Shown here: one piece after another, positions 1-64,000 of the stretch
How positions within the stretch are numbered: the stretch's first letter is position 1
Layout of the letters: each line of letters starts with the position of its first letter
NCBI RefSeq assembly: GCF_006636205.1
Contig: NZ_VIGB01000003.1
Coordinates: 4,144,501-4,208,500 of the forward strand
Direction of reading: 5' to 3'
Origin: Kitasatospora acidiphila
GTDB lineage: Bacteria; Actinomycetota; Actinomycetes; Streptomycetales; Streptomycetaceae
DNA: 64,000 bases
Notes under the pieces: model-generated
What the model saw: only the letters and a program-made list of their open reading frames with translations
Told to the model about the DNA's origin: nothing
The model's database searches: none
Program-made: the position numbers and the translations under genes

Positions 1-505
1 GGGTGAGGGCGGCGTCCATCTCGATGTCGTCCAGCCCGAGCCCGTCGAAGGCGGCCAGCTCGTGCTCGTACTTGGTCATCAGGCCCGGGCCGAGCGGCGG
101 CCGGGTGGCGGCCAGACCGATCACCCAGGGGTGGGCGAGCAGCAGCTCGCGGTTCTCGGCGGCCACGGCGGTCACCCGGGTGCGCCAGGCGGTGGCGGCG
201 GGGTGGGTGGTGCGGGGCATCCGCAGGTAGACGGTGTCCAGCATCAGGTCGAGCAGCTCGGCCTTGCCCGGCACGTAGGTGTAGAGCGTCATCGGTGTGA
301 CGCCCAGCCGCTGGGCGATGGCCCGCATGGTGAGCGCGTCCAGCCCTTCGCGGTCGGCCAGTTCAACGGCGGTGTCGACCACCGTGTCCACGCTGAGCTG
401 CTGCTTGGGCCCGCGCGCCGCCACGCCGTGCCCGGGTTCGCGCCACAGCAGTTCCAGGGTGCGCACCGGGTCGCCTGCGCCACTGCGGTCCTTCGCCTTC
501 GCCAT
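1..505 (-). CDS. TetR-family transcriptional regulator (partial, runs off left edge)
   Basis: A TetR/AcrR-type repressor whose C-terminal part lies outside the window. Read from the ATG at 505, the N-terminus is a short basic tail followed by a helix-turn-helix with the typical DTAVELADREGLDALTMRAI and LGVTPMTLYTYV segments (about residues 28-65). A C-terminal effector-binding domain starts at once after it. It is divergent to the VOC gene at 599, and the 93-bp gap carries a perfect 10-bp inverted repeat, so it probably represses itself and that gene. The ligand cannot be deduced. Family call is firm; gene length is unknown because of truncation. Confidence 0.9.
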   Translation of the reverse strand, partial: MAKAKDRSGAGDPVRTLELLWREPGHGVAARGPKQQLSVDTVVDTAVELADREGLDALTMRAIAQRLGVTPMTLYTYVPGKAELLDLMLDTVYLRMPRTTHPAATAWRTRVTAVAAENRELLLAHPWVIGLAATRPPLGPGLMTKYEHELAAFDGLGLDDIEMDAALT

Positions 506-537
506 GGGGACATCTTCCCGCAAGCCCTGGCGCATTT

Positions 538-570
538 CTCTGTACGCTGTATAGAGTACTGCGTACAGAG
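538..570. promoter_or_regulatory. Inverted-repeat operator between the TetR and VOC genes
   Basis: CTCTGTACGC at 538-547 and its exact reverse complement GCGTACAGAG at 561-570 flank a 13-bp spacer containing a TATAGA-like -10 element. The site lies midway between divergent starts at 505 and 599, as expected for a TetR operator controlling both genes. The sequence is seen directly; the binding protein is inferred. Confidence 0.7.
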
Positions 571-598
571 TTCACGCGAGCGCTTGGGAGAGCTTCAG

Positions 599-982
599 AT
601 GCAGGTCACCAACACCGCCATCTGCTTCACCGTCGACGATGTCGCCGGCTCCGCCGCCTTCCTGGCCAGGCACTTCGGCTACCAGGAGGCGATGTCCGCC
701 GACGGCTTCGCCTCCCTGACCCGGGACGACGCGGCGGGCGTGATCTTCCTGCGCCGGGGACTGGAAGTCCTCCCGGCCGACTTCCGGGACCAGCGCGCGG
801 CCGGCACGATCCTGGCCCTCACCGTCGCCGACCTCGACGCCGAATACGCCCGACTCCGGTCCGAGGGCGCCCCGATCACCCTCCCGCTGCTCGCGGAGGA
901 GTGGGGCGAGCGCCTCTTCCAGGTCACCGACCCCAACGGCGTGGTCATCGAACTGCTGGACTGGGCCGGGGCCGCGCAGTGA
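599..982 (+). CDS. VOC (glyoxalase/bleomycin-resistance-like) family protein
   Basis: A 127-residue single-module vicinal-oxygen-chelate protein. It opens with a beta strand (MQVTNTAICFTVDDV), followed by the helix typical of VOC folds (AGSAAFLARHFGY), and closes with the family's C-terminal signature FQVTDPNGVVIELLDW, whose Glu is usually a metal ligand. The open frame extends upstream, but the ATG at 599 comes just after the operator and gives the normal VOC N-terminus. Members include glyoxalases, antibiotic-binding proteins and dioxygenases; nothing here fixes the substrate. Divergent placement with a TetR regulator fits an inducible detoxification or resistance role, which is inference. 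Confidence 0.85.
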   Translation: MQVTNTAICFTVDDVAGSAAFLARHFGYQEAMSADGFASLTRDDAAGVIFLRRGLEVLPADFRDQRAAGTILALTVADLDAEYARLRSEGAPITLPLLAEEWGERLFQVTDPNGVVIELLDWAGAAQ

Positions 983-1086
983 GCGGATGTGAGTCGGACC
1001 ACCTGATCCGATGCGCCGCGAGCGATGATTTCCGGGTGAGGACGGGGTCTTCATTGCCGTAGGGCCGCAGACGAGGAGGCAGTGGG

Positions 1087-1683
1087 ATGCGCGTGGTGGT
1101 AGTTGAGTTCATCAGCATGGACGGGGTCGTGCAGGCACCGGGAGGGCCGCAGGAGGATGTGGACGGGGGATTCGCGCACGGGGGCTGGTCCCATGCGTTC
1201 TTCGATCCCGAGGTGGTGGGCGGGGCGTTCGCGGCGGGGCTGGGGAACGCCGAGGCCCTGCTGTTCGGGCGGCGGACCTGGCAGACCATGGCGGCGGCGT
1301 GGCCCGAGCGGGCCGGGGATCCGTTCGCGGACCGGATGAACTCGCTGCGCAAGTACGTGGTGACCGGCACGCTCGGCGATGCCGAGCTGACCTGGCACAA
1401 CACCGTGCGGATCGACGGGGCGCGGGCCGTCGAGGAGGTCCGCGCGCTGCGGGCGGCCGACGGCGGGGAGTTGGCGATGATGGGGAGCCCGACGCTGGTG
1501 CGGGCGCTGCTGGGCGAGGGCCTGGTGGACCAGTTGACGCTGATCCAGATGCCGGTGATCCTCGGCGGCGGCAAGACGATCTTCCCGGCGGACGGCGGCA
1601 AGCGGAGCTTCGAGCTGGTCTCGTCGGTCGCCGCCAAGACGGGGGCGGTCGTCAACACCTACCACCCGGCGAAGGAGGGCTAG
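1087..1683 (+). CDS. Dihydrofolate reductase-like (RibD C-terminal domain) protein
   Basis: A 198-residue stand-alone RibD_C/DHFR-fold protein, common in actinobacteria and thought to be an NADPH-dependent reductase of unknown substrate. Visible marks are the N-terminal strand MRVVVVEFISMDGVV, the LLFGRRTWQTM segment (about residue 60) in the cofactor region, and the C-terminal GEGLVDQLTLIQMPVILGGGKTIF stretch typical of the family. The ATG at 1087 follows a purine-rich GAGGAGGCAGTGGG. Its TAG stop overlaps head-on with the TAG stop of the converging gene at 1680. Family call is solid, physiological role unknown. Confidence 0.88.
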   Translation: MRVVVVEFISMDGVVQAPGGPQEDVDGGFAHGGWSHAFFDPEVVGGAFAAGLGNAEALLFGRRTWQTMAAAWPERAGDPFADRMNSLRKYVVTGTLGDAELTWHNTVRIDGARAVEEVRALRAADGGELAMMGSPTLVRALLGEGLVDQLTLIQMPVILGGGKTIFPADGGKRSFELVSSVAAKTGAVVNTYHPAKEG

Positions 1684-2367
1684 GACGACCAGTCCGCCAG
1701 CAGCGCGCGGGCCGCGCCGCGCGAGACGTCGGTCAGCAGGTGGGTGGCCCAGGCGGCCAGGAAGAGCAGCCCGATCCCGACCAGCGAGGCGCGGGTCAGC
1801 TGCCAGAACGACGCGATGTAGTAGACGTGGTGGACGTGGTGGGCGTCGGTGTAGTCGAAGAGCCGGTAGCCGGGCCAGCCCACGTAGGTCGGGAACACCC
1901 AGTTCCAGGCCGGCAGCGTGGCCAGCGCCAGCCCGGTGCTCCACAGGGTGACGGCGACGCAGAAGCTGAACACCCGCCAGGGGAACATCAGCACCTGGTA
2001 CCCGGCCGCCCGCCACCCCGCGCCGTCCCGCAGCCGCGCGCCGACCCGCCCCAGAAGCCGGCCCCTCGGGCACGGCCACCGGGGCGGGCGCGGCCAGCGG
2101 CAGGCCCAGCTGCCGGTGCACCCGGTGGAGCTCCAGTCGGCCCAGGCCCCGGGCGCCGGCCAGCAGCAGGGCGAGCACCGGCAGGCCGAGCACCGTGACC
2201 AGGGTGCCGGCGCCGATCGAGAACAGGGCGATCACCCAGGTGAAGCCGGTGATCGCGGTGACCAGCGAGGTGCAGATGTAGCCGAGTTCGCGCAGCGTCC
2301 GGTGGCCGTACCGGGCGCCCCGGGCCGACGGGGTGGTGGTCGCGGTCGCGAAGGTCGTCGTCGTCAT
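1680..2367 (-). pseudogene. Putative sensor-domain membrane protein, frameshifted
   Basis: Resembles the stand-alone actinobacterial 'sensor domain' membrane proteins whose relatives are fused to histidine kinases. From ATG 2367 the frame encodes a hydrophobic hairpin (YICTSLVTAITGFTWVIALF, then LVTVLGLPVLALLLAGAR) and a Leu/Arg-rich linker as far as VAVPEGP. Near 2055 the frame is lost, and the natural continuation (LLGRVGARLRDGAGWRAAGY, then MFPWRVFSFCVAVTLWSTGLALATLP) is in another frame ending at 1680. The total of 688 nt implies one extra base, probably in the CCGGCT stretch. That makes it the only insertion-type shift among the broken genes. It may be intact in the real genome. Confidence 0.7.
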
Positions 2368-2431
2368 GCCTCCAGCCTGCCGGGGCGGGCGCCGCGCGGT
2401 AATGCGGCTGCCCGGCGAACCCGGGGTGGGG

Positions 2432-3028
2432 TTAACCCCCCGCTGCCCCGCCCACCGTGGTGCCGCCCGGGCTCCACTCGTGCTCCAGCAGCGAGTACTG
2501 CAGCGCGTCGTGCCACTCGCCGCGCAGGTGGAGGTCGTCGCGGATCCGGCCCTCCAGCTGGAAGCCGGCCTTGCGCAGCACCCGGGCCGAGGCGAGGTTG
2601 GCCGGGTCCAGGCGGGCGGCCAGTCGGTGCAGCCCGAGCTCGCCGAAGGCGAAGTCGCACAACATCCGGGCGATCTCGGTGGCGTACCCGAGCCCCCAGG
2701 CGTCCCGCCGCAGCGCGTACCCGATGAACGCCGCGCGCTGCGCCTCGGTTCCCTCGATGCCGAGCACCGCGTTGCCGAGCGGCACGGCGTCCTCGCCGTC
2801 CTCGGTCAGGGTGGCGGCCATCCGGAAGACGGTGCGCGGCTGCTTCTCCGCCTCGTCCAGGTAGAGCGCGACCTGGTCGGCGCAGTCCTCCCGGTCGCGC
2901 GGCTCGAACGGGAGGTAGCGGGCGGTCTGCGGATCGCCGAAGATCGCGTGCAACGCGTCGACGTCGCGCGGCACATGGTGGAACTCACGGATGGTGAGCC
3001 GTGGCCCGGTGAGCAGGACGGGGTGCAT
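2432..3028 (-). CDS. GNAT-family N-acetyltransferase
   Basis: A 198-residue acetyltransferase of the RimJ/RimL-like subgroup that transfers acetyl from acetyl-CoA to an amine, such as a protein N-terminus or small molecule. It starts with the characteristic MHPVLLTGPRLTIREF strand. The acetyl-CoA site is at RRDAWGLGYATEIARML (about residues 108-124), and the closing motif NLASARVLRKAGFQLEG is typical of the subgroup. The ATG at 3028 was preferred over longer readings because the family begins at this strand. The start is only 43 bp from the divergent gene at 3072, so the promoters must overlap. Substrate unknown. Confidence 0.9.
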   Translation of the reverse strand: MHPVLLTGPRLTIREFHHVPRDVDALHAIFGDPQTARYLPFEPRDREDCADQVALYLDEAEKQPRTVFRMAATLTEDGEDAVPLGNAVLGIEGTEAQRAAFIGYALRRDAWGLGYATEIARMLCDFAFGELGLHRLAARLDPANLASARVLRKAGFQLEGRIRDDLHLRGEWHDALQYSLLEHEWSPGGTTVGGAAGG

Positions 3029-3071
3029 GGCACGTACGGTAGTGCCCGCCGAAGCGGTTACCGTACCGGTC

Positions 3072-3983
3072 ATGGACGACGAGAACCTGCGGCTGGCACC
3101 CCGGCCGCACACCGCTGAGCTGCTGCGTTGGGCTGCCGAGCAGGGTCTCGACCCAGTGCCGGAGGGTCCGCTGAACGCGGTCCTGGCGCTGCTCGAACTG
3201 GGTGACGCCCGGATGTACGACGGCTTCCCCGAGCTCACCTCCGCGCTGGTGCAGGAGCTGCTCTACGAGCGGATCCACCTCTATGTGCAGCCCGCCCCGG
3301 ACGAGGACCCGCTGGCCTACGGCGCCGCCGTCCGACTGCTGATCGACCACCAGCGGGCGGCCCGGCGGTTGAACGCCAAGCGGCAGCAGCGGCTGCACGA
3401 GGAGGCCGAGTGGCAGGGCGAGCTGCTGGCCGGGCTGCTGCGCCAGCCGCACCTGCTGACCTGGCCCCGGCTGTACACCCTGCTGCTGCGCGCCGCCGGG
3501 GTGGACACCGCCGACGAGAACGCGGTGCGGGCCTGGCTGGACTGGTTCCGGGCGCTCGATCCGCATGACCGGATCGCGGTGCTGGCCGAACTCACGGAGC
3601 TGGAGCAGCCGGAGGGCGTGGACGGCTGGACCGAGGGCGTGCTGCTGTCGATCGGCATGGCCACCGACGGCGCCCGGCTGCTGGTGGAGGACCACCTGAA
3701 GCAGCGCAGCTACCGCAACCTGGCCGATCTGACCGCCCTCGGCCTCCCGATGCCCGCCGAACTGGCCGGCGACCTCCCCGAGTTCGAGGCGGCAGTGCAG
3801 GCCGAGGCGGTGCGGCTGCTCGGGCAGTGGACGGTTCCCGGGCTGCCGGAGCTGCTGCTGACGGAGTATCAGGACCTGGCGCCCGAGCCGGGCGCCGCCG
3901 AGGTGGACCAGTACATCGTCAAGCGCGGCCTGGTGGAACTGCCGGACATCGGGCAGTGGGACGGCACCGCCGACGGCGAGTGA
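3072..3983 (+). CDS. Hypothetical protein, mostly helical
   Basis: A 303-residue soluble protein that I do not recognise. It is rich in Leu, Ala, Glu and Arg, with repeated amphipathic helices (LLIDHQRAARRLNAKRQQRL, ELLAGLLRQPHLLTWPRLYT) and no signal peptide or membrane segment. No catalytic motif stands out. The acidic tail ends IGQWDGTADGE. The ATG at 3072 follows the divergent GNAT start. Codon use matches the chromosome, and the intact 912-nt frame supports a real gene. The 3' end converges on the M23-like gene with a 21-bp gap that holds a short hairpin. Confidence 0.75.
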   Translation: MDDENLRLAPRPHTAELLRWAAEQGLDPVPEGPLNAVLALLELGDARMYDGFPELTSALVQELLYERIHLYVQPAPDEDPLAYGAAVRLLIDHQRAARRLNAKRQQRLHEEAEWQGELLAGLLRQPHLLTWPRLYTLLLRAAGVDTADENAVRAWLDWFRALDPHDRIAVLAELTELEQPEGVDGWTEGVLLSIGMATDGARLLVEDHLKQRSYRNLADLTALGLPMPAELAGDLPEFEAAVQAEAVRLLGQWTVPGLPELLLTEYQDLAPEPGAAEVDQYIVKRGLVELPDIGQWDGTADGE

Positions 3984-3986
3984 GCC

Positions 3987-4006
3987 AGGGCCGCTCCAGG
4001 GGCCCT
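3987..4006. terminator. Short hairpin between convergent genes
   Basis: AGGGCC (3987-3992) and GGCCCT (4001-4006) can pair across an 8-nt loop in the gap between convergent stops. The stem is only 6 bp and has no T-run, so termination is a weak call. Confidence 0.3.
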
Positions 4007-4898
4007 AGGCGGTGACCCCGTGCGCCTGGAGCCAGGCCAGCGCGTCGACCGGGGCGCCGCCGCCCGGGCGGACCTCCAGGTGCAGGCGCGGGCCGGTGGC
4101 GCGGCTGCCGGTGGCGCCGACCTGGCCGAGCACGGCGCCCTGGGCCAGCTCCCCGCCGGTGGCGGAGATCGAGGCGAGCTGGCAGTACCAGAGCTCGGTG
4201 CCGTCCGGCAGGGTCTGGATCACCCGGTAGCCGTAGCGGCCGGACCAGCCGGCCGAGCTGACGGCGCCGGCGGTGATCGCGCGCACCGGGGTGTGGGCGG
4301 GCGCGGAGATCTCGACGCCGGTGCGCAGCTGCTCCCAGGGGGTGGCGGCCGGGGCGTCGACGGTGTGGCCGGGCAGCGGGGAGACGGCGGCCGGCTGCTC
4401 GGCGGGTGCGACCGCGACGGCTTCGGCGGCCTCGGCGGGAGCCGCCGGCTGCTCGGTGCGGGCGGCCTGCTCGGTGGCGGCCGCCTGCTGGGCGGCCCGC
4501 TTGGCGGCTGCCTCCTGCGCGGCGGCCAACCGGGCGGCCTCCTGCCGGGCGCTCTCCTGGTGGGCGGCGCCCTGGCCGGCCGTCAGCTGGTCGGCGTCCT
4601 CGCCGTCCTCGGCGCCCGGGGCGCCGTCGGCCTGCTGCTGGATCCGGGCAGCCAGCGCCAGCCCGGGGTCCGCCTGGTCGGGCGCGCTGACTGCGGGCGC
4701 GGCACTCGCCGGAGCGGCGGCCGCGGCGGCGGTGGCGGTGAAGCCGGTGGCGCCGAGGGCGGCGGCCATCGCGGTGACTCCGAGCACCGGGGCGCTGGTG
4801 CGGGTCTGCTTGGGCAGCCGGTGGCGGGCGGAGTCGTCGGGCGCGTCGGGGTGGTCGAGCAGGCCGCTGTTGCTGTGCGGGGTGTGCGTCAACGCCAC
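4005..4898 (-). CDS. Secreted M23/LytM-like protein with degenerate zinc site
   Basis: A 297-residue envelope protein. After a charged N-terminus there is a signal or anchor segment (about residues 40-68, VLGVTAMAAALGATGFTATA). An Ala/Gln/Glu-rich coiled linker follows (about 85-170), then a C-terminal LytM/M23 domain (about 190-295). The beta-sheet core is recognisable (GVEISAPAHTPVRAITAG, GYRVIQTLPDGTELWY, LHLEVRPGG). The zinc ligands of active LytM enzymes are replaced: HxxxD reads RTGVE, YxHL reads YCQL, and HxH reads RLH. It is therefore probably non-hydrolytic and may be a regulator like EnvC or NlpD. A c-di-AMP riboswitch lies immediately upstream, linking it to cell-wall control. Confidence 0.85.
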   Translation of the reverse strand: MALTHTPHSNSGLLDHPDAPDDSARHRLPKQTRTSAPVLGVTAMAAALGATGFTATAAAAAAPASAAPAVSAPDQADPGLALAARIQQQADGAPGAEDGEDADQLTAGQGAAHQESARQEAARLAAAQEAAAKRAAQQAAATEQAARTEQPAAPAEAAEAVAVAPAEQPAAVSPLPGHTVDAPAATPWEQLRTGVEISAPAHTPVRAITAGAVSSAGWSGRYGYRVIQTLPDGTELWYCQLASISATGGELAQGAVLGQVGATGSRATGPRLHLEVRPGGGAPVDALAWLQAHGVTA

Positions 4899-4921
4899 GG
4901 GGGGCGCGCTCCTTTCCTTCC

Positions 4922-5076
4922 CTCGCGCCTACCGGGTTAGCTGACGGGTTCGGAGCGGAAGGTCTCCTACCGAGCGGCCCCGGCCGTGGCCGCGATCGCT
5001 CCGATTCACCCCAAGGAACGGTGGTTCCCCGGCTCCCGACCTGCGGTTGAGGCAGGCCTGCGGATTAGGCGACGCG
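4922..5076 (-). ncRNA. ydaO riboswitch: Cyclic-di-AMP (ydaO/yuaA) riboswitch
   Basis: Read on the minus strand, the leader of the M23-like gene contains the conserved blocks of the actinobacterial ydaO aptamer in order. These are CGCCTAATCC, GGTCGGGAGCCGGGGAACC, TTGGGGTGAATCGG, GGTAGGAGACC, and GAACCCGTCAGCTAACCCGG. The closing P1 stem pairs TCGCCTA (about 5067-5073) with TAGGCG (4926-4931). In Streptomyces such riboswitches precede cell-wall hydrolase genes, and c-di-AMP binding reduces expression. The ATG lies about 25 nt after the aptamer. The motif is seen directly; the OFF behaviour is known for the class. Confidence 0.94.
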
Positions 5077-5195
5077 CACGGTGCCGTCAGGGTACGGCGT
5101 TTCCGACCGCGCTGCGTTATCAAACGTTAATCCTAGGAGCTCCTGATTCCAAGCCGCCCTCGTGGGATTGACCGCCCCTCACGCTGAGTGCCGAA

Positions 5196-5213
5196 CTGAG
5201 TACCCGTACTCAG
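5196..5213. promoter_or_regulatory. 18-bp palindrome upstream of the YiaA/YiaB gene
   Basis: CTGAGTACCCGTACTCAG: 8-bp perfect arms around a CC centre, ending 33 nt before the ATG at 5247. The identical 18-mer recurs at 17021-17038, upstream of another small membrane-protein gene, with a degenerate third copy near 17532. Probably an operator for a dimeric regulator; the protein is unknown. Confidence 0.6.
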
Positions 5214-5246
5214 GTGCCCCGCACCGGAGTTGGCGATCCTTCACAC

Positions 5247-5534
5247 ATGACTTCCTCGGTACAGCCGCGGACCACGTCCGCCTACTACGTCCAGGCGATC
5301 CTCTCCTTCGCCCTTGCCGGCAGCGGACTCGCGATCGGCATCGCCTATCTGCCGGTCAGCGCATGGGTGCGCGCCTTCCTCGCGCTCGGCGCGCTCTACA
5401 CCGTGACCTCGGCGTTCACCCTGGCCAAGGTGATCCGGGACCGCCAGCAGGAGGGCGAGGTGGTCAACCGGGTCGACCAGGCGCGCCTGGAGAAGCTGCT
5501 CGCCGAGCACGATCCGTTCCGCGTCGAGTCCTGA
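5247..5534 (+). CDS. YiaA/YiaB-family inner membrane protein
   Basis: A 95-residue membrane protein with two transmembrane segments: about residues 13-37 (YYVQAILSFALAGSGLAIGIAY) and 39-62 (VRAFLALGALYTVTSAFTLA). A short turn lies between, and a charged cytoplasmic tail (RDRQQEGEVVNRVDQARLEK) follows. The pattern matches the YiaA/YiaB two-TM family, whose function is not established. The ATG at 5247 is favoured, although a GTG at 5214, right after the palindrome, would add 11 residues. The 5' region carries an 18-bp palindrome shared with another membrane-protein gene in this window. Confidence 0.85.
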   Translation: MTSSVQPRTTSAYYVQAILSFALAGSGLAIGIAYLPVSAWVRAFLALGALYTVTSAFTLAKVIRDRQQEGEVVNRVDQARLEKLLAEHDPFRVES

Positions 5535-5554
5535 TGCCACTGGCCGTCCAGAGG

Positions 5555-5583
5555 TTGACGGCTATGGCTATTAGCCATAGCTT
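5555..5583 (+). promoter_or_regulatory. Promoter overlapped by TetR-type operator
   Basis: TTGACG (5555-5560) and TAGCTT (5578-5583) are 17 bp apart. A perfect inverted repeat, arm GCTATGGCTA (5561-5570) and TAGCCATAGC (5572-5581) with a 1-bp centre, fills the spacer and reaches into the -10. A bound repressor would block the promoter. The TetR gene at 6480 is the obvious candidate. Confidence 0.75.
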
Positions 5584-5637
5584 TGTGGGTGTCGGCAGCA
5601 GCCGGCGCCCACCGATCCCGGTCAGGAGGCCAGCGCC

Positions 5638-6480
5638 ATGAACGCCACGAACGCCACCAGCACCGCCCCGCAGACCCAGTACCTCCGACTCCCCGGCGGC
5701 ACCCTCGCCTTCGACGACACTCCGGGCACCGGCGGCGGCGCCCCGGTGCTGCTGCTCCCCGGGATGCTCGAGACCCGGCGCAGCTTCCGCCACCTGCGTC
5801 CGCTGCTCAACGCGGCCGGCTACCGGGTGATCACCATGGACCTGCGCGGCTTCGGCGAGTCCTCGATCGACTGGGACGACTACAGCCCGGCCTCGGCGGC
5901 CGCGGACGCCATCGCCCTCCTGGACCACCTGAAGATCGACAAGGCCGTGCTGGTCGGCCACTCCTACACCGGCGCCAGCGTGGTCCGGGTCGCCTCCGAC
6001 GCGCCCGAGCGGGTGGCCGGGATCGTGCTGCTGAACGCCTTCATCGAGAAGGTCCCGGCGACCGCCTTCGAGAAGGCGATGGTCAAGACCCTGGGCTCGG
6101 CGGTGCTGGCCTTCCCCAGGATCTGGGGCTGGTACCTGAACAAGCTGGCCTACCCGGGCGAGGTGACCGAGGAGATCGCCGCCTACAACGCCGGCCTGGT
6201 GGCCGCCCTGCGCACCCCGGGCCGCCGCAAGGCCACCCGGGGCCACGTCTACGGCGACTCGGCGCCGATCGGCTGGAGCACCGGGGTGGACGTCCCGACC
6301 CTGGCGGTGATGGGCAGCAAGGACCCCGACTTCCCCAGCCCGGAGCTGGTGGCGGACCGTCAGGCGTCCGCACTGAACGGCCGTAAGGTGATGATCGACG
6401 GCGCCGGTCACTACCCGCAGGCCCAGTTCCCGCAGGCCACCGCCGACGCCCTGCTCCCGTTCCTGAAGGAGGTGGCCTGA
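5638..6480 (+). CDS. Alpha/beta hydrolase
   Basis: A 280-residue alpha/beta-hydrolase-fold enzyme with a complete triad. The nucleophile Ser is in the elbow GHSYTG (about residue 103), the oxyanion region is LLLPGMLETRRSF, the acid is in VMGSKDPDFPSPE (about 226), and His is in DGAGHYPQAQFP (about 261). The sequence is closest in feel to small-molecule esterases, haloalkane-dehalogenase-like or haloperoxidase-like hydrolases; the substrate is not predictable. The ATG at 5638 follows GGTCAGGAGGCCAGCGCC. Its TGA overlaps the ATG of the following TetR gene (TGATG), so the two are translationally coupled and share the operator-bearing promoter at 5555-5583. Confidence 0.9.
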   Translation: MNATNATSTAPQTQYLRLPGGTLAFDDTPGTGGGAPVLLLPGMLETRRSFRHLRPLLNAAGYRVITMDLRGFGESSIDWDDYSPASAAADAIALLDHLKIDKAVLVGHSYTGASVVRVASDAPERVAGIVLLNAFIEKVPATAFEKAMVKTLGSAVLAFPRIWGWYLNKLAYPGEVTEEIAAYNAGLVAALRTPGRRKATRGHVYGDSAPIGWSTGVDVPTLAVMGSKDPDFPSPELVADRQASALNGRKVMIDGAGHYPQAQFPQATADALLPFLKEVA

Positions 6481-7060
6481 TGCCCCGTGCCGGACTCAAC
6501 CCGGACGCCGTGGTCGACCACGCCCTGGCCCTGATCGACGAGGACGGGCCGGACGCCCTGACCCTGGCCGCCGTCGCCGCCAGGGCCGGGGTCGCCGCCC
6601 CTCGCTCTACAAGCACGTGCCGGGCGGACTGGCCGGACTGCGCCGCCTGATCGCCATCCGGGTCACCACCGACCTGGCCGGGGAACTGCGCCGGGCGATC
6701 GCCGGGCAGCACGGCGAGCCGGCGGTGACGGCGCTGATGCAGGCCTACCACTCCTACGCGATGACCCATCCGCTGCGGTACGCGGCGCTGCCGCAGGCGC
6801 CGCTGCCCGGCGACGAGCAGCTGATGGACGCGGCCACCCTGCTGGTCGGCACCATCTTCGAGATCCTCGCCGACTACGGCATCAGCGACTCCGAGGCGGT
6901 GCACGCGGCCCGCTCGGTGCGCGCCATCGCCCACGGCTTCGCCTCGCTGAGCATCGCCGGGGCGTTCCGGCTGACCGAGGACCTGGCCGAGACCCAGGAC
7001 CGGCTGCTCACCCTGCTGACCGACGGCCTGCGCAACTGGCCGGGCGCGAAGAGCGACTGA
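6480..7060 (+). pseudogene. TetR-family regulator, frameshifted
   Basis: The N-terminal helix-turn-helix starts MPRAGLNPDAVVDHALALID and runs through DALTLAAVAARAGVAAP. At about 6600 one base is missing from a C-run (GCCGCCCCTCGC), and the expected SLYKHVPGGLAGLRRLIA continues in another frame. The rest is an intact TetR C-terminal domain ending at 7060 (LTEDLAETQDRLLTLLTDGL). The length of 581 nt confirms a single-base loss. Its start overlaps the hydrolase stop, and the perfect palindrome before the hydrolase gene is its likely operator. A sequencing error is more likely than a true mutation because the rest is well conserved. Confidence 0.85.
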
Positions 7061-7124
7061 GCGCCGGAGCAAGCGCCGGAGCAAAGGTGATTCTCACCCT
7101 GGTGTGATGGTCTGCGGATCGGAT

Positions 7125-7138
7125 GGGACTAAAGTCCC
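7125..7138. promoter_or_regulatory. DosR/DevR-like box
   Basis: GGGACTAAAGTCCC is a perfect match to the core of the actinobacterial DosR/DevR dormancy box (TTSGGGACTWWAGTCCCSAA). It lies 27 nt before the ATG at 7166. The outer bases do not match (GAT on the left, TCT on the right). Binding is inference. Confidence 0.5.
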
Positions 7139-7165
7139 TCTCACCCGTGGAGACCAGGAGGGGCC

Positions 7166-7399
7166 ATGACCCAGCAGCCCGGCACGGCCGACGGCACCAC
7201 AGCGGTCCCCGCCCAGCGGACCGCCCCGGCGCCGCGGCCCGCCGCCCCCGCCACTGCCACCACCGCACCGGCCGACCCGGCGCAGCCCACCGGCTGGGCC
7301 GCCGTGCGCCGCGGGCTGGCCGTCATCCGCGGACTGCGCTCGCTCGCCACCGTGCCGGCCCGGCCGCAGCCGGGCTACGGCGAGGTGGACGGGCAGTAG
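7166..7399 (+). CDS. Small Ala/Pro/Thr-rich hypothetical protein
   Basis: A 77-residue protein. The first 45 residues are disordered Ala/Pro/Thr-rich sequence, followed by a basic amphipathic stretch (GWAAVRRGLAVIRGLRSLAT) and a short PGYGEVDGQ tail. There is no signal peptide or known domain. The ATG at 7166 has an excellent ribosome-binding site (CCAGGAGGGGCC). A DosR-like palindrome sits just upstream, so hypoxia or redox control is possible. I do not recognise the family; the start signal and promoter-like upstream sequence are the main support. Confidence 0.55.
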   Translation: MTQQPGTADGTTAVPAQRTAPAPRPAAPATATTAPADPAQPTGWAAVRRGLAVIRGLRSLATVPARPQPGYGEVDGQ

Positions 7400-7412
7400 G
7401 GCGCATGACGAA

Positions 7413-7435
7413 GGGGGCCGGGAACCCGCGCCCCC
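7413..7435. terminator. Bidirectional hairpin between convergent genes
   Basis: GGGGGCCGGG and CCCGCGCCCCC can form a near-perfect GC stem with an AA loop, between the stops at 7399 and 7459. No clear T-run on either side. Confidence 0.5.
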
Positions 7436-7458
7436 GACCCCCTCGCCGACCTACTCGG

Positions 7459-10065
7459 CTACTGCTCGTTCTGGTCGAGGTCGTCCGCCTTGAACGACCA
7501 GATGCCGCGGCCGTGGGTGGCCGCGTAGAGCCGGCCGTCGGCACCGAGCGTCAGCTGGTCGACGGCGACCGCCGGCAGCTCGCCCACGCGCTGCCAGCCG
7601 CGCTGGCCCGCACCCCGGTAGAGCACGCCGAGGTCGGTGGCCAGCGCCAGCCCGCCCGTCTTGGTGATCACCAGCGAGTCGGCCGGCACATCCGGCAGGT
7701 TGGCCGAGATGTCCGCCCAGTGCGCACCGGCGTCGGTGGACTCGAAGACATGGCCGACGCCCGCGCCCGGGCCCGCAGTCCAGGCCCGCGAGAAGCCGTT
7801 GACCGCGACGAAGACATGGCTCGGGTTCTTCGGGTCGATCGCCAGACCGGCCAGGTAGCGGTTGGGCACGGTGCCGTCGGTCGGCAGGGTCAGCTGCTGC
7901 CAGCCGGTGCCGTCCGCGTTGCCGACCGCGATGCCGCGGGTGAAGCCCTGGTTGTTGCACGGGCCGCACCAGGCGGCGTAGACCTTGCCGCCCGAGGACG
8001 CGACGGCGGTGGCGACATGGCCGGCACCGAGGTCGTAGGCGCTCGTCCAGGCGCTGCTGTCCCGGATCGCGTAGCCCTGGCTCTGCACCCAGACGTGCCG
8101 GCCGCCGGCCACCCAGAGGTTGCCGTTCTGCTGGTCCGCGGCCATCGGGGCGATGAACCGGGCACCGGCGCCGCCGAGCGCGTTGTCGGGCGGGGCCACC
8201 GAGAAGGTGGTGGCCTTGCTCGGGTCGGTCAGGTAACTGCCGTCGTTGACCGCGCAGTTCTGGGTCACGTTCATCGCCAGGTAGACGTACTCCTGAGCGA
8301 TGTTGCAGCCGTTGGCCGGGTCGGTGAGGGTACCGCCGCCGTCACCGCCGAAGTTGGAGCCCATCACCTTGTCGCCGCGGCCGCGGAGCATCGACTGGCC
8401 GTTGTCCTGCATGCCGCCGGTGACCGAAGTGCCGCCGTAGGTCAGGTCCTTGCCGACCCCGACCGAGTAGTACTCCAGGGTGTCGATGGTGCCGTCGTTG
8501 AGCGAGGTCCAGTCGGTGCCGTGGCCCAGCGCGTCCACCTGGCCGCTGACCGGGCGGGAGTAGAGGCCGCCGTCATTGCCCGCCAGCACATAGGACTTGC
8601 CGTTCAGCGAGCCCACCGCCAGCGCGTGCTGGTCCGGGTGGGTGGTCTGCGGGCAGCTGCCGCTCTGCTTGGTCGGGTCGATGCTCCAGCAGGTGAAGGT
8701 GAAGTTCCAGTACGGGCCGACGGTGTTCCAGGTGGCGCCGCCGTCCTTGGACTCGAAGACCTCCTCCAAGCCGGCCCACAGGTGCTTGGGGTCGTTCGGG
8801 TCGACCTGCAGCGACTGGTCGTACCAGGACTGCTGACCCGGCAGCTGGCTGGGCGAGTTGAGCGCCGAGCCGGAGCCGGCCAGCTTGCTCGCGTCCGCGA
8901 CCTTGGTCCACGGACCCAGCGGGGAGCCGGAGTCGGAGACGAAGATGCCGGCCAGCGCGCTGGGGGCACCGGAGTTCTGCATCGTCGGGGACTGGTCGAT
9001 GGCGTAGTACTTGGAGCCGTCGGCCGAGCGGGCGAAGGTCACCTCGCCGATGTTCGCGGCGTCGGACGGCAGGTCGCCCAGCGCGCTCACCCGCTGCCAA
9101 CTGCCGTCCGCGGCCTTGGCGTAGAAGCCGTTGTAGGTGTCGCCGCTGCGCCAGCCGACGGCCAGCACCACCTTGGACGGGTCCTTGGGGTCGATGGCGA
9201 TGTCGTTGGTGAGGTTCTTGTAGGGCGCGTTGGGGTCGGCGGCCAGCTTGCCGCCGGGCAGGTAGTCGGGGTTGGGCGCGAACTCCAGGGTCCACGGGCC
9301 GCTCAGGTCGGTGGTGGAGTGGCTCCACACGCCCTTGCTGGTCGCCGCCCACACCAAGCCGGCGCCGAACCGCAGCTCGTGGATGGTGGTGCCGTCCAAC
9401 TCCGAGCCGCCGACCCGGGACCTGGCGCTGAACTCGCCGTGCTCCGGGTGGTCCAGCACGAAGACGCCGGCGCCCAGGTAGGCGTCGGAGTTGGTGGAGG
9501 CCTCGCCGGTGCCCAGCCAGAGCCGGCCCTGGCCGTCCAGCGCCAGCGCGCCGGTGGCCTGGGCGGGCAGCTTGTCGCTGATCGGCTGCCAGTTGCCGCC
9601 GCCGGTGGTGGAGCGCCAGACGCCGCCGCCCGCGCTGCCCTCGTAGACGTCGCCCTTGTCGTCGGCGGCGACGGCGGACGCCCGTCCGGTCACCTTGCCC
9701 ATGCCCGCACTGGAGTTGGAGGCGGTGTCGCGGTAGCGCGGGTCGTCCGAGTCATAGGGCAGGCCGGTGGTGTGCTGCCACTGGCCGCCGGTGTCGGGGA
9801 GCGCCTTCAGCGCGTTCCAGGCCGCGCCGAACGCGCCCGGCGCCACCACGCCCGGCGAGGTGCGGGCCTCGGCGCGCTGGTCGGCGCCCTCCTGGATGGA
9901 GTCGGACTCGTCCCCGCCATCACCCTTGTCCATCGGCTGCACCGTGGTGCCCGACGCCGCGTGCGGCAGCGGGTTGGCCCCGGCCGGTGAGCCGACGGTC
10001 AATCCCATGGTGGCGGTGATGGCGCAGATCGTGAGCCATCGCCCGGTAGTCAGTCGTGCCGACAA
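7459..10065 (-). CDS. Secreted beta-propeller (BNR/sortilin-like) protein
   Basis: An 868-residue exported protein of the BNR/VPS10-like propeller superfamily seen in secreted glycosidases and related proteins. A signal peptide (TTGRWLTICAITATMGLTVG, cleavage near SPAGA) is followed by many propeller blades. Asp-box-type turns recur, for example STTGGGNWQPI, SKDGGATWNTVG, STDAGAHWADI and GTGEASTNSDAYLG. It ends ATHGRGIWSFKADDL. The TTG at 10065 has a strong ribosome-binding site (CGGGAGGGTTCTG); a GTG at 10107 would add 14 residues ahead of the signal peptide and has no such site. No sialidase FRIP motif is seen, so enzymatic activity is not assured. Confidence 0.82.
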   Translation of the reverse strand: MSARLTTGRWLTICAITATMGLTVGSPAGANPLPHAASGTTVQPMDKGDGGDESDSIQEGADQRAEARTSPGVVAPGAFGAAWNALKALPDTGGQWQHTTGLPYDSDDPRYRDTASNSSAGMGKVTGRASAVAADDKGDVYEGSAGGGVWRSTTGGGNWQPISDKLPAQATGALALDGQGRLWLGTGEASTNSDAYLGAGVFVLDHPEHGEFSARSRVGGSELDGTTIHELRFGAGLVWAATSKGVWSHSTTDLSGPWTLEFAPNPDYLPGGKLAADPNAPYKNLTNDIAIDPKDPSKVVLAVGWRSGDTYNGFYAKAADGSWQRVSALGDLPSDAANIGEVTFARSADGSKYYAIDQSPTMQNSGAPSALAGIFVSDSGSPLGPWTKVADASKLAGSGSALNSPSQLPGQQSWYDQSLQVDPNDPKHLWAGLEEVFESKDGGATWNTVGPYWNFTFTCWSIDPTKQSGSCPQTTHPDQHALAVGSLNGKSYVLAGNDGGLYSRPVSGQVDALGHGTDWTSLNDGTIDTLEYYSVGVGKDLTYGGTSVTGGMQDNGQSMLRGRGDKVMGSNFGGDGGGTLTDPANGCNIAQEYVYLAMNVTQNCAVNDGSYLTDPSKATTFSVAPPDNALGGAGARFIAPMAADQQNGNLWVAGGRHVWVQSQGYAIRDSSAWTSAYDLGAGHVATAVASSGGKVYAAWCGPCNNQGFTRGIAVGNADGTGWQQLTLPTDGTVPNRYLAGLAIDPKNPSHVFVAVNGFSRAWTAGPGAGVGHVFESTDAGAHWADISANLPDVPADSLVITKTGGLALATDLGVLYRGAGQRGWQRVGELPAVAVDQLTLGADGRLYAATHGRGIWSFKADDLDQNEQ

Positions 10066-10189
10066 CAGAACCCTCCCGTTTCCAGTGAGCGTGTTCGCCG
10101 GGCGCACTCGATCACAGGAACGGTGAGGTGTGACACGGTTTCAGCAGAGACGTGATCCAACTGTTGTCAGCATTGGGGCTGGTGGAGCG

Positions 10190-10344
10190 TCAGCGCTGGC
10201 CGCCGATCCAGAAGAGCAGGAACAGGAAGGCGCCGAAGAGGTGCGCGGCCGCCATGTAGATGCCGACCCGGATCGCCACCCGGTGGTCGGTGCGCTTGCC
10301 GCCGTCGGTGGTGGGGCATACGTGTTGGGGTGCTGAACGGCCAT
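10190..10344 (-). pseudogene. DUF6126-like small membrane protein, frameshifted
   Basis: A tiny single-TM protein. ATG 10344 has a good AAGGAG site and begins MAVQHPNTYAP. After one missing base near 10310 (GCCCCACCACC), the natural ending TDGGKRTDHRVAIRVGIYMA, followed by AAHLFGAFLFLLFWIGGQR, appears in another frame and stops at 10190. The 155-nt length supports a single-base loss, giving about 51 residues. Small one-TM proteins of this kind commonly sit beside XRE-cupin regulators, as here with the gene at 10411. The function is unknown. Confidence 0.65.
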
Positions 10345-10410
10345 CTCGGGCTCCTTCAGGGGGTCTTGCTCAATGGCTCAATGGGTTGCTCAATGGGGGC
10401 TTGCGCAGGC

Positions 10411-11007
10411 TCAGTGGACGCCGCGGTGCCCGGTCGGCAGGCAGAGGTCGCCGGCCGGGCTCTGCAGCAGGGTGTGGACGAAGAGCAGTTGCACGCCCTC
10501 CGGTGACTCGGCGGCCAGCCGGTGCGGGGTGAGCGAGTCGAACTGGGCGCTGTCGCCGGGCTCCAGCAGATGGCTCTGCTCCCCCAGGGTCAGCCGCAGC
10601 CGACCACTGGTGACGTGCAGCCACTCCTCGCCCGGGTGCACCCGGACCACCGCGGCCTCCGGGCCGGGCGGAATGTGCACCCGCAGCGCCTGCATCGCCA
10701 TGCCGGGCGCGCCGGCCCGCCGGTAGCCCCAGCCACCGGTGCGGCTCGGCTCGATCGGGCCGCCGCGGATCACCGGGTCGGGGCTGCCGGGTTGTTCACC
10801 GAGCAGCTCGGCCACCGTGGCGCCGTACTGCCGGGCCAGCGAGAGCAGCACCGGCAGCGAGGGCTGGCGGCGGCCGGTCTCCAACCGGGAGAGGTACGCT
10901 GGCGACAGCCCGGCCCGGGCGGCCGCCGCCTCCAGGGTCAGCCGGCTCGACTGCCGGTGCTCACGCAGCCGGGCGCCGAGCCCCGGCAGCTCCTCGTCGG
11001 TGGTCAT
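10411..11007 (-). CDS. XRE-family regulator with C-terminal cupin domain
   Basis: A 198-residue regulator with two domains. A Cro/C1 helix-turn-helix occupies about residues 7-62 (LREHRQSSRLTLEAAAARAG, LSPAYLSRLETGRRQPSLP). A cupin fold follows at about 105-185 (VVRVHPGEEWLHVTSGRLRL, LEPGDSAQFDSLTPHRL). Such XRE-cupin proteins usually repress nearby genes and sense small ligands or redox state. The ATG at 11007 is preferred over a GTG at 11022 because a palindrome ends exactly at this ATG and would otherwise lie inside the coding region. No Shine-Dalgarno is visible, so it may be leaderless. The DUF6126-like gene follows 66 nt downstream on the same strand. Confidence 0.88.
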   Translation of the reverse strand: MTTDEELPGLGARLREHRQSSRLTLEAAAARAGLSPAYLSRLETGRRQPSLPVLLSLARQYGATVAELLGEQPGSPDPVIRGGPIEPSRTGGWGYRRAGAPGMAMQALRVHIPPGPEAAVVRVHPGEEWLHVTSGRLRLTLGEQSHLLEPGDSAQFDSLTPHRLAAESPEGVQLLFVHTLLQSPAGDLCLPTGHRGVH

Positions 11008-11019
11008 GCACTCAGTGCA
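11007..11019. promoter_or_regulatory. Palindrome abutting the XRE-cupin start codon
   Basis: TGCACTCAGTGCA is a 13-bp palindrome (6-bp arms, 1-bp centre) that shares its last base with the ATG on the minus strand. It is a plausible autoregulatory operator. Confidence 0.5.
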
Positions 11020-11061
11020 CACCGTCGCTGCCGCCGAGGCAAGAAATGTGCCTGTGAGGCA

Positions 11062-11090
11062 AAAAGACCCCCGGGGTACTCCCCCAGGGG
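11062..11090 (-). terminator. Rho-independent terminator after the GH65 gene
   Basis: On the minus strand CCCCTGGGGG and CCCCGGGGG fold into a GC-rich stem with a short loop, followed by TCTTTTTG. The site lies 17-45 nt past the stop of the phosphorylase gene. Confidence 0.75.
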
Positions 11091-11106
11091 CCCTCCCGCG
11101 CAGCGG

Positions 11107-13512
11107 CTACTCCGCTGCCAGGTGGTCCGCCGCGCTTATCGGCGAGATGCCGATCGGCGTGGCCTGCGGCTTGCGCCGGGCCGGCTCGCGGCCGGGCGGC
11201 TGGATCGGCCGCTCACCCGCCTCCGGCGTGATGGTGGGCCGGGAGACCGGGCGGCCGACCTCCACCCAGAGCTTCTCGGTCTCGTGCTCGACCAGGATCT
11301 TGTCGCCCTCGCGCAGCGTGTAGGTGGTCTCGTCATGGCTGATCTCCACCCGCAGCAGGTGCTGCCGGATCCGCATCGAGAAGGCCAGCCGGACCAGCCC
11401 GGAGGGCAGCCGCGGCCGGAACCCGATCGCCTCGCCGTGGTCGCGCATCCCGCCGAAGCCGGCCACCAGCGCGATGCAGGCGCCCGCCAGCGAGGCCATG
11501 TGCAGACCGTCCCGGGTGTTGCCGCCCAGGTCGTGCAGGTCCATCAGGGCGGCCTCGGCGGTGTAGTCGTAGGCCAGGTCCAGCTGGCCCACCTCGGCCG
11601 CCATCACCGCCTGGGTGCAGGCGGAGAGCGAGGAGTCGCGCACCGTCAGGCGCTCGTAGTAGGCGAAGTTGCGGGCCTTCTGCTCCGGGGTGAATGCGTC
11701 GCCGCGGATCTGCATCGCCAGCACCAGGTCGGCCTGCTTGACCACCTGCTTGCGGTACAGGTCGAAGTACGGGAAGTGCAGCAGCAGCGGGTACTTCTCC
11801 TTGGGGGTGCCGTCGAAGTCCCACTGCTGGTGCAGGGTGAAGCCGTCGGCCTGCGGGTGCACGCCCAGCTTCTCGTCGTACGGGATGTACATCGCCTTGG
11901 CGGCGTCCCGCCAGGCGGCGGTCTCCTCGGTGTCCACCCGAGCGCGGCCGCCTCCAGCTGGTGGCGGGCCACCGCGTCGGCGGCGGCGCGCAGGTTGGTC
12001 TGCGCCATCAGGTTGGTGAAGACGTTGTTGTCGGCGATCGCGCTGTACTCGTCCGGGCCGGTGACGCCCTCGATCCGGAACCGGCCGGCCGAGTCGTGGT
12101 GGCCCAGCGAGCGCCACATCCGGGCCGTCTCGACCAGCAGCTCGAGGCCGTAGCTGCGCTCGAACTCGACGTCCCCGGTGGCCCGGACGTAGCGGGACAC
12201 CGCGACCGCGATGTCCGCGCCGATGTGGAACGCGGCGGTGCCGGCCGGCCAGTAGCCGGAGCACTCCTCGCCGCGGATCGTCCGCCACGGGAACACCGCG
12301 CCGGCCAGGCCGAGTTGGGCGGCGCGCTCGCGGGCCAGCGGCAGCGTGGAGTGGCGCCAGCGCAGCGCCTGGGCGACCGCGCCGGGCAGGCAGTAGGTGA
12401 GCACCGGGAGCACGAAGGTCTCGGTGTCCCAGAAGCTGTGCCCGTCATAGCCCGGGCCGGTCAACCCCTTGGCGGGGATGGCCCGTTCCTCGCTTCGCGC
12501 GGCGGCCTGCACCACGTGGAAGAGCGCGAACCGGACGGCCTGCTGGAGCTCGACGTCGCCGTCGATCTCGATGTCGCTGGCGTCCCAGAACTCCTCCAGG
12601 TACTCCTTCTGCTCGGCCAGCAGGCCGTCCCAGCCGGAGTAGCGGGCCGCCGTGATCGCCGCCTCCACCTGGTCCGGACGGCCGGCAGCGACCGGGTGGC
12701 CGACCAGCCGTAGCCGAGGAACTTGGTCATCCGCAGCCGCTCGCCGGGCTTCAGCACGGTGGTGACGCTGATCCGGGCCTGGTCCTGCCGGGCCTCGCTG
12801 GTGATGCTGACCCCGTCCGGGCCCTCGATCACGTGGTCCATGCCGGCGGCCAGGCGCAGGTTGCTGTACCGGGTGTGGTGCACCAGCGTCGCCTTGGTGC
12901 CGTGCGCGTGGTGCGCCTCGGCGACCAGCGGCGCCTCCAGCACCGCCGCGGCCCGCGGGTCGCCGTCGGTGCTGTCCGGCAGCTGCTCGTTGGCGACCAG
13001 CTCGGACTGGATGACGATCCGGACCGGGCCGTCCACCGCCTCGACCTCGTAGTCCACGGCGGCGATCGCCCGCTGGGTGAGCGACACCAGGCGGGCCGAG
13101 CGGAGCTTGATGGTGCGCCCGGCCGGGGAGGTCCACTCCGCCTCGCGGCGCAGCACGCCCTCGCGGAAGTCCAGCGACCGCCGGTGGCCGCGCAGCTCGC
13201 CGTAGCGCAGGTCGAACGGCTCGTCGTCGACCAGCAGCCGGATCAGCTTGCCGTTGGTGACGTTGATGACGCTCTGCCCGGACTCCGGATATCCGTAGCC
13301 GCCCTCCGGGTAGGGCAGCGGGCGCAGTTCGAAGACGCCGTTCAGGTAGGTGCCGGGCAGGCCGTGCGGCTCGCCCTCGTCCAGGTTGGCGCGCAGGCCG
13401 ATGTGCCGTTGGACAGCGCGAAGACGGACTCGCTGCGGGCCATGCCCGGCAGGTCAAGACGGTGTTCGGTGATGCTCCACGGATCGACCGCGAAGCCCTC
13501 CTGTGCGGTCAT
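11107..13512 (-). pseudogene. Glycoside hydrolase family 65 phosphorylase, three frameshifts
   Basis: A GH65 enzyme (maltose, trehalose or kojibiose phosphorylase type) that splits an alpha-glucobiose with phosphate to glucose and beta-glucose 1-phosphate. ATG 13512 begins MTAQEGFAVDPWSITEHRLD. The central (alpha/alpha)6 barrel carries GYDGHSFWDTETFVLPVLTY, PWRTIRGEECSGYWPAGTAA and EGVTGPDEYSAIADNNVFTN, which includes the catalytic Glu in GPDEY. The C-terminus ends ISPISAADHLAAE. Reading is lost by one missing base each near 13403 (GGCACATC), 12685 (GTCCGGACC) and 11943 (CTCGGGTGG). Three losses keep the total divisible by three. The start overlaps the preceding beta-phosphoglucomutase stop (ATGA). 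Confidence 0.85.
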
Positions 13513-14276
13513 TGCGCCGCCCCCTCGATCAGTTCCGACAGGTCGTCCACCACCAGGTCGGCGCCGTTGGCGCGCAGCGCCTCGGCCTGGCCGGTCCGGT
13601 TCACCCCGACCACGCAGCCGAAGCCGCCCGCGCGGCCGGAGGCCACCCCGGCGAGCGCGTCCTCGAAGACCGCCGCGGCCGACGGCTCGACACCGAGGGC
13701 CTTGGCGGCCGCCAGGTAGGTGTCGGGGGCCGGCTTGCCGGGCAGGCCCTCGCGCTTGGCCACGATGCCGTCGATCACCGTGTCGAAGTAGCCGTCGATG
13801 CCGGCCGCCTTGAGCACGTCCCGGCAGTTGGCGCTGGAGGACACCACGGCCCTTGGTACGCCGGCCGCGCGCAGCCGGTTCAGGTAGGCGACCGAGCCCT
13901 GGTAGGGCTGCACGCCCTGCTCCCGGATCAGCGTGAGCACCAGCTCGTTCTTGGCGGTGCTCAGGCCGTTGACGGTGCGGTCGCCGGGCTTGTCGTCCGG
14001 GCCGCCCTCGGGCAGCGTGATGCCCCGGGAGGCCAGGAAGGTGCGCGTGCCGTCCAGGCGCGGGCGCCCGTCGACGTACTGGTCGTAGTCGGCGACCGGG
14101 TCGAACGGGACGAACGCGTCGCCGGTGCGGTCGGCATCCGCCCGCAGGAAGTCGTCGAACATCGCCTTCCAGGCGGCGGCGTGCACTTTGGCGGTCTGCG
14201 TCAGCACACCGTCAAGGTCGAAGAGACAGGCGCGGATGTGGTCGGGTAGCCCCAGCATGGTTGCAGTCTGGCTCAC
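13509..14276 (-). CDS. HAD-family beta-phosphoglucomutase
   Basis: A 255-residue HAD hydrolase of the beta-PGM subgroup, which converts beta-glucose 1-phosphate to glucose 6-phosphate. Motif I is ACLFDLDGVLTQTAKVH (nucleophile and acid/base Asp, about residues 20-22). The cap domain follows, then motif II VVSSSAN (about 145), the motif III Lys in GLPGKPAPDTYL, and motif IV VFEDALAGV (about 205). Translational coupling to the GH65 phosphorylase through an ATGA overlap makes a two-step phosphorolytic disaccharide pathway. The start is a GTG at 14276; an ATG at 14258 would shorten it by six residues. Confidence 0.92.
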   Translation of the reverse strand: MSQTATMLGLPDHIRACLFDLDGVLTQTAKVHAAAWKAMFDDFLRADADRTGDAFVPFDPVADYDQYVDGRPRLDGTRTFLASRGITLPEGGPDDKPGDRTVNGLSTAKNELVLTLIREQGVQPYQGSVAYLNRLRAAGVPRAVVSSSANCRDVLKAAGIDGYFDTVIDGIVAKREGLPGKPAPDTYLAAAKALGVEPSAAAVFEDALAGVASGRAGGFGCVVGVNRTGQAEALRANGADLVVDDLSELIEGAAQ

Positions 14277-14472
14277 AAACCTGATCCCCGGGTCGATTCC
14301 GAACGGCGCGTCGTACAGCGTTCAGTCCAGGTTCAGGCTCGGCTGGCCGAGTGAAGAACGTGCGATGGATCGTCCGCCCACCGTTGAGTACGGACCAATC
14401 TGATGGTGAGTCAACTCGCTTGTGGAACACGGGATTGGGAATGGAATCGGTGGGCGGGCCGGCGGGTCGGCC

Positions 14473-15779
14473 TCAGCCGATCTGGCGGGAGCGGCGCTGC
14501 AACTGCTCGCCCAGCTGCTGCCAGCCGGCCGCGCACTCCAGGGCCAGATCGGCCACCACCGGGATCAAGTGGGCCGGGATCTGCTGGAGTTCGCGCTCGG
14601 TGATGCTGACCGGGACCAGTCGCCGCTGCAGCCACATGAGCAACGCCCGACCGTGGTCGGTCATCCGCAGCGACGGGTCGCGGCGGAGCAGGCCCAGGCC
14701 GGCGAAGGCCTCGCCGGCCCGCCGACCGAGCGGGCGGCGGCGGGCGGCGCCGAACGGGTGCACGGCGGCCGATGGCTGGGCGGGCTGCTCCTGGGCGGGC
14801 GGGGTCGGCACCGCGCGCACCGGGGCCGGACGAACGGGGGCGGGCTCGATCGGGGTCGGGGTGGCGGGGGTCGGGGTAACGGGGGTCAGGGTGGCCCCGG
14901 TCGGGGCCTCGCTCTCGGGGCCGTCCTGGGGGCCGGCACGGCACGGGGCACGGGGGTCGGCATGGCGGGCGGCACGGGGGTCGACTGGTGGGCGGTGCTC
15001 GGCTGGTGGGCGGTGCTGGGCTGGTGCATGGCGGTCGGCTGCCGGGTCTGCTCGGGCTGCTGGGCCTGCGACTGGGCGGCCGTCTTGCTCGCGCCACGGC
15101 GCGGCCGGGGCACCCGGGCCGGCACCGCGGCCTCACCCCGCCCGATCCGGGCCCGCACCCCGTGCGCGGTGCCCAGCGACACCCCGGCCGCCTGGGCGAT
15201 CTCCCGCAACGAGGCGTCCGGGCGCTCGCGCATCACCTGCAGCACCCGGCGCCGCCCCTCGTCCGGGTTGACCGGGCGCAGCCGCCCGTCCATCCCCACC
15301 CGGGACTTGGTGCACAGCTCGGCCACCCCGCTGCGACGGCGCAGCTCGCCGACCGTCTTGGCCGACAGGCCCGCCACCCGGGCGATCGAGCGGTCGGAGC
15401 ACTGCGGGCGCAGGGTGATGATCCGCTCGGCGGCCGCCTTGCGCTCGCCGAGGGTCAGCGGCAGCACCAGCGGCTCCCCGGAGTCGGCCGGCTTGGCGTC
15501 CACCGCGTTGGCCTCGACGGCGCGCAGGTAGACCTCCACCGGGTCGCCGTCCAGGTACTCCACGGTGATGGTCGAGTCACCGCGCAGCGCGGCCGCCCGG
15601 AGCCGATGGGCACCGTCGACCACGCGCATGGTGGGGCGGTGCACCAGGATCGGCGGCAGGGCGGACGGCAGGGCGGCCAGGCGGGCGGCGTGCTCCTCGT
15701 CCACACTCGCGGCCCGGGGCGACTGCTCCGGGTCGAGAAGGCTGAGGGCTGCCAGCGGCACCCGGTCGAGGACGGTCAT
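14473..15779 (-). pseudogene. StrR-like ParB-domain transcriptional activator, frameshifted
   Basis: Resembles the StrR/Tei15 family, which activates antibiotic gene clusters through a ParB-like domain and helix-turn-helix. From ATG 15779 come the ParB/Srx-like core (PPILVHRPTMRVVDGAHRLR, about residues 48-67), RKAAAERIITLRPQCSDRSI with the HTH at VAGLSAKTVGELRRR (about 130-160), and a second HTH-like stretch DASLREIAQAAGVSLGTAHG (about 195). A Gln/Pro/Thr-rich linker follows. Near 14930 a base is missing in a G-run, and the C-terminal domain (TDHGRALLMWLQRRLVPVSI, ALECAAGWQQLGEQLQRR) continues in another frame to 14473. No biosynthetic cluster is next to it. Confidence 0.8.
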
Positions 15780-15972
15780 GCGGGCCTCCGGGTTCACTCC
15801 GAACTGAGCGGGTATCAGCCCGGTCAACGAGGCCGGTGCCAACGCCGATTCCCGCATCACCGCAGCTCGGGATGTGTCTTTCGGGGTATCGGGGGCCCGT
15901 GGGAGGCATTGCGCGGCGGGCCGCGTACGGTGGCGGTCGCACCGTCCGCCCGCCCGACAAGGAGCACTCCCG

Positions 15973-17019
15973 ATGGCCGCAGCGCAGGAAGACCGGTTGG
16001 TCCTGGCCCACCGCGACGGGCGGGTCGGCCGGCTGGTCCTCAACCGGCCCCGGGCCATCAACGCGCTCACCCACCAGATGGTCCTGGACCTGCATGCCGC
16101 GTTGGACGAGTTCGCCGCGGACCCGGCGGTGGCCGCCGTGGTGCTCACCGGCGCCGGCGAGCGCGGCCTGTGCGCGGGCGGCGACATCCGGTTCTTCCAC
16201 GACGACGCCAAGCTGGGCGGGGCGGCGGTGCGGGCCTTCTTCCGGGACGAGTACCGGCTGAACCACCGGATCGCCCGCTTCCCCAAGCCGTATGTCGCGG
16301 TGATGGACGGGCTGGTGCTCGGCGGCGGCGTCGGCGTCTCCGCGCACGGCTCGGTCCGGGTGGTCACCGAGCGGGCCGCGGTCGGGATGCCGGAGACCAC
16401 CATCGGCCTCGTGCCGGACGTGGGCGGGACGTGGCTGCTGGCGCACGCACCGGGCGAGGTCGGCACCCACCTGGCGCTGACCGCCGAGCGGATGACCGCG
16501 GCCGACGCGGTGTACTGCGGCTTCGCCGACCACCTGGTGCCCCTCGACCGGCTGGCGGACTTCACCGCCGCCCTGGCCGAGCGTGAACCGGCTGACGCTG
16601 TCCGGGAGTTCGCGGTGCCCGTGGGCGTCGCGCCGCTGGCCGGGGAGCAGGCCTGGATCGACCACTGCTATGCGGCGGACCAGGTGGAGGAGATCCTGGA
16701 GCGGTTGGACCAGACCGGCCTGCCGGAGGCCAAGGAGGCCGCGGAGCTGATCCGGGCCAAGTCGCCGACCGCGCTCAAGACCACCCTCGCGGCGCTCCGC
16801 CGGGCCCGTCGGCTGCCATCCCTGGCGGCCGCGCTGGAGCAGGAGTTCCGGGTCTCGTGCGCCGGGTTGGCGGACCACGACTTCGTCGAGGGCATCCGCG
16901 CCCAGGTGGTCGACAAGGACCGCAACCCGCGCTGGTCCCCCGCCACCCTGGCCGGGGTCACGGCGGAGGAGGTGGCCCGGCACTTCGCCCCGGCGCCGGA
17001 GGAGCTCGGACTGGCCTGA
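15973..17019 (+). CDS. Enoyl-CoA hydratase/isomerase family, 3-hydroxyisobutyryl-CoA hydrolase type
   Basis: A 348-residue crotonase-fold protein, longer than ordinary enoyl-CoA hydratases and matching 3-hydroxyisobutyryl-CoA hydrolases of valine breakdown. Visible are the N-terminal strand GRVGRLVLNRPRAINALTHQ, the oxyanion-hole segment GLCAGGDIRFF (about residue 70), LVLGGGVGVSAHGSVRVV (about 115), and MPETTIGLVPDVGGTWLL with the catalytic Glu (about 140). The extended C-terminus (KTTLAALRRARRLPSLAAAL, DFVEGIRAQVVDKDRNPRW) is characteristic of HIBCH. The ATG at 15973 follows ACAAGGAGCACTCCCG. It acts in the cytosol on acyl-CoA thioesters. Hydratase or isomerase activity cannot be fully excluded. 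Confidence 0.87.
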   Translation: MAAAQEDRLVLAHRDGRVGRLVLNRPRAINALTHQMVLDLHAALDEFAADPAVAAVVLTGAGERGLCAGGDIRFFHDDAKLGGAAVRAFFRDEYRLNHRIARFPKPYVAVMDGLVLGGGVGVSAHGSVRVVTERAAVGMPETTIGLVPDVGGTWLLAHAPGEVGTHLALTAERMTAADAVYCGFADHLVPLDRLADFTAALAEREPADAVREFAVPVGVAPLAGEQAWIDHCYAADQVEEILERLDQTGLPEAKEAAELIRAKSPTALKTTLAALRRARRLPSLAAALEQEFRVSCAGLADHDFVEGIRAQVVDKDRNPRWSPATLAGVTAEEVARHFAPAPEELGLA

Positions 17020-17020
17020 C

Positions 17021-17055
17021 CTGAGTACCCGTACTCAGGCCGTTCGAGTAGCCGG
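17021..17055 (+). promoter_or_regulatory. Palindrome plus second conserved element upstream of 17096
   Basis: CTGAGTACCCGTACTCAG (17021-17038) is identical to the site at 5196-5213. Four bases later TTCGAGTAGCCGG (17043-17055) ends 40 nt before the ATG at 17096. The paralogous gene at 17602 has the matching TTCGAGTATCCGG ending 41 nt before its ATG, so both elements look functional. Confidence 0.6.
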
Positions 17056-17095
17056 GCGGTGACGGGGCGGGGCGGCCAGGCCGGATGGTTGAGGC

Positions 17096-17452
17096 ATGAC
17101 CACCGCATCCCGCCCCGCCTTCCACCCGGTCCGCGACATTGCTCGCCGGGGGTGGTGGATCGCTCCCCTCATCGTCACCCTGATCACCCTGCCGCTGCTG
17201 GCTTACGACGGCCTGCTCGCCCTGCTGTCGCCGATGGCCTACGACCCCTGCGACTCCGGCGGCTGCCCGCAGACCGGCCAGCACATCGTGCTGGCGGTGG
17301 CCTGCCTGCCGGTGGCCCTGCTGCTCTGGATCGGCAGCTGGCCGGCCGCGCGGTCGGCCGGCCCGGCCCTCAGGTCCACCCTGTACCTGCTGGCACCTGC
17401 TGCTGCGCTGCTGTCACTGGTGTCGTTCTGCACGATCCCGATCGGGCGGTGA
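17096..17452 (+). CDS. Small membrane protein, tandem paralogue 1
   Basis: A 118-residue protein with three likely transmembrane segments: WWIAPLIVTLITLPLLAYDG (about residues 20-40), IVLAVACLPVALLLWIGSW (about 66-84) and STLYLLAPAAALLSLVSFC (about 94-112). The extracytoplasmic loop between the first two carries a conserved CDSGGCPQTGQH motif with two Cys residues that could bridge. It is paralogous to the next gene (loop CDPGGCPQSDQH). No known function. The shared upstream elements suggest the pair arose by duplication including the promoter. Confidence 0.75.
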   Translation: MTTASRPAFHPVRDIARRGWWIAPLIVTLITLPLLAYDGLLALLSPMAYDPCDSGGCPQTGQHIVLAVACLPVALLLWIGSWPAARSAGPALRSTLYLLAPAAALLSLVSFCTIPIGR

Positions 17453-17531
17453 CCGAGCGCCCCGCGGCCAACTGCCCTGGTGCACGGCCCCGGAGTGGCC
17501 ATTCGGACTTGACGGCCAGTCAGCCGGGTGC

Positions 17532-17560
17532 GGGTACTCAGAGCGCTTTCGAGTATCCGG
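17532..17560 (+). promoter_or_regulatory. Degenerate copy of the palindromic element upstream of 17602
   Basis: GGGTACTCAG (17532-17541) keeps the right arm of the palindrome, but the left arm has decayed. TTCGAGTATCCGG (17548-17560) matches the second element of the 17096 promoter and lies at almost the same distance from the ATG. Confidence 0.5.
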
Positions 17561-17601
17561 CCCCTGGCCGGAACGGGTCGGCACACGAGACGATCGGCGA
17601 C

Positions 17602-17922
17602 ATGAACCCAGACCGCCCGCGCTGGTGGCTCAGCGCCACCATCTGCACCGCGATCACCATGCCGCTGATCGCCTTCGCCGGCTTCTTCGCGATCCTCTCA
17701 CCCTTCGCCTATGACGACTGCGACCCCGGCGGCTGCCCGCAGAGCGACCAGCACATCACGGCGGGACTCATCTGCCTGGCGGTGTCCCTCGTGCTGCTGG
17801 TCGCCGCCTGGCCGGCCGCGCGGTTCCACAGGGAGGGCGTCAGGTCCACGCTGTATCTGCTCGCCCCCACCGCGGCGCTGGCGTCGCTGGCCATGCTCGC
17901 GAGCACGCCGGCCGGCCACTGA
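17602..17922 (+). CDS. Small membrane protein, tandem paralogue 2
   Basis: A 106-residue three-TM protein with the same layout as its upstream neighbour: ATICTAITMPLIAFAGFFAI, then the loop CDPGGCPQSDQH, then ITAGLICLAVSLVLLVAAWP, a basic connector (RFHREGVRSTLYLLAP), and a final hydrophobic stretch ending TPAGH. The paired Cys residues in the loop are kept. The ATG at 17602 was chosen because it gives the same N-terminus as the paralogue. Function unknown; expression probably parallels the neighbour because the upstream elements are shared. Confidence 0.75.
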   Translation: MNPDRPRWWLSATICTAITMPLIAFAGFFAILSPFAYDDCDPGGCPQSDQHITAGLICLAVSLVLLVAAWPAARFHREGVRSTLYLLAPTAALASLAMLASTPAGH

Positions 17923-17955
17923 CCGGGCGTCCACCCACCACTACCGGGTCACCCC

Positions 17956-18704
17956 TCACCGCGCCACCGCCGCCCTGCTGTGCGCCACCGCCGCAGCGGC
18001 GAAGCCCCGGATCAGCGGGTGCACATCGCCCGTGAGCGGGGCCAGCTCCGGCTGGAAGAGCGTGGCCAGGAAGAACGGGTGCTCCGGCAGTTCGACGATC
18101 CGCAGCTCGCCCGCTTCGTCCCGACCGCTGAACCGCATGCCGTGCCGCTCCAGCACCGGCAGGTAGTCCGGCGCCGCACCGTAGTTGCAGTGGTACCGCT
18201 CCTGGGTGCGCCGGTCGGCGAGCAGCCGCTCGGCCAGGGTGTCCGGGGCCACCAGCACGGCGCCCTCGTGGCCGACCAGCGAGCAGCTCAGCGGCGTGAT
18301 CACGGCCTGCTCGGTGCCCGGGTCGTTCTCCGCGTGCCCGGCCGCGTCCAGCCCGCAGACGTCACGGGCGAACTCCAGGATCGCGTGCTGGAACCCGGCG
18401 CAGGTGCCCAGGAACGGGATGCCCTGCTCGCGCGCCGTCCGGGCGGCGTTCAGCGCGCCCTGCTCGCTGCGGTAGGGGCTGCCGGGCAGCAGCCAGACGC
18501 CGTCGAAGCCGGCCACGCCGTCGGCCGCGACCTCCTCCGTAGCCAGCTCCTCGGTGGCAGCCAGTAGGCGTCCAGCGCCAGCCGGTGGCGCTCGGCCAGG
18601 GCGGCCAGCAGGTCGGGGATGTTGGCGTGGGAGCGGACGTTCGGGGAGCGGTCGCCGACCAGCGCCAGCCGCGCCGCAACAAGGGTCTCGGTCATGCCCG
18701 CCAT
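17956..18704 (-). pseudogene. CTP synthase C-terminal-like amidotransferase protein, frameshifted
   Basis: A class I glutamine-amidotransferase-like protein of the family named after the CTP synthase C-terminus. The N-terminal part begins MTETLVAARLALVGDRSPNV and continues PDLLAALAERHRLALDAYWL. One base is missing near 18556, and the second part continues in another frame: TEEVAADGVAGFDGVWLLPG, then IPFLGTCAGFQHAILEFARD with the nucleophile-position Cys, and PEHPFFLATLFQPELAPLTG with the His region near the end. The length of 749 nt fits one lost base. ATG 18704 is used; ATG 18695 is also possible. The exact reaction is unknown. Divergent to the LysR gene. Confidence 0.8.
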
Positions 18705-18772
18705 GCTGCCCCGGCCGACAAGGTCAGCGCCAACGATGATTCCTGCACTCGACATCAGCAATGCTTATCCCC

Positions 18773-19654
18773 ATGGATCCGCACCTGCTCCGCACCTTCG
18801 TCGCCGTGGCGCGCGAGGGCTCCTTCTCGGCCGCCGCCCAGGAGCTCGGCTACACCCAGTCCGCCGTCTCCCAGCAGATCGCGGCGCTGGAGGCCGACCT
18901 CGGCGTGCCGCTGCTCACCCGCCGCCCGGTCGCGCCGACCGAGGCCGGCACCCGGCTGCTGGAGCACGCCGGACCGCTGCTGCTCCGACTGGCCGCGGTA
19001 CGCACCGAGTTGACCCGACTGGCCGCCGCACCCAGCGCCCGGTTGGCGATCGGCCTCACCCCGCTGGCCGCCACCGACCGGCTCGCCGCAGCACTCGCCC
19101 GGCTGCGCGCCGACCTGCCGCAGCTGCTGGTCACCCTGGAGACCCTGCCGACCGCGCGGGCGCTCGCGGGGCTCGCCACCGGTGAGCTCGACCTGGTCCT
19201 GCTGGACGGCATCGCGGCCCCCACCGACCCGCTCCACCTGCCGGAGGCCGACCAGACCCCGGGCAGCGTGCTGATGGTCGCCGAGGAGCCGCTGCTGCTC
19301 GCCCTCCCGGACGGCCACCCGCTGGCCGGGCGACGGGAGTCGGGGCTGCCCGAGCTGGTCGATGCCCGCTGGATCGACGCCCCCGAGGCCGCCGTCCCGC
19401 TCGCCGCCCTGCGGGCTGCCGCCCACACCGACGGCTTCCGCCCGCACCTGCGATACCAGGGCACCGACCCGCACGCCCTGACCGCCCTGATCGCGGCCGG
19501 CCACGGCCTCGCCATCCTCCCCCGCCGCGCCGTCGACCCCAGGCTGACCGGCGTGCCGATCGGCCGCCCCCGCCTGCTCCACCGCACCGAACTGCGTCTG
19601 CCCCACCCGGGCACCCCGGCCGGGCGGCGGCTGGTCGAGCTGCTGAGCGACTGA
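18773..19654 (+). CDS. LysR-family transcriptional regulator
   Basis: A 293-residue LysR regulator. The N-terminal winged HTH is textbook: MDPHLLRTFVAVAREGSFSA, then AAQELGYTQSAVSQQIAALE (about residues 1-60). A type-2 periplasmic-binding-like effector domain follows (about 90-290). The ATG at 18773 matches the usual LysR start; an ATG four codons upstream is possible. It is divergent to the amidotransferase-like gene, 68 bp away, which is the normal arrangement for a LysR target. The inducer is unknown. Confidence 0.93.
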   Translation: MDPHLLRTFVAVAREGSFSAAAQELGYTQSAVSQQIAALEADLGVPLLTRRPVAPTEAGTRLLEHAGPLLLRLAAVRTELTRLAAAPSARLAIGLTPLAATDRLAAALARLRADLPQLLVTLETLPTARALAGLATGELDLVLLDGIAAPTDPLHLPEADQTPGSVLMVAEEPLLLALPDGHPLAGRRESGLPELVDARWIDAPEAAVPLAALRAAAHTDGFRPHLRYQGTDPHALTALIAAGHGLAILPRRAVDPRLTGVPIGRPRLLHRTELRLPHPGTPAGRRLVELLSD

Positions 19655-19692
19655 CGTACTTCTCAGCTACTGACGTACCGTCGAGACGTCAG
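19651..19692. promoter_or_regulatory. Operator-like repeats before the ABC operon
   Basis: CTGACGTAC occurs at 19651 and again at 19670. The second copy also forms an inverted repeat, CTGACGT (19670-19676) with ACGTCAG (19686-19692), separated by 9 bp. All lie within 65 bp of the ATG at 19716. They probably bind a regulator of the ABC genes. Confidence 0.5.
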
Positions 19693-19715
19693 CGAACGCT
19701 CCTGGGGGACCACGC

Positions 19716-20438
19716 ATGGCCAAGCGCCTCAAACCAGTTCAGCCACTTCTACCGCTCCTGCGGGCGACCGACCTGCGGGTCAGCGCGGGCGGCCGGCAGT
19801 TGCTCGCCGTACCGTCCGTCAGCGTGCCGGCGGGCGGCTGCCTCGGACTGGTCGGCGTCAACGGGTCCGGCAAGTCCACGCTGCTCAAGGCGCTCGCCGG
19901 GCTGCTCCGCCCGGACCAGGGCACCGTGCTGCTGGACGACCGCCCGGTCCGGGAGCACGAGCTCAGCTTCCGGCAGCAGGTGGGCGTCTTCCTGGACGAC
20001 GCCGCGTGCTTCCCCGACCTCACCGTGGCCGAGCACGTGCGGATGGTCGCCACCGCCCACGGGCTCGGCCCGACCGCCGCCGAACGCTGCGAGCAGGTGC
20101 TGGACCTGCTGAGCCTGCGGCACCGGGCGGACGCCTTCCCCGACACCCTCTCCGCCGGGCAGCGCCAACTGCTGCTGCTCTCCGCCGTGTTGGTCCGCCC
20201 GGCCCGGCTGCTCCTGCTGGACGAACCGGAGCAGCGGCTGGACACCGGCGCCCGGGAACGCCTGGCGGACGTGCTGCGCAAGACCATGGCCGACGGCACG
20301 GCGATCGTCATGGCCGTCCACGACCGGCAGTTGCTCGGCCGGCTCGCCGACCAGGTGCTGGTACTGGACGACGGCCGCGTGGTCTACCACGGTCCGACCG
20401 CAGAAGTGATCAACCGGGGTGCCACGCCATGGCACTGA
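19716..20438 (+). CDS. ABC transporter ATP-binding protein
   Basis: A 240-residue ABC ATPase. Walker A is GVNGSGKST (about residue 47), the signature is LSAGQRQ (about 150), Walker B is LLLLDEPE (about 172), and the switch His is in MAVHDRQ (about 205). A Gln-loop-like segment is at FRQQVGVFLDDAACFPD. It pairs with the large membrane protein that starts 10 bp before this gene's stop. The ATG at 19716 follows CTGGGGGACCACGC. Exporter-type architecture is likely; the substrate is unknown. Confidence 0.92.
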   Translation: MAKRLKPVQPLLPLLRATDLRVSAGGRQLLAVPSVSVPAGGCLGLVGVNGSGKSTLLKALAGLLRPDQGTVLLDDRPVREHELSFRQQVGVFLDDAACFPDLTVAEHVRMVATAHGLGPTAAERCEQVLDLLSLRHRADAFPDTLSAGQRQLLLLSAVLVRPARLLLLDEPEQRLDTGARERLADVLRKTMADGTAIVMAVHDRQLLGRLADQVLVLDDGRVVYHGPTAEVINRGATPWH

Positions 20439-22081
20439 CGGAGCGTCAACTCATTGCGGACACCGCCCGGGAGACGGTCGAGGAGCTGCGGCGCACCCGG
20501 GCCCGGCGGATGGTGCGTCCGGTCGGCGATCGCACCCAGCGGATCTGGATCGCCCTGATCACCGCCGCGCTGCTGGTGTGCATGGTGGCCGGGCCGGTCG
20601 GCACCCTGTCCAAGGCGGCCGGTGCGGTGCTCGCGCACGCCCAACACGGCCGACTCCCCGGGCTGTTGGTCGGCCTCACCACGCTGGCCACGGCCGGGCT
20701 GCTCCGGCTGTCGCTCTGGCTCGGCCCGATCGTGCTGCCCGCGCCGGAACTCAGCTGGCTGCTGCCGCTTCCGGTGGACCGCCGCTGGCTGCTGCGACCG
20801 CGCCTGTCGGCGGCGCTGCTCGCCGCCGGGACGGCCGGCGCCGTGCTGGGCGCGGCGTGCGGGGCGATGGCCGCATCGGGGGGCCGTCCGAGCCCGGTCG
20901 GAATCGGGCTCGCCATGGCGGTCGGCCTGCTGCTGGCCTGGCTGACCGCGGCCATCGGCGTGCTGGCCGAGGGTTCGGCGCGCTGGGCCCGGCTGGTGCG
21001 GGCCGGCTCCACGCTGCTCGGCCTGGCGGGCCTCGCCGACCTGCTGGCCGGCCACCGGCCGGTGCTGTCCGACGTCCTGGCCGCCTCCGGCCCGTGGGGC
21101 TGGGCGGGCCGGGCGATCGGCGGCACGGCGGGCGGCTCCGCTCCGGTCCCGCTGCTCGCCGCCCTGGCCCTGGCCGGCGTCACCGCCCTGGCCGTCACCG
21201 CCGCCGACCGCTCACTGGCCACCCTGCCGACCGGCGATCTGGCGCTCCGCTCCCGGGCGGCCGGCCGGGCCCACATCGGCCTGCTGCTGCTCGACTTCCG
21301 GCAGATCGCGCTGGTCGCCCAGGCCGCCGCCCGCGCCCGGCGGACCGGCCCCGGGCTGCGGCTCCCGATGCCCCGCTCCCGGCTGCTGATCCTGCCCTGG
21401 CGCGACGCCACCGCCCTGCTGCGGCGCCCCGGCCGCCTGGTCGCCGCCGCGGCCTGGTCGGCCGGCACCGTCGCACTGCTGCACGCGACCCGCCTGTGGG
21501 CAGCACAGACCCACCCCGACCCGCTGACCGCCGCCTGGCTGGGCAGCCTGCTGAGCCTCGGGCCGTACCTGGCGGCCGCCGCGCTGGTGGAACCCGCCCG
21601 CGAGGAGACCGACCGGCCGGCCCGCACCGCCCTGCTCCCGTTCACCCCGGCCCGGATCGCCCTGTCCCACCTGGTGGTGCCGACCGCCCTGATGGCGCTG
21701 CTCGGCGCGGCGGCCGCCACCGCGACCGCGCTGCTGATCGGCGCCCCGCCCGTCGTGCTGCTCGCCGTGCTGCTGCTCCTCACCGCGGGCGCCCCCGCCG
21801 GCATCGGCGCCGCCCTGCTGGGCGCCTATCGCGGACCGCTGCGCTACGAGCTGATGGCCGTCTCCGCGGACCCGTACGGTGCGGTCCCGTTCGTCCTCTG
21901 GTACTGCGCCCCGGCCCTGGTCACGGTCGCCGTGGCCGCCCCGCTGCTCTGGCACGCCGCCACCGCCACGACCCTGACCGCCGGCACCGCCCTCGCGCAG
22001 TTCGCCGTCTCCGCCGCCCTGGCCATCGCGCTCACCGTCTGGCGCGTCATCAGCTCGGTGAGCCGCCAGACCGCACCCTGA
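20429..22081 (+). CDS. ABC transporter permease-like polytopic membrane protein
   Basis: A 550-residue integral membrane protein with about 11-12 hydrophobic segments, for example RIWIALITAALLVCMVAGPV near the N-terminus, LLAALALAGVTALAVTAAD in the middle and LAQFAVSAALAIALTVWRVI at the C-terminus. It resembles the actinobacterial DUF6297-type permeases encoded with a single ATPase; that assignment is from general resemblance. Its start overlaps the ATPase stop by 10 bp, which implies coupling. The 3' end overlaps the converging PAP2 gene by 32 bp. Confidence 0.8.
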   Translation: MALTERQLIADTARETVEELRRTRARRMVRPVGDRTQRIWIALITAALLVCMVAGPVGTLSKAAGAVLAHAQHGRLPGLLVGLTTLATAGLLRLSLWLGPIVLPAPELSWLLPLPVDRRWLLRPRLSAALLAAGTAGAVLGAACGAMAASGGRPSPVGIGLAMAVGLLLAWLTAAIGVLAEGSARWARLVRAGSTLLGLAGLADLLAGHRPVLSDVLAASGPWGWAGRAIGGTAGGSAPVPLLAALALAGVTALAVTAADRSLATLPTGDLALRSRAAGRAHIGLLLLDFRQIALVAQAAARARRTGPGLRLPMPRSRLLILPWRDATALLRRPGRLVAAAAWSAGTVALLHATRLWAAQTHPDPLTAAWLGSLLSLGPYLAAAALVEPAREETDRPARTALLPFTPARIALSHLVVPTALMALLGAAAATATALLIGAPPVVLLAVLLLLTAGAPAGIGAALLGAYRGPLRYELMAVSADPYGAVPFVLWYCAPALVTVAVAAPLLWHAATATTLTAGTALAQFAVSAALAIALTVWRVISSVSRQTAP

Positions 22082-22753
22082 GCGTTCGGGCCTTCCTGCT
22101 GTCCCTCAGCTCAGCGGGCGGCGTGGGCGCCGCCCGGGCGGCGGTCAGCACCGGGGACAGCGCGCCCGTGCGCAGCCGGGCCACCAGCGGAAGGGCGATG
22201 CGGCCCAGGATCCGGCTGGCCAGATAGGCGACGGGGAGGGCGAGGATGGCGGCGCCGACCACGTCGTGGGGTAGTGGTCGCCGAGGTAGACGCGGGTGAA
22301 GCCCTCGAACACCGCGAAGGCGGCGGCGATCACCGACAGGCGCCGGTCGAGCGCCCACAGGGCGGCCACGGTGGCGAAGGCGGTGGTGGAGTGGCCGCTC
22401 GGGAAGGCGTAGTCGCTCGGGGCGGGGCAGGCGTCGACGAAGTAGTCGTGCGGCAGCCCGTAGCAGGGTCGCGCCTCGGCGACCAGCTTCTTCGCCACCT
22501 CGGCGACGGCAAAGGCGAAGCCCACGGCCACCGGCGCGGCCATCGCGAGGGTCATGGTGGAGTTGTCGCGGCGACGGGCGTTCCACCAGCCGATCACCAT
22601 GAGCACCGCGAACACCCCGAGCCCCGCGTTGGTCCACAGGTCGATCGGGGTGTTGAGCCACCTCGTGCCGCGCGCGAAGTCGGTGACGGCGGTGAACAGC
22701 GAGCCGTCGATACCGGAGCCGTCGAAGGCGAGGTGGACCGCGGAGTTGGTCAT
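22050..22753 (-). pseudogene. PAP2-family phosphatase, frameshifted
   Basis: A membrane-bound lipid or undecaprenyl-diphosphate-type phosphatase. All three PAP2 motifs are visible: KKLVAEARP (about residue 92), PSGHSTTAF (about 120), and RVYLGDHYP followed, after one missing C near 22270, by HDVVGAAILALPVAY. The catalytic His and Asp of motif 3 therefore straddle the shift. Hydrophobic segments surround the motifs. The corrected frame ends at 22050, inside the converging permease gene. The 704-nt length confirms a one-base loss. An inverted repeat 75-96 nt upstream of the start may control it. Confidence 0.83.
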
Positions 22754-23143
22754 CGGCGGGATCCTTCAAAGTCGAGCCTGCGGGCGGGACCGAGATACCG
22801 GCCGGCATCCGCTACGGCGACGAGCATCCTTCTACATCCACGTAGAAGGTCTGCGTCACTGTAGATGATGAACATAAGGGAACCAAGCCGTGAACTCCCG
22901 GGGTTACCCCCCGAGGCTATCGCCGCAGAAACCGCCCACCGACGCCGGGCACTCGGCCGCGTCGATCACCTGGGACGACCCGATCCGCCCGCCCGGCCCG
23001 GCCGCCGCCCAGCCCTCGTCGACCTGGCTCCCCACCGCCCTCGCCCGGCCCCTGGGCGCAGCCGAGCGCCGCCGCAGGGCTGTTGCCCGCCCGCAGCCAC
23101 GGAAAGGCTGATGCCGCGGTTCTCCAGCGGCTACCCCGGCCCC
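22754..23143. other. Intergenic region with operator only
   Basis: Holds the inverted repeat at 22828-22849 and otherwise no gene I can support. Short frames here lack convincing start signals or family features. Confidence 0.5.
22828..22849. promoter_or_regulatory. Inverted repeat upstream of the PAP2 gene
   Basis: CCTTCTAC (22828-22835) and GTAGAAGG (22842-22849) are perfect 8-bp arms with a 6-bp spacer; a further half-site-like TGTAGA follows about 10 bp on. The layout suits a MarR- or BlaI-like dimer, but this is a guess. Confidence 0.5.
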
Positions 23144-23368
23144 TCAGCGGGAGCCGAAGGGCGGAGTCACTTCGGTCCTGTCCCAAGCCACGCAGGCGAT
23201 CATGAACAGGGGGAAGCTGTGAACCCGTTCTCCGTCTTCCTCAACCCGGACATGCAGCCACTGGTCCTCCATCGCGACCTCGAGGTCCTGCATCTCGCCT
23301 TGGTAGACGGTGCTTTCGATCTCGACTCGCTGGTGGAAGAAGACCGTCGCGGACATGTATGCGCTCAT
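23144..23368 (-). CDS. Small acidic hypothetical protein
   Basis: A 74-residue soluble protein opening MSAYMSATVFFHQRVEIEST and ending RTEVTPPFGSR, with an acidic centre (EDQWLHVRVEEDGER). Codon use is typical of the host, and the frame is much more protein-like than the overlapping frames. I do not recognise a domain. The ATG at 23368 is used; an internal ATG at 23356 would remove four residues. It is divergent to the cold-shock gene 365 bp away. Confidence 0.6.
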   Translation of the reverse strand: MSAYMSATVFFHQRVEIESTVYQGEMQDLEVAMEDQWLHVRVEEDGERVHSFPLFMIACVAWDRTEVTPPFGSR

Positions 23369-23608
23369 GGAACCAGGGTGCGCGCGGCCACGCGGGCCCG
23401 CATTCCGAGGCCTGCGGCCCTCTTGCCGAGCGCTGCTCGGTGCACCTCCCGCCCTGGGGTGCCGTGCGGGCTTCCCGTCGCAGTTGTCCACAGCCTGTGG
23501 GGCGGCACGCTGAATATTCGGCGAGGAATCCGTGCGCATTGCCTCCGTGCCGCGGGCTCGGCCCGGGTGTAGCGTCGTAGCTAGAGCAGTCGTGGTTCCG
23601 AAGTCGTT

Positions 23609-23636
23609 CGCCCGCGGTGGTTGCCGCGGGCGTTTT
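23609..23636 (+). terminator. Terminator-like hairpin in the leader of cold-shock gene 1
   Basis: CGCCCGCGG (23609-23617) and CCGCGGGCG (23624-23632) form a 9-bp GC stem with a 6-nt loop, followed by TTTT. It lies about 100 nt before the cold-shock ATG, so it would act as an attenuator within the leader unless the promoter is downstream. Further stems follow: CCCGCA/TGCGGG and a longer-range CCGGACC/GGTCCGG pairing. Confidence 0.6.
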
Positions 23637-23732
23637 GCTGTCCAGCACATGCCTCTCCGGACCTTGGCGATCACCTCCGCGTGGGCCCGCAATCGTGCGG
23701 GTCCGGCAACCGCCTCGAAGAGGAGACAAGCA

Positions 23733-23936
23733 ATGGCTACCGGAACCGTGAAGTGGTTCAACGCTGAGAAGGGCTTCGGCTTCATCGAGCAGGACGGCGG
23801 CGGCCCCGACGTGTTCGCCCACTACTCGAACATCGACGCGCAGGGCTTCCGTGAGCTGCAGGAAGGCCAGAAGGTCGAGTTCGACGTCGTGCAGGGCCAG
23901 AAGGGCCCGCAGGCGGAGCGCATCCGCCTTGTCTGA
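23733..23936 (+). CDS. Cold-shock protein (CspA family), copy 1
   Basis: A 67-residue single cold-shock domain that binds single-stranded RNA or DNA as a chaperone. RNP1 is KGFGFIEQ (residues 15-22) and RNP2 is DVFAHY (about 30-35). The sequence begins [19 protein letters not shown]. The ATG at 23733 follows AAGAGGAGACAAGCA. It is closely similar to the copy at 62481. A structured leader with a terminator-like hairpin precedes it, and a strong bidirectional terminator follows. Confidence 0.97.
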
Positions 23937-23947
23937 CGCCTGACGCA

Positions 23948-23984
23948 GAATGGCCCGCACCCCGGCATCGGGGGCGGGCCATTC
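23948..23984. terminator. Bidirectional terminator
   Basis: Perfect 11-bp arms GAATGGCCCGC (23948-23958) and GCGGGCCATTC (23974-23984) plus an inner CCCC/GGGG pairing. It serves the cold-shock gene on the plus strand and the gene ending at 24001 on the minus strand. Confidence 0.85.
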
Positions 23985-24000
23985 GTCGGTGTGGTCAGAC

Positions 24001-24297
24001 TCAGCTCGCCCCGACCTTCTGCAAGCCGGCCTGGACCTCGTCGAAGTTCATCACCGGCATGAAGGTCACCTTGGCACCAAGGTCCTGGAAGAACGGCTCA
24101 GCGACGGTCGGGATGTCGGACGGCTCATCGAGCTCGAAGACGACGTAGGCGGTACGCATCCCGTCCTTCGTTCCGAAGTACGCAGCCTCCGGCTTGATCC
24201 GCTCGAAGACCGACTTCATGGTGTGGGCCAGCGTCTTGCCCGTGATCGCCTTGTTCGCCTTCTCGGTGTCCATCTGGACCGTCAGCAGCACCCTCAT
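24001..24297 (-). CDS. Small alpha/beta hypothetical protein
   Basis: A 98-residue soluble protein beginning MRVLLTVQMDTEKANKAITG. The strand-helix-strand pattern (GMRTAYVVFELDEPSDIPTV, then ERIKPEAAYFG before it) suggests a ferredoxin-like dimeric barrel, as in NIPSNAP- or EthD-like proteins. I cannot name a family. The ATG at 24297 has AGGTGGAACGACC upstream. It lies downstream of the peptide-operon terminator on the same strand, so it is likely transcribed separately. Confidence 0.72.
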   Translation of the reverse strand: MRVLLTVQMDTEKANKAITGKTLAHTMKSVFERIKPEAAYFGTKDGMRTAYVVFELDEPSDIPTVAEPFFQDLGAKVTFMPVMNFDEVQAGLQKVGAS

Positions 24298-24501
24298 GGT
24301 CGTTCCACCTCTGGTTGGCGTTCGGCACACACGTGCCTCATTCAGATCGTGGCCGTGATCCGCGGCCCCGGCGGCCGGAGTAAGGCATCAGAGGGACCAT
24401 CAGGTCGTGAGCGCTGACCCCGGCTGCGGCATTCGCCAGACCGGCGGAGGCTCGGAAGCGAGGCCCCGACCACTAAGTAGCCGATCGCAACCCAGACGGC
24501 A

Positions 24502-24547
24502 GAACCGGGCGCCCCCGGGCACAGGTGCCCCGGAAAGCGCCCGGTTC
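24502..24547 (-). terminator. Strong terminator of the peptide operon
   Basis: GAACCGGGCGC and GCGCCCGGTTC are perfect 11-bp outer arms (24537-24547 and 24502-24512). An inner stem of CCGGGGCAC with GTGCCCGG closes the loop. It lies 15-60 nt past the stop of the last peptide gene. Confidence 0.85.
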
Positions 24548-24561
24548 CTCGGGCCGGCGAC

Positions 24562-24741
24562 TCAGTCGGTGTCGTCGAACGCACCGTTGAACTGGTGCAC
24601 CGCGAACGCCAAGCGGTCGTGGCCGCCGCCGTCGTTGGAGTCGTTGTCGTCCAGGTTGCCCACCGAGTGGTCGTGGGCCGACCCGCTCTCGTCAGCCGCG
24701 TGGACCACGGTGATGTCCTCCGGGTTCAGTGATTTCGCCAT
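24562..24741 (-). CDS. Putative RiPP precursor peptide B
   Basis: A 59-residue peptide with no Cys. Residues 1-13 (MAKSLNPEDITVV) are identical to those of peptide A, as are H23-D24, residues 28-37 (GNLDDNDSND), G39-G40, D42 and the last four residues (DDTD). The variable part is residues 43-55 (RLAFAVHQFNGAF). The two peptides have exactly the same length. The ATG at 24741 follows GAGGAGGAAGAG, a very strong ribosome-binding site. It is the last gene of the operon before the terminator. Leader/core layout, conserved ends and variable centre are typical of RiPP precursors; the final product is unknown. Confidence 0.75.
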   Translation of the reverse strand: MAKSLNPEDITVVHAADESGSAHDHSVGNLDDNDSNDGGGHDRLAFAVHQFNGAFDDTD

Positions 24742-24768
24742 CTCTTCCTCCTCTCTGGTCATGTCGCA

Positions 24769-24794
24769 CCTGCCGCCGGACACCCGCCGGCAGG
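24769..24794 (-). repeat. Hairpin between the two precursor genes
   Basis: CCTGCCG (24769-24775) pairs with CGGCAGG (24788-24794), with further partial GC pairing inside. It sits in the 112-nt gap between the peptide genes and could set their mRNA ratio by processing or partial termination. Confidence 0.45.
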
Positions 24795-24853
24795 CCCTCG
24801 CACACTGCGAAAGCTCGAAGAACGCGGCCGCGCCGGAGCGGGCCCTTCCGGGC

Positions 24854-25033
24854 TCAGTCCGTGTCGTCGCCGCCGCGGACCCGGTAGCGGCGCATCCACT
24901 CGACCGCGTCGCCGCCGCCCGAGTCGTTACTGTCGTTGTCGTCCAGGTTCCCGTTGCTCAGGTCGTGGGACGCGACCGATTCACCGGCCGACTGGACCAC
25001 GGTGATGTCCTCCGGGTTGAGCGATTTCGCCAT
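24854..25033 (-). CDS. Putative RiPP precursor peptide A
   Basis: A 59-residue peptide paralogous to peptide B. It has the same first 13 residues, the same GNLDDNDSND block at 28-37 and the same DDTD end. Its own variable region is residues 43-55 (AVEWMRRYRVRGG), basic and aromatic where peptide B is hydrophobic. It has no Cys, which argues against lanthionine, sactionine or disulfide chemistry. The ATG at 25033 lies 1 nt after the stop of the M16 partner gene, with GGAAGGG as ribosome-binding site, so it is translationally coupled to the maturation genes. The Asp/Asn-rich block is a plausible recognition or hydroxylation site for the JmjC enzyme. Confidence 0.77.
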   Translation of the reverse strand: MAKSLNPEDITVVQSAGESVASHDLSNGNLDDNDSNDSGGGDAVEWMRRYRVRGGDDTD

Positions 25034-25034
25034 G

Positions 25035-26396
25035 TCAGGCCCTTCCTTCGTCGTCGGTTCTGACCGGACCCAGTCCGGCGGAGTGCAGGCTCGCCAGCAA
25101 CGGCCGGGCCTCTCCCTCCACCACCACGGTCAGGTCCGAACTGCTCAGCTGGTTTCCTGCGGCCTCGTTCACCGAAGTCCGGTCGAGTGAGGCCAGTTCT
25201 CGGTACTTCCGGGAGTGGAAGTCGTCAGTGCCGCCCAGCGACGCCAGGCAGCCGAGGGCGATGCCCACCGCCTGCGGCGTGAGGTAGGCGATCGGGAACT
25301 GACCGGTCAGCAGGGCGCGAGCGGCTTCGAACTCGTCCGCCGTGACGCCGCCTCGGCGCAGGGTCTCGATCTCCTGGAGCACGGTCGCGACCACCTCGCC
25401 GGCGGTCTCGGTGCCGGTCTGCGTCCGCACCGAGAAGACGCCCGATCGGCTGGTCAGCTGCAGTCCGGCGGACACCTCGTAGACCTGTCCCCGGCGGTCG
25501 CGCAGCTCCCGGGCCAGCCTGGAGTGGGTGGTGCCGCCCAGCACGTGGCACGCCACCGTCAGCGGAGCGTGCACGGAGGCGGCGTCGACCGGGACATGAT
25601 GGGCCAGCGCGATCCGCGCGCCCACCGCACCGGGCCGGTCGACGACCACGAAGTCCCGCCCCACGGCCGGCCGGGGGACGGACCGCGGGGCGCCGGCCGC
25701 CACCGCCTCGCCGAGCGCCATCGGCCCGCCGAGCGCCGCGCCCGCCTCGACGACCATGTCGAGGTCGATGCCTGCGAGGTCACCGGCCAGCACCAGTCGG
25801 CCCGTTCCGGCGATGTGGTGCCGGTGGTACTCGCTCAGGAAGCCGGGCGTGATCGAGCCCACCGAGGCCACCGTCCCGCGCAGCGGCACGGCCTGCCGTC
25901 CGCTTTGGTAGAGCACCCGGGCCAGCGCGGCCTCCTGGCGCCGACCGGGTTTCGACCAGTTCGCGGCGAGGGCGGACAGTTGGCCGTCCCGGATCCGGGC
26001 GACCGCATCCGCTGCGAGCCGGGGACGGCGCACGGTCTCCGCGATGACACGCACGGCCGGTACCAGGGCAGCCGTCGGCGCGACGGTGGCGACCAGGACG
26101 AAGTCGTCCCCCACCGTCGTGGACCAGGTGGCCCCCATCCCCTCCAGCTCGAAGGCCAGCTCGTCCCGCCCGAGCCGCTCCCCACCCTCGCGCACCGCCG
26201 CGAAGAGCAGCTGGAGCACGCCCTCCTTGCCGGCCGGCTCGTGCAGCACCCCGTGGTCGAAGAGCAGCGCGGCGTACCCGATGGGGCACCCGGGCAGGTC
26301 GGCCGCGATCAGCGGACCGCGGCGGATCACCTCGGGGAAGACGTAGGGCCGCGCGACTCGCGTCGCGGGTGGCCCGGGTTTCAGGTCGACGTGCAC
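25035..26396 (-). CDS. M16-family peptidase-like protein, non-catalytic partner
   Basis: A 453-residue M16B-fold protein. It has the two-lobed layout, but the zinc motif HxxEH is absent: the equivalent helix reads EPAGKEGVLQLLFAAVREGG. The C-terminal lobe keeps the conserved substrate-binding Arg/Tyr pair (RELRDRRGQVYEVSAGLQL, about residue 300). This division of labour matches M16B heterodimers such as mitochondrial processing peptidase alpha/beta. It starts 4 nt after the stop of the catalytic subunit. The tail (VVVEGEARPLLASLHSAGLG) is followed almost directly by peptide A. It probably presents the precursor to its partner. Confidence 0.85.
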   Translation of the reverse strand: MHVDLKPGPPATRVARPYVFPEVIRRGPLIAADLPGCPIGYAALLFDHGVLHEPAGKEGVLQLLFAAVREGGERLGRDELAFELEGMGATWSTTVGDDFVLVATVAPTAALVPAVRVIAETVRRPRLAADAVARIRDGQLSALAANWSKPGRRQEAALARVLYQSGRQAVPLRGTVASVGSITPGFLSEYHRHHIAGTGRLVLAGDLAGIDLDMVVEAGAALGGPMALGEAVAAGAPRSVPRPAVGRDFVVVDRPGAVGARIALAHHVPVDAASVHAPLTVACHVLGGTTHSRLARELRDRRGQVYEVSAGLQLTSRSGVFSVRTQTGTETAGEVVATVLQEIETLRRGGVTADEFEAARALLTGQFPIAYLTPQAVGIALGCLASLGGTDDFHSRKYRELASLDRTSVNEAAGNQLSSSDLTVVVEGEARPLLASLHSAGLGPVRTDDEGRA

Positions 26397-26400
26397 GGGA

Positions 26401-27702
26401 TCACGCTCCTGGGTCCGGACGGAGGATCAGGACAACTCGGTTCTCCGGCCGCAGGTGCCGGACGGCGACGCGCTGCAGATCCGCTGCCGAGACCGCGGCG
26501 ATCCGGGCCTGCCGTTCCCGGATCGCAGCCGCCTCGCCGAGCTGGACCGCATACCGCGCCAGCAGGTCGGCCCGGGCACCGAAGGGAGTCAGCGACCGAA
26601 GCCAGCCGGCCGCCAGGACCGCCTTCGCCCGCTCGAGCTCCTCGTCACGCACCGCGGTGGCGGCCAGCTCGTCCAGCAGCACCTCCTGAGCCGCCAACAA
26701 CTCTGCGACTGGAACTCCCCGATGCACCGTCATCCCGGTGGCGAAGAGCGACGATCCGCGCGCCAGCTCCCACGCGAACGCGGTCTTCTCCTCGGCGCGT
26801 GCGAGTTCCTGGTTCGCCATCAGTTCCCGGTGGAACCGGGAACCGCGCCCGCGGCCGAGCACTGCGGCCAGCACGGTCAGCGCGTCGTGGTCGGCAGTGT
26901 GGGCCGGCGGGATCCGGTGCATGACGAAGACGCGCTCAGCCGACGCCTTCCGGTCGACCACCATCCGCACCGACCGGCCCGGCAGCGGCCGGCTCTCGAC
27001 CGGAACATGCCCTGGCAGTTCCCGCTCGACCTCCCGCTCAGCCGCCGGGATGCCGGAGAAGTACCTGTCCGCCGCGTCGAACACCGCCTCCGGCTCGACA
27101 TCGCCGACCACGGTCAGCACGGCGTTTCCGGGCGAGTAGTGGGTCCGCCGGAAGGCGTCGAGCGCGGCCAGGCCGGCCCGGTCCAGCTGGTCCGGCGATC
27201 CCATCGACGGCCGCCGGTACGGGTGGTCGCCCGGGAACACCAGTGGCAGCCCGAACTCCAACCACAGCCCGTACGGTTGACTCTCGTACTGCTGAGCCCG
27301 CTCGTTCCTGACCACGGCACGCTGGTTGTCGAACACCTCCGGGGAGAGCGCCAGGCCGCCCATCCGGTCCGCCTCCAGCCAGAGGGCGAGGTCCAACGCG
27401 CTCGTCGGCACGGTCTGGAAGTAGTTGGTCCGGTCCATGCTGGTCGTCGCGTTGACCTCCGCGCCGCCGACGGCCGCAAGCATGGCGCTGTGCTGACCAC
27501 GGCCGACCTGCGCCGACCCCTCGAACATCAGGTGCTCCAGGAGGTGGGCGAAGCCGTGCCCGTCGGCCGGGTCGTCGCGCGATCCGACGTCGTACCAGAG
27601 GTTGACGGCGGCCACCGGCCCTCGGGCGTCCCGACTGACGGTGACCCGCAATCCGTTGTCGAGCCGGTGCTCGGCGATCTGCCATCCGAAGGCCTGTGCC
27701 AT
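26401..27702 (-). CDS. M16-family zinc metallopeptidase, catalytic subunit
   Basis: A 433-residue inverzincin. The zinc site is H53-L-L-E56-H57 (GFAHLLEHLMFEG), with the third ligand E134 in AVVRNERAQQYES, the spacing usual for the family. The flanking segments WYDVGSRDDPADGHG and MDRTNYFQTVPTSALDLALW are also typical. M16B enzymes cut unfolded peptides inside a closed chamber. Gaps of 9 nt to the exporter and 4 nt to the non-catalytic partner place it in one operon with the two small peptides, which are its likely substrates (leader removal or trimming). Confidence 0.92.
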   Translation of the reverse strand: MAQAFGWQIAEHRLDNGLRVTVSRDARGPVAAVNLWYDVGSRDDPADGHGFAHLLEHLMFEGSAQVGRGQHSAMLAAVGGAEVNATTSMDRTNYFQTVPTSALDLALWLEADRMGGLALSPEVFDNQRAVVRNERAQQYESQPYGLWLEFGLPLVFPGDHPYRRPSMGSPDQLDRAGLAALDAFRRTHYSPGNAVLTVVGDVEPEAVFDAADRYFSGIPAAEREVERELPGHVPVESRPLPGRSVRMVVDRKASAERVFVMHRIPPAHTADHDALTVLAAVLGRGRGSRFHRELMANQELARAEEKTAFAWELARGSSLFATGMTVHRGVPVAELLAAQEVLLDELAATAVRDEELERAKAVLAAGWLRSLTPFGARADLLARYAVQLGEAAAIRERQARIAAVSAADLQRVAVRHLRPENRVVLILRPDPGA

Positions 27703-27711
27703 GACGCCTCC

Positions 27712-29493
27712 TCAGCTGCCGGCCACGGTCGCCACCCGGGAGGTCCCGGCCAGCAGTGCGCTGTACTCGCCGCCGAGGGCGGCCAGTTCCTGGTGCGTGC
27801 CCCGCTCCAGCACCCGTCCCCGGCCCAGGACGACGATCTGGTCGGCGTTCTCGATCGTGGTGAGCCGATGGGCGATCGTGATGGTGGTGCGGTTCTTCGC
27901 CAGCTCGGCCAGGGCCTCCTGGACCGCTCGCTCGGTGCGGGTGTCCAGTGCGCTGGTGGCCTCGTCGAGGAGCAGCACGGGCGGGTTCCTGAGCATCGTC
28001 CGGGCGATTGCCAGCCGCTGCTTCTCCCCACCCGAGAAGCGGTGGCCACGCTCGCCGACGACCGTGTCGTAGCCGTCGGGCAGCCCTGCGATCAGCTCGT
28101 GGATCTGGGCCAGTTCGGCCGCCGCGACCAGTTCCGCTTCGGTGGCGTCGGGTTTGCCGAACCGCAGATTCTCGGCGACGCTCGTGTGGAAGAGGTGGGT
28201 GTCCTGCGACACCATCCCGACGGTGCGCGAGATCGTGGCGAAGTCGAGGTCCCGGACATCGACCCCGTCGATCGTCACCCGGCCGACGGTGGCGTCGTAG
28301 AGCCGCAGCACCAGGTAGCCGAGGGTGGACTTGCCGGCGCCGGTCGGACCGACCACGGCCAGGCTCGTCCCCGCCGGAACGTCGATCGTGATGTCGCGCA
28401 GCACCGGGTTCTCGCCGTAGCCGAAGGAGACGTTCTCGAACCTGATGTCGCCGCGCGCCCGCGGCAGCGGAACCGGGTCGCCGGGCTCGGACACCTCCAC
28501 CGGCAGGTCGAGGTACTCGAAGACCCGGCCGAAGAGCGACAGCGAGACCTGCACCGCCGTACCGAGCTGGATGAGCTGGATAGCCGGGTTGAGCAGGGAC
28601 TGCTGCAGCGTGGTGAAGGCCACCAGGGTGCCGACCGTGATCGCCGCGGAACCGTGACCGTCGACCAGGCCGGCGACCCAGTAGATCAGCACCGGCATGG
28701 CGGCGACCACGACCTGCAGGCCGGACTGCCGCCACCGCCCGGCCATGGTGGTGCGGACGGCGATCTCGCCGAGCGTCTTCGACTCCGCCGCGAACCGCTC
28801 ACTCAGCTGGCGGCTGCGGCCCATCAGCCGCCCGAGCAGGAAGCCGGAGATCGACAGTGTCTCCTCCACCAGAGTGGACAGCACCGCCATCTGCTCCTGA
28901 CGCTCCGTCGCCAGGGCCCGACGCTCTTGGCCCACCCGCCGGTTGACCCAGATGACGAAGGGCAGAAGCGCCAACGAGGCCAGCGACAGCTGCCAGTCGA
29001 GCAGCATCATCGCGGTCAGGCTGGCGGCCACACTGGCGGCGTTGCCGACCAGGCCGGTGAGTACGCTGGTCACCACGGTGTCCGCGCCGCCGATGTCGTT
29101 GGCGATCCGGGACTGCACCTCGCCGGTGTGGGTCCTGGTGAAGAACGAGAGCGACAGCCGTTGCAGGTGCGTGTAGACGGCGGACCGCAGGTCGCACATG
29201 ACCAGCTGTCCGATCACCGTCGACAGGTAGGACTGGAACACGCCAAGGGCTCCGCTGACCGCGGTCACGGTGACCATCGCCCCGGCCAGCATGCTGAGCA
29301 GGCCGATCCGGCGCTCCGGCAGCGCCACGTCCAGGATCTGCCGCAGCAGGAACGGCGAGGCCATCGCCACGGCCGAGGAGAGCAGCACCAGCGTCAACAT
29401 GGCCGCCACCCGGCCGAAGTGCGGGCGGAACAGGGCGAGCACCCGCCACACGGGCACCGAGGTGGGCTCGTCCGCCTGGGCCTGATCCGCCAT
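27712..29493 (-). CDS. ABC exporter, fused permease and ATPase
   Basis: A 593-residue half-transporter. Six transmembrane helices (about residues 20-310, starting FRPHFGRVAAMLTLVLLSSA) precede an ATPase domain. Walker A is VVGPTGAGKST (about 381), the signature FSGGEKQRLAIAR (about 487), Walker B VLLLDEATSALD (about 508), and the switch His is in IAHRLTTIENAD. There is no N-terminal C39 peptidase domain, so leader cleavage must come from elsewhere, consistent with the M16 pair. The ATG at 29493 follows GGAGGAGGAGAACC. It probably exports the matured peptides. Confidence 0.92.
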   Translation of the reverse strand: MADQAQADEPTSVPVWRVLALFRPHFGRVAAMLTLVLLSSAVAMASPFLLRQILDVALPERRIGLLSMLAGAMVTVTAVSGALGVFQSYLSTVIGQLVMCDLRSAVYTHLQRLSLSFFTRTHTGEVQSRIANDIGGADTVVTSVLTGLVGNAASVAASLTAMMLLDWQLSLASLALLPFVIWVNRRVGQERRALATERQEQMAVLSTLVEETLSISGFLLGRLMGRSRQLSERFAAESKTLGEIAVRTTMAGRWRQSGLQVVVAAMPVLIYWVAGLVDGHGSAAITVGTLVAFTTLQQSLLNPAIQLIQLGTAVQVSLSLFGRVFEYLDLPVEVSEPGDPVPLPRARGDIRFENVSFGYGENPVLRDITIDVPAGTSLAVVGPTGAGKSTLGYLVLRLYDATVGRVTIDGVDVRDLDFATISRTVGMVSQDTHLFHTSVAENLRFGKPDATEAELVAAAELAQIHELIAGLPDGYDTVVGERGHRFSGGEKQRLAIARTMLRNPPVLLLDEATSALDTRTERAVQEALAELAKNRTTITIAHRLTTIENADQIVVLGRGRVLERGTHQELAALGGEYSALLAGTSRVATVAGS

Positions 29494-29610
29494 GGTTCTC
29501 CTCCTCCCTCCCCGCTCGGTGACGACCTGCAATGGATCACGGCAACGACTGTGGATGACGACGACCCGGGATGACGGCGACGGCCGTGGACGACGGCAAC
29601 CGCCGGGGTG

Positions 29611-29659
29611 TCAGCGACAGCCGGGGTATCAGCGACAGCCGGTGGATGTCAGCGACAGC
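29611..29659. repeat. Threefold short repeat in the exporter leader
   Basis: TCAGCGACAGC occurs at 29611, 29629 and 29649 (periods 18 and 20 bp), in the 215-nt gap between the JmjC gene and the exporter gene. This is the only sizeable gap between the operon's modification and export genes. Could be a regulator site or an RNA element; I cannot tell. Confidence 0.6.
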
Positions 29660-29708
29660 GTCGGCAGGGCGCCACCCGGCGCGGCTCGCCGGGCGGCCCC
29701 GCAGCTCG

Positions 29709-30926
29709 TCAGGCGAAGGTCAGGAAGCCCTCGCTGAGCAGCTTCCGGACCAGCACCAGGCGGCCGGGCTCGTCCAGCTCGCCAGGAATGGCCGCAGCGG
29801 TCAGCGGAGCGCCACTCTCGTGGGCGGCGTACCTGACCTCGTCGGCCACATGGGCGGGCAGCCGCACGGTCTTGCCGTGGAAGGACAGGTGAACCGTCTC
29901 CTCGTCCACCGTGAGGCGCCACTGCAGGTCCGGGCGGCGCCGCAGCTTGGTCTCCAGCGACACCTCGTCCACGCGCTCCAGGTCCAGCAGGTGCCCCTGC
30001 AGGACCGGCGCGTTGATCGCGACCCCCCGGGTGATGGTCCTCGCCACGGCGTCGTCCAGTGCCAGCTTCGACGGCAGCTCGGCGGCCAGCTCCGCCACGG
30101 TCTCCCGCAGCCGGCGCTGGATCTCCGCGCTGTTCGTGAAGCCCATCGGCAGGCCGGCCCGGTACCTGACGTCCGTCTCGACCAGCTGCTGCATGGCCTC
30201 GGCCAGCACGTTCGCCCAGAGGATCGGGTGCACTCCGACGGTCAGGTGCAGAGAGGCCTCGCCGGTGGCGGTACCGGCGTGCACCGTCCCGCGCGGCAGG
30301 TACAGCACGTCCCCGGCCCGCAGCTCGAACTCCTGGGCCAGTGCCGGCTCGGCCTGGGATCGGTCGAACGGCTGGGAGCGCAGCGGCAGCGCCAGCGGGG
30401 ACTCGAAGAGCTGCCACCGCTTGCTCCCGTACACCTGGACGATGAAGACGTCGTGGGTGTCGTAGTGCGGCGCGAAACCACGCGAGGTGGCCGGCGTCAG
30501 ATAGGAGTTCACCTGGATCCGGGCGCCGATCTCGGAGCCGAGCGAGCGCGTCAGACGGTTCATCGACGCGAACCGGGCCTGAATGGAGTTCATGACGATG
30601 GTGGCACCGTCGCGGTACCGGGCGTACACGGACTCCAGAGCGGTTTCCGAGCTGCCGGAGCCCAGCTCCGACACCGGTGTCTCCTTGCCGTCCTGCACCA
30701 CCCGGAGATGCTCCAGGTTTCCCCCTGCGAGGCTGAGCATCCGGTCGTACTCGGCGAGGGTCATGAGCTCGGCGTAGTAGTCCCGGTCCTCCCGCTGCAC
30801 CAGCAGCGGCTTCCGCTCCCAGTACTCCTGCCGGAAGTCCGCCAGGTCGACCGGGTGGAGCAGCCGCGCCAGCTCGAAGGGCTCCGCCCCATTCGCCACA
30901 TCAGCAACACGCATTGATTCGCTCAT
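29709..30926 (-). CDS. JmjC/cupin_4 2-oxoglutarate-Fe(II) oxygenase
   Basis: A 405-residue oxygenase of the cupin_4 (ribosomal oxygenase RoxA-like) family, which hydroxylates peptide side chains. The iron site is H154-Y-D156 (GFAPHYDTHDVFIVQVYGSK) with the distal His H216 (LPRGTVHAG). The N-terminal FRQEYWERKPLLVQR is the family entry motif. The C-terminal winged-helix-like part follows (LQGHLLDLERVDEVSLETKL). The ATG at 30926 follows AGGGGGACAACG and comes first in the operon. RoxA-type enzymes act on Arg or His of ribosomal proteins; here the operon context suggests the small Asp/Asn-rich peptides as substrates. Confidence 0.9.
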   Translation of the reverse strand: MSESMRVADVANGAEPFELARLLHPVDLADFRQEYWERKPLLVQREDRDYYAELMTLAEYDRMLSLAGGNLEHLRVVQDGKETPVSELGSGSSETALESVYARYRDGATIVMNSIQARFASMNRLTRSLGSEIGARIQVNSYLTPATSRGFAPHYDTHDVFIVQVYGSKRWQLFESPLALPLRSQPFDRSQAEPALAQEFELRAGDVLYLPRGTVHAGTATGEASLHLTVGVHPILWANVLAEAMQQLVETDVRYRAGLPMGFTNSAEIQRRLRETVAELAAELPSKLALDDAVARTITRGVAINAPVLQGHLLDLERVDEVSLETKLRRRPDLQWRLTVDEETVHLSFHGKTVRLPAHVADEVRYAAHESGAPLTAAAIPGELDEPGRLVLVRKLLSEGFLTFA

Positions 30927-30956
30927 CGTTGTCCCCCTCAGGATCAGCAACCCGAA

Positions 30957-30985
30957 GCTATCTGAGACTGCGTTAGATCTGTCAA
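30957..30985 (-). promoter_or_regulatory. Promoter of the peptide operon with operator-like repeat
   Basis: On the minus strand TTGACA (30980-30985) matches the -35 consensus perfectly, and GATAGC or ATAGCT lies 17-18 bp further on, about 30 nt before the JmjC ATG. An inverted repeat, ATCTGAG (30960-30966) and CTCAGAT (30989-30995), brackets the promoter and may be an operator. Confidence 0.6.
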
Positions 30986-30995
30986 TAACTCAGAT

Positions 30996-31490
30996 TGTGT
31001 GTCCAGCAGGTGGAATGACCTGTTTCGTCGCACCCGGCCATGCCGTCAGTCCTCCCTTTTGGATACGAACGACGACATTTCCACGTGTGGCACGTCACAT
31101 TGACGGCCTTTTGCCATGTCCTGACCAAAAGCCGACCCGCGCCACCATCACACCCGCCGGCTGGACTCCGCGACGAAGCCGGGCAAGCACCACGGCAAAG
31201 GGCTCCCCCGCACAGGAGGACGCCCGGGTCCCACAGCTGCCGATCGCGTGGACCGCCCCTCCACACGCATCAGGGGCCCGAGGTGCAACCCGCCCTCCAC
31301 CGCATCCGTGACGGCAACCGAGGCCTGCGGCCGAGCCGTAGTCAGGCCGGCATGTCGGCCATCGACAGGGCCCGGTGGTTCCCCCTGAAACGCTCACGCA
31401 TGCGGCCCGAAAACGCGACAGCACCCTGAACCAGAGAAGCTGGCCGGGGTGCTGCGCTGCAGGTCAGAGGGGTTTGACGCCCTCGTTCCA
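30996..31490. other. Intergenic region between the peptide operon and attL
   Basis: No gene I can support; short frames lack start signals and codon bias. It separates the operon promoter from the left end of the island. Confidence 0.5.
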
Positions 31491-31534
31491 GGTGGGCCGC
31501 CAGGGGCTCGAACCCTGAACCTACGGATTAAAAG
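31491..31534. repeat. attL: attL: 44-bp copy of the tRNA-Lys 3' half
   Basis: Identical over 44 bp to 55344-55387, which is the 3' half of the intact tRNA-Lys gene including the T arm (minus strand GGTTCGAGCCC) and part of the anticodon loop. The sequence diverges on both sides, as expected for an attachment site. The rest of the tRNA is absent here. Confidence 0.9.
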
Positions 31535-32125
31535 AGGGCAGGAATCCCCAGCGTGGGCCGCACAGCGACGTGACGCGCCGTGCCAACTTGTGCCGGCCAG
31601 TCCGATATTTGCCCAGGTCAGGGGCCATCGACCTCCCGTTGGCCGCACTCATCGGGGCACTATTTGTCGCGTGCACATCAGCTTCATGCCGCGTCGTGCC
31701 GGATCATCCGAAGGCGTCCGGACACACCGTGGACACATCAGCCCTCGCGGGATCGAGCCGCAGGCGGCGGCGCTGGAGGCACAGGCTGGATGGCAGACCC
31801 AGGGCTTGGGGGTCCGGAGGGCCACGCGATACGGCGTTCCAAACTTGGCGGAATTCGACAATTCAGTACCTAACTTGCCGACTGAAGTGGTCCCGCCTGG
31901 GGCAGCCGGGGCACCCCTGTCGGCCTGTCTCGACCGCGTCGGCCTCCCGTGGGGCAAGCCGGGGCACGTGGCGTGGTCCGCTCATGCCACATGAGGAGCG
32001 CCACTGTCCGCAGAACCGCGGTAAAGCCCACCTCTTGAGCGAACGTATACGAGCTACCGCCACTGCACTGCCCATCCGTTCGACAACTTGGGAGCCAGGA
32101 ACGGATCAGCCTCAGGGAGGTTGCT
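31535..32125. other. Region between attL and integrase 1
   Basis: About 590 bp without a supportable gene. Integrase core sites would be expected here. One stretch (about 31836-31880) is less GC-rich than its surroundings. Confidence 0.5.
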
Positions 32126-33465
32126 GTGCGTGGTGGCGGGAGTGTCTTCAAGCGCTGTGGCTGCCGGGACACCCACAGCGGGCGTCAGCTCGGTAGCCGG
32201 TGCCCGAAGCTCTCGCAGCGCGGTCACGGGGCGTGGTACGTCTCACTCCCAGTCTGGGCAACTCAGGAGGACCCGCGCTCGCGGTTGCGCCAGGGCGGAT
32301 ACCCGACCAAGAGAGCGGCGCAGGATGCACTGCGGCGGCTGACCGAACCCGCGGCTCGGCGGCGTTCCCGGCTGAGTACCGCCACGTGGCTGGACCGGTG
32401 GCTGACGGGCGCCGATGAACGCCTTCGTCCGACGACCGTGCGCGGCTACCGCAGGCACGTCGAGCAGTACCTGGCTCCACTGCTCGGGCGGGTTCCCCTG
32501 CGCGGACTGACCTACGCGGACATCGAGTTGGCGTTCGCAAGGATCACGCAGAAGCACATCGCCGCCGGCCGCAAGCCGCTCAGCGCGAGCACAGTTCGGC
32601 GCATCCAGGCATCGCTGCGCGCGGCTCTCGCCGCCGCGGTCAACGCCGGGCTGATCGACCACAACCCGGCCCGCGATCTCGATCTGCCCAGGGAGCGGCG
32701 CCCGCAGCCGCACGGCTGGACAGACTCCCTCGTCGATCAGTGGCGCCAGACCGGCGCGCGCCCCGCGGTCGCGGTGTGGACGCCACTCCAGACAGCGCAG
32801 TTCCTCCACCTCATCAGCGATCACCGCCTGCACACCCTCTACCGCCTGTACGCGACCCGGGGCCTGCGTCGCGGTGAGGCGCTCGCACTTCGTTGGAGCG
32901 ACATCGACTTCGACCGCCGTGTGCTGACTGTGGAGCGTCAGCTGCAGAAGCTCGCGGGCGGAGTGATCACCGTCTGCGAGCCGAAAAGCAGAGCCGGTAG
33001 ACGCCAGATCGCGCTCGACCACGACACCATCCGCTCACTGCGGGCCCAGCAGCGCCGCCAGGAGGCCGACAAGACCGCAGCGGGCGACAAGTGGGTGACG
33101 GCGGATACGTCTTCGCCGACCCCCGGGGCGGCCCGTTGGCGCCCGACCACGTGGGGCACGTCTTCCAGCAACTGGTGCGCGACCATAACCTTCCGCCGGT
33201 ACGGCTTCACGACCTCCGCCACGGCGCCGCCAGCATGGCCTTGAGCGCCCACGTCGACTTGAAGGTCATCCAGCACCAGGTCGGACACGCCAGCGTCGTC
33301 ACCACCACGGACATGTACGTGTCCGTCATGCCCCAGACCGCCCACGAAGGCGCGGAAGCCACCGCCCGGCTCCTCCGGGACGCCGCCCGGGAGTACGTCC
33401 GTGGCCAGCGGAGCAAACCATCATCCCGCAAGCAGCCTCCGGGGTCTGGTGGAGCGATTGCGTAG
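32126..33465 (+). pseudogene. Tyrosine site-specific integrase 1, frameshifted
   Basis: A phage-type integrase of about 447 residues. An N-terminal arm-binding module (FKRCGCRDTHSGRQLGSRCP) precedes the core-binding domain (TTVRGYRRHVEQYLAPLLGR). The catalytic domain has Arg in ATRGLRRGEALALRW, HxxR in RLHDLRHGAASMAL, GHASVVTTTDMY with the nucleophile Tyr, and ends SSRKQPPGSGGAIA. One base is missing near 33092 (AAGTGGGTGACGG), so the catalytic HxxR and Tyr are in another frame. The GTG at 32126 has GGGAGGTTGCT upstream. It is next to attL and is closely related to integrase 2. Confidence 0.88.
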
Positions 33466-33911
33466 GTCTGCGTGACACCGTCTGGGCGTAGCGCCACGCC
33501 TGCTTGCGCCGGAAGGACGGTGAGCCGGGTGTCTAGGCCTTCTTCGCACGGCTCGAAAGTCGTGCTCGCGTATGGCCGCTGGCTGTCACCGCGTGGGACA
33601 GCATGGCGGTATCGGTTCGAAGGGAAGTCACAGCCGCAGGGCGCCAACCTGACCTTGCGACAGCTGTCACGCCACAACAGTCGGTGCGCACCGGAGTCAC
33701 CGACGGTGCCCTCGCGGGGTTACCGGGCCAGGCCCGGTGCCACCAGTCCACCGTCCGCTCGGAGGCTGGCGACTCGCTGAAGCGGGCCGGGGGCGTTGTC
33801 GTGGACCCCGGTGCGGGACAGTTCGCGGTAGCTGGCGAACTTCGCCGCTAATGGGTCGGGCACCGGGCCGCCAGGTCCACCTCCACCGCCAGGAGCTCAC
33901 GAACCTGGCGG
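33466..33911. other. No gene seen
   Basis: 446 bp between integrase 1 and the gene ending at 33912. Only short frames without start signals; nothing recognised. Confidence 0.5.
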
Positions 33912-34367
33912 TCAACCCACTCGGACCTCGGCATTGGGTTGCATGGGCTTAGGCAGTGTCGAGCAGGGGATTGACGACAGGCGGCTGGTGAACGTCGTGC
34001 TGGCTGGTTCGATGATGTCCTGGTAACAGAGCCTGACAAGGGCTGGACTCCAGCCCGGTGGGTCCGCGTACGTCTGAGTGGACATGAAGCCGACGGTAAC
34101 TGACGCACCGTCGGAGAAAGCACTGACGTAGCTGACTGGTGTCCCTCGCGCGAGGTCGTCGAGCGATCTCGCCGTCAGCGGCCCGGCGGCGAGTGCCGGA
34201 ACGAGTTTGACGCTGAAGGCGCGAGCGCCGTCCACGGCCGCTGTGGTCGCAGACTTTCGGTTGTGGTCGGCTGTCGTGCGCTCCCGGTAGAGCTGAGTGC
34301 CAGCTATAGCTACGAAGATCAGGAGGGCGGCGGAGAGTGTCAGACAGGAGATCCGAAGGGCTTTCAC
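33912..34367 (-). CDS. Membrane-anchored or secreted hypothetical protein
   Basis: A 151-residue protein. The N-terminal hydrophobic segment (LRISCLTLSAALLIFVAIAG, about residues 4-23) is a signal anchor. A polar extracytoplasmic domain follows (TTAAVDGARAFSVKLVPALA, SYVSAFSDGASVTVGFMSTQ), with two Cys residues. The GTG at 34367 has GGAGAGGAAGCAA upstream. It follows the 1354-residue secreted protein with a 77-nt gap on the same strand, so it may be co-transcribed. I do not recognise the domain. Confidence 0.62.
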   Translation of the reverse strand: MKALRISCLTLSAALLIFVAIAGTQLYRERTTADHNRKSATTAAVDGARAFSVKLVPALAAGPLTARSLDDLARGTPVSYVSAFSDGASVTVGFMSTQTYADPPGWSPALVRLCYQDIIEPASTTFTSRLSSIPCSTLPKPMQPNAEVRVG

Positions 34368-34444
34368 TTGCTTCCTCTCCTCCGGGCCGGGACCCACAGG
34401 GGCCCCGGCCCGGAGGGCACGTTGTGCGGAGCTGGGCTACTCAG

Positions 34445-37400
34445 CTAATACCCTGCGGCCGCCAGCGCGTTCTGCAACGCCTTGGCGTACAGCCTGGTGC
34501 CGGTGTTGTTCGGGTGGTAGCTCTCCATACTGGGACAGGGCAGGACGCTGCCGGGGCAGGAGAAGTCAGCGCCGGACGTGGTAGACGGGGCCGCGACCAG
34601 GTCGTTGATGCCGGCTCCGGTGTCGCAGATCCGTGCGTTGGCGAATTCCGTGTTCGGCCAGTAGAAGGTGACCGGGGTTCCGTCGGCCTGGGCGGCCGCA
34701 GCTGCCTGCTGCTGGGTGTCGCGCATGAGATCGGAGTACCCGTTCAGCTGGCCAGCAGGTGCGGGCCGCATCACGCTGCAGCTCAGGCCGACCAACGGCT
34801 GGTCGAAGATTTCCGGATAGCCCAACAAGACGATCTTCGCGTGCGGCGCCTTGGCCTTGATGGCCTCCAGCAGTTGTTGAAGGGGCTGCTGGATAGCGGT
34901 GATGCCGCTTTTGACCTTGGAATCGTCGGGGCAGCCGAGCTCGGCGCAAGCCTGGATGACATTGCTGAACCCCGCGTCGTTGCCACCGGCCGTCAGCTCG
35001 ACCAAGGTCGTGTTCGCGTCCAGGAAACCCGCGGTCAACTGTGGTACCTCATGGTGCTGGCCGATCACCCCCCAACCCCGTGCGCTGGGGAATTTGCTGT
35101 CCGCCGCCCCTGCGCTGCCGACGTTGTAGGTGAAGGCACCGGAGCACGCTGTGGAGTGGTAGTCGAGGCTGTTGTCGTTGCTGTCGGCCAGGGTGCCGAT
35201 GGTGGCGGACCGGCCCGGCAGGGTGGTGAGCCTGATCAAGGAATTCTGGCTGCGACGGCAAGCGTCCCAGCTGCGGCCGGGTGACGTTTGGGTGTTCAGA
35301 TTGGCATAGGGACCGACGTCGGTGCCGTCGAGGTACGGTTGGGCGCCCTCGCCGGAGGAGTAGGAGTCTCCCATCTGGACGACGAAGTCCTTGGGCTTGT
35401 TGGGCAGCGGCTGGAACGCAGTGGCGTCCCATGCAATATCCTCGCCGCCCGCTCCGATGCCGTCCTGGGTGTAGTTGGACAGTTCTACCCCCTGGATGTC
35501 GCTGCCGGCAACGAAGTTGAACACCCCAAGGCTCACCCAGCGGTTGCTGCTGGAGTAGACGTCGAGGGTCCGATTTTCGGTCGTGCCGTCTCCCAGGTGG
35601 ATGGTGTAGATCGCCTGCTGGGTCTGCGAACCACTGTCGGGAAGGTGGACGAAAACCCTGGTCCAGGCGTTGATCGGCCGGTTCAACTGCCAGGTCCCGG
35701 TGATTGCCATGGGCCCGGTGGGGCGCGGCGGGTCCACGGACAGGTCGCTGGCGGTGGTCTGGACGAACGAAGGGTTGGGGTTCGTGGAGTTCGGGTCGGG
35801 GTCCTGCCAACCGCGGGTATGGGTGTACCAGAAATGGTCGTCGAAACCACCGCCGATCTGATGAAGATCGGCCTTGGCTTCGTAGTTGCCGTTCGTGTCA
35901 GGCTGGAAGTTGAAACTGAGTGTGCCGGCGTCGGTCCAGCTGACGGTGCACCCCGGACGCAACGGTGGTGTTGCGCCGGAGACGGAGTCGATGATCAGGG
36001 AACCGGCGGGCGGGGTGTCACCGCCGCTGCCGACGGCGCGGCAGTCGGGTGCTCCGGTGGCACCGTTGCCGGGCTCTGTGCGCAGGGTCTTGTAGGTGAG
36101 CGTCTCGTGGCCGCAGGTGCCCGTGCTGCAGTCCTTCCACGTGGCCGTACTGTGCCACCAGTAGGGGGTGTCGCAACTCGGGTCGCCGACGTGATTGAGT
36201 TCGCATCCCGGCGGTGCCATGACGTCGCAGTTGTTGGCGGCGTTGCAGAAGGTGTCCAGGCTCGGCTTGATCAGCGTCCGATCGCCGCTGGTGAGCCACC
36301 ACGCAGCAGCATAGCCAGCGGTGCTTCCGTGGTTGAGGTTGCCGTTATCGTCGTAGGAGCGGCCGGTGTCGATGGGCCAGGCCGCCCAGCCCATGACCTT
36401 CTCCTCGTAGGGCCAGTTCTGCGGATGCGCGGCGTCGGCGTAGTGGTTGCCATCGAGAAAGGGGGTACGGGTGGGCGGGTAGATGGGGTTGGCCGGGTTG
36501 TTGAGATAGCCCAGCCCCCATGGTGCACTCGGGTTGCCGGGTTGGTACTCGTTGAAGCCGGCGTTGTAGGCCCAGACTGCGGCGAACCAGTTCTCGATGA
36601 CGGACGGGTCGTTGTTGTTGATCTTGACGGATCCCAGCGGGTCCTGCAGTTCATTCCACTTGTTGGCCAGGGTCTGGGCCGCGACCGCGATATTGGAGGT
36701 GTAGTCGAGGGCGACAGCCTTCTGCCAGTTCGCGGGCCACACCACGTCGCCGGGACGGAGCTGGTTGGGACCGTGCATGCCATCGGTCTGCTGGCCGATG
36801 CCGTAACCGCAGTCGACCTTCGTCCAGTCGATCAGCCAAGGATCGGGGGCGTTGGAACTGGTCGGCAGGCCGTAGAAGTTGCCGGTTAGGGGGTTGCTGA
36901 ACTGGCCGGGAATGGCTCCGCCTTCGGCCTGCCAGAGGTTCGACTCCTGAGCAAGGACGCCGAGCAGAACCTGGGCGGGGATGCGACCGCCGCCGGAGAG
37001 AGCGGGCAGTGGGAACATGCCCTGGGGGTCGACGGTGCCCAGACCTTCGAGCGTGCGCCAGCCCCCCTGGCGAACCCAGCTGCTGGTGAGGTCGCCGCGG
37101 ATCGCCATGTCCGCGGCCCACTCGACCTGCCCGCCGGTGGGCTGGTATGCCTGCTGGGTGGGGTCGTTGCGGGGGATGGAGCAGCCTCGGTCGTCGTCGA
37201 TGGTCGAGGTGGCGCTGCCGGCGGCCGAGGACGTAGTGGTGCTGCCGGCTTTCGCGTTCGGCGCGGCCTTGCCGCCAGTGGCCTGCGTTCCTTGCGCATT
37301 GGCCAATGCGGGTGATGTGAGCTGTCCGGAGCTACTGGCCGGACTGTCCGCGGTCAAGCTGAAGGTGAGCTTCTTGCCGGTGGCCGGCACCTCGGTGTCG

Positions 37401-38509
37401 ATCTGCACCGGCCCTCGGACGCCATCGACTGGCGGGTCGAGTGGGTTGCTCGCCATGGCTCTGACGCGGGCGGAGGTTGCCTGGTCGATGACGAGCGCGC
37501 CCTCGGTGGAGACCTGGACATCAGAGCCAACGCCAAGGCGCTTCACCACTGTGGGCAGGGCGGATACGGCGTCCGGGCGGCCGGTGAGGAAGACCGTGCC
37601 CCCGCCGCCCGCCGTGAGGTTGAGGCTGCCGAGCTTGCCGTGGGCGAGTTCGACAACTCTGTTCTGGGACAAGCGCTTTGCGGTGCTCGTCGTACCGTCG
37701 GTGTCCATGTAGGTGATGCCGCCTTCGGCGTCCGGGTGGATGGAGAAGGCTGGACGGCTGGTAGTGGCCAGGATCTGGCTGTTGCCGGCATTGTCGATGC
37801 GCTCGAGGTGGGCGCCGGCTGCGGCGACCACGCCGCCCTTCACCGGTACGGCCGAGGTGAGCTGGCCCGGCACCGTAGTTGCCGTCAGCTGCTTGCCATT
37901 CGAAGCATCGAACCTCAGCAGCCTCGTCTGGCCCAGATCCGTGTCACCGCCCTGAGTGAAGACCACATCCTCCCCCGCGCCGCAGCCGGGGTTGAAGTAG
38001 GCCAGGGACACCTGGGCAGGCAGCTTGGTGACAGCCCCGGTCTCCGGGTCGACTATCGCCGCGAACGCACCTCGTTGCATCAGGTCGGGCGTGTTGGTGA
38101 ACCCTCGTGGGGCGTACACGACTGCTGCTCGCTTGCCGGATGCGGTCACGCACGCGTTGCCGATCCACAGGTCGGCCGCGATCGGTTCGGAGAGGGTGGC
38201 CACGGTGCGCCATTGGTAGGACTGCCCGCTGTCCGCGACCAGGACGTGGAGCCCTGTCTGGTCGCCGCTGGTTGTTACCGCGCGGTCGCCGGAGGACTTC
38301 CAGCCCTTGGGCAGTGACGAATCCGGATCGGTGACCTTGGAGGATCCGGATGGGGCTCCCTGCTGACCGCTGGTCCCTCCTGATGGTTGCGCTGTTGTCG
38401 TCTGGCTCACCGGCACGGCATAAGCCGCACTCGGCAGACCGATTGCCAGACCCGGCAGGAGAGCAAATACAGCTGCCAGAAACGTACTTCGTCGCTTGCG
38501 TCGCATCAA
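34445..38509 (-). CDS. Giant secreted protein: transglycosylase-like plus SGNH hydrolase domains
   Basis: 1354 residues with a signal peptide (LAAVFALLPGLAIGLPSAAY, cleavage near AYA). Residues about 60-400 form a repeat-rich, propeller-like region. Residues about 450-720 look like a lytic-transglycosylase fold: the candidate acid E522 is in VLLGVLAQESNLW, with GYGIGQQTDGM at about 570 and a VWAYNAGFNEY segment. Residues about 860-1035 form a beta-sandwich (golvesin or carbohydrate-binding-like, IYTIHLGDGTTENRTLDVYS). Residues about 1040-1354 are an SGNH hydrolase with GDSYSSGEG (Ser about 1047), GGNDAGF and SYHPNNTG (His about 1331). The call is wall-active enzyme; the substrates are not proven. 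Confidence 0.82.
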   Translation of the reverse strand: MMRRKRRSTFLAAVFALLPGLAIGLPSAAYAVPVSQTTTAQPSGGTSGQQGAPSGSSKVTDPDSSLPKGWKSSGDRAVTTSGDQTGLHVLVADSGQSYQWRTVATLSEPIAADLWIGNACVTASGKRAAVVYAPRGFTNTPDLMQRGAFAAIVDPETGAVTKLPAQVSLAYFNPGCGAGEDVVFTQGGDTDLGQTRLLRFDASNGKQLTATTVPGQLTSAVPVKGGVVAAAGAHLERIDNAGNSQILATTSRPAFSIHPDAEGGITYMDTDGTTSTAKRLSQNRVVELAHGKLGSLNLTAGGGGTVFLTGRPDAVSALPTVVKRLGVGSDVQVSTEGALVIDQATSARVRAMASNPLDPPVDGVRGPVQIDTEVPATGKKLTFSLTADSPASSSGQLTSPALANAQGTQATGGKAAPNAKAGSTTTSSAAGSATSTIDDDRGCSIPRNDPTQQAYQPTGGQVEWAADMAIRGDLTSSWVRQGGWRTLEGLGTVDPQGMFPLPALSGGGRIPAQVLLGVLAQESNLWQAEGGAIPGQFSNPLTGNFYGLPTSSNAPDPWLIDWTKVDCGYGIGQQTDGMHGPNQLRPGDVVWPANWQKAVALDYTSNIAVAAQTLANKWNELQDPLGSVKINNNDPSVIENWFAAVWAYNAGFNEYQPGNPSAPWGLGYLNNPANPIYPPTRTPFLDGNHYADAAHPQNWPYEEKVMGWAAWPIDTGRSYDDNGNLNHGSTAGYAAAWWLTSGDRTLIKPSLDTFCNAANNCDVMAPPGCELNHVGDPSCDTPYWWHSTATWKDCSTGTCGHETLTYKTLRTEPGNGATGAPDCRAVGSGGDTPPAGSLIIDSVSGATPPLRPGCTVSWTDAGTLSFNFQPDTNGNYEAKADLHQIGGGFDDHFWYTHTRGWQDPDPNSTNPNPSFVQTTASDLSVDPPRPTGPMAITGTWQLNRPINAWTRVFVHLPDSGSQTQQAIYTIHLGDGTTENRTLDVYSSSNRWVSLGVFNFVAGSDIQGVELSNYTQDGIGAGGEDIAWDATAFQPLPNKPKDFVVQMGDSYSSGEGAQPYLDGTDVGPYANLNTQTSPGRSWDACRRSQNSLIRLTTLPGRSATIGTLADSNDNSLDYHSTACSGAFTYNVGSAGAADSKFPSARGWGVIGQHHEVPQLTAGFLDANTTLVELTAGGNDAGFSNVIQACAELGCPDDSKVKSGITAIQQPLQQLLEAIKAKAPHAKIVLLGYPEIFDQPLVGLSCSVMRPAPAGQLNGYSDLMRDTQQQAAAAAQADGTPVTFYWPNTEFANARICDTGAGINDLVAAPSTTSGADFSCPGSVLPCPSMESYHPNNTGTRLYAKALQNALAAAGY

Positions 38510-39332
38510 TTCCCCTCGAATCCATCTCAGTCAGTGGAACCGCCGAGGAGAAGGGACACGAGGACGCGCGCAGTCACGCCACTCCACGACCCGCCAAGCG
38601 GACGTGAACCTTTGGTCGAGATCAGACCCTCGCCCTGCCAGAGCGGATTCGTGCATAAGTCCCGGCAGGTACTCGTGAGTTGCATCCATTCCTGGTGATC
38701 GGTCGTCACTCAGTCGCGCCTGCACGCGATTGAACCGCAGACGAGACGCCTGAAGGCATCACCATCAGAAGTCAGCCCGGGCCGGCCAACTGCTTGACGT
38801 AACGATTCATCAGCGACGAACCAGCTACCGGAGCAGGCTTGACTGGGCGTCAGGTAGAGCGGACGTGCCCTTGGTCTCCACGGTGCGTGCAACACCAAGC
38901 TAGGCGATGGTTCGCGCTCGACGCTACCGTTTTCTCTGAAATGGCCTCTGGCCAGGGCCAGTTGCCCCCTGTGAACCGCTTCGGCGCGCGGCGCACCGGG
39001 CTGCCATGTCGGACATGAACCGTGCGGACCGGGAAGAGGCTGCTACGCCCTAGAGTGCCCGCTTTCCGTAGCGACAGCTTGACACTCCGTGTTGGCTGTG
39101 ATGAGAATCCGTCATAGCCGGGCCTGTGGTCCCGGCGGGGGGCGGGAGTCGGGGGGCTTTCCGCAGCAGCTCGGGAGAAATGCTGCACATGCCGCATCCA
39201 GGGGCGTTTCCTTCCGGCTTCAGCAACCAGCACTTCCTGCCAGTTCGTATCAGGAGTCGTGAGCCCTGGCCAATGGTCCACGCACCGTGGCTTGGCCGAC
39301 TGCTCACGCAGCGATCATTAGAACGGGGTGCT
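38510..39332. other. Divergent intergenic region, no gene seen
   Basis: 823 bp between the divergent genes at 38509 and 39333. It should hold both promoters, but I could not assign clear -35/-10 pairs. Short frames here are not convincing. Confidence 0.5.
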
Positions 39333-39848
39333 ATGAAGATCACGCTTCGCGCTTCGCGAGCACTGGGGCTGTTCGCCGCAGCTGTCGGATTGGTTGGCCC
39401 GCTGGCGATGTCCACGCCTGCGAGTGCCGCAACGGTCAACAACTACGTGTCAAACAACTGCAATACGGCCAACACGGCGGACTGCTGGAACGGCGTCAGC
39501 GTCCTGTACGTCTTCTACAGCCAGGTGGACGCAAACGGATACACCGGCAGTGCCCGGTCGGACTTCTATGGTGATGTGTCCAACTACAGCTACGACGTCA
39601 GTACTTCCGAGGGTACAAACACCTACTGGAACTACCGGTTCGGCAACGGAGGCAGTGGCGACGGTCAGCCTGTAAGGAACGACGCAGCCTCGGCGCTGGC
39701 CTGTGGATCGACGACGAACTACAGGGTGTACTACAGCACTGGGTACCAGGGAAGTTCCCAGTACATCAGCGGCGACTGGGGCTGCAACAACGGCGTCAAC
39801 CTGGAGTCGTGGCTGAGGAACGAGAACGCCTCCCAGCACTGGAGCTGA
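39333..39848 (+). CDS. Secreted hypothetical protein
   Basis: A 171-residue exported protein. The signal peptide is MKITLRASRALGLFAAAVGL followed by VGPLAMSTPASAA. The mature part is rich in Tyr, Ser, Asn and Gly (NNYVSNNCNTANTADCWNGV, YRFGNGGSGDGQPVRNDAAS), with four Cys residues that could form two disulfides. It resembles small secreted beta-rich proteins, but I cannot name a family. The ATG at 39333 follows AACGGGGTGCT. It lies directly upstream of the export operon and is a candidate cargo. Confidence 0.72.
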   Translation: MKITLRASRALGLFAAAVGLVGPLAMSTPASAATVNNYVSNNCNTANTADCWNGVSVLYVFYSQVDANGYTGSARSDFYGDVSNYSYDVSTSEGTNTYWNYRFGNGGSGDGQPVRNDAASALACGSTTNYRVYYSTGYQGSSQYISGDWGCNNGVNLESWLRNENASQHWS

Positions 39849-39954
39849 CCTGAGCGCTCGACGCTGCCCGCCGCGCGTGTGCGCCTGGCCGGCAGCGTCG
39901 AGCTTCTCCGAAATTCCGGCCAACAGCATCGCATTTTCGAGGAAAGACAGCATC

Positions 39955-40946
39955 GTGACTGGTCGAACAGGACCTCAGCAAGAGCAGCTCGCCACGATGA
40001 GGCTGCTCACTCCGCTGCTCATCAGCCTCGCACTCCTCGTACTCAGCGCTTGCTCCAGCGCAGCGGGTAGTAAGGCGCCGAGCGCGGCCGGGTCGGGCAC
40101 GGCACCGGCCAGCGGGGGGCCTTCTGGGACAGCAGCCGCCTTGCCGCCGGCGGTCCCGCAAAGCGGCCTCGCCAAAGGGCTCTCGCTCCCGCTGTCCGCC
40201 TACATGGAAACAGCCCTGAATCGAGAACAATCGAAGATGCGGTCCGGCACCTGGAGCACGACTGTATGGCCCGGTTCGGATTCTCATTCGACCCGCCTGC
40301 GGCTGCCGGGGCTGCACCCAGCTACGACGACACCAATATGTCTCGCCGTTACGGGATCACCGACCACGACCTAGCTGCGAAGTTCGGATACGGTCTCGGA
40401 GACGAAGCCTCCGGCCCACCGTCGACGCCCCGGATGAGTGATGCCGAAATCGCGGTGTTCAGCGGTCACGTGGCGCTGAAACCAGGCGCTGCGGTTGCCC
40501 TCACCGCTGCCAACGGTATGCCCATCCCCAAGGACGGCTGCCAGGGTGAGTCCCTCAGCAAGGTTGGCGGCAGGCTTGACACCAGCCTTCCGTCTCACCT
40601 GAACGTCGAGAGCCTGAACCGCTCCCAGGCCGACCGGGCGGTGCAAGAGGCCCTGCACCAGTGGTCAACGTGCATGGCCCAGAAGGGTTTCACCGTCGAC
40701 CTGCCATTCAACGCTGCCAACCTCGCTCCCCGCACAGGTAGCGCACAGGGCCCGAGCTCGGCCGAGATCACGGTCGCGCTGGACGACATCGACTGCAAGG
40801 CGAAGACCAATCTCGTCACCACATGGTTCAAAGCCGAGTCGGGAATCCAGCAGCAACTGGTTGAGAGCAATCAGTTGGCGCTGAGCGAGGAGCGGCAGAA
40901 GATCACCGATGCGGTCAAGGCCGCAGCAGCAGTCGTGGGCCGTTGA
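39955..40946 (+). pseudogene. Lipoprotein, first gene of the export operon, frameshifted
   Basis: The N-terminus has a lipoprotein signal (LLTPLLISLALLVLSACSSA, lipobox LSAC). A Ser/Ala/Pro linker and a conserved-looking region follow (LSAYMETALNREQSKMRSG). One base is missing near 40248, and the continuation LEHDCMARFGFSFDPPAAAG, then ALHQWSTCMAQKGFTVDLPF, is in another frame to 40946. The 992-nt length fits one lost base. The GTG at 39955 has GAGGAAAG upstream; an ATG at 39997 is the alternative. Its stop overlaps the MFP start. Probably a surface accessory of the exporter. Confidence 0.72.
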
Positions 40947-42526
40947 ACGAAAGCCAGGCGCCGAGTGGAGCGGAAACGAGCGCAGTGACAGAGACGGAAC
41001 AGCCAGATCCTCAAGGGGGCGAGGCGGGAGAGACAGCCGGCCGCAGGCTCGTGCGGCCTCGTCGTGCAATGGTGTTCGCGGCTGCCGCCGCCGCGCTGAT
41101 CTCCGCCGGCGGCCTGGTGGGCTCGACGTTCGTGCAGTCGCCTGCACAGGCTGCCGCCGACACTCGGGCGCCGAAGGCCAGCCTCATCACCGCGCCGGTA
41201 GTGTCGCAAGTGCTCACCAGCACTGTGGTATTGCGAGGGTCCTTCGCCGACGGCAAGACCGTGGCGGCCAGCCCCACCTCCGTCGCGTCCACTGCGGACA
41301 ACCCGGGCGGCTCGACCGCAATGGTCACTCAACTTTTCGTCAAAACTGGTGACCAGGTCAACGCAGGCAGTCCGCTGGTGGAGTACTCAGGACGACCAGT
41401 GTTCGCTCTCCCAGGCTCGATCCCCATGTACCGGGATCTCACTCCAGGCGAGTCCGGCCACGACGTCCAGCAGCTTCAGACAGCGCTCGCTAAACTCGGC
41501 CACAGTTCCAGCCCGGATCAGCCTGGGCTCTTCGGGTCCGGGACCAAGCATGCTGTCAGCGAGCTCTACAAGACGATGGGTTACCCCGTCCCGGTCACGG
41601 GCGCTGCTACGGCGAATGCCGTCAGGACCGCCCAGCAGGCGGTAGAACAGGCGCGGTCGGCCCTCAAGTCGGCAGAGCATCAGGGCACGACCGACCAGAG
41701 CGGTGGTACTCCCGCGCTCCCGAGCGGCTCCATCAGTCCAGCGTCCGCAGCCGGCACGCTCGGTTCTGCGAGCCCTTCACCCGGAGCAGCACCGCCTCCG
41801 CCGAAGGCAGTGGGCCCGGCCACGGATGTGACGGAGCCTCAGAAACAACTCGCCCAAGCCGAAGTTGCGTTGGCACAAGCAGAAGCGGTCGATGGTCCGA
41901 TGCTGCCCGCCTCCGAATGCGTATACGTGCCATCCCTGCCCGCACGCGTGGTTTCTCTCCCGCTCGCGGTCGGCGACAGCGTGAAGGGGCCCATAGTCAC
42001 TCTCGCACGTGGCGATATGGAGTTGACGGGCATGCTGGACCCATCCCAGGGCAGCCTGGTCAAGCCGGGGATGCCCGTGCAGATCACGGCCGAGGCGAAG
42101 GGACTGCAGGCCACCGGTACCGTTGACTCGGTCGGAAGTCTGGTCACCCCCGGAAACCAGCCTTCTTCGGGGACCCAGCCAACTTCCGGACAACCGACTG
42201 GAGATGTGCCGGTACCGGTCAACGGAGGTGCCGCCTACCTGCCCTTGGCGGTCAAGCCCGATCGCGCCTGGGACACCGCGTGGGCGGGCCAGGACGTCCG
42301 TATCACCATCACCGCCGCAACCACGTCCGACCCGGTCCTCGCCGTCCCCGAGGCAGCCATATCCGCCGGGGCCAACATGCACACCAGTGTCACTGCCGTC
42401 GGACCGGACGGCAGGCAGCATGGCATCGACGTGACAGTGGGTCCGTCCGCCGACGGCCTGGTCCAGGTGACACCCAGCAGCGGCGGGCATCTCGAGGCCG
42501 GCGATCGTGTGGTGGTCGGCCAATGA
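40943..42526 (+). CDS. Membrane-fusion/adaptor protein with peptidoglycan-binding domain
   Basis: A 527-residue adaptor of the MacA/HlyD-like type found with actinobacterial MacB-like exporters. One N-terminal transmembrane helix (AMVFAAAAAALISAGGLVGS) precedes a lipoyl-like half (GSTAMVTQLFVKTGDQVNAG), a peptidoglycan-binding-1 domain (LTPGESGHDVQQLQTALAKL, GTKHAVSELYKTMGYPVPV), a Ser/Pro linker, and beta-barrel parts (RVVSLPLAVGDSVKGPIVTL). The start is a TTG whose last two bases overlap the preceding stop; a GTG at 40985 is possible. Its stop overlaps the ATPase start (ATGA). Confidence 0.82.
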   Translation: MNESQAPSGAETSAVTETEQPDPQGGEAGETAGRRLVRPRRAMVFAAAAAALISAGGLVGSTFVQSPAQAAADTRAPKASLITAPVVSQVLTSTVVLRGSFADGKTVAASPTSVASTADNPGGSTAMVTQLFVKTGDQVNAGSPLVEYSGRPVFALPGSIPMYRDLTPGESGHDVQQLQTALAKLGHSSSPDQPGLFGSGTKHAVSELYKTMGYPVPVTGAATANAVRTAQQAVEQARSALKSAEHQGTTDQSGGTPALPSGSISPASAAGTLGSASPSPGAAPPPPKAVGPATDVTEPQKQLAQAEVALAQAEAVDGPMLPASECVYVPSLPARVVSLPLAVGDSVKGPIVTLARGDMELTGMLDPSQGSLVKPGMPVQITAEAKGLQATGTVDSVGSLVTPGNQPSSGTQPTSGQPTGDVPVPVNGGAAYLPLAVKPDRAWDTAWAGQDVRITITAATTSDPVLAVPEAAISAGANMHTSVTAVGPDGRQHGIDVTVGPSADGLVQVTPSSGGHLEAGDRVVVGQ

Positions 42527-43257
42527 CTATCTCTGACACGACTACACCGCCGCCCACGATTGAACTCTCCGGACTGACGAAGACATATCCCGGCAGCCCA
42601 CCCGTGTCTGCCCTGCACGCCACGGACCTGACAGTTGCTCATGGGGAGTACTTGGCCGTCACCGGGCCATCCGGTTCGGGGAAATCCACCCTGCTCAACC
42701 TCCTCGGCCTCTTGGATCGACCAACCTCGGGAACCTACCGCCTCTCCGGGCTCGACGTCGCCGCGCTGGACGATGCGGAGCGCACTGCACAGCGCGGCCG
42801 GAAGATCGGCTTCGTGTTCCAGGCGTTTCATCTACTGCCTCACCGCACCGCGGTGGAGAACGTGATGCTGGCGCAGCTCTATGTGACGGTACGACGCCGC
42901 GACCGGTACAGGGACGCTGCCGCGGTACTGCGGCGAGTCGGCCTTGGGCACCGGTTGGACGCGCTGCCGAACACGCTCTCCGGCGGTGAGCGTCAGCGAG
43001 TAGCCATCGCCCGTGCTCTGCTCAACAAACCCGAGCTTCTGCTCTGCGACGAGCCCACGGGCAACTTGGACTCGAGCACCGCCAATGCGGTGCTGGGCCT
43101 GATCGAAGACCTGAACACTGAAGGCGTCACGGTCATCGTCATCACCCATGACCAGGCGGTCGCTGCCCGCGCGAATCGTCAAATCAGCATCCTCGATGGC
43201 CGGCTGCGCTCAAACTGCTCGACCAGACCCCGGAACGGCGTCGAGGTGTCGCCGTGA
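42523..43257 (+). CDS. MacB-type ABC transporter ATPase
   Basis: A 244-residue ATPase of the MacB/LolD subgroup. Walker A is GPSGSGKST (about residue 47), the Q-loop FVFQAFHLLPHRTAVENV (about 97), the signature LSGGERQRVAIARAL (about 150), Walker B LLLCDEPTGNLDS (about 172), and switch His ITHDQA. It is coupled by overlapping stop/start codons to the MFP before it and the permease after it. It powers conformational change (mechanotransmission) rather than membrane-spanning transport in this family. Confidence 0.93.
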   Translation: MTISDTTTPPPTIELSGLTKTYPGSPPVSALHATDLTVAHGEYLAVTGPSGSGKSTLLNLLGLLDRPTSGTYRLSGLDVAALDDAERTAQRGRKIGFVFQAFHLLPHRTAVENVMLAQLYVTVRRRDRYRDAAAVLRRVGLGHRLDALPNTLSGGERQRVAIARALLNKPELLLCDEPTGNLDSSTANAVLGLIEDLNTEGVTVIVITHDQAVAARANRQISILDGRLRSNCSTRPRNGVEVSP

Positions 43258-44522
43258 CGCCTCTCCGCCACACGCGGCACCGACCAGTCCAACTCACGCG
43301 CCTCCTGGCTCGAGACCTTGCCGCAGAGGCCACCCACGGTCTGGTGCAAAGGCCTGCCAGGTCCGCCCTGACCATGCTCGGTACCGTCCTGGGAGTAGGC
43401 GTCTTCGTCGCTGTGCTGGCACTCACCACCACCGCAGCCGGACAGATCGGCAAGTCGTTCAGCGTCCTCAAGGCCAGCACCGTGACAGTCAACGACACCC
43501 ACATCTCCAGCCGTACTGACTCGCCGGGCGGATCCTCGCTGAGCTTTCCCGCCGACACGGACGCACGATTGGCCGCCCTCAACGGAGTTATCGCCGGAGG
43601 GCTCTGGTGGACCGTGCCCTTGCACAATCCGACAATCAGCAGCCGACCACTCCTCAGCTCCCCATCACCGCAAGCAAGCCAAGGGACCGACATCGGCTTC
43701 TACGCCGCCAGTCCCGGCGCGCTAGCAGCCATGCAGCCGACCGTCGGCAGCGGCGTTCTGTTCAACACCTTCCACCAGAGCCGCAGCGAGCGCGTGTGCG
43801 TCCTTGGTGCGGCTGCCGCACGTTCCCTCGGAATCAACCGGCTCGACAACCAACCTGCGGTCTTCGTGAACGGCACCGCCTACAGCGTGGTGGGAATCAT
43901 CTCGGACACCCAGCGTCTACCCGAAGCACTCCTGGGGATGATCATCCCGAGCAACACCGCACTCAGCATCTACGGCCCACCAACGGACCAACCCGCCCAA
44001 GCCATCGTCCATGTCCGCCTGGGAGCTGCCCAGACCATTGCCCGCCAGGTCCCACTGGCCTTGCGCCCAGACCATCCACAACTGCTCGAATCAGTGCCGC
44101 CGCCTGACCCCCACACCTTGCGAGACCAGGTCAGCACCGACCTGTCCAGCCTCTTCCTACTGCTTGCCGCGATCTGCCTCGCTGTCGGCGCGCTGGGCAT
44201 CGCCAACACCACCCTCGTGTCCGTCCTCGAACGCAGCGCCGAAATCGGCCTCCGCCGCTCCCTTGGCGCCAGGCCCCGCCACATAGGCGCCCAGTTCCTC
44301 GCCGAGTCCACCGGGTTGGGAACACTCGGCGGACTGATCGGCACCAGCCTCGGCGTCCTCTGCGTCCTCGCCATCGCGATCGCGAACCACTGGACCGCCA
44401 TCATCGAACCTGCCACCGTCCTCCTGGCCCCCCTCGTCGGCAGCACCGTCGGGCTGCTCGCCGGTCTGTACCCAGCGCTGCGCGCAGCACGTATAGAGCC
44501 GCTGGAGGCCCTGCGGCGCTGA
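43254..44522 (+). CDS. MacB/FtsX-type ABC permease
   Basis: A 422-residue permease with the four-TM MacB layout. One N-terminal TM (SALTMLGTVLGVGVFVAVLA) is followed by a large periplasmic domain (about residues 70-290) and three C-terminal TMs (FLLLAAICLAVGALGIANTT, TLGGLIGTSLGVLCVLAIAI, LLAPLVGSTVGLLAGLYPAL). The terminal PALRAARIEPLEALRR is the family signature. The GTG at 43254 overlaps the ATPase stop. With the adaptor and lipoprotein it forms an export or envelope-stress module. Confidence 0.92.
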   Translation: MTPLRHTRHRPVQLTRLLARDLAAEATHGLVQRPARSALTMLGTVLGVGVFVAVLALTTTAAGQIGKSFSVLKASTVTVNDTHISSRTDSPGGSSLSFPADTDARLAALNGVIAGGLWWTVPLHNPTISSRPLLSSPSPQASQGTDIGFYAASPGALAAMQPTVGSGVLFNTFHQSRSERVCVLGAAAARSLGINRLDNQPAVFVNGTAYSVVGIISDTQRLPEALLGMIIPSNTALSIYGPPTDQPAQAIVHVRLGAAQTIARQVPLALRPDHPQLLESVPPPDPHTLRDQVSTDLSSLFLLLAAICLAVGALGIANTTLVSVLERSAEIGLRRSLGARPRHIGAQFLAESTGLGTLGGLIGTSLGVLCVLAIAIANHWTAIIEPATVLLAPLVGSTVGLLAGLYPALRAARIEPLEALRR

Positions 44523-44705
44523 GCCTTCGACCGGGATCTTCGCCGCCAGCTTCGGTCTGCTGTCAGAGCAAGCGATCGGCAGCGCAGCGCCCTCTGACGG
44601 ATCACGGCACCGTACGGGGCCGCCACAGCTGCCTGCCGGTAACTTGTGTGTCACGACCACCGCGATCGCGCGCAAGCGTAGTAGGCGCCTGGAAAGGTGC
44701 CCGTT

Positions 44706-45164
44706 ATGACGGACTGGACTGAGCTTGCGACGGACGACGGAGTCACCGGGCACGACCAGCGTCGGAAGAGGCGTTGGCTGATCCCCACCACGCTCGTAGT
44801 CGTCGCAGCCGGGGCTGCCCTTGGCGTGACTCTGTTCCCTGGGAAGGCCAGGCCACCCATCATGAACCCATCTCCGGCAGTGCAGCTCCGCGCCATGGAC
44901 GTGGCAGCGAAGACACCGAACCTCGGCAGCGAGGCCGACTACACGCGCGCCTTCGACACGCTCTCTGCGCGATGCCAGGAGCAGGGACAAGCACTGGCGG
45001 ATGAGGTCGGTTCAGTTCTCTGGCTCCTCAACCACAATGGGATCACCGACGAAAACCACCTGACCGTCATGCAACACCTGGCCGCCCCTTTGCCCATAGG
45101 TGCCAAGCAACTCTGTGCCCAAGTCGGCGACGGCTATGTGAGCCGACGCGAGGAGCACGCCTGA
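44706..45164 (+). CDS. Single-pass membrane hypothetical protein
   Basis: A 152-residue protein. The N-terminus is cytoplasmic and charged (DWTELATDDGVTGHDQRRKR), followed by one transmembrane helix (WLIPTTLVVVAAGAALGVTL) and an extracytoplasmic domain with two Cys residues (FDTLSARCQEQGQALADEVG, IGAKQLCAQVGDGYV). The ATG at 44706 has GGAAAGG eight bases upstream. It follows the export operon by 183 nt on the same strand and may be functionally linked. No family recognised. Confidence 0.65.
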   Translation: MTDWTELATDDGVTGHDQRRKRRWLIPTTLVVVAAGAALGVTLFPGKARPPIMNPSPAVQLRAMDVAAKTPNLGSEADYTRAFDTLSARCQEQGQALADEVGSVLWLLNHNGITDENHLTVMQHLAAPLPIGAKQLCAQVGDGYVSRREEHA

Positions 45165-45308
45165 GCCGCTGGCGCCCTGTGCTGTCCATGACACATGGTG
45201 CCGATGCCTGGGATCGACCTGAGCGCCGCGCGCGCCCGCCGCCTGGCTGCCGCCCGCAGCCAAGGCGCTGGCCGCGAAGGCTGAGTAACGGTCGGGGAGG
45301 AGCCGATC

Positions 45309-45617
45309 GTGCTCGGCGGAGTGCAGGTGGCAGTGATTCCGGCGGAGCTGCGGTCGGAGGTGTGGCAGCCGCTGATCGGCATCCCGTATCTACCGCTTCT
45401 GCTAAGCAAGTTGGTGGCGGCCGCGCAGTCGAAGGGTGAGCAGCAGGCCGAGGCCGCAGGCCTGGTGGTTACCGTGCTCGGCTCGGAGTCAACGCTGCCG
45501 GCCGACCTGGTGGCCGCGGTGGCGGAAATGGGCCGACGGCTGCTCGGGGCGGATGGCTATGAGCAGCTGATGGCGGCCCGGCCCGCCCACTCCGACGTTG
45601 TGGAGCTGGCGCGCTAG
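45309..45617 (+). CDS. Small hypothetical protein
   Basis: A 102-residue protein that starts with a GTG behind an excellent GGGGAGGAGCC. It is hydrophobic and helical (VWQPLIGIPYLPLLLSKLVA, LPADLVAAVAEMGRRLLGAD), without an obvious transmembrane helix. I do not recognise it. The strong start signal is the main support. Confidence 0.5.
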   Translation: MLGGVQVAVIPAELRSEVWQPLIGIPYLPLLLSKLVAAAQSKGEQQAEAAGLVVTVLGSESTLPADLVAAVAEMGRRLLGADGYEQLMAARPAHSDVVELAR

Positions 45618-45821
45618 CCCTGGTCGAAGTACCTGAGCGGGGTGCGGGCCTGGGGGAACTCATCGCGCCCCCACTGCGCCCTCGAGCGGTGGGGCGACCT
45701 CGAATCCGACCTCCGGCGATTCTACGGGTTCGATGCCCGAGGACTCTGGCTCCGCCCCGGCGAGCCCGGCTCCGCTGGCAGCCGCTGCCTCCTGGCGCTG
45801 ATGCGGGGGCTCCCGGCGGAC

Positions 45822-46099
45822 GCAGGAGGGGCTGTGCCGGCCGATGATCCGATGAGCCGTCGCATGGGAGGTGCCGAACGGCGGAGCCAGTTGGCGCATC
45901 GTCAGGTTCGTTCGGCAGTAGACGGCCACCAGCAGTACCCGGTCCTCCATGGACAGTGCCCACAGTCGGCCAGGCCTGGAAGGATCCAGCGATCGCCGCC
46001 GCGGTACTTCACCGCATGGACCAGGCGCCGAAACTGGGCCGGGCGCAGCCCGGTGAACACCTCGATGAGCTCACGACGCTCCGCCGACAGCACCTGCAT
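45822..46099 (-). pseudogene. IS5-type transposase N-terminal remnant
   Basis: The start of an IS5-family transposase: IEVFTGLRPAQFRRLVHAVK, then, after a shift near 45950, LSMEDRVLLVAVYCRTNLTM and RQLAPPFGTSHATAHRIIGR, the usual HTH segment. It stops being transposase-like after about 85 residues, with no DDE domain, so it is truncated as well as frameshifted. It marks past insertion within the island. Confidence 0.65.
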
Positions 46100-46462
46100 G
46101 ACCAGGCCAATGCTGCTGCGCCGACGGGGTTACGTGACAGCCTCTACCGTCAGCGCGCTCACGCCATCCGCCACGGACGCAACCTTCTCGGCGGCGACGC
46201 GCGCCATGCAATGGCGTCCCCGGTCATCGGCCACAGCCAACCGCACAGTGCAGTGAGGGCTGCCAGCAATTGCATCGGGACTTTTGATATTACAGCTGGT
46301 CAAATCCGCCAGAAGCGCCATCAATTCAACCGACTCGGCACAGCATGACGGGACTCGTGTTACTCCTGAGGCTCGCGAACATCAAAATCCGACTTGTTGG
46401 AATTGAGAGAAATTGTTTGATAGGCACAATTATGCAGAATGTGTACGATTTTCAATATCAGA
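46100..46462. other. Low-GC intergenic region
   Basis: No gene seen. From about 46260 the base composition becomes markedly AT-richer than the rest of the window, up to the lectin gene, a sign of foreign origin. Confidence 0.5.
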
Positions 46463-46491
46463 ATTGTGACATGAGTCACAATGTATAGAAT
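46463..46491 (+). promoter_or_regulatory. CRP/FNR-type palindrome overlapping a promoter
   Basis: ATTGTGAC and GTCACAAT (46463-46470 and 46475-46482) enclose ATGA, giving TGTGA-N6-TCACA, the full CRP consensus. TTGTGA (46464-46469) and TAGAAT (46486-46491) could be a -35/-10 pair with a 16-bp spacer. If used, the lectin mRNA would have a leader of about 255 nt. Confidence 0.6.
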
Positions 46492-46752
46492 CAGGGAGAC
46501 GTCAGCCGCCCTCGAATGCCATGCTCTAAAACTCCATCAGCCTGCAAAGAAGAAGGGGGTCCAGGCGGCTCAATTTGGATCGAAACGTTCGCTATGCCCA
46601 GAGTCCATGCCGAACTTGCCGCCATTTTCCGCAACACTGTTCTTCGTGATGGCGAGTCGGGTGCTAAATCTTGCTATCGGCAACCCCATCCTCCATATGC
46701 CGAACTCGCCTTCTCCGCCAAGAAGTCGAGCCAAGGGAAACAGGAGAAACGA

Positions 46753-47331
46753 ATGATTCGCAACAAGAAATTGGTCTACTCGCTTCCAGTGACCTTAGCA
46801 GCCGCTGCCGCCGTACTGGGAATTGCTATTCCGGCGAATGCGGCGCCGATTCGCGCGGAGCGCGCTTCGTCCCTTTCGACGCCTCATCTGAAGCCGAATT
46901 CCGCAATCCCACACAACCGGTTCGTCGGCTCCACGGTCGTGAACAAGAACAGCGGCAAGTGCCTTGAGGTCTATTACTCCTCAACCGCCGCCGGTGCTGC
47001 TGTCGACCAGTGGGGATGCAATCAAACCCTCACACAGCTCTGGTCACTCAACTACCTGGGCGCCGCCCCAAATGGTGCATACATCTACCAACTGGTAAAC
47101 CAGAACAGCGGGCAGTGTCTCGATGTCACGAGTTATGCAGTAGGGGCGAGTGTCGTACAAAATCCATGCGATAGCGCGACCAATTCTTGGTGGACTGAAC
47201 TCACGGACGGCTCAGGGTATTCCCGCTTTCAGAACTATGACACTGGACAGATGCTAGAGGTGTATCAGTCTTCCACCAACAATGGAGCCAAGGTCGACCA
47301 ATATCCGGGCAACTGGACAGCCACTGCATAA
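46753..47331 (+). CDS. Secreted ricin-type (beta-trefoil) lectin-like protein
   Basis: A 192-residue exported protein. The signal peptide is KLVYSLPVTLAAAAAVLGIA followed by IPANAA. A beta-trefoil carbohydrate-binding domain follows (about residues 60-190), with ricin-B repeats: NKNSGKCLEVYYSSTAAGAA, then VDQWGCNQTLTQLWSL (QxW motif), NQNSGQCLDVTSYAVGAS, and NYDTGQMLEVYQSSTNNGAK. The ATG at 46753 has AGGAGAAACGA upstream; the open frame extends further but without a signal peptide. Base composition is clearly lower in GC than neighbouring genes. No catalytic domain is attached, so it is a free lectin, probably binding polysaccharide. Confidence 0.82.
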   Translation: MIRNKKLVYSLPVTLAAAAAVLGIAIPANAAPIRAERASSLSTPHLKPNSAIPHNRFVGSTVVNKNSGKCLEVYYSSTAAGAAVDQWGCNQTLTQLWSLNYLGAAPNGAYIYQLVNQNSGQCLDVTSYAVGASVVQNPCDSATNSWWTELTDGSGYSRFQNYDTGQMLEVYQSSTNNGAKVDQYPGNWTATA

Positions 47332-47500
47332 ATTAGGCAGGCGCTCGGCTGAGGCTTCCCAGTCGAGCGCCTTGCGTGGGCAGCTGTTGAGTTCAGCGGC
47401 GATTGAGTCCAGCTCTCCGCATGTGCATCGGGACAGGGCAGTACATTCGCGGGGAGGTCTGACACGGCAGCTGTAGAGCGTGATTTTTTGTGCTCGGTGA

Positions 47501-47773
47501 TCATATGGTGGCCGCTGCGGTGAGGTCGTTCCAGCGGCGGTGGCTGGTGGCTTGGTGACAGCGGCGCCAACGTGACCAGCGCAGGATGTGCGGCAGGTCG
47601 CGGGGCGGCTTGGTCAAGACGGTGGCTCGCAGGAGATTGAGCAGTTCGCCGCCGTGTGAGCGGGATGGGTAGACGGACAGTTCGCGGGTGTCGCGGTGAC
47701 GGCGAACGAGCAGGAAGCCGTGTCCCTCCTCGTGGCCGGGCACGAGGGTGTCGTCGGTAGTGAAACTGATCAT
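47501..47773 (-). pseudogene. Transposase C-terminal remnant
   Basis: The fragment HGFLLVRRHRDTRELSVYPS, followed by RWSRWRRCHQATSHRRWN, looks like pieces of an actinobacterial IS transposase: a catalytic-domain segment joined to the basic C-terminal tail with the middle deleted. No ends of an intact IS are visible. I cannot assign the IS family with certainty. Confidence 0.45.
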
Positions 47774-48783
47774 TGCCCAGTCGTAGTGGCGGTCAACCCG
47801 GCGATTGCGTTCAGCTCGCGGATCCGCAGCCGAAGTTCACCTCCGCCGTGCCGGCCCAGCAGCGCGGACCGACCTGTCCAGCTACGCCTTCAAGGACGAG
47901 GAAGAGTACGTCCACAGCCGCCGCCTCGGGTTCATCACCGACGCGGAGCGCCGACTGGTCGAGCAGCCACGTCAGCGTACCCTCGGCCTCCTCCAGGACC
48001 GGGCTGCCCCCTTCGCCGGCCCGGTGGCCCGCCTGCGCGCCGGATGAGGCCTGGCCGCTGCCCCTACTGTCCTATGGAGCTGACCGGTCGGCCGTCGGCA
48101 TCGACGTCGTCCAGGCCGAGGACGGTCGCCCCGACGTGGCCCTGGAGCTTGGCCTGCGCGGCCTCGGTGTCGCGGCGTGCTGGCCACCGACCAGGCCTCG
48201 CCGCCCGGCGCCACCCTCACCGTCAATGTGTGCCGAGGCACATCATCCAGCATCCGCCTGGTTCAGGACGCGATCCTCGAAGCCCACATCACCGACGCCG
48301 GACAGCAGCTGGCCGTCCTGCACCCCGATGTGGTGATCCCGAGGGTACCCGACCCGAGCACGGCCCCTGCCCCGGCTCCTGCCGACCTGATGCCTGTAAC
48401 GAGCGGCCGAGGTTGTTCGCCGGGTGTCATGCTTCTGGCGTGTACGCCAGGCAGGCTGACCGACTTTCAATTGACTGTCAGATAGTTCTCACTACGTTCT
48501 CATGGTTTCGGCCGATCTTGTTGTTGTGGCCGTCACGTGCTGTATCAGGAAGTAGCCCTGACAGGGGCCTTCTGTATGGCAACGGCTAACTTCAGCACGG
48601 AAGTTGGCAGCCGCCGTCACGGTTCTCCGGCGTTGGTGCTGATCGGCGCGAGGCGCAGGGACGGCGGCGTGATGTGCTTGCGGCGTACGGCCCGGGGGAG
48701 GACTGGTCGCTGCCGGCACCAGAGTGTCGAGCGTCGGCTCTGTCCTGGCGGCCATGGGCGAACGCATAGGGGGAGACGCGACG
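47774..48783. other. Degenerate region, no assignable gene
   Basis: Short protein-like stretches occur in different plus-strand frames (around 47876-47975, DLSSYAFKDEEEYVHSRR; around 48177-48350, VQDAILEAHITDAGQQLAVL), but none forms a full gene. A response-regulator gene would be expected just before the kinase at 48784; I see no intact one. Confidence 0.45.
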
Positions 48784-50369
48784 ATGACCGAGACCGGGGC
48801 AGACGCTCAGGGAGCTCAGGCCGAAATGCCGACGACAGGTCAGACCACTGCAGGATCTGGCGTGATCCGGCGACTGAGCGGCTGGTTCAACCGTATGACT
48901 CTACGCGGGCGACTGGCCCTGCTTGCCGCAGCAGCGGTGTCTCTGGCAGTGGTGATCATCGCGGCGACCGGATGGTTCGTCGCACGCAACGAGATGATCA
49001 ACCAGGTTGACCAGACCCTGGCACACTCCTGGTCGCCGAACACCAAAAACCCTTCCACGGCGCAGATCAAGGCCATGAACGCCTGGTGCAACGGCATCGC
49101 CACCCAGCAGTGGCTGTCCAGGGACACCATCCCCACCGTGATCTCCGCCGACGGTTCATCCTGCCCCCAGGGCGATCCCCGGGCTGTGACGGTCACTCAA
49201 GATGACCTGCCAGTCGCCAGCAGCGGCACCACAGGACCAGAAGCCCGCTCGTACTTCCGAAACGGTACAACCGCGGACGGCAAGGCCGTCCGCGTCTACG
49301 TGATCAGCTTCGGCCCCGTGCTGTTCGAAGGAAGCAACACCACCGCCGCCGTGGCCTTCTCCCAGCCCCTGCAGCCCGTGCAGGACGCCCTCGACCAGCT
49401 CACCGTGATCACGATCGCCGTGGCAACCCTCGTCATCGCCGCAGCAGCCGCAGGAGCCCTCTGGATCGCTCGCACCGCCCTGCGTCCTGTAGACCGCCTC
49501 ACCCAGGCAGCCGAGCACATCGCCCGCACCCAAGAACCGGGCATGACCATCGACGTCTCGGGCCACGACGAGATCACACGACTGAGCGAATCCTTCAACG
49601 CGATGAGCATCGCACTCGCCCGCTCACGCGACAGCCAATCACAACTCATCGCCGACGCCGGACACGAACTCCGCACCCCCTCACCTCGCTTCGCACCAAC
49701 GTCGATCTCCTGGTTCGCAGCGAAGAGACCGGGCGTGCACTGCCGGAGGCCACCCGCACCAAGCTCTTCGGCAACATGAAGGCACAGATGGTGGAACTCT
49801 CCACCCTCATCGGTGACCTGTTGGAACTCTCCCGACCATCGAATGCGAAGGACTCCGGGTCCCTCGTTGTGGTGCCGCTGCACGACGTTGCCGCCCGCGC
49901 ACTCGACCGGGCCCGGCTACGCGGCCCCGGCCTGGTGTTCAACATCGATTTGAACCCGTGGTACGTGCGGGCCGACGGGCACGCTCTGGAGCGTGCCGTG
50001 ATCAATCTCCTCGATAACGCTGTGAAGTTCAGCCCGCCCAGCGGAGCCATCGACATCTGTCTGAGCTCCGGGACGCTGACCATCCGTGACCACGGCCCGG
50101 GCATCCCGGCAGCTGACCTACCTCACGTGTTCGCTCGCTTCTGGCGGTCACCCTCGGCCCGGCAGATGCCCGGGTCGGGCCTCGGGTTGGCCATCGTTGC
50201 GCAGGCCGTCCGCGAGGCTGGCGGCGAGGTGTCGCTGACTTCCGTTGGCCCGGGACCGGACGGCGGCACCGGCGGTGCGCTGGCGACCGTAATGCTGCCG
50301 GGAGCATCTGTGCCCCCGCCATCGATACTGCCGGCCCCTGGGGCGGACGACACAGAGCCAGCCGTGTAA
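48784..50369 (+). pseudogene. Sensor histidine kinase, frameshifted
   Basis: A two-TM sensor kinase. TM1 is LALLAAAAVSLAVVIIAATG, an extracytoplasmic sensor domain of about 150 residues follows, TM2 is VITIAVATLVIAAAAAGALW, then a HAMP segment (RTALRPVDRLTQAAEHIART). The H-box is QLIADAGHELRTP. Directly after it one C is missing near 49681, and the rest (LTSLRTNVDLLVRSEETGRA, N-box INLLDNAVKFSPPSG, G1 RDHGPGIPAADLPHVF, G2 GSGLGLAIVAQAVREAGG) is in another frame to 50369. The ATG at 48784 has GGGGGAG upstream. No intact response regulator is adjacent. Confidence 0.88.
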
Positions 50370-50877
50370 AGGCCAGCCATGTTGACCCACGAGCTGTCAG
50401 TCAGACCGGGCAGCAATCGCGGAAGCGCCGCTATCTGACGATTCATCAAATTGGTCCCCATTCCGGCATGCCTCATGCACCCATGGAAGCCGCTGGGGCG
50501 TGTGCGCTCGCGACAGCGCCCGCGGGGTTCACCTGGTCGGTGCGACAGCGCCAGGCCCCACTCTTGCGTGCAGGGCGGCTGGCTCCTCGAACAGCGTCCA
50601 CTGCCGGATGTGTGTTGCCCCGGCCTCTTTGGTGATGGTGTCCGGCGAGTCTGTCGCGGACGCCGCACAGGAGCTGGTTGTCCATCTCCCGCAAGCTCCT
50701 CGGTGCCAACCGAGGCGGATCGACAGCGGCGAGGAGGGTAGCGCCTCGGCAGCCATCCTCCAGTGGAAAGCCCGGAGTCACCACTCGGGAAGGTGATCTC
50801 GAGATCCGCGCTGCAGACGAACTGACGTGGGCTCGGCAACGTGGAGCTACGGATTCACCGAACTCATGGAGGTGGCT
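50370..50877. other. No gene seen
   Basis: 508 bp between the kinase and integrase 2. An excisionase might be expected here, but no convincing small HTH frame was found. Confidence 0.45.
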
Positions 50878-52229
50878 GTGCACGGCAACGGAACGGTCTA
50901 CAAGCGCTGCGGATGCCGGGATCCCCGCTCGAAGCGGCAGCTGGGCACGAAGTGTCCGAAGTTCGCCCAGCGCGGTCATGGTGCCTGGTACGTGTCGCTG
51001 CCGGTATGGGCGACGGCGGACGACCCGCGCTCGCGTTTGCGGCAGGGCGGCTATCCGAGCAAGGCCGAGGCGATCGCGGCGCTGCAGCGGTTGGTCGATC
51101 CCACGCTGCCGCGCCGGGGCTCGCGGCTGACGACGGCGAAGTGGCTTGGGCGGTGGCTGGAGGATGCGGAGGAGCGGTTGCGGCCGACCACGGTGCGCGG
51201 GTACCGCAAGCACATCGAGCAGTACCTAGCGCCGCTGCTCGGGAAGGTGTGCCTGCGGGAGCTGACCTACGACCACATCCAGCAAGCCTTCAGCCGGATC
51301 ATCCAGAAGCGCCGCGCGGCTGGCGATGCCATCAGCGCAGCCACGCTCCGGCGTATCCAGGCGACGCTACGGGCGGCGCTCGCCGCGGCCGTCAACGCCA
51401 GGCTGATCGACCACAACCCCGCGCGCGACCTCGACCTGCCCAAAGAGCGGCGGCCCCACGCCCAGGTGTGGAGCGACGCGCTGGTCGCGCAATGGAAGCG
51501 GACTGGCGAGCGCCCGCCGGTGGCCGTGTGGACCCCAATCCAGACCGCCGAGTTCCTCCACATCATCCGCGACCACCGGCTGTACGCGCTCTACCACCTC
51601 TACGCCCTTCGCGGTCTGCGCCGCGGCGAGGCCCTCGGACTGCTGTGGAGCGACATCGACTTCGACCACGCCGTGGTGACGATCCAGCGTCAGCTCCAGA
51701 AACGAGCGGGCGGCATTATCGAGGCGTGCCCGCCCAAGACCCGGGCCGGGCAGCGCCAAGTCGCCCTCGACCGGGGAACGCTCCGCGTACTGCGGGCCAC
51801 CACCAGCGCCAGGAAGCCGAACGCCTCGCCGCCTGCGAGCGCTGGGCGGAGACCGGCTACGTGTTCACCGACTCCCTTGGCCAACCTCTTGCCCCAGACC
51901 TGGTCGGGCACACCTTCCAAAAGCTCATGCGGGCCAGTGAGTTGCCGCCGATCCGGCTTCATGACCTGCGTCATGGCGCGGCCAGCCTCGCGCTCAGTGC
52001 CCGGGTCGACCTGAAGGTCGTCCAGCAGCAGGTCGGGCACGCGAGCATCGTGACCACCGCGGACACCTACGTGTCCGTCATGCCGGAAACCGCTCACGAC
52101 GGCGCCGAGGCCACCGCCCGCCTCGTCCAACAGGCGTCCCGCGAGTACTCCCGAAGTATCCGGTACAAGAGCACTGCCCGTCTGCGCGCCGCCGATATCC
52201 GGCAGGCCCAGCGACGGAAGTCTGCTTGA
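50878..52229 (+). pseudogene. Tyrosine site-specific integrase 2, frameshifted
   Basis: A close paralogue of integrase 1 over its whole length: an N-terminal arm-binding module (VYKRCGCRDPRSKRQLGTKC), the core-binding domain (TTVRGYRKHIEQYLAPLLGK), catalytic Arg in ALRGLRRGEALGLLW, HxxR in RLHDLRHGAASLAL, and nucleophile Tyr in VTTADTYVSVMP. One C is missing near 51800 (CGGGCCACCACC), separating the HxxR/Tyr part. The GTG at 50878 mirrors the start of integrase 1, with GGAGGTGGCT upstream. It reads toward attR, 3.1 kb away. Confidence 0.88.
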
Positions 52230-52451
52230 GCTTCCATTGGCGCTTCAAGAGTTCGCTTCTTGCCGCCTTCCAGTCCGCCGACACCCGGAAGTGGCTGGTG
52301 GCAGGCATGTACCCGGGATGGGTGGCACGACCTCGTGCCCGCGCGGAGTCCCTCCGGGGGTCAATCGTGAACCTGCCGCCCTCGGGGCCCAATCTGGTCA
52401 CCACGGCTGGCGGCTGCGAGAGCGCCGAGGAAGTTCCGCAGCATGCTCTAG
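52230..52451. other. Spacer between integrase 2 and the MITE
   Basis: No gene seen; ends with CTAG at 52448-52451, the left target duplication of the MITE-like element. Confidence 0.5.
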
Positions 52452-52980
52452 CCTCGGGCTTTCGCGAGGTGATGATCTGACTGCTCGCCAAAACGCAAGA
52501 GAGTGCTTCTGACCTGGGACGATAGGGCTTGTCTAGGGTCCTGTCGCCGCAGTGAAAGAAGCACTCCCCCCAGGTTCAACCAGTCGTTACAACAACACCG
52601 TCCTGTTGGATCGGCCGCTCGGCGGCGATCATTCTGTTGCATCACTCACCACGCTCGAACCGCTCAGCAGCATCAAGCCGCACTTGCTCCCGGCGCTGCT
52701 GTTCCTGGGCACTGAACCCGTCCCCTGTGTGTATCGCACGACAACGGCATACCCACGGATCAACGACTCTCAGCATCTACGACATGACGAGTTCAACCTG
52801 AGTACCAGCAGAAATACCGACCCGGACAGCAGAAACGGCCCGCCAGCGCAGCTGGCGAGCCGTCATGCAATGGGGCCGGGGCCCTTAGGTAGGCCTAGAC
52901 AAGACCAAGCGTCCCAGGCCAGGAGCACTCTCCTGCGGTTTCGGCAGTAGTCGGATCATCACCTTCGTGAAAGCCCCAGG
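52452..52980. mobile_element. 529-bp MITE-like element with long terminal inverted repeats
   Basis: The ends, 52452-52537 and 52894-52980, are about 86-bp imperfect inverted repeats (roughly 80% identical by eye) starting CCTCGGGCTTTC and CCTGGGGCTTTC. The element is flanked by CTAG at 52448-52451 and 52981-52984, a 4-bp target duplication like that of IS5-group elements. The interior holds no recognisable transposase. It is probably non-autonomous and mobilised by a related IS. Confidence 0.75.
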
Positions 52981-53030
52981 CTAGTAGGTCTCCCAGGGGC
53001 TGAACACCGGCTTGGTGTCCGTGCCGTTTA

Positions 53031-53408
53031 TTACGGCGTCGATTTCAGTGATGTAGCTGCCGCCCCCAGCACGACGTTCGAGGTATTCTCCCCGAGGACG
53101 TGGCCGGAGGAGCACGGGGACGTTCGGTCGGTGACGATACTGTAATTACTGTCGAGCAGCGTCACGTGAAGGTAGCAGTTTCCTGCGCTTCCGGAGATAT
53201 AGCCATCCGGGTAGAGCACCCAGTTGCTGGCGGCGATGCACGACTTGATTGAAAGGCCGTTGCCGACCCCGACGTATCCCGAGCAGCCACCGCCGCTGGA
53301 GTTCGGGATAGCGGTGGCGGACGCTGATGCAGTCCCGAGGGCGCCGGCTAATGCGGCAGTCGCGCCGAGGACGGCCAGGCGTCGTAAGGCTCTGGACTTG
53401 ATAAGCAT
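53031..53408 (-). CDS. Small secreted Cys-containing protein
   Basis: A 125-residue exported protein. The signal peptide is RRLAVLGATAALAGALGTAS, cleaved near ASA. The mature domain has Cys residues that could form two disulfides (SSGGGCSGYVGVGNGLSIKS, SAGNCYLHVTLLDSNYS). A suspected one-base loss in the C-run at 53063 may have truncated the end. In another frame the sequence continues GSYITEIDAVINGTDTKPVF and SPWETY to a TAG whose complement is CTA at 52981, inside the MITE's right target duplication. The ATG at 53408 follows GAGGAGGAATTTCC. Function unknown. Confidence 0.65.
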   Translation of the reverse strand: MLIKSRALRRLAVLGATAALAGALGTASASATAIPNSSGGGCSGYVGVGNGLSIKSCIAASNWVLYPDGYISGSAGNCYLHVTLLDSNYSIVTDRTSPCSSGHVLGENTSNVVLGAAATSLKSTP

Positions 53409-53881
53409 GGAAATTCCTCCTCAGAGGGTCCGTCGTGTGACTCATCCTGATGATGGCCACTCCTGCTTCCATGAGAATGGCATTCGGCGACGACGAACGT
53501 CTATTGATTTCTACTAATCGTGACGTACGACACGGTGCAATTTCCGTAAATCCAGGACAGTTCGCCATCACTCCATTTTTTGGAATAATTACTGCTACTG
53601 CTCACAAAGGAGTCTTAGGTCTCTTCCAGTCCCACATGTAACAACTGATGTCGCACCGGCCTGGCGGACTAATTCGTGACGGTCTGTCGGTTCTCCCGGC
53701 GGGGCCGTTTCGGCTGTTCGGGCTGGTGGCGGGCATGCCTGTGGCCCGGCTGTCGCGTCGGATGAGACCTTGGTGGTGAGCCCGGAGCGCAGACCAGCGC
53801 GGCCACCAACTCCCGCTTCGTCGGGGCCGGCAGCACCAGCGGGCCCAACTGCTCCGCCTCCCGGTCACTCACGCACTGCGC
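53409..53881. other. Intergenic region, partly AT-rich
   Basis: No gene seen. The part from 53450 to 53640 is AT-richer than average and should contain the promoter of the small secreted protein, but no clear hexamers were assigned. Confidence 0.45.
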
Positions 53882-54931
53882 TCACTCCAACCGGTCCGGG
53901 CCAGCCTTCTCGTCGAGTTCTAGCGGCGAGCCCGCCTTCCCGCCGATCCAACCCCGGCACGTCCAGCACGAGTGCAGCACGGCATTCGCCGCCCGAGCGG
54001 CCTTCAACTGCTTCTTCGCCTCTCGCTCCACGCGGCCGCGGCAGTGCGGGTGCTCTCCAGCCAGGCCATGACCTGACGCAGCGTGCGGGATCAAAGTTGC
54101 AGGTGAGTTCACGGACGGCCTGATGGTCGTCGCCGGTCAGCACGTAGAGGCCGACGCGTTCCAGGGCGTGATAAAGGGGCTGGGCGGTGGTGCCGACCAG
54201 GCGCCGGTGCGCGGCGGCAGTGGTCTGGTGGGCCCGGTGGGCGGCCTCGCGGGCGCGGTCGGAGGCGTCCGGGCGGTGGCGCCGGGCGCGCAGCCTGTGC
54301 TGGAGGACCGTGTCGTGGTCCGGTCGTAGGTTGAGCATGGTGGTGGCGGCCTCGCCGCGGATGCGCTGCCACTCCTGGAAGACGACCGTGGCCCGGGCGG
54401 ACAGCGCTCTTGCCGCCGACGTCGGCGTACCAGTCGGCGATCCGCAGTTCATCCTGGGCAGCGGTCAGGGCCTGGTCGATGGCGTCCAGGATGAGCCCGG
54501 CCGCCCGGCGGCGGACCCGGGGCGCGGATGCGGCCGAGCAGGCCGTGCTCCCGACCGTCGGGCTCATCCTCGTCGGGCGGTCTGGTCCAGAACGGAGTGG
54601 GCCGTCCCGGCCTGGCGGGCCGGGACGGCGAGGTCGGTACCGGGGATGCTGAACGGAAGTCCCCTTCGTCGTGCGACCAGCACCAGCCCACGACCCAACG
54701 GCCGTAGCGTTCGACGAGGGCATGCGACATGGCGTCGGCCCAGCGCTTGCCCTCGCCGTGGCTCCAGGCGATCACCGCCCGGTCCGCGAAGGAACCGTCA
54801 GGGCGGCACGGCACATACCTGGCCGGCCCAAGTGAGTGCACCACCCGCTCTACCGACGCGCTGTCGAAGGGATGACGGGCGGGGTCCACCTCGTCCCAAC
54901 TCAGAAAGCCAGGGACCAGCTCGACAATCAC
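53882..54931 (-). pseudogene. Hypothetical protein, several frameshifts
   Basis: Protein-like stretches in successive frames make one broken gene. They are, in order, VPGFLSWDEVDPARHPFDSA with RWVVGWCWSHDEGDF, then AAGLILDAIDQALTAAQDEL, then VVFQEWQRIRGEAATTMLNL with YHALERVGLYVLTGDDHQAV, and finally VEREAKKQLKAARAANAVLH. At least three shifts are needed, at about 54560, 54420 and 54100. The first part resembles proteins found on actinobacterial plasmids and islands, without known function. Given the number of breaks, real decay is as likely as error. Confidence 0.5.
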
Positions 54932-55343
54932 CGCGCAAGCCTGCCACGCCCACCTGGCGCCCGTTCAAGCGAATTACCGCTGGGCGTTGCCCATCACCGC
55001 AGCGCCGACCCGGGGCGCGTGCGGCGTCAAGTTTGGGCGTCAACCCCATGCGGCTGTCGCCGACGGAGGGGAGGAGGCGCGTCGGTCCCTCGTCGGCGCT
55101 GAGCGAGTTCGTTGGTCCCGGTTCAGAGCCGATCCTGTAATCGATCTCGCCGCTGTCGCCTTCCTACAAGAAGGAGCAGCGAGTCCGACAATCCGTCAAC
55201 CCTCCCGAGGCCCAGCGAGTCCACTTCATACGGACCGCCGCCACCCACCCGCCGATCAGCCTGTGTCTCACTGATGTCACACCGCTGTCCCACCCCAAGC
55301 AGACCGGGCGCCCTCCCGTTGGGAGAACGCCCAGGTCAGAATG
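54932..55343. other. No gene seen before attR
   Basis: 412 bp of ordinary GC-rich sequence with only short unconvincing frames. An IR (GGGCGCCCTCCC / GGGAGAACGCCC region, about 55307-55332) may form a weak hairpin. Confidence 0.4.
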
Positions 55344-55387
55344 GGTGGGCCGCCAGGGGCTCGAACCCTGAACCTACGGATTAAAAG
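55344..55387. repeat. attR: attR: 44-bp direct repeat within tRNA-Lys
   Basis: Identical to 31491-31534. It covers the 3' half of the tRNA gene plus two bases beyond its end. Confidence 0.9.
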
Positions 55388-55418
55388 TCCGCAGCTCTGC
55401 CGATTGAGCTAGCGGCCC
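55346..55418 (-). tRNA. tRNA-Lys(UUU)
   Basis: A 73-nt cloverleaf on the minus strand: acceptor GGGCCGC/GCGGCCC with discriminator A, D arm AGCTCAATCGGCAGAGCT, anticodon loop CTTTTAA (anticodon UUU), T arm GGTTCGAGCC. CCA is not encoded. It is the integration target of the island and remains intact. Confidence 0.95.
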
Positions 55419-55613
55419 GATGGCCGGGCGCGGTACCGGGACGGTACGCGTTGGCCGGGACGATCCTACCGGGTGGAGGGCGGCGATTGGCCAGTGGTTT
55501 GGGGGCCGTGCCCCGGGCGGTGGGCGTCGGGGGCGGCGGGGGCGGGTTAGGGTCGAACGGACCGGGGTCGCGAGGGGCCCGGTCGGAGTGGATGACACCG
55601 AAGGAGCGCAGCC

Positions 55614-55919
55614 ATGCCCAGGATCCCCACCGCCGCGATCGCCGCCGCCGGGCTGATCGGCGGCTACGGCACCGCCCGCTTCACCGGGAAGCGGCCGCTC
55701 GGGGGCGCCGTGCTGGCGGCGGCCGGTGCCGGTGCGGCGTACCAGTGGCGACGGGACGCCGGGACGGGGGCGGCGGCCGGGTTGACCGGTCTCTACCTCG
55801 CGGCGTTCGGCGGTTCGCACCCCCTGGCCAAGAAGATCGGCGCCTGGCCGTCGGTGCTCGCGGTGACCGGTGTGGTCGCGGCCGTCTCGGTGCTGACGGA
55901 GCGTCGGCTCGCACGCTGA
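55614..55919 (+). CDS. Small glycine/alanine-rich membrane protein
   Basis: A 101-residue protein with two or three hydrophobic segments (TAAIAAAGLIGGYGTARFTG, GGAVLAAAGAGAAYQW, SVLAVTGVVAAVSVL). It starts with ATG after GAAGGAGCGCAGCC and has host-like codon use. It is probably a small inner-membrane protein of actinobacteria; no function known. Confidence 0.72.
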   Translation: MPRIPTAAIAAAGLIGGYGTARFTGKRPLGGAVLAAAGAGAAYQWRRDAGTGAAAGLTGLYLAAFGGSHPLAKKIGAWPSVLAVTGVVAAVSVLTERRLAR

Positions 55920-56051
55920 GCATCCGGCGGTCGCGGGTGACAGGAGCCCGGGAACTGGGCAGGATCACATTACGGCTACCGAGGTGGCCGAGCAGATGAC
56001 GGGGAGTCACTGAGAGGGTCGAGGCGCGGCGACGAAGTCGGGGGGACGACG

Positions 56052-56921
56052 ATGAGCCATGTCAGCCACGGAGTGTCGCTGTACTGCTGGTGGGCGGGCC
56101 TGGTGGTGCTGGTGATCGGGGTGCCGGCGGTGGCGCTGCGGCTCACCCGGTTCGCCCGGCTCGGGACCGAGGTGCGGGGCACCGTCACCGAGGTGCGGCT
56201 GTCGCGGTGGCACGACACGGACTCGGTCCACCTGGTCGTCCGGTTCACCGATCCGGTCAGTGAGCGCGAGGTGGTCGGCCGGCCGGCCTGCGGGCGGGTG
56301 CCGCTGGCGGGCTGGCCGGGCCAGACCGTGGCCGTCCGGTATCTGGCGGGCGATCCCGAGCGCTTCCAGGTCGGCCCGCAGACCAGCGTGCTGGACGCCG
56401 GGCTGACCAGCCTGCTGCTGATGACGGTGGGTTCGGTCGCCCTGGTGCTGACCCGGTGGACCGATCCGGACGCGATCGCCACCAGCGGGGTGCTGGCCGG
56501 CTCGGCCCTGGCGCTCGGCAGCGCCGCGCTGCTGAACAGCCGGGCCGGGCGGCGCGAGCAGCGGGCCCGGCTGCGCAACCGGGGCGTGGTCGGCCCGGGG
56601 CGGCTGGTCGGCAGCTACCTGGTGGACGGCGGCGCGGACGGCGCGCACCGCTACCACCCGGTGGTCAGCTTCGCCTCGGTCGGCGGCGAGCGGATCACCG
56701 GCGTCGACCTGTCCACCCACAACCGGCATGGCTACCCGGCCGACGGGCGGGTGGTGACGATCCGTCATCTGCCGCAGGATCCGCTGCTGTTCCGGGTCGA
56801 CAGCCTCTCCCGGCCGTCGGCCGAGCGGGCCGCCCTGACCACGGCCACGGTCGGCCTGGTCGCGATGCTGGCCTGCTGCGGTGCCCTGATCACGGTCGGC
56901 GAAACGCTCACCAGCCACTGA
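56052..56921 (+). CDS. DUF3592-type membrane protein
   Basis: A 289-residue protein with an N-terminal TM (WWAGLVVLVIGVPAVALRLT), a beta-rich soluble domain of DUF3592 type (GTVTEVRLSRWHDTDSVHLV, GQTVAVRYLAGDPERFQVGP), two central TMs (LLLMTVGSVALVLTRW, ATSGVLAGSALALGSAALL), a second similar soluble domain (YHPVVSFASVGGERITGVDL, GRVVTIRHLPQDPLLFRVDS), and a C-terminal TM. The duplicated DUF3592 repeat suggests an internal duplication. Function unknown. Confidence 0.8.
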   Translation: MSHVSHGVSLYCWWAGLVVLVIGVPAVALRLTRFARLGTEVRGTVTEVRLSRWHDTDSVHLVVRFTDPVSEREVVGRPACGRVPLAGWPGQTVAVRYLAGDPERFQVGPQTSVLDAGLTSLLLMTVGSVALVLTRWTDPDAIATSGVLAGSALALGSAALLNSRAGRREQRARLRNRGVVGPGRLVGSYLVDGGADGAHRYHPVVSFASVGGERITGVDLSTHNRHGYPADGRVVTIRHLPQDPLLFRVDSLSRPSAERAALTTATVGLVAMLACCGALITVGETLTSH

Positions 56922-56959
56922 CCGGGCCAGCCGTCGGCCCACTGGGCCCAGCCGGTCGA

Positions 56960-57790
56960 TCAGCCGCCGAACCGGGCCGTGAACGCGGCCCGGTTGGCCG
57001 ACTGCGGCGAGCGGTCCCAGACCGCGAACACCACCCGCTGGAAGGCCGAGCCATGGCTCGCCAGTGCCGCCCCGAAGGCCTCGGCCACCTGCACCGGGTC
57101 GTTGCGGAACACCCCGCACCCCCAGGCGCCCAGGACCAGTTGCCGCACCCCGTGCTCGGCGGCCACCGCCAGCACCCGGTGGGCCCGCTCGGTCAGCAGC
57201 TCCGCCAGCTCGGCCGGCGAGCTCTGTGAACGCAGCTGCAGCTGGCCGGCGTTGGGGGCCGGCGAGGTCAGGAAGTCGACCCGGTACGGCTGGGCGAGCA
57301 GCTCACCGTGCTCGTCGCGGATCACCGGCACCCCGGGCGAGAAGACCACCCGGTGGCTGTACCGCAGATCGCTGGAGGCCCGGTGCTCGGCGTAGTAGTC
57401 CGGCGCGCCCAGCAGGCAGGAGTAGAGCAGTGCGCTGCGGCACAGGTCCTCCTCCTGGGCCCGGGCGCCCCGCAGGTAGCCGCCGCCGGGGTTGCGTGCC
57501 GAGGCGAAGTTGAGCACGCCGACCGCCGCCTCGTCCCCGTGGTCCCGCACCAGCCGCCGGGCGGCCGCCATGCTGCCCTCGGCGGTGACCTCGGCGACCG
57601 GCGCACCGGAGCGGCTTGAGGGGTCGTCAGCGCCGGCGCCGGTCCAGTCCGGCGCATAGCTGACGGTGCCGTCCTGGGCGGCCGCCAGCCAGTCGCGGAT
57701 CACCACCTCGGTGCCGTCCGCCGTCCGATAGCTTCCCCGGCCTGCGATCTCCTCGTTCCGCTTGGCCAGTTCGCTCAGTCTGCTGCTCAT
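56960..57790 (-). CDS. Bacterial PARG-type macrodomain protein (TIGR02452 family)
   Basis: A 276-residue protein of the bacterial poly(ADP-ribose) glycohydrolase family, which removes ADP-ribose from proteins or polymers. The diagnostic GGG-X6-QEE catalytic loop reads NPGGGYLRGARAQEEDLCR (about residues 104-122), with both Glu present. NFASARNPGGG before it and VLGAWGCGVFRNDPVQVA (about 220) form the ADP-ribose site. No ADP-ribosyltransferase gene is adjacent. The ATG at 57790 begins MSSRLSELAKRNEEI. Confidence 0.9.
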   Translation of the reverse strand: MSSRLSELAKRNEEIAGRGSYRTADGTEVVIRDWLAAAQDGTVSYAPDWTGAGADDPSSRSGAPVAEVTAEGSMAAARRLVRDHGDEAAVGVLNFASARNPGGGYLRGARAQEEDLCRSALLYSCLLGAPDYYAEHRASSDLRYSHRVVFSPGVPVIRDEHGELLAQPYRVDFLTSPAPNAGQLQLRSQSSPAELAELLTERAHRVLAVAAEHGVRQLVLGAWGCGVFRNDPVQVAEAFGAALASHGSAFQRVVFAVWDRSPQSANRAAFTARFGG

Positions 57791-57870
57791 CCGCCGACGG
57801 TACGCCGCCGCCCGCGCCCGCCGCCAACGGATAAGGGAACGGGCGGGAGAGGACGACGGCGGAATGCGGG

Positions 57871-57902
57871 AAGGCCCGCCCCACCGGAGTGGAGCGGGCC
57901 TT
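57871..57902 (-). terminator. Terminator after the DEAD-box helicase gene
   Basis: AAGGCCCGC (57871-57879) and GCGGGCCTT (57894-57902) form a perfect 9-bp stem with partial pairing in the loop. There is no T-run, as is common in Streptomyces. Confidence 0.65.
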
Positions 57903-57933
57903 CAACACCCGTCGGCGGCAAGCCGACCGAGCG

Positions 57934-60189
57934 TCAGTTCTTCCAACGCGGCTTGCGGTCGCCGCCGTTGTTGTCACGGTCGCCGAACGAGCGGTCCCCG
58001 TAGGAACGGCCGGCGCGGTCGCCGTACCCGCCACCCTGCGGACGGCCGCCGGAGCGGTGGTCGTCACGGCGGGCGAACGGACGGCTGCTGCCGGCGCCGC
58101 GGTTGTCGCGGTCACCGAAGGAACGCGCCGGACGGTCACCGAAGGAACGGCCACCACGGTCGTCACGGTCACGACCGCCACCACCGAAGCCCCGGTTGTC
58201 ACGGTCACCGAACGAACGCGCCGGACGGTCACCGAAGGAACGGCCACCACGGTCGTCACGGTCACGACCGCCACCACCGAAACCGCGGTTGTCACGGTCA
58301 CCGAACGAACGCGCCGGACGGTCACCGAAGGAACGGCCACCACGGTCGTCACGGTCACGACCGCCACCACCGAAACCGCGGTTGTCACGGTCACCGAACG
58401 AACGCGCCGGACGGTCACCGAACGAGCGGCCACCACGGTCGTCACGGTCACGACCGCCACCACCGAAGGAACGGCCACCGCGATCGTCGCGGTCACGACC
58501 GCCACCACCGAAGGAACGGCCACCGCGGTCATCGCGGTCACGACCGCCACCGCCGAACGACGACCGCTCGTTGCGCGGCTCCCGGTACGCCGGAATCCGC
58601 TCCTCGCGCGGCTCGCGGGTCTCCCGGACCTCGCGCACCTCGCGCTGCTCCTCGACGGCCGCGGCCGCCTCGGCACCGGCAGCCGGCTCGTCGGCCTGGG
58701 CCGCCGGCTCCTCCTCGATGCCCAGCTCGGCCCGCTCGCGGGCGGCCCGGGCGGCCAGGCGGTCGGCCTCGTCGCGCAGCTCGGCGGCCCGGCGCTGAGC
58801 GCGCTCCAGCTGCTTGCTGAGCTCGGCGACCTCACGCTCGGCGGCACCGGCGATGCCGGAGGCGCTCTCCGCCTGGACCTCGACCAGCGAGCGGGCGCCG
58901 GTGATCTTGGCGACCTCGGCGTCGAAGGCGCGGTCCAGGATGTGCCGGGAGGCGTCCACGCCCGCGTCCTCCATCAGGCGGAAGACGCCACGGCGCTGGT
59001 GCGGCAGCACCAGGGTGACGACGGCGCCGGAGCGGCCGGCCCGGGCGGTGCGGCCGGAGCGGTGCAGGTAGTCCTTGTGGTCGCCGGCCGGGTCCACGTT
59101 GAGCACCAGGTCGATGCCGTCCACGTGGATACCGCGCGCCGCGACGTCGGTCGCGACGACGACGTTGACGTAGCCGTCCTTGAAGTCGCCCAGCACCCGG
59201 GTGCGGGCGCCCTGGGTCATACCGCCGTGCAGCGCGTCGGCCTTCACGCCGGCCTCGATCAGCTGCTCGGCGACCCGGTCGGCGCCCATCTGGGTGCGGA
59301 CGAAGATGATCGTGCGGCCCTTGCGGGCGGCGATCGCGTTGGTGATCGGCGCCTTGTCCTTCGGCTTCACCACGAGGATGTGGTGGGTCATGGTGGTGAC
59401 CGCACCGGCCGAGGGGTCGACCTCGTGGGTGACCGGGTTCTTCAGGTAGCGCTTGACCAGGGTGTCGATCTCGTTCTCCAGGGTGGCGGAGAAGAGCAGG
59501 CGCTGGCCGCCGGCCGGCACCTGGTCGAGGATCTCGGTGACCTCGGGCAGGAAGCCCATGTCGGCCATCTGGTCGGCCTCGTCGAGCACCACGGTCTGGA
59601 CGTCGGCGAGCTTGGCGGTGCCGCGGTTGATCAGGTCGCGCAGGCGGCCGGGGGTGGCCACCAGGACGTCGACGCCGCGCTCCAGCGCGTAGATCTGGTT
59701 GGACATCGAGGTGCCGCCGCAGACCACCTTGAGCTTGAGCCCGAGCACCGAGCCGAACGGCTCCAGCGCGTCGGCGACCTGCATGGCCAGCTCGCGGGTC
59801 GGCACCAGGATCAGGCCGCGCGGGTGCTTGGGCTTGGTGCGCTCGCCGTCGGCGAGGCGGGTGAGCAGCGGCAGGCCGAAGCTCAGGGTCTTGCCGGAGC
59901 CGGTGCGGCCACGGCCGAGGACGTCCTTGCCGGCCAGCGCGTCCGGGATGGTCGCGGCCTGGATCGGGAACGGGGTGGTGACGCCGCGCTTGGCGAGGGC
60001 ACGCACCACGTCGTCGTGCAGGCCCAGGTCACCGAAGGTGATGGTGGGCTCGGCGGGCTCCTCGACGGCGTCGGTGGGCTCGGCGTCGGTGAGGTCGGCG
60101 TCGATGGTGTCGATCAGGTCGGCGGCGTCAACCGTCTCGTCCTGGGCGTCAGCGGGCATGACGAAGCGGTCGTCGTCAACGAGAGACAA
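57934..60189 (-). CDS. DEAD-box RNA helicase with C-terminal RGG repeats
   Basis: A 751-residue ATP-dependent RNA helicase. The Q motif is near TFGDLGLHDDVVRALAKRG. Motif I is GRTGSGKT (about residue 95), Ia PTRELAMQ, II DEAD in TVVLDEADQMADMGF, III SAT, and the C-terminal lobe has VATDVAARGIHVDG and HRSGRTARAGR. A coiled region (QLERAQRRAAELRDEADRLA) and a Gly/Arg/Asp-rich tail follow, with tandem GFGGGGRDRDDRGGRSFGDR units. The TTG at 60189 has GGAAGG seven bases upstream; an ATG at 60159 is the alternative. It probably unwinds mRNA or rRNA structure, for example in the cold. Confidence 0.93.
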   Translation of the reverse strand: MSLVDDDRFVMPADAQDETVDAADLIDTIDADLTDAEPTDAVEEPAEPTITFGDLGLHDDVVRALAKRGVTTPFPIQAATIPDALAGKDVLGRGRTGSGKTLSFGLPLLTRLADGERTKPKHPRGLILVPTRELAMQVADALEPFGSVLGLKLKVVCGGTSMSNQIYALERGVDVLVATPGRLRDLINRGTAKLADVQTVVLDEADQMADMGFLPEVTEILDQVPAGGQRLLFSATLENEIDTLVKRYLKNPVTHEVDPSAGAVTTMTHHILVVKPKDKAPITNAIAARKGRTIIFVRTQMGADRVAEQLIEAGVKADALHGGMTQGARTRVLGDFKDGYVNVVVATDVAARGIHVDGIDLVLNVDPAGDHKDYLHRSGRTARAGRSGAVVTLVLPHQRRGVFRLMEDAGVDASRHILDRAFDAEVAKITGARSLVEVQAESASGIAGAAEREVAELSKQLERAQRRAAELRDEADRLAARAARERAELGIEEEPAAQADEPAAGAEAAAAVEEQREVREVRETREPREERIPAYREPRNERSSFGGGGRDRDDRGGRSFGGGGRDRDDRGGRSFGGGGRDRDDRGGRSFGDRPARSFGDRDNRGFGGGGRDRDDRGGRSFGDRPARSFGDRDNRGFGGGGRDRDDRGGRSFGDRPARSFGDRDNRGFGGGGRDRDDRGGRSFGDRPARSFGDRDNRGAGSSRPFARRDDHRSGGRPQGGGYGDRAGRSYGDRSFGDRDNNGGDRKPRWKN
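58095..58560. repeat. Tandem coding repeats (93-bp and 45-bp units)
   Basis: Inside the helicase gene a 93-bp unit coding for 31 residues is repeated about four times with very few differences, flanked by 45-bp partial units. Repeat number may vary between strains, and assembly may collapse it. Confidence 0.85.
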
Positions 60190-60341
60190 TGCAAAACCTT
60201 CCGGAAGTGGCACGCGCCAAAGTCCGGGGTTCTGAGTTACTACCGCCTCTATGCGGTCAGCCACGGATCGCCGGAACGCGCCAAGGGCGCCGAAAAAGGG
60301 GATCAGGGCGCCAGTCAAATGGATCAAACGAACGATCTACC

Positions 60342-60371
60342 ACCATACGGGAGCCATCGGAGCAAAGGCAA
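60342..60371 (-). promoter_or_regulatory. Candidate promoter of the helicase gene
   Basis: On the minus strand TTGCCT (60366-60371) and TATGGT (60342-60347) are 18 bp apart, each matching four of six consensus bases. The resulting leader would be about 145 nt. Confidence 0.4.
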
Positions 60372-60388
60372 ACCCGCTGGCCAACTCC

Positions 60389-61239
60389 CTATTGTGCGAC
60401 CGATCCGCCACGCCGGGCCGCGGATCCTGAGCCGGCGGCCGGTCCGGAGCCGCTGGCCGTCGGTGTCGGCGCCGGGCTGGGGGCCGTGGACGGGGTCGGC
60501 CGGCTGGACGCGGACGGCGCCGGGAGCGCCGTCGCCGAGGGGCCGCCGCCCGTCGTACCGGGGCCACCGGTGCTCGGGGCCTGGCTGCCGCCGCCCGAGC
60601 CGCCGCCGGTGCGCCCGGACCCCGCCGTCGGCCCGCCACCGGCGCCGCCGGCCGACCCGGACTGCGGCGGCACCGGCACCACGCTCCCCGGCACGGCGGG
60701 CGCCGGCGACACACCCGGGCCCGGGTCGCTCGGCTGGGCCGGCTCGCTGCCGGGCGGCACCGGGGCGGCCCCCGAGGCACCGACCGTGGCACCGCTGCTC
60801 GCGGCCGACCCGCCCGCGCCGTGCCCGGTCCGCCCCGGGCGCCCGGCCTGATGGTTCGCCACCGGCGCCCGGAGGCCCGGCCGCTCGGGCTGGCCACCCC
60901 GGAGGCGTGTGCGACCGGCTGCTGGTCCGTGCCGGAGCCCACCGCCATGCACCCCGCCGCGCTCAGCGAGGACAGCGCCAGCACCGCGGTGCGCACCGCC
61001 ATGGTCCGGAAGGCGGCCGCCCGCTCCGGCCGGCCGCCCCCGCACACCACCAGGCCCTGCCGCATGACCAGGCTCTGCCGCACCACCGACGCCACCGACA
61101 GCCGCCGCCCGGCCGGCCCGCCGCCGGAGCCGAACCGCTTGCCCGGCCGGATCTGGAACCGCGCGCCCGCCCTCGAAGCCCCGGTCACCGTCACCCGGAC
61201 CCAGTTCGCCTTCGCCTTCGTCGGATTCGTCGGAACCAC
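60389..61239 (-). pseudogene. Membrane-anchored Pro/Gly/Ser-rich protein, frameshifted
   Basis: The N-terminus reads VVPTNPTKAKANWVRVTVTG from a GTG at 61239 (GGAGAGG upstream), then a basic stretch and a hydrophobic segment (MAVRTAVLALSSLSAAGCMA), then a low-complexity Gly/Pro/Ser/Thr tail. One base is missing around 60830, after which the tail continues in another frame (GSAASSGATVGASGAAPVPP and on to ARRGGSVAQ). The 851-nt length fits one lost base. It is probably an exported or membrane-tethered protein. No domain recognised; low complexity makes the frame call uncertain. Confidence 0.5.
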
Positions 61240-61516
61240 TGCCGCCGCCTCTCCTGGCCGCCCCGCCCTGGCCGCGCAACCGGCGGCCCTTCCGGTGCCC
61301 AACGCCCGAGCCGCCACGGGGACACGGGCGACCATGCGCACGCCCCGGCGCGTGCGCCGACGCCACGCGGATCCGACGCGGCACCGGTGCCGACCGCACG
61401 CAGCCCCCATCGCCCGCGCGGCCGGCGCCGCCCGCGCGACACGCACGACACGCGCGAGACGGCCGTCCGTCGCCGATGATCTGGCACTCCCTCACCCGCC
61501 CGTCGACAATGGGCGG

Positions 61517-61864
61517 GTGGAGATGAGCCGGGAAGTATTCGAGGGCCTGGTCAGCGACGCCCTCGACCAGATCCCCCCGCAGCTGGCGGCCATGATGGAC
61601 AACGTCGCGGTCTTCGTCGAGGACGAGCCCGACCCCGCCACCCCCGAGTTGCTCGGCCTCTACGAGGGCACCCCGCTGACCGAGCGCGGTGAGTGGTACG
61701 CCGGGGTGCTGCCCGACCGGATCATCATCTACCGCGGCCCGACCCTGCGCCTGTGCGAGACCGCGGAGCTCGTGATCGCCGAGGTCCGCACCACCGTCAT
61801 CCACGAGGTGGCCCACCACTTCGGCTTCGACGACCACGAGCTGCACGAGCTCGGCTGGTCCTGA
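61517..61864 (+). CDS. Metallopeptidase-family (zincin) protein
   Basis: A 115-residue minizincin-type protein. The metal site is HEVAHHFGFDDHEL, an HExxH extended by His and Asp (about residues 95-108). The upstream part VFVEDEPDPATPELLGLYEG, followed by ERGEWYAGVLPDRIIIYRGP, is highly characteristic of the small actinobacterial family. The GTG at 61517 (VEMSREVFEG) is favoured; an ATG two codons later is possible. There is no signal peptide, so it is cytosolic. Proteolytic activity has not been shown for most members as far as I know. Confidence 0.85.
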   Translation: MEMSREVFEGLVSDALDQIPPQLAAMMDNVAVFVEDEPDPATPELLGLYEGTPLTERGEWYAGVLPDRIIIYRGPTLRLCETAELVIAEVRTTVIHEVAHHFGFDDHELHELGWS

Positions 61865-61983
61865 CCTGGTCAGCCCGCCGACCGGGCCCGCGGCCGGGCG
61901 GATCAATCCGTTTTGGTGTTCGCGCCCGGATCCCATATGCTTCTCACGTCCCCGACCGCTGGAGAACAGCAGGCGGGCCGAAA

Positions 61984-62056
61984 GCCCTCATCGTCTAGTG
62001 GCCCAGGACGCCGCCCTTTCAAGGCGGTAGCACGGGTTCGAATCCCGTTGGGGGCA
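61984..62056 (+). tRNA. tRNA-Glu(UUC)
   Basis: A 73-nt cloverleaf: acceptor GCCCTCA/TGGGGGC, anticodon loop CTTTCAA (UUC), T arm GGGTTCGAATCCC. First of a three-tRNA cluster. Confidence 0.95.
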
Positions 62057-62108
62057 CGCAGTAAAGCGCAGTACATGCAGTACAGTCGGAGCCGCAAGGT
62101 TTCGTTGA

Positions 62109-62182
62109 GGTCCTGTGGAGCAGTTGGTTAGCTCGCCACCCTGTCAAGGTGGAGGTCGCGGGTTCAAGTCCCGTCAGGATCG
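62109..62182 (+). tRNA. tRNA-Asp(GUC)
   Basis: A 74-nt cloverleaf: acceptor GGTCCTG/CAGGATC, discriminator G, anticodon loop CTGTCAA (GUC), T arm CGGGTTCAAGTCCCG. Confidence 0.95.
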
Positions 62183-62201
62183 CTCGTCCCGCAAGGGACG
62201 C

Positions 62202-62278
62202 GGCCAGGTAGCTCAGTTGGTACGAGCGTCCGCCTGAAAAGCGGAAGGTCGCCGGTTCGACCCCGGCCCTGGCCACCA
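62202..62278 (+). tRNA. tRNA-Phe(GAA)
   Basis: A cloverleaf with acceptor GGCCAGG/CCTGGCC, anticodon loop CTGAAAA (GAA), T arm CCGGTTCGACCCCGG, and an encoded CCA end. It lies 19 nt after tRNA-Asp, and the cluster is closed by a strong terminator. Confidence 0.95.
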
Positions 62279-62295
62279 GCCTTGACCAGGCACGG

Positions 62296-62328
62296 TGCCC
62301 CTGAAGCGGATCGCTTCGGGGGCATTTT
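62296..62328 (+). terminator. Terminator after the tRNA cluster
   Basis: A 13-bp stem, TGCCCCTGAAGCG/CGCTTCGGGGGCA, with a GAT loop followed by TTTT. The 41-bp stretch 62283-62323 recurs with one change at 63287-63327. Confidence 0.88.
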
Positions 62329-62415
62329 CGTGTCCGCTGACGCCGCGCGGGTGGCCCCGGCCGAGCATCCGGGTGTGTCGCTGGTCACTGGCGACGACGG
62401 TCGTGGAACGCCGAA

Positions 62416-62449
62416 GGGCCCGCACCATGTGTGTACACGGTGCGGGCCC
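62416..62449 (-). terminator. Terminator of cold-shock gene 2
   Basis: Perfect 11-bp arms GGGCCCGCACC (62416-62426) and GGTGCGGGCCC (62439-62449), about 30-65 nt past the stop on the minus strand. Confidence 0.8.
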
Positions 62450-62480
62450 CGGCTGCTCGGCAGGCGCCGGGCGGCAAGTC

Positions 62481-62684
62481 TTAGAGCGGGCGAATGTTCT
62501 CCGCCTGCGGGCCCTTCTGGCCCTGCGTGACGTCGAACTCGACCTTCTGGCCCTCGAGCAGCTCACGGAAGCCGTTGGCCTGGATGTTCGAGAAGTGGGC
62601 GAACACGTCGGGACCGCCACCCTCCTGCTCGATGAAGCCGAAGCCCTTTTCCGAGTTGAACCACTTCACAGTGCCATTAGCCAT
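62481..62684 (-). CDS. Cold-shock protein (CspA family), copy 2
   Basis: A 67-residue cold-shock domain: [20 protein letters not shown] with RNP1 [11 protein letters not shown]2 DVFAHF, and the end [16 protein letters not shown]. It differs from copy 1 at only about a dozen positions. The ATG at 62684 follows AGGAGATTTTTT; the AT-rich start region favours initiation at low temperature. The leader holds a terminator-like hairpin at 62775-62808, comparable to that of copy 1. Confidence 0.97.
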
Positions 62685-62774
62685 AAAAAATCTCCTAAGA
62701 AGGATGTTCAAAAACTCGCACGTCGCGAGCTTGCATCGCCGCGATGATGACCAGGCCGGTAATAGCCGGTAAAC

Positions 62775-62808
62775 AAAAATGCGCCTGCGGTTACAACCAG
62801 CAGGCGCA
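62775..62808 (-). terminator. Terminator-like hairpin in the leader of cold-shock gene 2
   Basis: On the minus strand TGCGCCTGC and GCAGGCGCA form a perfect 9-bp stem with an 11-nt loop, followed directly by TTTTTG. It is about 90 nt before the ATG. Position and form match the hairpin ahead of cold-shock gene 1. Confidence 0.65.
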
Positions 62809-63044
62809 CACAAGTTCATGGGAACCACAACTGCAACTACTTCGACTGTAGCAGGGGCCGAGCCGAAACGGGGAAGTTCGCCGCGGCGAGTCTGCCGGCG
62901 CCCCGAACCCCGCCGCGCCGCCGGGCAGTCCCCTCGGTCCGGCAGCGCCCGCAGCTGCCGGAGACCCAAGATCCAAGAAGGCTGGAAAAATTTCGGCCAC
63001 GGGCAGGGGCCCCAGCGCGCCGTATTGGGCGCATACTGGCACTG

Positions 63045-63269
63045 ATGTCGAAATCGCCTGCGCCCCGGCGCCACCTGCCCACCAGCCCCTTCCGCGCTGC
63101 GCCCCCGCCTCCTATCAAGCAATTCGCTGTCGGAGATCGCGTGTCGCACGACCAGTACGGCCTCGGCCGGGCCATCACCGTTGAGGGCGACGGCACCGCA
63201 GTGGTCGTCGACTTCGGCTCGCAACGGGTCCGGATCTCTGCGCCCTTCACCAAGCTTTTCCTCCTGTGA
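63045..63269 (+). CDS. Small conserved actinobacterial protein with Tudor-like domain
   Basis: A 74-residue protein. A basic, Pro-rich N-terminus ([20 protein letters not shown]) precedes a compact beta-barrel-like domain ([20 protein letters not shown], then [20 protein letters not shown]) that resembles the Tudor/KOW-like module at the C-terminus of UvrD-type helicases. It may bind nucleic acid or RNA polymerase; this is inference from the fold-like pattern. The ATG at 63045 follows a weak ribosome site. Confidence 0.75.
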
Positions 63270-63300
63270 CCCTGGCAAGACAGTCCTGACCAGGCACGAT

Positions 63301-63332
63301 GCCCCTGAAGCGGATCGCTTCGGGGGCTTTTT
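63301..63332 (+). terminator. Terminator after the Tudor-like gene, duplicate of the tRNA terminator
   Basis: A stem GCCCCTGAAGCG/CGCTTCGGGGGC followed by TTTTT. The surrounding 41 bp match 62283-62323 with one change. Confidence 0.88.
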
Positions 63333-63390
63333 CGCCCCCACATCCGAGTAATGACTGTCAGCTGACGATGCGCCTGACAGACTGTTGATC

Positions 63391-63903
63391 ATGACCTTCG
63401 ATCTGGCGATCAAGCGCTCGGACCCGCCGTACGTCGCGCCCGAGCCCGAGTCCCTCACAGCCTGGCTGGACTGGCACCGGGCCACGCTGCTGACCAAGTT
63501 GGACGGGCTGTCCGAGGAGCAGGCCCGCTACTCGCCGGTGCCCTCGGGCACGAGTCTGCTGGGGCTGGTCAAGCACCTCACCGAGTGCGAGCACTACTGG
63601 ATCGCCCGGTGCGTGGCCGAGGTTGACGAGCCGGCGCTCTTCATCACCGAGGCGGACCCGGAGGCGGACACCAAGGTCACCCCGGACGACACGATCGAGC
63701 GGATCGTGGCCGGCTACCTGAAGGCCTGCACCCGCAGCCGGGAGCTCATCGCCGCGATCGCGGACCTGGACGAGACCCGTGAGCTGCGCCACGGCCCGAC
63801 CGATGTGCGATGGGTGCTGATGCACATGGTCGAGGAAACGGCACGGCACAACGGGCACGCCGACATCATCCGCGAGCTGATCGACGGCGTCACCGGCGAA
63901 TAG
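63391..63903 (+). CDS. DinB-family (DUF664-like) protein
   Basis: A 170-residue four-helix-bundle protein of the DinB/DUF664 superfamily, members of which act as metal-dependent thiol transferases (often with mycothiol in actinobacteria). Visible metal-ligand candidates are His in [17 protein letters not shown] (about residue 62) and the pair in [17 protein letters not shown] (about 150). The ATG at 63391 is chosen over a TTG two codons upstream. Substrate unknown. Confidence 0.85.
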
Positions 63904-64000
63904 GCCCGCCCGTCCGACCCCGTCCACCGCCGCTGCGGCTCACGACGGCGCTGCGGCCGCCGGTGGCTCGCCCGGGCCTTCGTGGTGTGGTCCCGCCGGG
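63904..64000. other. Right edge, no gene seen
   Basis: Only 97 bp of GC-rich sequence after the DinB-like gene; nothing recognised. Confidence 0.4.

Follow-up and report, generated by a model that had tools for sequence, protein, structure and literature searches.

NO66, MINA53 and YcfD, the solved close relatives of the JmjC oxygenase treated here, hydroxylate histidine or arginine, not aspartate. The known NO66 and MINA53 enzymes act on histidine of ribosomal proteins (YcfD on arginine), whereas the gene described here, from a 64,000-nucleotide stretch of Kitasatospora acidiphila DNA (the window), is linked to genes for Asp-rich peptides and an exporter. The encoded JmjC protein resembles NO66 and MINA53 (PF08007) in its predicted full-length fold with winged helix and in its HxD...H triad, but as regards a ribosomal-protein substrate the gene linkage points elsewhere. 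A JmjC hydroxylase is already known from a RiPP pathway, that of biphenomycin, in which BipG hydroxylates ornithine in the precursor (PMC12707348). The likeness lies in a JmjC oxygenase working on a ribosomal precursor peptide, an action that is putative in our case, and it is one of description, as given in the accessible part of that report, rather than of compared sequences; the BipG cluster as described there also has an MNIO, a radical SAM protein and an arginase, none of which is among the operon proteins that we scanned. According to the available sections of another report (PMC12257519), co-expression of PbsQ, which is cupin-like and related to a JmjC protein of a RiPP pathway, led to no additional modification, and we count this result against the JmjC modification proposed below.

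RREs fused to PF08007 JmjC domains have also been noted, with bacterial relatives in RiPP-like contexts (PMC12710340). Such proteins share with ours the Pfam domain and a winged-helix or RRE-like C-terminus, but the mention is brief and the accessible text of that source describes neither a precursor nor a motif or cluster like ours. The M16B pair PttP1/PttP2, which removes class III lanthipeptide leaders (PMC8960859), combines one HXXEH and one R/Y subunit, as does the peptidase pair encoded here. In the portion of that paper available to us PttP1/PttP2 act from outside their cluster, whereas our pair is a dedicated part of the operon, and M16 genes occur at 2 of the 14 loci whose JmjC homologue is at least 44% identical to ours (below, the close loci). 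Neither this precursor family nor a cluster of this type turned up in a literature search, which is no proof of absence.

We found a single minus-strand gene set running from position 30950 to 24562 of the window, which encodes a JmjC_2 oxygenase, an ABC exporter, two M16 peptidases and two small peptides, B and A, in that order (Table 1). The successive gaps are 176, 9, 4, 1, and 112 nt. In all likelihood this operon is a RiPP-type cluster that has not been described before, though not a proven RiPP: the gene order, the gene families, the intact catalytic motifs and the linkage of Asp-rich peptides to an oxygenase can all be read from the sequence, and a JmjC_2 oxygenase with an intact triad is co-encoded as the candidate modifying enzyme. 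The JmjC gene probably starts at an ATG 8 codons inside the listed start. Neither a promoter nor a terminator consensus was found across 23.9-31.6 kb. Upstream of the operon a recombinase-like reading frame, recognized by eye, is split over two frames (32126-33465, plus strand); the four tRNA genes of the window lie far from it.

Table 1. Positions of the operon features in the window
Feature	Position	Strand	Basis or remark
JmjC_2 oxygenase, NO66/MINA53 (ROX) fold, C-terminal winged-helix domain	29709-30950	minus	Pfam, PDB match, model
ABC exporter (ABC_membrane + ABC_tran)	27712-29532	minus	Pfam
M16B metallopeptidase, catalytic subunit, HLLEH at residue 53	26401-27702	minus	Pfam; PDB 3amj_C "active subunit", E 5.8e-45
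M16B, non-catalytic partner, without HXXEH, R/Y motif 293-306	25035-26396	minus	Pfam M16; motif scan
Precursor-like peptide B, 59 aa	24854-25033	minus	
Peptide B, leader	24995-25033		
Peptide B, DDNDSND	24923-24943		
Peptide B, variable segment 43-55	24869-24907		
Peptide B, DDTD	24857-24868		
Precursor-like peptide A, 59 aa	24562-24741	minus	
Peptide A, leader	24703-24741		
Peptide A, DDNDSND	24631-24651		
Peptide A, variable segment 43-55	24577-24615		
Peptide A, DDTD	24565-24576		
Hairpin directly after peptide A, possible operon end	24490-24561	minus	z -2.43; matched by 3 of 200 shuffles; no T tract

Among solved proteins, NO66 and MINA53 come closest to the JmjC protein (best E 3.7e-28). 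Its candidate metal site comprises HYD at 162-164 and H224, and H162, D164, and H224 are invariant in all 16 aligned JmjC sequences. A model built from 16 sequences has a pLDDT of 84.7 (the single-sequence fold, with a pLDDT of 38, was of no use) and aligns with NO66 over 390 residues, winged helix included (Z 31.7, rmsd 5.1). The modeled C-terminus has the order beta-beta-beta-helix-helix (strands 345-348, 352-357, and 360-365; helices 366-377 and 394-406), and these elements align as the winged helix of NO66. Sequence and model together thus contain the JmjC, dimerization and winged-helix domains and the Fe-binding triad of the NO66/MINA53 architecture. The JmjC protein had no match in the phage collection.

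The non-catalytic M16B partner matches PDB 3gwb (E 4.4e-21) and the "inactive subunit" 3amj_B (E 8.2e-13), so that the two peptidases have the make-up of an M16B heterodimer, with one HXXEH and one R/Y subunit. M16 homologues with E up to 1e-40 are present in all 70 genomes of the genus. The window and a second genome (G053) have operon copies that are 73% identical, and the homologues outside these operon copies reach at best ~41-44%. As described for lanthipeptides (PMC8960859), close loci that have no M16 pair could use a housekeeping M16 protein of this sort, on a survey that covered the window's genus alone.

Peptides A and B are identical at 36 of 59 positions. The original prediction, of two 59-residue peptides that are identical at residues 1-13, 28-37, and 56-59 and nearly unrelated at 43-55, is exact: runs of at least four identical residues fall in precisely these three blocks, and all 13 residues of segment 43-55 are mismatched. 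When the 23 differences are reordered at random 200,000 times, a mismatch run of at least 13 has a probability of 2e-5, so the mismatches are clustered beyond chance. At the codon level, codons 1-13 show no replacements and two silent changes, codons 28-42 two replacements and two silent changes, and codons 43-55 13 replacements; the serine codon of DDNDSND even belongs to different codon classes in the two genes (AGT vs. TCC). Since silent changes occur within the fixed blocks, the blocks are kept at the protein level and are not merely the trace of a fresh duplication. Both genes look real, because the ATG of peptide B lies 1 nt past the stop of the M16 gene, an AGGAGG-like site stands immediately upstream of peptide A, and homologues of the peptides are present in other genomes.

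JmjC homologues with E up to 1e-40 were found in 28 of 394 genomes of the family, 14 of them at 44-100% identity, two at 32-33%, and 12 at 36-39% over a shorter match. The first 14, all Streptomycetaceae and including the window, are the close loci, and 12 of these encode a short intact precursor-like peptide with a conserved leader and a distinct, Asp/Asn-rich tail (the window, G053, G060, G035, G126, G094, G018, G110, G072, G336, G211, and G247). The peptide gene is mostly immediately upstream of the JmjC gene; in the window, and for two of the three G053 peptides, it is at the opposite end of the operon, and ~2.7 kb separate the two genes in G247. An exporter 54%-83% identical to ours is encoded in the stretch examined at eight of the 13 other close loci. 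In three genomes (G110, G072, and G336) and on a Streptomyces clavuligerus megaplasmid, an S9 peptidase gene lies on the other strand between the JmjC and ABC genes; the annotated megaplasmid set comprises a 48-aa peptide (WP_009999493.1, with two variants of an ISDNDPxDP-type unit), a JmjC cupin, the S9 peptidase and the ABC protein.

At the two other close loci we observe a leader-like start fused out of frame to a JmjC gene missing its first part (G009; L050:9180-10700, minus strand) and, in G061 (L052), no recognized peptide. Close to the JmjC gene of G061 are, judged by eye, a carbamoyltransferase-like gene and one whose product begins like a winged helix (L052:74-10061). Further neighboring genes include a protein bearing YDATCGTC near two two-Cys peptides, perhaps indicating thiol chemistry (L018:5927-6718, minus strand; no Pfam match), a 1,722-aa reading frame directly after the exporter (L009:1374-6542, minus strand; no Pfam match), and a Suc_Fer-like gene (Pfam) directly after the JmjC gene (L072:8086-8985), with similar-looking neighbors by eye in L078 and L079.

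Nine of the 12 intact close loci have one peptide, the window and G126 have two, and G053 has three, so the pairing of two peptides seen in the window is not general. We rejected a two-peptide (class IIb) bacteriocin on the same grounds, together with an exporter for which no C39 peptidase domain appears among Pfam matches up to E 1. A lanthipeptide was likewise rejected: the operon proteins scanned include no LanB/C, LanM or LanKC/L synthetase, and neither A nor B contains Cys.

Matches to the peptides themselves are scarce. A search with a single peptide matched four of 70 genus genomes, own included; a profile matched six of 394 family genomes and one of 396 phylum genomes (the window's own), although both profile searches scored the first ~16 candidates per genome and the rarity of the peptides may therefore be overstated. 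One contig scan gave a match in Kitasatospora sp. GP82 only, peptide B had no match in plasmids, and the peptides scanned all stayed below the Pfam and NCBIfam cut-offs. In five of the six family genomes that match the profile, a JmjC gene is nearby. The six include the window's own genome; the sixth, without a JmjC neighbor, is G024, where a PIDDTD-bearing stretch without recognized leader is perhaps a relic (L019:9520-9700, plus strand) and was not counted as an intact peptide.

The peptides of the close loci share an N-terminal leader, [S/T][LI]xxx[D/E/S]Ix[V/I], at about residues 4-12, followed by an Asp/Asn-rich tail. DND- and DDND-type acidic motifs recur in tails of otherwise unrelated sequence and are duplicated at some loci (ISDNDPxDPVI twice); an ISDNDPxDP-type unit occurs twice in each of the G110, G072, and G336 peptides, and the peptides of G211 and G247 end in DDRDW. 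Seven Kitasatospora-type peptides have in common S4, L5, P7, D9, I10, V12, H23, D24, S26, G28, D31, D32, D37, G39, and D42, and all seven end in DD[TN]D. The two peptides of G126, from another genus, have FDC in place of HD and extra residues past DDSD or DDTN. The C-terminal DDTD, which had been thought unusual, thus recurs, apparently as a duplicate of the DDND block.

Segment 43-55 can be followed in G053, which has the same A/B type split as the window and a third peptide. The best match of B is G053_1 (75%) and that of A is G053_2 (69%); between A and its orthologue six of the 13 residues of the segment are kept, which makes it fairly stable within a paralogue type. From these alignments the segment marks two paralogue types. 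The stretch between the acidic blocks ranges from three residues (G035) to 14 (G053_1) among Kitasatospora-type peptides and is two or six residues long in those of G126.

These comparisons bear on the original prediction that residues 28-37 (GNLDDNDSND) serve leader or processing recognition, that 43-55 is the product core, and that DDTD is a follower, either cut off or kept. The complete divergence of 43-55 between fixed flanks fits such a scheme, but we regard it as distinctly unlikely: the matching segment shrinks to three residues in G035 and two in one G126 peptide, no scanned operon enzyme has an evident target among non-acidic residues, and acidic motifs are a recurrent feature of JmjC-linked peptides. 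A leader-type role for 28-37 was rejected because the shared leader is at about residues 4-12 and the acidic motifs belong to the tails. The wider idea of precursor-like peptides is supported, with a conserved leader, a divergent segment and an operon that has a candidate modifying enzyme, an exporter and proteases; recognition by 28-37 and a core confined to 43-55 are not supported. The conservation of 43-55 among homologues gave a divided answer, with 13 of 13 differences between A and B and partial conservation between orthologues, and the segment may instead be a linker of 2-14 residues.

The peptides read best as having two acidic blocks that would be modified and stay in the product, joined by 43-55 as a linker. 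This is a reading and not a rule, since a strict [DN]Dx[DN] pattern gives two separated blocks in 11 of the 15 peptides tested (G035 was left out). G018 has one block, and the pattern is absent from the G110, G072, and G336 peptides, which carry SDND. For the two-block peptides, 1%-28% of shuffles of the same tail also reach two blocks.

On this basis we consider it rather probable that A and B are paralogous substrates of one RiPP-type pathway, with Asp hydroxylation by the JmjC protein, leader removal by the M16 peptidases and export by the ABC protein. The JmjC protein would be the docking partner of the leader SLNPEDITVV, which might be bound by the C-terminal winged-helix domain, and, as an Fe(II)/2-oxoglutarate enzyme, it would hydroxylate Asp, and possibly Asn, in DDNDSND and DDTD. 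The M16B heterodimer would then remove the leader, and the ABC protein would export a product containing both acidic blocks and the intervening segment, in which the A and B products would differ. We infer the order of these steps and any activity of the product, which, given blocks of hydroxyaspartate, might be the binding of metal or calcium. Points that speak against the scheme are the His or Arg substrates of NO66, MINA53 and YcfD, the occurrence of M16 genes at only 2 of the 14 close loci, and the close locus L052 with its lack of a recognized peptide.

The evidence favors Asp as the target without proving it, and specificity may vary between branches. Among 23 tails compared, Asp and Ala are the only residues present in all, with Asn in 17 and His in 13; the equal presence of Ala makes shared occurrence weak evidence for Asp. 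His23 is kept in seven of seven Kitasatospora-type peptides, which counts against Asp, and His could be the target there. The JmjC protein might then be a histidyl hydroxylase like NO66 and MINA53, its best structural and sequence matches, with His23 of the invariant HD as the target and the Asp blocks serving binding, solubility or chelation; a VHDGG motif in more distant repeat peptides (below) would agree with this. We nevertheless think it unlikely, because His is missing from 10 of the 23 tails, including four [SA]DNDP-type peptides, and the G126 peptides have FDC in place of HD.

More distant JmjC genes also adjoin peptides. In the phylum sample, 12 loci in 11 other genomes match the JmjC protein at 31%-38%; eight of the 12 adjoin an Asp-rich or repeat peptide, and all eight peptides have starts like [D/E][D/E/Q]Ix[T]. 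At a further 12 loci, presumably from Streptomyces (g10; JmjC identity 36%-39%), a tandem-repeat peptide is encoded immediately upstream on the same strand in every case (that of L044 is cut by a contig end), with a repeat unit of approximately EGPADGGAAGTPGVHDGGADGGA, which contains VHDGG. The g10 loci (L036-L047) had been taken as a peptide-free control of generic ROX proteins, since 0 of 12 passed the leader filter, and were rejected as such when looser inspection showed repeat peptides in all 12. The g10 peptides have no leader motif, and leader docking therefore cannot be general.

Linkage was also found in the opposite direction: a search with the g10 repeat matched 13 of 267 family genomes, and a JmjC gene adjoins the repeat peptide in all four loci listed, three of them in genomes that the JmjC search did not list at its threshold. 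Overall, EGPADGGAAGTPGVHDGGADGGA-like tandem-repeat peptides stand beside a JmjC_2 gene in L036-L047, L065, L067, and L100-L103, that is, in g10 and in other actinobacteria.

The peptides might also be unmodified small acidic buffering peptides that bind metal or calcium, within the cell or after export, with the JmjC substrate elsewhere. Their Asp/Asn content is indeed very high (15-16 of the 59 residues of A and B), and a search of the 12 distant stretches, some of which are short, found nothing closely related to the exporter. We judge this highly improbable, given that the linkage of peptide and JmjC gene is repeated in both search directions and that the peptides of close loci have leader-like N-termini.

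A JmjC tree of 45 rows, 33 of which have a peptide, places the window in a clade of 15 rows with support of 100/99. Peptides accompany 13 of these 15 rows, eight of the 12 phylum rows and all 12 g10 rows, and neither L057 nor L058; the four plasmid rows (L096-L099) were assessed by annotation only and counted as peptide-less. A filter for leader and Asp/Asn content, applied to 28 loci, gave 15 matches in the 114 kb that lie no farther than 1.5 kb from a JmjC gene (at 14 of the 28 loci) and six matches in the 418 kb outside, five of them peptides of the same gene sets and one unrelated; the filter was written after the peptides had been seen, so this background rate is partly circular. It missed the known peptides of L009, L074, L075, and L077.

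With somewhat more doubt than belief, we propose that actinobacterial NO66/MINA53-type JmjC proteins and Asp-bearing, often repeat, peptides form a widespread peptide-modifying system in which each enzyme has such a peptide as its partner, whose products would carry repeated hydroxyaspartate and bind metal or calcium, and of which the Kitasatospora operon would be an exported, protease-equipped two-product branch. If the proposed chemistry is right, this is a RiPP-type family with a homologue of ribosomal oxygenases as its only evident tailoring enzyme, and bacterial NO66/MINA53-like proteins have natural peptide substrates. It would also provide a rule for genome mining, namely, to look for JmjC_2 genes that adjoin a gene for a small peptide, either Asp-rich or repetitive, which is supported by the linkage found from the peptide profile (five of six genomes) and from the repeat peptide (four of four listed loci). 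Two of the plasmid loci have RiPP-like surroundings by annotation: L099, on a plasmid of Streptomyces sp. NBC_00503, has a tandem pair of JmjC cupins with MFS, M13, and TPR genes, and L097, on a Pseudanabaena plasmid, has a JmjC cupin close to genes for LanM and for NHLP secretion.
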